Shown here: positions 1 through 23,228 of the stretch, in pieces
Position numbering within the stretch: the first letter of the stretch is position 1
How the letters are laid out: each line of letters starts with the position of its first letter
Origin: a virus
Direction: 5' to 3' (one strand)
Length of the DNA: 23,228 nt
IMG/VR virus record: IMGVR_UViG_3300031722_000175
Span: 1 to 23,228 of that record
Program-made: the position numbers and the translations under genes
Notes under the pieces: generated by a model
The model's database searches: none
What the model saw: only the letters and a program-made list of their open reading frames with translations
What the model was told of the DNA's origin: nothing

Positions 1-2186
1 CAGCAGGCACGATTAGCAACATGGCAGTCAGTGCTACAACGTTGACAGCGAGCGGCACCTCGTCATTAGGTATCACATCGGCTTCACGTTTAACGACTGG
101 TAACTTACAAGCTACTGGCGGTGCAGTTTCGGGCGTGGCGATTACTAGCAGCCCAATCAGCGGCAGCACTGGCTCGTTCACAACGCTAGCAGCATCAGGC
201 GTAACAACATTAGCTGCAACGACAGTTAATGGAGTCGAGACAATTACTGACACAACTCAATCTACAGCATCAACTAATGGTGCGTTAATTGTTGCTGGCG
301 GCGCTGGCGTTGCGAAAAATGTTAATGTTGGTATGGACTTAGCAGTTACTGGTTCATCAACGTTGGGCGATATTGTTATCGCAACAAATAGCATCTCTTC
401 AACAGGCGACGTAGAAATTAGTGCAACTGGTGCAGTGAAGGTTGGCGCATTGACGATGCCACAAGTAGACGGCACAGCTGGTTCAGTGATGGTAACTGAC
501 GGCGCAGGTCACATTAGCTTAGTGTCAGTAGGCGCAGCTACAGCAGGTAATGTTATTCCGCTTGGCACCCCAACTACTGGATCATTGATTGATAACAATC
601 CGGCTATTTTGACCTTTACTCCAACAACGAAAGTCACTGATGCAGTTGACAAGCTGAATGAGATCTTAGGTAAATTAGTCCCACCAGCTCCACCAGCATT
701 CCCGAACGGCACGCTAACAGTTTCGTCCTTGCTAACTGGCCCACGTATGACTGTGTTCACACAGACAGACAACACAACGACTAGCAGCAAGCAAATGGCA
801 GCAGGCAGTGTTCCGTCTTACAAGCGAGCTGCAACTTACGCAACCAACGTTCTCAATGACGTAGGTCCGGGCGAATCGGGCACAGTGTCAGTAATGAAGA
901 ATGGTGTAGCAGCAGGTTCCCGCACTATTACTCCAACATTAACTAACAACGGTACTTACAGTGACTTAGTCATCAGCGATAACGCTGACTACGGTACTAA
1001 GACTGGTAAGGCATTGCTTTTCTGGAACAGCTTTGATGCACAAGCATCTGGCACAGTACCAGCAGGTTGGAACGAAGTGTATTTAACAGACGACGCAGCA
1101 GGAACGTCGAACACTGTGGTTTGGTACTACGATAATTCTACTCCGGGTACTCCGGTAGTAACTGGGACAACGTTTGCACCGACTACAGAAGTTACAGCAT
1201 TTAGCTCATCAGTGCCACATTACACAAGCACAACATTATGGACAGCAACAGGTACAGCAACTAAATTGTCGGGGGATTTGTATCCAGCAACTGACACATT
1301 CTTGACAGGTACTGCAGGCGGGTCATTCCAAACTCCAGCTTCGGTAACGTACACGGCCGCTGGTGTTACTACTCCACTAGTTCGCAATCTTTACGTAGCA
1401 TCAGGAAATGCGTCGTTTACAACGACAGTAAATACTGTTGACGCTACAGGAAGTTCTACAGCAGGCCCGAGCTATTCAGTAAATAACACTTATGCAACAG
1501 GTACAGGTAGCTCAACTCCAGGAGGAACGGTATTGACAATTAAGACAACAGATACGTCGAAGGTAAACGAAGCTAACGTAGTAGTTGGTACATTCGGATC
1601 GGGCGGCGCAGCAAGCGCAGTTCGTATTGGCGGATTAGCAGCAGGCGCAACTCCAGCGTTATCGGGTATGGCAGCTTGGTCAAGTTCGGCAGCATTGCCA
1701 GCATACGAAGCCACTGTAGTAGCTGGTGCTGCCAAGCAAGATACAACTAACTACAGCGTAGGTTATTTCCCAATGGGGCCGGACCTAAGCACTGGTCGTT
1801 CTGCAACCCAATACATTACCTTCCGTGTCCAACGTGATGCAGTTTCGAAGTTTGATATCTCGGTAACTGGTAAGTTTAGTGGTTGCCAAGTTGCTATTCC
1901 GGGATCAACGTTAGACGTTACAGCAGCACCAACTAACGGATGGATTGACCCAACTGTATCATACGGTGGCGCAGGCGTGCCGGGAACTGGTTCCGGCGGC
2001 AACGGCAGCGTAGGTTGCTCTATCGGCGGAACATTAACTGTTGGCTCAAATGTAACACAGAGTAAGACAGTGACTTTCGGTACAGAATCAAGCCACAACA
2101 GCACAAATAATTACATCTACATACGTTTTGTTCTCGCAGCCGGCGACAGCATTACAGCATTAAGCTTTGCAAACCCAACGCACTAA
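1..2186 (+). CDS. Repetitive tail-fibre/structural protein, 5'-truncated by window edge
   Basis: The frame is open from the first bases of the window: six codons (reading AGTISN) precede the first ATG at 21 with no stop, and an almost identical TGSISNM string lies deep inside the next gene. The ATG at 21 is therefore internal and the true start lies upstream. Roughly the first 190 visible residues are Thr/Ser/Gly/Ala-rich fibre repeats of the same family as the following gene (TGGAVSGVAI, SPISGSTGSFTTLAASG, ALIVAGGAGVAKNVNVG). A junction segment follows (TPTTKVTDAVDKLNEILGKL, then PPAPPAFPNGTL), which I recall from structural proteins of marine T4-like phages. About 480 residues of non-repetitive, beta-rich sequence with many aromatic residues complete the protein, plausibly a globular distal or attachment domain of unrecognised fold. 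It is followed after 18 bp, with a good Shine-Dalgarno (AGGAG), by the 2515-residue fibre. A virion fibre role is inferred from repeats and context. Confidence 0.85.
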   Translation, partial: AGTISNMAVSATTLTASGTSSLGITSASRLTTGNLQATGGAVSGVAITSSPISGSTGSFTTLAASGVTTLAATTVNGVETITDTTQSTASTNGALIVAGGAGVAKNVNVGMDLAVTGSSTLGDIVIATNSISSTGDVEISATGAVKVGALTMPQVDGTAGSVMVTDGAGHISLVSVGAATAGNVIPLGTPTTGSLIDNNPAILTFTPTTKVTDAVDKLNEILGKLVPPAPPAFPNGTLTVSSLLTGPRMTVFTQTDNTTTSSKQMAAGSVPSYKRAATYATNVLNDVGPGESGTVSVMKNGVAAGSRTITPTLTNNGTYSDLVISDNADYGTKTGKALLFWNSFDAQASGTVPAGWNEVYLTDDAAGTSNTVVWYYDNSTPGTPVVTGTTFAPTTEVTAFSSSVPHYTSTTLWTATGTATKLSGDLYPATDTFLTGTAGGSFQTPASVTYTAAGVTTPLVRNLYVASGNASFTTTVNTVDATGSSTAGPSYSVNNTYATGTGSSTPGGTVLTIKTTDTSKVNEANVVVGTFGSGGAASAVRIGGLAAGATPALSGMAAWSSSAALPAYEATVVAGAAKQDTTNYSVGYFPMGPDLSTGRSATQYITFRVQRDAVSKFDISVTGKFSGCQVAIPGSTLDVTAAPTNGWIDPTVSYGGAGVPGTGSGGNGSVGCSIGGTLTVGSNVTQSKTVTFGTESSHNSTNNYIYIRFVLAAGDSITALSFANPTH

Positions 2187-2204
2187 TTTAGGAGATAGAT
2201 AAAA

Positions 2205-5200
2205 ATGGCGATTAGCGATACACAAAAAATTGACGACCTGTACAAGAAGTTAGTATTCGGAGTCACAAAAACTGACGTAGCAGGAAATAAGTCTCCGAGT
2301 AACGAGGCTATTCCTAGCCCGTTATTAGTGCGCGGCGATACGTTGTGGAACCAGTCTGGATTAATTCCGTTGGTTCCGCCAGCAGCAACTGATGCAGTGG
2401 TTCATTGCTACACAGGTACTGCCCGTGTTGCTCCTTCTTCAGACCCAACAGTAGTTCCGGCCACCCGCACCTGGATCACAGGTGTTGAAAATTGGATCCC
2501 ACCACAGTTCGGTTCTAGCTACACTGTTAAGGTGTATGCTGACAGCTTAGGTGCAACAAATCCGTCGTTGACTGGTACATTGCTAGCTCCGGATGGTATC
2601 AATAACGATGCCTGGCTGTTTGACTACCAAGCAGGCGTGTTGAATTTTGCTGACACAAATATTCCAGCAGCGTTAACCGGTAAAACAATCTTTATCACTG
2701 GATATCAATACATTGGTACAGTAGGTATCTCTAGCGGTACAAACTACGGCGATTTGACAATCAACGGTGCAACAATTAGCACTAGCGTGACAGACGGCGA
2801 TGTTACTATTGAAGGTAACGGCACTGGTGGTGTTGTTCTTAACGATCAAACAACGATCAACGGCGCAGCTACAGTAAATGGCGCAGTGACAGCAACCGGC
2901 ACAGTAACCGCCCCAACATTCGTAGGCAACGTTGTTTCGACAGGTACAAGCACATTTACTACCGCAAACATCAATGGTGGCGCAGTCAACGGAACAGTGA
3001 TCGGCGGAACAACGCCGGCAGCAGCAACGTTCACTACCGTAACCGGCGGTCCAGCAACTTTTAGCAGTATCAACAACACACCGATTGGCAACGCAGTCCC
3101 GAGCACTGGCGCGTTTACCACACTAGCAGCTAGCGGATTAGCCAGCGTTACTGACTCAACAGAAAGTACGTTAGCTTCCAATGGAGCATTAGTGGTAGCT
3201 GGCGGTGTTGGTATTGCTAAAAACTTAAACGTTGGTGGTAACGTGATTGTTACTGGCGACTTAACCGTACAAGGCACTACAACTACAGTCAACTCAACCG
3301 ACGTATCTATTGTTGACAAGAACCTTACGGTAGCAAAGGGTTCGTTAAATGGCACAGAAGCAGACGGCGCAGGTCTTACAGTTGCTGGTGCAAATGCAAC
3401 ATTGATATACAACGGTAGCAATGATACATGGAACCTAAATAAGGATCTTAACGCTCCGGTCATTAACTCAACAGCAACAACTGACTCGACAAGTCCAGTA
3501 ACTGGTGCGTTGACAACAGACGGTGGTGCAGGCGTAGCTAAAGACTTGTATGTTGGTGGCACAATTCACGGCGCAGTGCAAACAGCGAACTTAACGGCGA
3601 CTGGTGGCACTGTTAGCGTAACTTCGGTTAGCGCATCGGTTATCACAACTGCTAACGCACAGATCAGCGGTGGTGCAATTACCGGCACTCCAGTAAGCGG
3701 ATCTACAGTAGGCGCGACAACATTGACAACTGCTAATGCACAGATCACTGGTGGCGCACTAAGTGGTGTGACCGTCGCAGCAACAACGATATCTACTCCA
3801 GCAGCAACAATCACTGGCGGTACGTTAGATGGCGTAACAGTATCTAACTCAGCTATCAACACTTCCTCAGTGTCGACGGGTGCATTAACAGCAACTGGTG
3901 GTACAATTGCAGGCGTAACAATCACAAACAGCCCAGTTTCTGGCTCAACTGGTTCGTTCACATCAATGACGACTGGTGATGCAGTTATCACTGGTGGTAA
4001 CATTTCTGGTGTTGACGTAACAGCAGCTTCGCTAACAACCGCAAACGCACAGATCACAGGTGGTGCAATTAGTGGTACTCCGATCTCTGGAGCAGCAGGT
4101 TCGTTCACAGTTGTTACGACAGCTAACGCTCAAGTAACTGGTGGTTCTGTAACAGGTCTTGACTTGCTAAGTGCAGTGTCGGGAACAGTAACAAACTTGA
4201 CAACAAGCAACGTATTCATCACAGGTGGTGCAATCGCTGGAACCCCAATCTCTGGATCAACTGGTTCGTTCACAAACTTAACAGCAAGCAGCTTCACAGC
4301 AGACAGCATCAACAATACTCCAGTCGGAAACGCAATTCCATCCACTGGTGCGTTCACAACGTTGTCGTCAACTGGTGTTGCTCACGTTACTGATTTAACT
4401 CAAAGCACGTTGACGTCAGACGGCGCATTAGTGGTAGACGGTGGTGTTGGTATCGGCAAGAACTTAAATGTTGGCGGTAACGCAATCATCACTGGTAACT
4501 TAACAGTGAATGGTTCGACTACTATTGTTAATTCGTCAGACTTGTCAACAACAGATCGTAACATTACGTTAGCAGTTGGCGCAACAAACAACGCAACAGC
4601 AGACGGCGCAGGTATCACAGTTGCTGGTTCTGGTGCAGAAGTTAGATACGATGGCGGCAACGATACATGGAACCTCAACAAGAAGTTGAACGCTCCAACA
4701 GTAGCACTATCTGACGCAACTAACGCAACTAGCCCGACAACTGGTGCAATCACAACTGCGGGCGGCGAAGGTATTGCGAAAGACTTGTGGGTCGGTGGTA
4801 CAATTTACGGTGCAATCGTTACGTCAAACGCACAAGTTACTGGTGGCAACATTACTAACATCGGCACATTTAGCGCAACAGATGGCACTGTTACTAACCT
4901 AACTACAGGCAACGCACAAATCACAGGTGGCGCAATTAGCGGTGCTTCAGTTAGCACAGCATCGTTAACAGCAACAGGCGGTTCGTTAACTGGTGTTTCA
5001 GTTACTGGGTCGACAGGCTCGTTCACAACGTTAGATTCGAGTGGTGCAGCAACGCTGAATTCAGTAGTGACATCAAATGCACAGATCGCAGGCGGCACAA
5101 TCACTGGAACACCGTTTAGCGGCTCTACAGTAAATGCTACTGTGTTGACTACAGCAGATGCACAGATCACTGGTGGCGCTATTACAGCAACTCCGGTAAG

Positions 5201-8200
5201 CGGCTCTACAGTAGATGCAACAGTGTTGACGACAGGTAACGCACAGATCACAGGCGGCGCTATTACAGCAACTCCGATCTCGGGCTCAACTGGTTCGTTC
5301 ACAACATTGTCAGCAAGTGCAGGTATCACTGGCACGTTGCAAACAGCAGCACAACCAAACGTAACATCGGTTGGCACGCTGACGACATTGTCGGTAGCTG
5401 GCGCAACATCGACAGGCGCATTGACTTCATCTTCAGTAACAACAGGTAACGCTCAAGTAACTGGTGGCGCAATAGACGGCGTAACGATCACTAACAGCCC
5501 GATCTCCGGATCAACTGGCTCGTTCACCAGCTTAACTGCATCAAGCTTCACAGCAGACAGTATCAACAATACTCCGGTTGGAAATGCAATTCCGTCCACC
5601 GGAGCATTTACAACCTTAGCAGCAGGCGGCGCAGTTTCGTTAACAAGCAACGCACAAAGCACTTCAACATCCACTGGTGCATTAGTGGTAGCTGGAGGTG
5701 TTGGCATCGCTAAGAACTTGTATGTTGGTGGAAACACTGTTGTTGAAGGTGACTTAACAGTTACAGGTACAACGACTACGGTTAGCTCTGCAACACTTGA
5801 CGTTACTGACAAGAACATCACAGTAGCTAAGGGTGCTGCCACATCAATCGCAGCAGATGGCGCAGGCTTAACAGTTGACGGCCCAGCAGCAGCGACGATC
5901 CTTTACACTGACGCAACAAATACGTGGAACTTCAACAAAGATGTGGTAGCAGCTAACTTCATCGGTAACGTTCAGGCCACTACAGTCGCAGCAACAACAG
6001 TGGCAGCAACAAACGTCGCTGGTACATTGACGACCGCAGCACAGCCAAACGTGACATCAGTTGGTACGCTAACAAGCCTGGCAGTAGCAGGTGATGCAGC
6101 GGCAGGTTCTGTAACAACAGCAAACGCACAGATCACAGGTGGCGCAATTAGCGGTGCAACAGTTGACGCAACAACGTTGACGACAGCCGCAGCAACGATC
6201 ACTGGTGGTACTATTACTGGAACAGCAGGTAGCTTCACAACCTTAGCAGCAAGTACAAGCCTAACAGCAAATACTTCTGGCGCAATTGTATTGAATTCGG
6301 GTACAGTTGGTTCAATCGACAAGATGAACATTGGTGCTACAGTGGCTGGTACAGGTAAGTTCACAAGCTTAACAGCAACAAGCGCAACATTCAACAGCAT
6401 CAACAATACTCCAATTGGCAACGCAATTGCGTCAACTGGTGCATTCACAACATTGGATGCAACTGACACAAATACGTCAAGCTTGGATGTTAGCGGTGTC
6501 GCTACAGTAGCAGCATTAACCGCTAGCGGCGTAGTAACGGCTAACGGTGCAGTGGTTGCAAATAGCACATTAACAGCAAATGGCGCAACAGCAGTAAACG
6601 GCACATTCACAGCAAATGCAGCTTCGGTATTTAACGGAAGCGTAACAGCAAACAGCGCAGTGACATTGAGTCCGGCAACTGGCTTAGTAACAATTGCTCC
6701 GACTGCAACTGGCTCGATCAGCAACATGACAATCAATGCAGTATCGATGTCCACAGCTAACGTTCAGGTAACGGGTGGCGATATTACAAACACTCCGATT
6801 GCTGGATCGACAGGTGTGTTTACAACATTGACAGCAGGAAGCTTTATTGCTGACAGTATCAACAATACTCCGATCGGGAACGCAACACCGTCCACTGGCG
6901 CATTTACGACGCTATCGGCAACAAGTGGTATTTTAGGCACGTTACAGACTAACGCACAACCAAACATCAACTCCGTTGGAACATTAACGAGCTTAGATGT
7001 AGCTGGCGCAGCAACGTTAGGCACAATGACCACATCGTCAGCAACAATTACTGGTGGCACAATCAACAACACAGTGATCGGCGGAGTAACACCATTAGCT
7101 GGTACGTTCACAACAATGAACGCAAACAACGTTGGTGGATTGCTAACAACCGCAGCACAACCAAATGTAACATCGGTTGGCACGTTGACATCGTTGGCAG
7201 TATCTGGCGCAGTAACAACAGGCGCATTGACAGCAGCATCGATCAATACAACTAACGCACAGATTAGTGGTGGTGCTATTACATCGACTCCAATTAGCGG
7301 ATCAACAGGCAACTTTACTTCTGTAACAACAGGTAACGCTCAAGTAACTGGTGGTGTGATTAGCAACACTCCGATCTCTGGATCGACAGGTAGCTTCACA
7401 ACGTTGTCGGCATCGAATGGTACAGTAACTAACTTGTCGTCTGGTAACGTAGCGGTGACTGGTGGTAACATCAGCGGTGTTGCAATTACTTCGTCGACAG
7501 GTAGCTTCACAACGTTGAGCGGTATTAATTCAACAGCAACGAACTTTGCAACAGCAAATGCTCAAGTAACTGGTGGTGCTATTACAGCAACTCCGATTTC
7601 CGGATCAACAGGTAGCTTTACGACATTAGCAGCATCGGGAGCAACAACACTAGCAGGCGCAGTAGCAGCAACCGCAAACGTTGAAAGCACTAGCACAACG
7701 ACAGGCACTATTGTGGTAACTGGTGGTGTTGGTATGTCCGGAAACGTGCATGTCGGCAACGGCGCATTCATTAACGATAACAAGTCAGTACAACCGACGG
7801 TCGTCAAGGGTGTTAATGATGATTCATTGATCTACGCTAGCGCAACAACTAACCAGGTAATGATTGGTGGTAACGTTGCTTCGTCAAGCGGCTTCGTAGC
7901 TGGTGCTAAGTTGCAGGTTAATAGCACTGACTCGATCTTGTTCCCAGTAGGTACAAGTGGTCAGCGCCCAACAGTGCCAACAGCTGGTATGACACGTTAC
8001 AACTCTACGTACAACCAGCTTGAGTTTTGGAATGGCAGCATTTGGGCAAGCACAGAAACCGTGTTCACGCTCATCACTGATCAACAGTTCACAGGTGACA
8101 ACTTAACTGACTCGTTCTTCTTAACTGCTGCATCTACTACTAACAGCACAATCGTTAGCATCAACGGTGTGGTACAGATCCCAGGTCTAGCTTACAGCGT

Positions 8201-9752
8201 AGCAGGAACAACGTTACAATTTAGCGAAGCACCACTGTCCACAGACGTTATTGACGTTCGTGTGTTAGTGACAACGCAAGCTATTAGTGGTCTTTCTAGT
8301 CCGAGCGGGTTTAACCAGATCATCCCAGATGACACAGAGTTAAGTGTTTGGACAGGTATTACTAACAGCGCAAAACGTTGGAGATTTGACGGTGCTACTG
8401 GTTCATTATTGCCAGTAGGTGCAATGGACATTGGGTCAGTTGGTGCCCCAGTAGATAACATCTTCGCAAGCAACGTGGTTATCACAGGTGGATCGATTAC
8501 TGGTGTTAGCTTCACATTTGACGCAATCAACGACACGATCATTGGAGCAAGCGTATCGGCTCCGGGTACATTTACTGGACTAGCAGCTAACGCTGAGTTC
8601 GCTCTGCAACAAGGCGCAGCCGTAACATACAACGAAGTTGGTACAGCGTTTGGTACTTCGGCTACAGTAGTTGACTCGTTTGATGCTACATTGTTCAGAA
8701 CAGCAAAATACGTAGTATCGGTTACAAACGGATCAACTTTCCAGGCCGCAGAAGTGTTAGTAACACATGACGGCGTTAATGCATATAGCACGACGTACGG
8801 CGTGGTTAGCACAACTGGCAGCACGTTAGCAACCTTTACCGCAGCTTACTCGGCAGGTACTATTACGTTGCAGGCAACAGGTACTACAGCAGGTAACGTA
8901 GCAAAGGTACAAAAGACGTACATTGCTATCCCAACTGATCTGCCGGGTGTTGGTGGTATGGGTGCAGGTGGTGGTTATGGTGCAATGGAGCCAGGTACTT
9001 ATGCTACGTTAGTAGACGGCAAGATTCCTACTTCGGAATTGCCAGCAATCGCAATCTCGAACACGTTTGTGGTTGGCTCATTAGCAGCAATGACCTCACT
9101 AGCAGCTCAAACAGGCGACGTTGCGATCAGAACAGAAATTAGCAAGTCGTATATATTGTCGGGTACTAATCCGGCAGTAGTAAGTGACTGGACTGAGTTG
9201 TTGACTCCGTTGGGTTCTGTAACAGCCGTAAACGGTCAAACTGGTATCGTTGTAATTAACGACATCGACGGCAATGCAGCGACAGCAACATTGGCTACTA
9301 ACGCAACCCATGCAACAACTGCTGATTCGGTAACTGGTAACGCAGGCACTGCAACTAAGCTAGCAACCGCACGCACTATCGCGCTCACTGGTGATGTTAC
9401 TGGTACAATATCGTTTGATGGTTCAAGTAACGCAAGCATAGCAACAACGTTGAAGGGTGATGTTGTTTCGACGAAGACATTCACAGGTGCAGTGACTTGT
9501 AACTACGCAACAGAAGGTGCTTATGTGGCAGCAACAGTAACAGGCGCAACAACGTTGACAATTGCAGGCGTTCCAGACAGCATTCGTGCTTATGGTATGA
9601 CCTTCGAACTGACCAACGCAGGTACTAACGTAACATGGCCAGCTTCGATAACATGGCTAGGTACTGCCCCGGCATTACGCGCAAGTGGCGTGTCGATGGT
9701 AACATTAGTTACTCGTAACGGCGGTACAACGTGGTTTGGTTCAGCAGCATAA
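2205..9752 (+). CDS. Giant repetitive tail fibre protein (2515 aa)
   Basis: Start ATG is 8 bases after an AGGAG ribosome site. Residues 1 to about 175 form a non-repetitive N-terminal domain (LYKKLVFGVTKTD, a Trp-rich middle, ITGYQYIGTVGI) that probably attaches to the tail. Residues about 180-1850 are fibre repeats: 27-residue units of the AQITGGAISGTPISGSTGSF type, five SINNTPxGNAxxSTGAFTTL elements (starting at residues 288, 701, 1119, 1398 and 1551), and three longer modules with TTTTVNS, DKNITVAKG, ADGAGLTV and TWNLNK motifs. The C-terminal third carries segments typical of phage fibre tips: GQRPTVPTAGMTRYNST and LEFWNGSIW near residue 1930, DGKIPTSELPAIA and GDVAIRTEI near 2270-2310, VNGQTGIVV near 2341, and LATARTIALTGDVTG near 2385. 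There is no signal peptide. It is probably a trimeric, beta-structured host-recognition or whisker fibre. The gene ends just before a strong terminator. Confidence 0.93.
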   Translation: MAISDTQKIDDLYKKLVFGVTKTDVAGNKSPSNEAIPSPLLVRGDTLWNQSGLIPLVPPAATDAVVHCYTGTARVAPSSDPTVVPATRTWITGVENWIPPQFGSSYTVKVYADSLGATNPSLTGTLLAPDGINNDAWLFDYQAGVLNFADTNIPAALTGKTIFITGYQYIGTVGISSGTNYGDLTINGATISTSVTDGDVTIEGNGTGGVVLNDQTTINGAATVNGAVTATGTVTAPTFVGNVVSTGTSTFTTANINGGAVNGTVIGGTTPAAATFTTVTGGPATFSSINNTPIGNAVPSTGAFTTLAASGLASVTDSTESTLASNGALVVAGGVGIAKNLNVGGNVIVTGDLTVQGTTTTVNSTDVSIVDKNLTVAKGSLNGTEADGAGLTVAGANATLIYNGSNDTWNLNKDLNAPVINSTATTDSTSPVTGALTTDGGAGVAKDLYVGGTIHGAVQTANLTATGGTVSVTSVSASVITTANAQISGGAITGTPVSGSTVGATTLTTANAQITGGALSGVTVAATTISTPAATITGGTLDGVTVSNSAINTSSVSTGALTATGGTIAGVTITNSPVSGSTGSFTSMTTGDAVITGGNISGVDVTAASLTTANAQITGGAISGTPISGAAGSFTVVTTANAQVTGGSVTGLDLLSAVSGTVTNLTTSNVFITGGAIAGTPISGSTGSFTNLTASSFTADSINNTPVGNAIPSTGAFTTLSSTGVAHVTDLTQSTLTSDGALVVDGGVGIGKNLNVGGNAIITGNLTVNGSTTIVNSSDLSTTDRNITLAVGATNNATADGAGITVAGSGAEVRYDGGNDTWNLNKKLNAPTVALSDATNATSPTTGAITTAGGEGIAKDLWVGGTIYGAIVTSNAQVTGGNITNIGTFSATDGTVTNLTTGNAQITGGAISGASVSTASLTATGGSLTGVSVTGSTGSFTTLDSSGAATLNSVVTSNAQIAGGTITGTPFSGSTVNATVLTTADAQITGGAITATPVSGSTVDATVLTTGNAQITGGAITATPISGSTGSFTTLSASAGITGTLQTAAQPNVTSVGTLTTLSVAGATSTGALTSSSVTTGNAQVTGGAIDGVTITNSPISGSTGSFTSLTASSFTADSINNTPVGNAIPSTGAFTTLAAGGAVSLTSNAQSTSTSTGALVVAGGVGIAKNLYVGGNTVVEGDLTVTGTTTTVSSATLDVTDKNITVAKGAATSIAADGAGLTVDGPAAATILYTDATNTWNFNKDVVAANFIGNVQATTVAATTVAATNVAGTLTTAAQPNVTSVGTLTSLAVAGDAAAGSVTTANAQITGGAISGATVDATTLTTAAATITGGTITGTAGSFTTLAASTSLTANTSGAIVLNSGTVGSIDKMNIGATVAGTGKFTSLTATSATFNSINNTPIGNAIASTGAFTTLDATDTNTSSLDVSGVATVAALTASGVVTANGAVVANSTLTANGATAVNGTFTANAASVFNGSVTANSAVTLSPATGLVTIAPTATGSISNMTINAVSMSTANVQVTGGDITNTPIAGSTGVFTTLTAGSFIADSINNTPIGNATPSTGAFTTLSATSGILGTLQTNAQPNINSVGTLTSLDVAGAATLGTMTTSSATITGGTINNTVIGGVTPLAGTFTTMNANNVGGLLTTAAQPNVTSVGTLTSLAVSGAVTTGALTAASINTTNAQISGGAITSTPISGSTGNFTSVTTGNAQVTGGVISNTPISGSTGSFTTLSASNGTVTNLSSGNVAVTGGNISGVAITSSTGSFTTLSGINSTATNFATANAQVTGGAITATPISGSTGSFTTLAASGATTLAGAVAATANVESTSTTTGTIVVTGGVGMSGNVHVGNGAFINDNKSVQPTVVKGVNDDSLIYASATTNQVMIGGNVASSSGFVAGAKLQVNSTDSILFPVGTSGQRPTVPTAGMTRYNSTYNQLEFWNGSIWASTETVFTLITDQQFTGDNLTDSFFLTAASTTNSTIVSINGVVQIPGLAYSVAGTTLQFSEAPLSTDVIDVRVLVTTQAISGLSSPSGFNQIIPDDTELSVWTGITNSAKRWRFDGATGSLLPVGAMDIGSVGAPVDNIFASNVVITGGSITGVSFTFDAINDTIIGASVSAPGTFTGLAANAEFALQQGAAVTYNEVGTAFGTSATVVDSFDATLFRTAKYVVSVTNGSTFQAAEVLVTHDGVNAYSTTYGVVSTTGSTLATFTAAYSAGTITLQATGTTAGNVAKVQKTYIAIPTDLPGVGGMGAGGGYGAMEPGTYATLVDGKIPTSELPAIAISNTFVVGSLAAMTSLAAQTGDVAIRTEISKSYILSGTNPAVVSDWTELLTPLGSVTAVNGQTGIVVINDIDGNAATATLATNATHATTADSVTGNAGTATKLATARTIALTGDVTGTISFDGSSNASIATTLKGDVVSTKTFTGAVTCNYATEGAYVAATVTGATTLTIAGVPDSIRAYGMTFELTNAGTNVTWPASITWLGTAPALRASGVSMVTLVTRNGGTTWFGSAA
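3066..6395 (+). repeat. Three tandem super-modules (1239, 1254 and 837 bp) inside the fibre gene
   Basis: Copies of the anchor SINNTPxGNA start in frame at 3066, 4305, 5559 and 6396, with a fifth at 6855. The first three super-modules each contain, in the same order, the anchor, a GALVV(A/D)GGVGI(A/G)KNL element, a (D/N)LTVxG(T/S)TTxV element, an ADGAG(L/I)TV element, a TWN(L/F)NK element, and then a run of 27-residue AQITGG units. Spacings fall from about 1.25 kb to 837 and then 459 bp, so later copies are shortened. This points to internal duplication followed by deletion within one gene. Confidence 0.85.
5079..5321 (+). repeat. Three tandem 81-bp (27-residue) fibre repeat units
   Basis: Units start at 5079, 5160 and 5241, exactly 81 bp apart, each beginning with GCACAGATC (Ala-Gln-Ile). 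The protein unit reads AQI(T/A)GG(A/T)IT(A/G)TP followed by SGST. The same 81-bp spacing appears at 3657 and 3738. This is the basic repeat of the shaft of the 2515-residue fibre, and the DNA is close enough between neighbours to allow recombination or slippage. Confidence 0.85.
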
Positions 9753-9769
9753 GGTAAGATGATGTAAAG

Positions 9770-9799
9770 AGATAGGGTGGGAATTATCCTGCCCTATCT
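9770..9799 (+). terminator. Factor-independent terminator after the giant fibre gene
   Basis: AGATAGGG at 9770-9777 pairs with CCCTATCT at 9792-9799. The stem extends inward through two G-T pairs and three Watson-Crick pairs to a four-base loop, giving about 13 pairs. It is followed by TAGTTTTAG. It lies 18 bases after the fibre stop codon and separates the fibre from the cassette array. A reading frame that could begin at 9777 would start inside this hairpin, another reason to place the next start at 9852. Confidence 0.8.
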
Positions 9800-9851
9800 T
9801 AGTTTTAGGCTGGTGCGACTAGTATTTCGCGCTCCTATTATAGGAATCAAA

Positions 9852-10298
9852 ATGAAAATTTTTAAACGTGCTCAAATCGCAGCAATGACTAAGCTGTCTG
9901 GCAGTCTTACTCAAACGCCTGCTCTTGCTTGGGTGTATCTGTTCGCCGGATTGAACGTCGATCCTAATGGGATGAACAACGCCTATGCCTTCCCAGGTAG
10001 TATTTCTTCAACCCAAATCTCTCCTATACCACTCAACTCTTCTAGTACCAGTCCTAGCATATCAACTTACGGTCAGACTATTTCCTCCTCGCCCTTGAGC
10101 ATACCGTGCTACCCGTCAGAAACAGCAGCCATACTCAGCAAGTTAGTTCCGACATTCTCTGCACCTAGCGCGAGCTTCAGTGATCTGTCTGAGACTCGAA
10201 GCATTGTTGCTTTAGGCGTGACCAGAACTGTACGTGTTGGGGTTTATTGGGAACAAAAGTATGGACCTCGATACTCTAGATATACTCTGCTGCCTTAA
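9852..10298 (+). CDS. Cassette 1: tag peptide plus orphan Ser/Pro-rich tail (148 aa)
   Basis: The start at ATG 9852 is preferred over an upstream in-frame start at 9777. It follows an AGGAA ribosome site, the upstream start lies inside the terminator hairpin, and the protein then begins MKIFKRAQIAAMTKLSGSLT, nearly the same as the start of the gene at 11357. After this tag the remaining ~128 residues (WVYLFAGLNVDPNG, then Ser/Pro/Thr-rich sequence, then VGVYWEQKYGPRYSRY at the end) match nothing I recognise. No membrane segment or enzyme motif is visible. The ribosome site sits in a short palindrome (TCCTAT-T-ATAGGA, 9833-9845) that might mask it. By position, behind a fibre gene and in front of two adhesin-like cassettes with related tags, it is probably a virion or receptor-binding accessory protein. 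This is inference. Confidence 0.75.
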   Translation: MKIFKRAQIAAMTKLSGSLTQTPALAWVYLFAGLNVDPNGMNNAYAFPGSISSTQISPIPLNSSSTSPSISTYGQTISSSPLSIPCYPSETAAILSKLVPTFSAPSASFSDLSETRSIVALGVTRTVRVGVYWEQKYGPRYSRYTLLP

Positions 10299-10375
10299 GC
10301 TCCTTGCTAATCAGCAAACAACTAAGTTAGGCCACCAGCTAAAGCTTTTCTTCTTACTTCACAGGAATTTTCAAA

Positions 10376-11338
10376 ATGAGAATGTTTAAACGAACCGCAA
10401 TCCTTCAGGCCCTAACCAACGGGCTGACCTATCAGGCAAATACTGCCCCAGTGCCTAATGCGTCAGGGAGTGGGTACTATGCTGGAGGCTCGGGTCCAGG
10501 TGGAGTCCTAAAATCCATTGATCGACTTGATTTCAGCACTGAGGCCTGTGCTCGACTTTCAGCCTTACTTGCTAGTGCTCGACAGTTTGCTTCTGGGTAT
10601 CAATCCCCGACCAAAGGCTATGTTGTCGGACAAACCACCAGCATTGAAAGCTTGGCGTTTAGCACCGAAGCCACTGGAGTCTTGTCCGCCTCTACGAGTT
10701 CAGCTCGCGAGTATGGGGCAGCAACACAGTCCCAAACCAAAGGATATCTCGGAGGCGGGGGTTGGTACTCGGCAGTCATTGATCGGCTTCTCTATTCCAC
10801 CGAAGCCAATACGTTGCTATCGGCCACTCTGGCTAAGGCCCGGAATATGCTGAACACCGTTTGTTCAGACACAAAAGGTATTTTCGTATCAGGGTTTAAT
10901 GGTACCTTCTGTTACGACACGGATGACTTTACTTTCAGTACCGAAACTCGATCTGCCACTGGTTCGCTTCCGGTGTATAGGAGAAGAATTGGGGCTACAG
11001 TGCAATCCGCAACCCGAGGCTACCTGTGTGGGGGTATCACCGTCCTGAACGAAGGGACGAGCACCTACGGAGATTTGGCCGAGATTGATTCCGTCGTTCT
11101 TAGCACCAATACCTGGACAAAACTCTCGGCAGTTCTATCTACAACCAAGAACAACTTGTCGGGCACCAGCTCAAAAACAAAGGGATACCTATATGGCGGA
11201 GCTAAGAGCTATCCAGGGGGCCCGTTCCCTACCTCAGTAGATAGCCTGGCCTTTGCTACTGAGACCTCCAGCGTCTCTAGTGCAGTTCTTCCCGCAGCCT
11301 ATAGCGTTAACCCGGCAGGCCTCAGTCACGCCCTTTAG
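10376..11338 (+). CDS. Cassette 2: tag peptide plus six-repeat kelch-like propeller (320 aa)
   Basis: The ATG follows CACAGGAA. Residues 1-20 (MRMFKRTAILQALTNGLTYQ) form the B-type tag, resembling the remnant at 12133 and more distantly the A-type tags at 9852 and 11357. A short Pro/Asn linker follows, then six repeats of about 40-55 residues with the pattern KGYxxGG, a variable stretch, a hydrophobic strand, FSTE, LSA, then AR or TK and QSxTKGY. Examples are IDRLDFSTEAC, IESLAFSTEAT, IDRLLYSTEAN and VDSLAFATETS. Paired glycines and a regular strand pattern are characteristic of kelch/galactose-oxidase-like beta propellers, which often bind carbohydrate. Six blades would give a closed propeller. 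Codon use (CCC, CTC, GGA) differs from the GCA/ACA-rich fibres on either side. Probably a receptor-binding cassette. The fold is likely and the ligand unknown. Confidence 0.85.
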   Translation: MRMFKRTAILQALTNGLTYQANTAPVPNASGSGYYAGGSGPGGVLKSIDRLDFSTEACARLSALLASARQFASGYQSPTKGYVVGQTTSIESLAFSTEATGVLSASTSSAREYGAATQSQTKGYLGGGGWYSAVIDRLLYSTEANTLLSATLAKARNMLNTVCSDTKGIFVSGFNGTFCYDTDDFTFSTETRSATGSLPVYRRRIGATVQSATRGYLCGGITVLNEGTSTYGDLAEIDSVVLSTNTWTKLSAVLSTTKNNLSGTSSKTKGYLYGGAKSYPGGPFPTSVDSLAFATETSSVSSAVLPAAYSVNPAGLSHAL

Positions 11339-11356
11339 TCAACCAAGGAAATCATC

Positions 11357-12112
11357 ATGAAAATCTTCAAACGCACTCAAGTGGCGGCTATGACCAAACT
11401 GTCCGGCAGCCTTACTTCCAGTTCCCCTCCTGCAGGTGTTACGGTTGACTATCTCATAGTTGGCTCAGGTGGCAAAGGCGGCGGATTCTTCTATAGCAAC
11501 GGACATAACGCGAGCGGTGGCGGTGGTGGAGGTGAGGTAATACCTGGAACAGGACTGGCGCTAATCCCCGGCGTAACGATACCCGTAGTGGTCGGGTCCA
11601 TGAATGGATCCAATTCGTCCTTGAACTCCATCGTAGCCAGAGGAGGTAAGCCTGGAAAGGATTTCGACGCGGGCGGCGGCGGCGGCGCCAGCGGCAATGG
11701 AAAAACTGGAGGGAGTTCCGATGACAGCGGCGGTAGTGGGGGTGGCGGCGGCGGAGCGGCCGCCAATGGCACGTCCTCTGGGTACGCCCAAGCAGGTAAC
11801 GGTGGTGCTGGGGTAACGTCAACTATTACCGGAAGCTCCGACATCTATGGCGGTGGCGGTGGCGGTGGCAGTGGCGTGTACGGCGGAGGAAGTGGCGGCA
11901 GGAATGGTGGCGGAACCTATGGGCGGGGCGGCTCCGGTGCTGGCCATAGCGGCAGTGCCGGAGAGGATGGTATAGCAGGGTGCGTGATCCTACGCTATCC
12001 TAATAACCTACCTGATCCAAAGACCGTCACCGGAAGTCCCACGATAACCAACGTCGGTGGGTATAAGATTTACAAGTGGACTGCGCCCGGCAGTTGGAGT
12101 ATCACCTTTTAA
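11357..12112 (+). CDS. Cassette 3: tag peptide plus glycine-rich adhesin-like domain (251 aa)
   Basis: The ATG follows AAGGAAATCATC, 18 bp after the kelch-like gene. Residues 1-20 carry the A-type tag (MKIFKRTQVAAMTKLSGSL), closely matching cassette 1. A Ser/Pro linker then leads to VDYLIVGSGGKGGG and a long body with several poly-Gly runs of five to seven residues separated by short loops. It ends in GCVILRYP and a small C-terminal strand domain (VGGYKIYKWTAPGSW). This order (YLIVG-G, Gly-rich core, VIxRYP, strand tail) is that of the glycine-rich domain found in many phage and viral surface proteins. Gly-rich bodies of this kind recall the polyglycine-helix receptor-binding domain of T2/S16-type gp38 adhesins, though I see no gp38 attachment domain. 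It is likely a fibre-tip adhesin held by the short tag. GC content is clearly above that of its neighbours because of GGC/GGT codons. Confidence 0.85.
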   Translation: MKIFKRTQVAAMTKLSGSLTSSSPPAGVTVDYLIVGSGGKGGGFFYSNGHNASGGGGGGEVIPGTGLALIPGVTIPVVVGSMNGSNSSLNSIVARGGKPGKDFDAGGGGGASGNGKTGGSSDDSGGSGGGGGGAAANGTSSGYAQAGNGGAGVTSTITGSSDIYGGGGGGGSGVYGGGSGGRNGGGTYGRGGSGAGHSGSAGEDGIAGCVILRYPNNLPDPKTVTGSPTITNVGGYKIYKWTAPGSWSITF

Positions 12113-12132
12113 CCCTACCAAGGATTTCAGAA

Positions 12133-12213
12133 ATGAGAATGTTTAACCAAAATGCAATCCTACAACCCTTGACTAAGAGTCTTGAATATCAAGCTACTCG
12201 AGCCTGCATTTGA
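12133..12213 (+). pseudogene. Cassette 4 remnant: tag peptide only (26 aa)
   Basis: This small frame is preceded by CCAAGGATTTCAG, a ribosome site like those of cassettes 2 and 3, with the ATG at 12133. It reads MRMFNQNAILQPLTKSLEYQ, then ATRACI and TGA. It aligns with the B-type tag of the kelch-like cassette (MRMFKRTAILQALTNGLTYQ) at 14 of 20 positions, so it is clearly a fourth copy of the tag. No payload domain follows: the frame stops and runs directly into a late promoter. It may be a decayed cassette whose payload was lost, or a docking point where cassettes are gained and lost. It could also still be translated as a free tag peptide. The relationship to the other tags is secure, its status less so. 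Confidence 0.65.
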
Positions 12214-12219
12214 TAAATA
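12212..12219 (+). promoter_or_regulatory. T4-type late promoter motif GATAAATA
   Basis: GATAAATA matches the phage late core ATAAATA (T4 consensus TATAAATA). It overlaps the TGA stop of the cassette-4 remnant and lies 25 bases before the start of the 198-residue gene. With a start site about ten bases downstream it would leave a short leader containing the GAGGAA ribosome site. Confidence 0.6.
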
Positions 12220-12244
12220 TACATACTTAATACGAGGAATACCT

Positions 12245-12841
12245 ATGTCAACAGAAATCACAGTAGTAACAGAAACTAATGTACCAGATGTTCTTAAAGA
12301 AGTGCAGGAGGCCTTCTACGATATACCGTTTGAAAATTCACAGTTTCAAACAGAAGCGTTTGTTATTGCAGCTCAAGTAACACCAGAACGCGCTTACCGC
12401 TCCATCGGTCTTCAGATGAACTCTAAGATACAAGCCCTCAACGAAGCAAAATATAGCAGAGCAAAAGAAGATATCGATATTGAAGAGCTTGAGTTTAAGA
12501 TTGCTGATCCAACGACTAATAAGTTTGATCGCCGCCGCTTTCAGTTAGACATCGAGCAGAAGTTAGCTAACCGACCGTACACCGACAAGCTTATCAACGA
12601 TGCTCTTCAAGAGTTGAACGTGCTCTATCACCACTTTAAAACATTGCCGCGATACACAAGAGATGAATTTGAAGCCGGTGAAAAGACTCATTTCGAAGTT
12701 AAATTAACTCGTCAGCTAACTGGAATTCAAGGCGCTCAAGAAGCGTTAGTCAACATGAATGAAGATTTGCCTAGACTAGAAGAAACGATTCAGGCTGCTC
12801 TACTGTTGAATAGTAGCACATCAAAATTATTGAAGACTTGA
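12245..12841 (+). CDS. Conserved-looking hydrophilic protein of unknown function (198 aa)
   Basis: The start at ATG 12245 is chosen because GAGGAA lies at 12234-12239 and a late promoter just upstream. A longer frame from a TTG at 12182 would overlap the cassette remnant and the promoter. The protein is highly charged and appears mostly helical: an acidic N-terminus (VPDVLKEVQEAFYDIPFENS), then helices such as YSRAKEDIDIEELEFKI and DRRRFQLDIEQKLANR, an aromatic LNVLYHHFKTLPRYTRDEF segment, and a C-terminal helix LPRLEETIQAALLL. There is no signal peptide or membrane segment and I recognise no enzyme motif. Its place between adhesin cassettes and a fibre gene, under late promoters, suggests a structural or fibre-assembly role. 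That is inference from context only. Confidence 0.88.
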   Translation: MSTEITVVTETNVPDVLKEVQEAFYDIPFENSQFQTEAFVIAAQVTPERAYRSIGLQMNSKIQALNEAKYSRAKEDIDIEELEFKIADPTTNKFDRRRFQLDIEQKLANRPYTDKLINDALQELNVLYHHFKTLPRYTRDEFEAGEKTHFEVKLTRQLTGIQGAQEALVNMNEDLPRLEETIQAALLLNSSTSKLLKT

Positions 12842-12847
12842 TAAATA
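12840..12847 (+). promoter_or_regulatory. T4-type late promoter motif GATAAATA
   Basis: This is the same GATAAATA octamer as at 12212, again overlapping the TGA stop codon of the gene before it (12839-12841). It lies 70 bases before the next ribosome site region and drives the 1002-residue fibre gene. The leader holds two near-copies of GTGGGG but no clear hairpin. Confidence 0.6.
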
Positions 12848-12917
12848 ATTGAGTAAAAGTGGGGCGATCCAGTGGGGAGCGTATCACTAGCAGTAAAAAT
12901 AATAAGGATTCACAAAA

Positions 12918-15900
12918 ATGGCAAATATCGACGAAAATTTTGTTGTAAAGACTGGGCTTACAGTTGGCCCTACAACAATCGCAGCATCAACAGGCAACTA
13001 TGTTACTTCAGGCAACGTAAAAGTTGGTAATACCGTAATTGACGGAGCGACTGGTAACATCCACGCTGGCGCTACTGTGATTAATGGTACCACAGGCGCG
13101 ATCACAACTACAGCTAACGTATCAACAACTGGCGGCAACTTCATCGTTAATGGGGCAGTTTTAAGTCCTAATGGTGGATCGTTCTCGTCTGCTACTATCA
13201 CTGGATCAACAATCAACGGAACTGTCATTGGCGGATCTACCGCAGCAGCTGGGTCGTTTACGTCGTTAGACGCAACGGGCACAGTGACCACAAACGACAT
13301 TCTACCACACGTGACTAACGTAAGCAACATCGGTAGTGAAACTCAACGATTTGGGACGATTTTTGTCAACGAAGCTCGTTTATCAACAAACACCTTATAC
13401 TTAGGAACCACTCCAATTTTAGGCACTTCTGGTACAGTAGTGAACATACACGCTGATCCAGGTCAGTCTATCAGTATGCAAACTACTGGTGCTGCAGGTA
13501 TGCTGTCATTTGTTGCTAATGCTCAAGTCACGTTGCAGACTACAGGTAATAACGCTGATGTTCTTATTCAGTCTAATGGTACAGGCTCGCAAACTCGAAT
13601 CTTGTCGTCGGCTAGCGTTGATGTAAATGCCCCGGTTATTAATCTAGCAGGCAACGTTACGACTACTGGCTCGGCTACAACAAACGGTGACCTTATTATC
13701 AACGGTAACGTAACGATTACGGGCTCACAAGCGTCGGTCAACGCCAACGACTTATCAGTGAAAGATAACATTGTTATCGTGAACGCAGGGGAAGCGGGCG
13801 CCGGAGTTACGGCTGGAACAGCGGGTATTCAATTCGCTCGAGGTCAGGTGTCAAGCTATCAGTTAGTGTTTAAAGAATTAGATCAGTCGTTGCAGTTTGG
13901 TCCGGTCGGAGCAACAACGAAGGTCGCAGTAGAGAATGGCTCTGGACAAATTGTTGGTACGTTTGTTGGCAATTTAACTGGCAACGTTACAGGCGCAGCA
14001 ACGACAGCAGGAACAGTTACTTCCGCAGCGCAGACAGCAATCACATCGGTTGGCGTGCTAACTGGATTAACAGTAACCTCGCCAATTACTGGTTCAGTAA
14101 CTGGTTCAGCAAGCAGCGCAACAACAGCTGGTTCAGCAACTACAGCTGGCACAGTCACAACCGCAGCTCAGCCAGCTATTACCTCAGTTGGTACATTGAC
14201 TGGATTGGCTGTAACAGCACCGATCACTGGGTCAGTAACTGGCTCAGCAGCAACAGTGACAGCAGCAGCTCAGACAGCAATCACGTCAGTTGGTACTTTA
14301 ACCTCTCTAGTAACTAGCGGCAATGCTACAGTAGGTGGGTCTCTCACAGTTAACGGCGATATCGTAGTTAATGGTACCACTACAACATTAAATGCGACGA
14401 CATTAGACGTAGCCGACTTAAACATCACTATTGCAAAAAATGCAGCCACTACAGCAGACGCAAACGGCGCAGGTATTACGATCAACGGTGCAAATGCTAC
14501 AATGGTGTATGGTAACACCAACGACAACATCACGTTTAATAAACGAGTTGATGCTACTTCGTTCTATGGTTCTGGCGCAGGCTTAACAAATATTCCAGGC
14601 GCAGCAATCGTTGGTGGCGTTGGTGGCAACGTTACTATCGGTTCAACTGTTCTTCCATTAAACGGGTCGACCTCGACGTTAGCTGGATTAACTTCAGTCG
14701 CAGCAACAACCTTTACGGGTGCGTTCTCCGGAACAGCTACTGCCGCAACAACAGCAGGGACATCGACTACTGTTGGTGTCACAAATGATATTGCATCAGT
14801 AACAACTCATTATCCAACATTTGTCGGTGTAACATCTGGGTCTGATGCAATCTCGACCGCAAGTACCAGGTTGAATTTTGTACCATCTACTGGCGTGCTG
14901 TCGGCAACTCAGTTCACAGGTTCTGGTGCTGGTCTTACCTCGATTCCGAATGGTGCGTTGACGAACAGTGCAGTGAATGTGACTGCTGGCACTGGTATGT
15001 CAGGTGGTGGCGCTGTATCGTTAGGCGGGTCAGTTACACTCAACAATGCTGGCGTCACTCAGTTAACCGCAGGTGGTGGGGTAACAGTATCAGGTGCAAC
15101 AGGTTCGATCACGTTAGGGTCAACAGCAACCTCCGCTAACACAGCAAGCGCAATAGTAGCACGCGATGCTTCTGGTAACTTTAGTGCTGGTACAATTACA
15201 GCAGCGTTGACAGGTACAGCAAGCAACGCTACTACAGTCGGCGGATTAACCCCATCAGTTGGCGCAGGTGTACTAAATCGCGTGGTAGTAGCAGATGCAA
15301 GTGGTTATATCAACAACACTTACTTTAGCTCCACTGACAACAGTGCGGTATCGGGTGTTACAGCAGTGATGGTTAAAGTTGGTGACAACTACTTGCGATC
15401 AGGAACCTCAGCAGCTATTTCGACGTTCTTAGGATTGACATCATCGGCTACTACAGCTAATGCAACTTTAAACACTGCTAACACATTAGTCTTACGTGAT
15501 GCTTCTGGTAACTTTAGTGCAGGCGTTATCACAGCAACTTCGACCACAGCACGATATGCTGACTTAGCAGAAAAGTACACCTCGGATGCAGAATACGAAC
15601 CAGGTACAGTGGTCAGCTTTGGTGGGGAATTTGAAGTCACGTTAACCACACGTGACGGAGATCGTCGTGTTGCTGGCGTAGTAACAACTGCACCTGCTTA
15701 CTTGATGAATTCAGAGCTTCAAGGTACGTCAGTTGCTATTGCGCTTCAAGGACGTGTTCCGTGTAAGGTTACTGGCAAGGTCAAGAAGGGCGACATGCTT
15801 ATCCCGGCAGGTCAAGGGTTTGCTCGTGTTGATATGAACCCGTTAATGGGACAAATGATTGGTAAAGCTCTCGAAGATTTTGACGGCATTAACGGCATTA

Positions 15901-15926
15901 TCGAAGTAGCAGTAGGCCGTATGTAA
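12918..15926 (+). CDS. Repetitive tail fibre protein with conserved C-terminal domain (1002 aa)
   Basis: The ATG follows AATAAGGATTCACAAAA. The N-terminus (MANIDENFVVKTGLTVGPT) leads into VGNTVIDGATGNI and similar beta repeats. Around residues 240-330 there is a TITGSQASVNANDLSVKDN and AGAGVTAGTAGI segment, and around 480-540 a VNGTTTTLNATTLDVADLN, ADANGAGITI and ITFNKR segment, the same module type as in the 2515-residue fibre. Three AAQ(P/T)AITSVGxLT repeats lie near residues 366-460, and two RDASGNFSAG repeats near 750 and 860. The last ~125 residues, starting ARYADLAEKYTSDAEYEPGT and including RRVAGVVTTAPAYLMNS, ALQGRVPCKVTG and a final GIIEVAVGRM, form a domain I recall at the end of many cyanophage-type fibres. 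It may be a tip or chaperone-like autoprocessing domain, but cleavage cannot be shown here. Confidence 0.92.
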   Translation: MANIDENFVVKTGLTVGPTTIAASTGNYVTSGNVKVGNTVIDGATGNIHAGATVINGTTGAITTTANVSTTGGNFIVNGAVLSPNGGSFSSATITGSTINGTVIGGSTAAAGSFTSLDATGTVTTNDILPHVTNVSNIGSETQRFGTIFVNEARLSTNTLYLGTTPILGTSGTVVNIHADPGQSISMQTTGAAGMLSFVANAQVTLQTTGNNADVLIQSNGTGSQTRILSSASVDVNAPVINLAGNVTTTGSATTNGDLIINGNVTITGSQASVNANDLSVKDNIVIVNAGEAGAGVTAGTAGIQFARGQVSSYQLVFKELDQSLQFGPVGATTKVAVENGSGQIVGTFVGNLTGNVTGAATTAGTVTSAAQTAITSVGVLTGLTVTSPITGSVTGSASSATTAGSATTAGTVTTAAQPAITSVGTLTGLAVTAPITGSVTGSAATVTAAAQTAITSVGTLTSLVTSGNATVGGSLTVNGDIVVNGTTTTLNATTLDVADLNITIAKNAATTADANGAGITINGANATMVYGNTNDNITFNKRVDATSFYGSGAGLTNIPGAAIVGGVGGNVTIGSTVLPLNGSTSTLAGLTSVAATTFTGAFSGTATAATTAGTSTTVGVTNDIASVTTHYPTFVGVTSGSDAISTASTRLNFVPSTGVLSATQFTGSGAGLTSIPNGALTNSAVNVTAGTGMSGGGAVSLGGSVTLNNAGVTQLTAGGGVTVSGATGSITLGSTATSANTASAIVARDASGNFSAGTITAALTGTASNATTVGGLTPSVGAGVLNRVVVADASGYINNTYFSSTDNSAVSGVTAVMVKVGDNYLRSGTSAAISTFLGLTSSATTANATLNTANTLVLRDASGNFSAGVITATSTTARYADLAEKYTSDAEYEPGTVVSFGGEFEVTLTTRDGDRRVAGVVTTAPAYLMNSELQGTSVAIALQGRVPCKVTGKVKKGDMLIPAGQGFARVDMNPLMGQMIGKALEDFDGINGIIEVAVGRM
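14013..14300 (+). repeat. Tandem AAQxAITSVGxLT repeats in the 1002-aa fibre
   Basis: In-frame copies start at 14013, 14151 and 14253. The first two share the order TV(T)xAAQ, AITSVG, LTGL, PITGSVTGSA, and the third is shortened. Related GTLTTAAQPNVTSVGTLTSL strings occur several times in the 2515-residue fibre, so the two fibres share repeat modules. Confidence 0.75.
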
Positions 15927-15934
15927 TATTGAAT

Positions 15935-15958
15935 AGTGAGGGGAGAAATTCCCTCACT
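15935..15958 (+). terminator. Hairpin after the 1002-aa fibre gene
   Basis: AGTGAGGG (15935-15942) and CCCTCACT (15951-15958) form a perfect 8-bp stem with an 8-base loop, nine bases after the fibre stop. No T-run follows, so it may be a weak terminator or an mRNA-stabilising hairpin rather than a full stop. The next gene starts 28 bases later with no visible promoter of its own. Confidence 0.5.
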
Positions 15959-15986
15959 GTCAGTTACATCAATCTAGGAGAAATAA

Positions 15987-16733
15987 ATGAAACAGCTAAA
16001 AAAGATTTATCGTAAAGATTACCAAGGCGAAGACGTAGTTACAGATATCGAACTAAAAAATACGCAGTGGGAGATCACTAAAGAGTTCATCCCTAACTCA
16101 GTATTCAACAATCAAATTTCTAACAAGGCTTGCGTTATAGGAAATGGTATCTCTCGCAAAGAATTTCCGATCAAGTCAGTGTTCAATCAGTTTGGCGGAT
16201 TACTAGCTAGAGAAAAATTGCAAACCTACGGATGCAACGCTTTGTATCGCGAACATACTCCTGACTTCTTAGTTATTTCGGGAGACGATGATGGTATCAT
16301 TACTGAAGTTGCAAACTCGGGATATTGCGATGAAAACGTCGTCTATGCATCAGCACCACACATTCAATACCACCCAGGCAAATTCTACCTGATTCCACAA
16401 GATCCAGCCTGGAATTCAGGCTCTGTTGCCACATATTTGGCATGTTTTGACTCACATACTACAGTTTATTTACTGGGGTTCGACGGTCAAGATACTGATG
16501 GTTGTAACTACAATGTGTATGCTGGAACACCGAATTACCAGGCAGCAACTAATGCTCAAGCAGATCCTGCGTTTTTCGATATCACCATGAGGAATGTTTT
16601 TGAGACGTACGGAGATGTTGACTTTGTTCGAGTTATGCCTAGCAAATATTCGTCGATGCCAGAAGCGTGGAAGTTCGTTACGAACCTACGCCAAATATCG
16701 TTCCGAGATTTTGTGCTCGAATCTGATCTTTGA
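15987..16733 (+). CDS. Rossmann-like phage protein of unknown function (248 aa)
   Basis: The ATG follows TAGGAGAAATAA. After a charged N-terminus the core starts ACVIGNGISRKEF, a strand followed by a glycine-rich GNGxS turn, which suggests a Rossmann-like fold resembling DUF115/MptE-like or sialyltransferase-like proteins. Further on are YGCNALYREHTPDFLVISGDD, an aspartate-rich strand end, then NSGSVATYLACF and VYLLGFDGQDTDG, again a strand with acidic residues, and NVYAGTPNYQ. I have seen this combination (NGxSR, YGCNALYR, PDFLV, NSG, LLGFD) in hypothetical proteins of T4-like marine phages. It may act on nucleotides or sugars, for example in glycan decoration of the virion, but no substrate can be assigned. 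It is the last plus-strand late gene and converges on the Nudix gene with only 2 bp between stop codons. Confidence 0.88.
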   Translation: MKQLKKIYRKDYQGEDVVTDIELKNTQWEITKEFIPNSVFNNQISNKACVIGNGISRKEFPIKSVFNQFGGLLAREKLQTYGCNALYREHTPDFLVISGDDDGIITEVANSGYCDENVVYASAPHIQYHPGKFYLIPQDPAWNSGSVATYLACFDSHTTVYLLGFDGQDTDGCNYNVYAGTPNYQAATNAQADPAFFDITMRNVFETYGDVDFVRVMPSKYSSMPEAWKFVTNLRQISFRDFVLESDL

Positions 16734-16735
16734 TG

Positions 16736-17164
16736 CTACAGAAGTTTCTCTAACGTTAGCAGTTTCCCAACAACGTCTTTGAACTTGAAGGTCCTCCAAA
16801 CGCCAGGATGCAGTGGTCGTGGATGATCTTCAAGCTTCACCCAACAATACCCTCGATGCTCGCCGTTTAAAATAGGTACAAATTCGTCTGTGACTGAGAT
16901 CACGAAGGTGTGATACGTGAATCGACGGTTCGGGCTCGTGAAGGTTTCAATAGGGATCGTTTTGTTGCTACTTAGATCGACGCCAATCTCCTCGCTTATT
17001 TCACGGTACAACGTCACGGTGGGCCGCTCACCATCTTCGGCCTTGCCACCCACTAGCCCCCATGTCCCACCGTATTTTGCGCCGTCGCGGAGAAGGAACA
17101 GGTAACGCCCAGTGCTAGTAGAGTAGATGAGGCATCCTACTCCGACTTTATCGATGCTCGTCAC
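16736..17164 (-). CDS. Nudix hydrolase (142 aa)
   Basis: A complete Nudix box (G-x5-E-x7-REU-x-EE-x-G-U) is present: G40, E46, R54-E55-I56, E58-E59, G61, V62, within GGKAEDGERP and LYREISEEIGV. Upstream lies GVGCLIYSTS and WGLVGGK as usual for the fold, and the C-terminal half has HTFVISV and YCWVKLED. Length is typical of the family. These enzymes hydrolyse nucleoside diphosphates linked to another moiety. The substrate here is unknown, with 8-oxo-dGTP-type or nucleotide-sugar cleavage both possible. The only reasonable start is GTG at 17162-17164, one base after the TAA of the gp15-like gene, so translation is probably coupled. An AAGG directly before the GTG is too close to be an ordinary ribosome site. 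It is the last gene of the minus-strand neck operon. Confidence 0.93.
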   Translation of the reverse strand: MTSIDKVGVGCLIYSTSTGRYLFLLRDGAKYGGTWGLVGGKAEDGERPTVTLYREISEEIGVDLSSNKTIPIETFTSPNRRFTYHTFVISVTDEFVPILNGEHRGYCWVKLEDHPRPLHPGVWRTFKFKDVVGKLLTLEKLL

Positions 17165-17165
17165 C

Positions 17166-18563
17166 TTATATCACCATAGCCCAATTTTCTGGGAGGTAAT
17201 CGCCATCGATGCTCTTAGACCACTCGCCGTCTGATGGTAGCCATTTGAACTGAAGCCCAGTCTTTAGATTAGTGACATATTTCACTGCTGGTTGACCTTC
17301 CGCCGCGAACGACACGAACCACCGCGTACCGTCAAATTCGATGATGTCGTTAGCCTTTGCTACGAGATCACTACCGTCTGCGCCATGCCATGCAGCAGCA
17401 GAGTAGGTATTATCTGCCGACCCGATGTCGTTGAGAATGAGGTACCGGGTACCAACCGCCGCATCTAGATAGCTAGCATCTACTGGTACGTTAAACGGAT
17501 CAATCACTGCATCAACCGGGGGGATTGTATTTACTGGAATAGTATCGTCGAACACCGTGAAGAGTAAGACTTTATCGTCGGTGGGATGATACGATACTGT
17601 ACCAATCACTGTGCTGCTGTTTGGTTGCTCTAATCGAACCTGCGAGACACCATTTGTTAGCTCTAAGCCGTACATCGCTACCAGCGTATGCCAGTTATAA
17701 GTGTCACCAGTTTCAAGCCCTATTGACGACGGTGTGGCGCTAGTCACATTATGCGGATAGAACAGCCGAAGTTGCCCGTTAAAATACTGTACTCCATATT
17801 GCGTTTGTGATACCATTCTTCTCATAGTTGCTAGTGTTGGTAGGTCAGAAATGTCAGAAATCAGATCACCACTCTCGTCAAAAATGTTCATGATGATCTT
17901 CTGGATCACGCCAAGTTGTTTGACCTTCGCCGGCAAGCTGTACCATATTGGGAGTTCGAAGTTCATTGTGAAGACGTCGATCGCATCTTCGCCACCAGAT
18001 GGAATTGTTCTACTTGTGTAATTAGTGCCAGTTAGTAAAATTGCACTTAAACTAGTCCAATCTAGGTAGTTGTCTGTGCTCTGTACCTCAATAGACGGAT
18101 TAAATAACGGAGTGATCTGCTCAATTAGTTGTAATTTTTGGGTTAGGTTGCTAGTCCAGATATCAAGCTTTAGCAGCATCTTATATGGAACTGGCATCAT
18201 TCGTTCTACGGTGAATCCATCACCTAGAGAATGCCCCCAAGTATCTGTTGTGGAATCGTAGTTACGTTCTCGAATATTAACTTTACTGACGTGGTACGGT
18301 TCTTGGACACGACCTCGATCATAGTCTAGGCCACTTATGTAGCATGACATGCACGGTACAGTCGCTAGGCTATTTTCAGAATTCCCTCTTACGATTTGAG
18401 CAGCCATTCGAGAAGGATCTCCCCAAACGACTGGCACCTGTTGTAAGAGCTTATTGCCGTTACGGTCAGCGCCGAACTCCACCTGGAAGTTTGACATTGC
18501 CCTGATGAATTGCAATATGAATCTACGTGTCTGTCCGTCGTAGCTAAAAGCGTTTAGTCCCAT
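17166..18563 (-). CDS. 15: gp15-like tail sheath stabiliser/tail terminator, long form (465 aa)
   Basis: The N-terminal ~230 residues follow the T4 gp15 pattern: FSYDGQTRRFILQFIRAMSN (T4 has a similar YNSSFRRYATLMGDLFSNIQ), a VPVVWGDPSRMA segment, PYKMLLKLDIWTSNL and IEQITPLFNPSIEV (T4: IVEQILPYFQPHF), a LTGTNYTS region, and FTMNFELPIWYSLPAKV. In T4, gp15 caps the tail tube and sheath and joins the tail to the neck. The ATG at 18563 is 9 bp after the gp14-like stop, with an AAGGA site overlapping that stop. The protein is much longer than T4 gp15 (about 270 residues). The extra ~200 C-terminal residues include GTRYLILNDIG, NDIIEFDGTRWFVSF and a final LQFKWLPSDGEW and YLPENWAMVI, apparently a separate beta domain. 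Confidence 0.8.
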   Translation of the reverse strand: MGLNAFSYDGQTRRFILQFIRAMSNFQVEFGADRNGNKLLQQVPVVWGDPSRMAAQIVRGNSENSLATVPCMSCYISGLDYDRGRVQEPYHVSKVNIRERNYDSTTDTWGHSLGDGFTVERMMPVPYKMLLKLDIWTSNLTQKLQLIEQITPLFNPSIEVQSTDNYLDWTSLSAILLTGTNYTSRTIPSGGEDAIDVFTMNFELPIWYSLPAKVKQLGVIQKIIMNIFDESGDLISDISDLPTLATMRRMVSQTQYGVQYFNGQLRLFYPHNVTSATPSSIGLETGDTYNWHTLVAMYGLELTNGVSQVRLEQPNSSTVIGTVSYHPTDDKVLLFTVFDDTIPVNTIPPVDAVIDPFNVPVDASYLDAAVGTRYLILNDIGSADNTYSAAAWHGADGSDLVAKANDIIEFDGTRWFVSFAAEGQPAVKYVTNLKTGLQFKWLPSDGEWSKSIDGDYLPENWAMVI

Positions 18564-18572
18564 TGTAATTCC

Positions 18573-19820
18573 TTAGTAATCAGCCTTAGGCCGTAATGCT
18601 TTTGACAGCCCTTGTGCGCTAGGTATGACTGTGTCGTTCTGCGTAACACTACCATCCGGATTAACGTGCGGATGACGAATTGTCATCGTGTTTAGATTGT
18701 TGGCGAAAGAGTTCTTTAGCGTGTCGTTACCATCTACTGTTGTGGTACTAATCGGTCCTGGACCAACCTTCGTCCTTACAACATCTTCAACCTTGATCCA
18801 TTTTTGCCCGTTGAACCGGAACATGCGATTTGGAAGATAATCTAACCTGATGTGATAATCGCCTTGCCCTGGTTCTAGCGGGAATGACACCCCAGCAGTA
18901 ACCGGAAGACCATTCGGTGCTAAGCCATCGCCACTTAGATATCCACTAGGGTTCTGTTCCGTAGTCGGGCTAAAAGTCGCATCGCTTGAATTTAACGTAG
19001 AATTATCGCTTGTTTCAATTACACTATCGGAAGTGAGTGGGTGTCGTTTGGTATTCCCTTCCTTATCAGACCCATACGAGAAAATCTTACTCACGTCGTA
19101 ACCACTCTTTGGCACTTCTGCTTCTGCTTGTGTAACGACTGAATTGTTGATATTAATGTAATTTTGGTATGTGCTCATCAGATCGCCTAATGTTCCTGTG
19201 GCAGTGTTTGTGCCCTTTGGTCCTGCTGTATTTGTGACCTTGATTTGATTGAGGATGTCTTTGTACTCTTGAGAATCGACGAGCGGTGTCAGCTTACAGC
19301 GCCAAATGTGCGGGTACCACAGCACGCTGAATCCTTCTGCCGCCCATGAGCAATCGCCGACGACATAGTATCGTTTCAACGAGCCTTCTACCGTAGCCAC
19401 ATCATCGTCTTTAAGATGGGTCAGTTCAAGGACATCGCCGTTCATAATCTTGCGCCCGATACGCCCGATCATATCGTTGTAGTGGAACGACATCACGATG
19501 GTCCCAGTCTGCAGGAAGATGCCGAACTGTGATAGATCGAAATCATTGTCGGACCGCGAGTAATAGCCACGCATCACGTAGACGTCAGTGTCGTATTTTC
19601 GATCACGATTTTCCATGAACAGAATGTCCTGGATGTTCCACTCACTCTGAGTAGCGTAGGACGGCTGGGTCGCATCACCTGTTGGCCCCTGGTCGATCGG
19701 CCCAAGATATTTGTGCAGGTTGATGATCGTCCCATTCACATCATAGTAGGCTAGGACCTGTCGGTCAATCCAGCGGTAGTCTGCTCCCTTTTCTGGGCGG
19801 TGATTCGTCATCTTCGGCAT
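18573..19820 (-). CDS. 14: gp14-like neck/head-closure protein, long form (415 aa)
   Basis: The ATG at 19820 follows CAGGAGAAAAGA. The N-terminal half matches the layout of T4 gp14: NIQDILFMENRDRKYDTDVY then VMRGYY (T4: [24 protein letters not shown]), FGIFLQTGTIVMSFHYND (T4: FGMQVQDEVTLSINPN), GDVLELTHLKDDD (T4: GDLIYFPMDN), RYYVVGDCSWAAEG (the partner-domain strand) and WRCKLTPLVDSQEYKDIL. In T4, gp14 with gp13 closes the portal and connects head to tail. Residues about 200-330 look like a flexible Ser/Thr/Asn-rich linker, followed by LPNRMFRFNGQKWIKVEDVV and a basic tail. Length exceeds T4 gp14 (256 residues). Order 14-15 is as in T4, which supports both calls. A late promoter lies 22 bases upstream. 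Confidence 0.75.
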   Translation of the reverse strand: MPKMTNHRPEKGADYRWIDRQVLAYYDVNGTIINLHKYLGPIDQGPTGDATQPSYATQSEWNIQDILFMENRDRKYDTDVYVMRGYYSRSDNDFDLSQFGIFLQTGTIVMSFHYNDMIGRIGRKIMNGDVLELTHLKDDDVATVEGSLKRYYVVGDCSWAAEGFSVLWYPHIWRCKLTPLVDSQEYKDILNQIKVTNTAGPKGTNTATGTLGDLMSTYQNYININNSVVTQAEAEVPKSGYDVSKIFSYGSDKEGNTKRHPLTSDSVIETSDNSTLNSSDATFSPTTEQNPSGYLSGDGLAPNGLPVTAGVSFPLEPGQGDYHIRLDYLPNRMFRFNGQKWIKVEDVVRTKVGPGPISTTTVDGNDTLKNSFANNLNTMTIRHPHVNPDGSVTQNDTVIPSAQGLSKALRPKADY

Positions 19821-19841
19821 TCTTTTCTCCTGCTCATCATG

Positions 19842-19849
19842 TATTTATG
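19842..19849 (-). promoter_or_regulatory. T4-type late promoter motif CATAAATA (minus strand)
   Basis: The minus strand reads GCATAAATACATGATG here, matching the late core ATAAATA. It lies 22 bases before the gp14-like start, with the AGGAG ribosome site between. It is the promoter for the 14-15-Nudix operon and sits 14 bp from the -35 box of the opposite-strand early promoter. Confidence 0.7.
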
Positions 19850-19862
19850 CCATGATCTCTGG

Positions 19863-19891
19863 TTGACTTTTACTCTCCGTCCTGCTATAAT
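19863..19891 (+). promoter_or_regulatory. Sigma70-type early promoter, possibly giving a leaderless mRNA
   Basis: TTGACT (19863-19868) and TATAAT (19886-19891) are separated by exactly 17 bases, near-perfect for a host sigma70 promoter. Transcription should begin about six or seven bases after the -10 box, that is at or next to the ATG at 19897. No ribosome-binding site fits between. Confidence 0.82.
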
Positions 19892-19896
19892 GCGTT

Positions 19897-20163
19897 ATGG
19901 AAATTAAAACAGCCTTGGATTTTCCGCATATCGAGATCAAACTGCAAGGTTTGATCGGTAAGCTTCCCCGAGCCCAGCATCGTTTTGATGGCATGAAGGT
20001 CTTGCGCAACATGACCAAGATGGTGTCGGAACTGTCAAAACGCGAGCTCACTATGCGGCGAACTGCCGGCAACCCGCGCCGATCAGTTGATGAACAGCTT
20101 GAGTTAATTAACTCTGAAATCTACAATTTAGAGATGTGGATCACTATGCTGATGCTGTGCTAA
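19897..20163 (+). CDS. Small early protein of unknown function (88 aa)
   Basis: The frame opens at the ATG five bases after the -10 box, so its mRNA may be leaderless. The next in-frame Met, at 19993, has only a weak GATGG in front. The protein is basic and probably helical (KLPRAQHRFDGMKVLRNMTK, VSELSKRELTMRRTAG) with an acidic, hydrophobic C-terminus (DEQLELINSEIYNLEMWI). No known motif is recognised. It heads an operon of five small genes, and a host-takeover role is a reasonable guess for a first gene under a strong host-type promoter, but nothing in the sequence proves it. Confidence 0.75.
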   Translation: MEIKTALDFPHIEIKLQGLIGKLPRAQHRFDGMKVLRNMTKMVSELSKRELTMRRTAGNPRRSVDEQLELINSEIYNLEMWITMLMLC

Positions 20164-20167
20164 CACT

Positions 20168-20395
20168 ATGACAACACCTTGTATATTGCCTCTTAACGTT
20201 GAAAACCGCCCCGAAATCTTAGGTTGGTGCTCTGCAAATTTCGGACCAGCTAGTGTTACACCGTTGCGCTGGTCATATAAGGAATCATTGCCAATAGTCA
20301 ACCCGATAACGTTTGAATCTCATTGTTTAGCAAGATTTGACTTTCAAGATGAAAAAGACGCCTCCTTCTTTTTGCTGAAGTGGGGCAGTAGATGA
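20168..20395 (+). CDS. Small early protein, paralogue 1 of the DAxxFxLKW family (75 aa)
   Basis: It starts 4 bp after the stop of the 88-residue gene, with no clear ribosome site of its own, so it is probably translated by coupling. The C-terminus carries FDFQDEKDASFFLLKWGSR, an acidic turn, then DAxxFxLKW. This ending is shared with the next two genes. An ILGWCSANF segment near residue 18 matches LVAWCQSAF in paralogue 3. The alternation of strand and helix suggests a tiny alpha/beta fold, and the family resembles short hypothetical proteins seen in many T4-like phages. Function unknown. Its last codons supply the ribosome site for the next gene (AAGTGGGG). Confidence 0.78.
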   Translation: MTTPCILPLNVENRPEILGWCSANFGPASVTPLRWSYKESLPIVNPITFESHCLARFDFQDEKDASFFLLKWGSR

Positions 20396-20646
20396 GATAC
20401 GATGTGTTTGATAACGATAACTTCGTAAGCGTTAATCTTTTTGAGTCAGCAGAGTCGCTCGGAATCATAGCTTGGCTTGAAGAGAATGCCGGGAGCAGTT
20501 GGTATTCACCGAAACCCGGGCCAAAAAGATGGAAGGCAAGCACTGTTCCTTATGCAGCTAATGAGCTCGGGCTTATGTATGAGCTTACTGTGCAATTCGA
20601 TCGAGCAGAAGATGCTACCTTGTTCGCGTTGAAGTGGGTGAGATGA
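20392..20646 (+). CDS. Small early protein, paralogue 2 of the DAxxFxLKW family (84 aa)
   Basis: The ATG overlaps the previous stop as ATGA, and AAGTGGGG six bases upstream, inside the previous gene's last codons, acts as ribosome site. The protein has an acidic N-terminus, a helix with IIAWLEENAG near residue 25, a proline/lysine loop (SPKPGPKRWK), and the family ending YELTVQFDRAEDATLFALKW. That ending is almost identical to paralogue 3 (EDATLFALRW), the clearest evidence of duplication. No catalytic motif is visible. Confidence 0.82.
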   Translation: MRYDVFDNDNFVSVNLFESAESLGIIAWLEENAGSSWYSPKPGPKRWKASTVPYAANELGLMYELTVQFDRAEDATLFALKWVR

Positions 20647-20822
20647 GCCAAGAATTCATCGTCGAAAACGTAAATCACGACGAGTTAGTAGCGTGGTGTC
20701 AATCCGCGTTTCCGGACCGAAATAGCTGGCTAGCCTACACTATCAGTTACAGTCTCGATACTATCATCACGTTTGATCACGACGAAGACGCTACTCTGTT
20801 TGCCCTAAGGTGGATAAAATGA
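20643..20822 (+). CDS. Small early protein, paralogue 3 of the DAxxFxLRW family (59 aa)
   Basis: The start is ATG 20643, overlapping the previous TGA as ATGA. An in-frame GTG at 20634 is possible but lies inside the ribosome site. The protein is the shortest complete member and may show the minimal fold: LVAWCQSAF helix, SWLAYTISYS strand, TIITFDHDEDATLFALRWIK ending. AAGGTGG in its last codons is a good ribosome site for the next gene. Confidence 0.82.
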   Translation: MSQEFIVENVNHDELVAWCQSAFPDRNSWLAYTISYSLDTIITFDHDEDATLFALRWIK

Positions 20823-21019
20823 AGCCCGAAAGCTTTTATGTTCACCTCCCTACTACACAAGATCTCGACTATTCTAGGATGCGTGAAGTACGGGCCGTAC
20901 TTCAAGGGATAGACATCAAAACTTGGTATTCTATCAACAGCCCGGAAATCTACCAGCGCGTTGATGCAGATACTGAAGCAGCACTGTCGTTCTACCTGCT
21001 TTCCTTGCCGGAAGAATAA
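20819..21019 (+). CDS. Small early protein, last gene of the coupled array (66 aa)
   Basis: ATG 20819 overlaps the stop of paralogue 3 as ATGA, with AAGGTGG eight bases before. The protein has an ADTEAALSFYLLSLPEE ending that is similar in position and pattern to, but much weaker than, the DAxxFxLKW motif. The Lys-Trp is missing, which fits because no coupled gene follows. The N-terminal half (FYVHLPTT, YSRMREVRAVLQGIDIK, WYS) fits a small alpha/beta protein. It may be a diverged family member or unrelated. Function unknown. Confidence 0.75.
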   Translation: MKPESFYVHLPTTQDLDYSRMREVRAVLQGIDIKTWYSINSPEIYQRVDADTEAALSFYLLSLPEE

Positions 21020-21033
21020 TTTCGTCTAAAGTC

Positions 21034-21061
21034 TTGACTTTTTCGTAGAAAAGCGTATAAT
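21034..21061 (+). promoter_or_regulatory. Sigma70-type early promoter
   Basis: TTGACT (21034-21039) and TATAAT (21056-21061) with a 16-base spacer, 35 bases before the start of the 390-residue gene. An ordinary leader follows with a CAGGAG ribosome site. It lies 15 bases after the small-gene array, with no terminator visible between. Confidence 0.8.
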
Positions 21062-21096
21062 TGCTGTATTGAAACAAACAACACAGGAGCAACAAA

Positions 21097-22269
21097 ATGG
21101 CAAAAGGCAAATCACTGATCAAAGCTCGTCCTAAAGCAGTTCGTCGTGACCCGTTGTTTACGGATGAGAAATACATTGGCGACGAGCCAGTTTGGGATAC
21201 GGTACGTGCTGCTACGTTTGACGACACCACGTTTGACCACTTCCTCCGCCAAAGCTTCCGTTACTACAATTACTTCTTCGGTGTCAAGGACATGAAGAAG
21301 CACGTGATCGTTTGGGCTAAAGCAAACATGAAGCTGACCAAAACGCAGCTTGACGCATACATTGCTTCAAGTCCGGAACTTACTCCGATGGCACTTAGTG
21401 GTCTTATCCGCGCTGAAGGCAAGGGTATGCCGATGCGTGAAAAGCATCGCACTTACATTGTTGACACGATCAGCAAAATCGTCGCTAACGCGGTGCCGGT
21501 AGTTGCTGTTGCTGCTGATAAAAAGGCAGTTAAGGCGGTTGCTCCGTCGATCCAAGATCGGCTTGCTGAAAAAACTGCCGGAATCATCGGCGAGATCGAA
21601 GGTCAACTCGATAACGTGTATATGGGCAAGGCAGTCGACTTCAAAGTTTACGATTACTTGGCTGCAAACAATTTTGCCCAAGCACAAGTTGGCAAAATCC
21701 GTGCAGTGTTCCAAAAACAAGCAGACGAACTGGCGTTGGCGCTGGGCGGTACTGATGAGCAACTGAAGGAAGGTTACAGCCACCTTACTAAGGCAAGCGC
21801 AAAGCGCGTGATGGAATATTTCACTACGTTGTTTGCTGATTTGGACAGCTACACGCACGTGAAAAAGGCAACGAAGAAGTTGCGCGTTAAGAAGCCAGTC
21901 TCGAAGGACAAGCAAATTGCTCGCGTTAAGTTCATGAAGGAAAGCAAGGAGCTCAAGATTGTGTCGATTAGCCCGGCAGACATTATCGGGGCCACGGAAC
22001 TTTGGGTCTATGACACTAAGTACCGTAAGTTGCTTCAATATGTTGCTGACTCCCATGGTGGCACGCTTGGAATTAAGGGAGCTTCAATAACAGGATATGA
22101 CGAAGTTAAAAGCTGTGGTAAGTCATTGCGCAAACCAGTCGAGCAACTTCGTGAGTTTAGTAAGTCGGGCAAAGTAGCTCTCCGCACGTTTATGGGAACT
22201 ATCAAAGCAGTAAGTGTGAAACTAAACGGACGGATTAACGAGAATCACTTGCTGTTGAAAGTGGTTTGA
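21097..22269 (+). CDS. Conserved-looking phage protein of unknown function (390 aa)
   Basis: The ATG follows ACAGGAGCAACAAA. The protein is Lys-rich with no signal peptide. Residues 1-145 include [35 protein letters not shown] and a basic loop. The middle (about 165-270) is helical, with [21 protein letters not shown] Lys-rich linker follows ([18 protein letters not shown]). The C-terminal domain has [40 protein letters not shown] and [16 protein letters not shown] recall relatives of this C-terminal segment in hypothetical proteins of large T4-like phages but know no function. The sigma70 promoter implies early expression and the basic linker would allow nucleic-acid binding. Both are inference. 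Its last 35 bp overlap, on the other strand, the end of the GIY-YIG endonuclease. Confidence 0.92.
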
Positions 22270-22876
22270 ACTTACAGTTATCAAGATGCCAACGATGCAT
22301 GTTGGCAGTCTTGCCCAGCTTACCGCAATGCGGACATTGAGTAGGGAGTTCGGTAGACTTAATAATACCGAACTTTCCTTTATTCCACGGTGTTCTTCCT
22401 TTGAGATTAGCCTTGCGTTCCTCCGAAAATGTTCTTCCGGACAAGGCAGCAGATACGCTCGGCTTTGCTATCCCACGTTGTGAATCTCCTACTTTTTTGC
22501 CTGTGTCTTCCTTCCACTCTGCTACTCTTCGCCCAGCATATTTCTCTCGACGCTTTACTAAATATTCTTCGGTCCTACGTAAGCCAGATGCACCGTCACC
22601 GCCATCGGTCATATTGTGTAATATACCAGTTTTGATATCAAATCGCCCATACCACCGAATTAGCCACCGCTCTAAAGCAAAGGCCCCGAACTCAGTTAAG
22701 TTTACAGCTATGAATATAATCAATGATTTGTCTTTTGGAACAGGAATTTTGCCGTGAGGTTTATATGCTCGATTACCCTTACCTTTTCCGGTGTAATATG
22801 GAGTTCCTGCTTTTGCTGTTTTAGAATCTTTGCTACGCAGGTAAGCGTAGACGTAATAAATAAGTTTGTTGGACAT
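22235..22876 (-). CDS. GIY-YIG homing endonuclease, free-standing (213 aa)
   Basis: The N-terminal ~80 residues form a GIY-YIG-type nuclease domain in the variant common in phages: YYVYAYLR (7-14), [12 protein letters not shown] (26-37) with R36, and [13 protein letters not shown] (66-78) where E69 is the likely metal-binding catalytic residue, then [17 protein letters not shown]3-like DNA-binding motif follows ([20 protein letters not shown]), then a C-terminal zinc-finger-like motif with C181, C184, H194 or H197 and C201. This order (nuclease, DNA-binding helices, zinc finger) is usual for phage-encoded homing endonucleases. The start ATG follows CAGGAG. A late promoter lies about 57 bases upstream. 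It converges with the 390-residue gene and overlaps its end by 35 bp, so it is inserted without an intron. Confidence 0.9.
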
Positions 22877-22897
22877 ATAGCTCCTGGGCTGTCTAAT
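22869..22897 (+). promoter_or_regulatory. Sigma70-type promoter for the right-edge gene
   Basis: TTGGAC (22869-22874) and TCTAAT (22892-22897), spacer 17, each one mismatch from consensus. The -10 is followed by GCGG and an ATG at 22902. At 19886 the -10 box is likewise followed by GCG and an ATG within a few bases. The -35 overlaps the start codon of the minus-strand endonuclease. Confidence 0.55.
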
Positions 22898-22932
22898 GCG
22901 GATGGATGCTCTAACATCGCGATCTGCACTAT

Positions 22933-22940
22933 TATTTATG
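22933..22940 (-). promoter_or_regulatory. T4-type late promoter motif CATAAATA (minus strand)
   Basis: The minus strand reads GGCATAAATAATAGTG, the same GCATAAATA core as in front of the gp14-like gene. It is about 57 bases before the endonuclease start, so the homing endonuclease is probably a late gene. The motif shares its bases with a candidate ATG (22938) of the plus-strand gene. Confidence 0.65.
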
Positions 22941-23228
22941 CCTAAATATATGGTCGTACTACCGAAGAATGTGTCGTGGTCAGCCGATAAGGCAAACCTT
23001 AATACGTCAACCCAGATCCCGGATCATGAGCTACGGTTTCTTAACATTACCTCCGCTACAAGGAAATGGAGGACAACTGAGCCCGACGGCGTTACAGAGT
23101 ATTGGCAGATCACCTGCACTAAGAAGACGCTAGCCTGGCTGATGTTAGCATACGGAATTAAGTTACATCCAGATAAAATTCGTCCGAACTATCACGAGTA
23201 TCTCCTCCGCCATCCCGAAATGGCACAC
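22938..23228 (+). CDS. Right-edge gene of unknown function, 3'-truncated (at least 97 aa)
   Basis: The frame is open to the end of the window. ATG 22938 gives [18 protein letters not shown], then [39 protein letters not shown] and [19 protein letters not shown]. In-frame ATGs at 22896 and 22902 extend it by 14 or 12 residues. The one at 22902 is only four bases after the -10 box, so it would be leaderless. None of the starts has a clear ribosome site, so the start is uncertain. The amino-acid mix is that of a real soluble protein. I recognise no family. Confidence 0.65.

Follow-up and report, generated by a model that had tools for sequence, protein, structure and literature searches.

Four open reading frames situated between two giant fibre genes of a jumbo T4-related myovirus begin with two short peptide tags in the order A-B-A-B, and behind these tags the encoded proteins are unrelated. 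The frames were found in a 23,228-base virus record, referred to here as the window, which also encodes a gp15-type tail sheath stabiliser, a NUDIX gene and structural genes; its gp15 shows a 32-35% match to those of Sinorhizobium phage Phosso, Agrobacterium phage Atu_ph07 and Pseudomonas phage PA5oct. On balance, the array probably encodes accessory tail-tip adhesins carried on short peptide handles, which would have entered the genome in one island with p198, a putative assembly factor of the kelch adhesin, and with a new fibre tip.

Tag conservation and payload domains

The four frames are located on the plus strand and are the following: A1 (9852..10298, 148 aa), with tag A (9852-9908) and an orphan Ser/Pro-rich payload; B1 (10376..11338, 320 aa), with tag B (10376-10438) and a six-bladed kelch propeller; A2 (11357..12112, 251 aa), with tag A (11357-11413) and a glycine-rich domain; and B2 (12133..12213), a truncated frame with a tag B remnant of 26 codons followed by a stop. 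Each frame starts with ATG, 6-12 nt downstream of a ribosome site of the AGGA type. Local alignment scores were 84 for the A1/A2 tags and 61 for the B1/B2 tags, and neither score was matched in 20,000 shuffles. The four related, alternating N-terminal peptides described in the first-pass annotation are therefore borne out by the starts, the ribosome sites and the alignment scores. The similarity between both tag types was weak, with scores of 29 for A2/B1 (reached by 35 of 20,000 shuffles) and 24 for A1/B1 (551 of 20,000), and the local alignment of tag A with B2 was not significant with the same number of shuffles. From these weak scores, A and B may be one diverged family.

The A1 and A2 tags are identical at 17 of 19 residues. 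Their first 20 codons show nine synonymous and two amino-acid-changing differences (P = 1e-4 for two or fewer replacements among 11, under an expectation of 75%), and all five codons directly after the tag differ, the similarity ending at residue 20. This mostly synonymous drift, followed at once by five different codons, points to selection on the peptide that ends at residue 20, and since the peptide was kept despite the synonymous differences, both copies have been under selection after their split. Tag B, with a length of about 21 residues including YQA, is less conserved, because B1 and B2 have 14 of 21 residues in common, with seven replacements versus seven synonymous differences. The B2 product is MRMFNQNAILQPLTKSLEYQATRACI, and its stop falls within the late-promoter-like sequence GATAAATA. 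The stub nature of B2, the divergence of the B tags, the orphan payload of A1 and an A-B-A-B order compatible with tandem duplication or insertion would also fit a graveyard of adhesin genes, in which serial replacement of a single tip gene by recombination left repeated copies of its 5' end, the tag being just the conserved start of that gene and one copy or none being used. This alternative is possible but rather unlikely, given that the A1/A2 peptide has been kept through nine synonymous differences and that three frames are intact and have ribosome sites.

No relationship among the payloads was detected by BLASTP (best E about 1), as the earlier annotation had proposed, and its payload list held for the orphan, the kelch and the glycine-rich domains; B2, which it had listed as a tag with no payload, is a 26-codon stub rather than a payload-less gene. 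The AlphaFold (AF2) model of B1 is a six-bladed kelch propeller with a mean pLDDT of 84.7, in agreement with the six or seven four-stranded blades that characterize kelch beta-propellers. Its best PDB matches in Foldseek were SAKe6/KLHL12 (E 2.9e-18, TM 0.79), and it also matched phrog_19111 at 1.8e-19 and Pfam Kelch_4 with 21.0 bits, just below the cut-off of 21.6. Residues 1-28 of B1, corresponding to the tag, have a pLDDT lower than 50 with a predicted helix at 7-14, and are placed outside the folded propeller. A2 matched PF21722 (Gly_rich_2) with 25.4 bits versus a cut-off of 24.3, with no PDB sequence match at E 0.01 and no match to Pfam gp38. The A1 payload gave no family match in profile searches; the possibility of a frameshifted kelch or other gene was rejected, as the search of its six frames against all loci matched only the tag of A2. 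Because B1 and A2 carry, at a fibre-flanked locus, a kelch propeller and a fibre-tip type of glycine-rich domain, adhesion is the likely function of the array. With regard to a possible foreign origin, third-position GC content (GC3) was 0.50-0.55 in B1 and A2 versus 0.36-0.38 in the fibre genes, but the structural genes of the opposite strand had 0.46-0.56.

The tags of A1, A2 and B1 are basic (+3 to +4). The hydrophobic moment of the tags was not above that of shuffled sequences, so no unusual amphipathicity was found, the amphipathic helix was rejected and the idea of docking through a helix is left without independent support. A secretion signal was also rejected, because the tags, with a mean hydrophobicity of about 0, lack a hydrophobic core.

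Exact and relaxed patterns of tags A and B had no genuine second occurrence in the 2.9 million viral contigs of IMG/VR, and neither had tag A, the only one scanned by pattern, in species genomes. The few relaxed-pattern matches fell on internal ATGs or in very short frames, and all were judged to be chance matches. These searches were pattern scans, from which more diverged tags could escape. A tblastn search with the tag and start of A2 against cultured phages gave no match. The finding of each tag in one genome only is an outcome that the first-pass annotation had itself counted against its proposal; however, the layout recurs with other tags in related loci.

The fibre-tip island and the p198-kelch pair

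Related loci were fetched through gp15 (49 loci) and through p248, the gene 3' of the second fibre gene (2 loci). The closest relative with the region, L079, shows 75% identity in p248 and 61% in gp15. The giant tail fibre gene of the window (2205..9752, plus strand, 2515 aa) is largely common to L079 over residues 1-2242, with BLASTP identities of 59-70%; the L079 fibre is 70% identical over its last 343 residues, then stops at KVQKTYIAV, 273 residues earlier than the window fibre, and the next fibre gene starts about 110 bp further on. The second large fibre gene of the window, fib1002 (12918..15926, plus strand, 1002 aa), is homologous to L079 6618-9773. About 3.9 kb that include the fibre tip, A1, B1, A2, B2 and p198 are present in the window and missing from L079, and this joint absence indicates that tip extension, array and p198 together form an island. 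The right edge of the island is at or just left of GATAAATA (12840..12847), and its right flank, GATCCAGTGGGG (12866..12877, plus strand), is common to L079 6572-6583. The comparison among relatives suggested by the earlier annotation has thus revealed an empty site in L079 and, at the same place in other relatives, different repeated-tag arrays. From these two sequences the direction is unproven, but a gain by the window lineage is more likely than a loss in L079, because a search that recovered four positive controls detected no p198 in 16 jumbo relatives, among them contigs with lengths of 354 and 321 kb. A parallel search of jumbo relatives for the kelch protein, run without a positive control, gave no match.

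The C-terminal tip extension (8931..9749, plus strand, 273 aa) is the part of the giant fibre that L079 does not have. Since it co-occurs with the array in one island, this new tip is a candidate socket for the tag. A tblastn search revealed that approximately residues 23-113 of the extension are a module present in 500 phage records, mostly in minor tail proteins. These proteins come mostly from actinophages, including phages of Gordonia, Arthrobacter and Mycobacterium.

The p198 gene (12245..12841, plus strand) encodes a conserved protein, predicted to be all-helical (pLDDT 73), with a near-invariant segment AFYDIPFENSxFQ and a match to phrog_1409 at 1.5e-9. It is present in 14 IMG/VR loci, whereas no p198 was found among cultured phage records (tblastn, two queries). 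No match to the PDB was obtained by fold or sequence, and its profile gave pattern matches in species genomes with no confirmed relative. A homologue of the B1 kelch is directly beside p198 or one gene away in 12 of the 14 other loci, although L058 and L059 are near-identical and the independent count is one lower. The exceptions are L052, truncated by the end of its contig, and L053, where p198 has fibre genes on both sides. No kelch homologue was found in the 49 gp15 loci. Possibly, p198 assists the assembly of the kelch adhesin. The p198-kelch pair, for which the cultured-phage collection gave no match, points to an adhesin-partner system not described so far. The pair formed by p198 and an adjacent kelch gene (window 12245-12841; L054, L056, L058, L061 and L064) appears conserved across what seem to be different tail types.

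The kelch proteins carry different N-termini, namely an anchor of about 60 residues in L054, L055, L057, L058 and L062, a SELP-type anchor in L061, and short unrelated leaders in L061, L064 and also S-SKS1. These differences among loci suggest that kelch payloads change anchors between phages, tag B being the one used in the window. In L058 and L062, one anchor is found on unrelated payloads at both sides of p198. In L054, L055 and L057, p198 and the kelch gene are separated by genes judged by eye to be fibre-assembly-like. In L061 (8651-12775), genes with SELP-type anchors flank p198, and two of them carry highly repetitive kelch blades.

Concerning transcription, a hairpin with a T-rich tail (9769..9800, plus strand; -22.1 kcal/mol, z -4.4) is the likely terminator of the fibre transcript. 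The heptamer ATAAATA forms the core of late promoters of the T4 type; in the related loci, the 80 nt preceding ORFs show an enrichment of about 20-fold for this motif. In the window, it is located before p198 (12213), fib1002 (12841) and, on the minus strand, the gp15 operon (19848), the T4-late-promoter-like GATAAATA upstream of p198 being at 12212..12219 and that upstream of fib1002 at 12840..12847, both on the plus strand. B2 and p198 each terminate with a TGA inside TTGATAAATA. No ATAAATA was found upstream of A1 and, with a strong terminator before the array, its late expression is not evident. The missing late promoter and the basic N-termini would agree with non-adhesive assembly intermediates or lysis/entry proteins that have a common leader for co-translational or membrane targeting. 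This is very improbable, however, as the tag has no hydrophobic core, and payloads of the kelch and glycine-rich types next to fibre genes suggest adhesion.

Comparison with known modular systems

The first-pass annotation knew of no described system with such a layout, a statement that was too strong considering gp38 (PMC12892980) and the T-even internal proteins (PMC3012670). The T-even gp38 is a glycine-rich adhesin docked on the fibre tip via its N-terminus, and when its first 113 residues are exchanged, it becomes compatible again with another fibre (PMC12892980). As in gp38 of T2, S16 and PP01, the glycine-rich receptor-type domain of A2 is encoded by a separate small gene; A1 and B1 have no domain of this type. 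The attachment region comprises about 110 residues in gp38 and about 20 here, and each described phage has one adhesin gene, in contrast with the row of unrelated folds and two tag types of the window. The gp24 fibre of the myocyanophage Pam3 has an N-terminal helical docking part, a distal glycine-rich domain and a neighbouring chaperone, gp25 (PMC9608196), and it resembles the array in the glycine-rich domain and in the docking part and adjoining assembly partner that are proposed here for the tags and p198, respectively. Unlike the array, the Pam3 system consists of one fibre only, which includes a TNF-like domain and a long helix, and p198 has no detectable solved relative. Modular receptor-binding proteins, such as CBA120 tailspikes and Klebsiella depolymerases, also combine a conserved N-terminal anchor with an exchanged C-terminal receptor domain, but their anchors are folded domains whose length ranges from tens of residues to hundreds (335 for TSP4 of CBA120; PMC8825819), whereas the tags are short peptides with low predicted order. 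By analogy, gp38 and Pam3 gp24/gp25 are the closest working models, and the T-even internal proteins are the closest for the tag/payload layout.

The T-even internal proteins bear a short conserved targeting sequence on diverse payloads (PMC3012670). The short conserved N-terminal peptides and highly diverse payloads of the array are similar, the phage is T4-related by its gp15 family and three of the tags are basic, so the tags could be capsid targeting sequences of head-targeted or injected proteins. In contrast to the head-internal, injected proteins of T-even phages, both locus and folds point to the tail here, given a propeller and a glycine-rich tip domain as payloads and an island situated at a tail-fibre locus. 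The T4-type prohead protease site is (L/I)xE, a motif absent from the four tags, and the first 22 residues of A1, A2 and B1 contain no Glu, which leaves no such site. A head-targeted function is thus decidedly unlikely.

The modular receptor-binding system proposed in the first-pass annotation is supported in part, by a selected peptide, unrelated payloads, two adhesin-like folds, a fibre-flanked position and an island with a new tip; the same N-terminus occurs with different C-terminal domains in related loci, as expected from modular receptor binding. According to the preferred reading of accessory tail-tip adhesins, each protein would combine one of the two short N-terminal peptides with an orphan or a host-binding domain, and the peptide would be a virion attachment handle, probably becoming ordered upon binding the distal giant fibre. 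The array would have entered, or expanded, as an island with the new 273-residue fibre tip and p198; payloads would be exchanged behind the conserved peptide, replaced genes would decay, as B2 suggests, and p198 would most likely act as assembly factor for the kelch adhesin. A more ambitious version, in which one fibre tip displays several unrelated adhesin folds at once by means of two orthogonal docking peptides, each with about 20 residues, and p198 is a loader moving with kelch between unrelated phages, would amount to a plug-and-socket system in which minimal peptides replace folded anchors, and we consider it unlikely. Most likely, the array represents the familiar phage strategy of swappable host-binding tips, here with two tags not found elsewhere. 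If the tags truly dock, a handle of 20 residues would suffice for one fibre to bear folds that differ as much as a kelch propeller and a glycine-rich tip, and adhesin exchange would be directly testable in laboratory strains.

Repeated N-termini in related loci

Two or three consecutive glycine-rich genes with MAVTLGASGITFSDG-like starts are found at the corresponding position in L008, L013-L015 and L017, the MAVTLGASGITFSDG start being seen three times at the same locus, and in L006 the start MLIQGQVGQTT is common to two genes. Where relatives have repeated tags, the payloads are in most cases related as well, all of them being glycine-rich, and unrelated payloads on one tag are clear only in the window and in L058/L059/L062. 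Judged from these sequences, repeated N-termini at this locus are common to the relatives, and the window, with its unrelated payloads, appears as the cleaner example of payload swapping.

Near the glycine-rich tail genes of L013, the minus strand contains a flavin halogenase/monooxygenase-like gene (12520-14142), which matches NCBIfam QhpG at 1.4e-7 and halogenase CmlS at 5.8e-6 without reaching the curated cut-off of either, together with a gene of 198 aa (14144-14740) that is 2OG-Fe oxygenase-like by eye. Such genes are partly present also in L008, L009, L015 and L017, and a modification of tail adhesins by their products is possible. The window has a homing-endonuclease-like gene (22235-22876, minus strand; phrog_314 and phrog_655), and several genes of this type are present in the loci of the clade.
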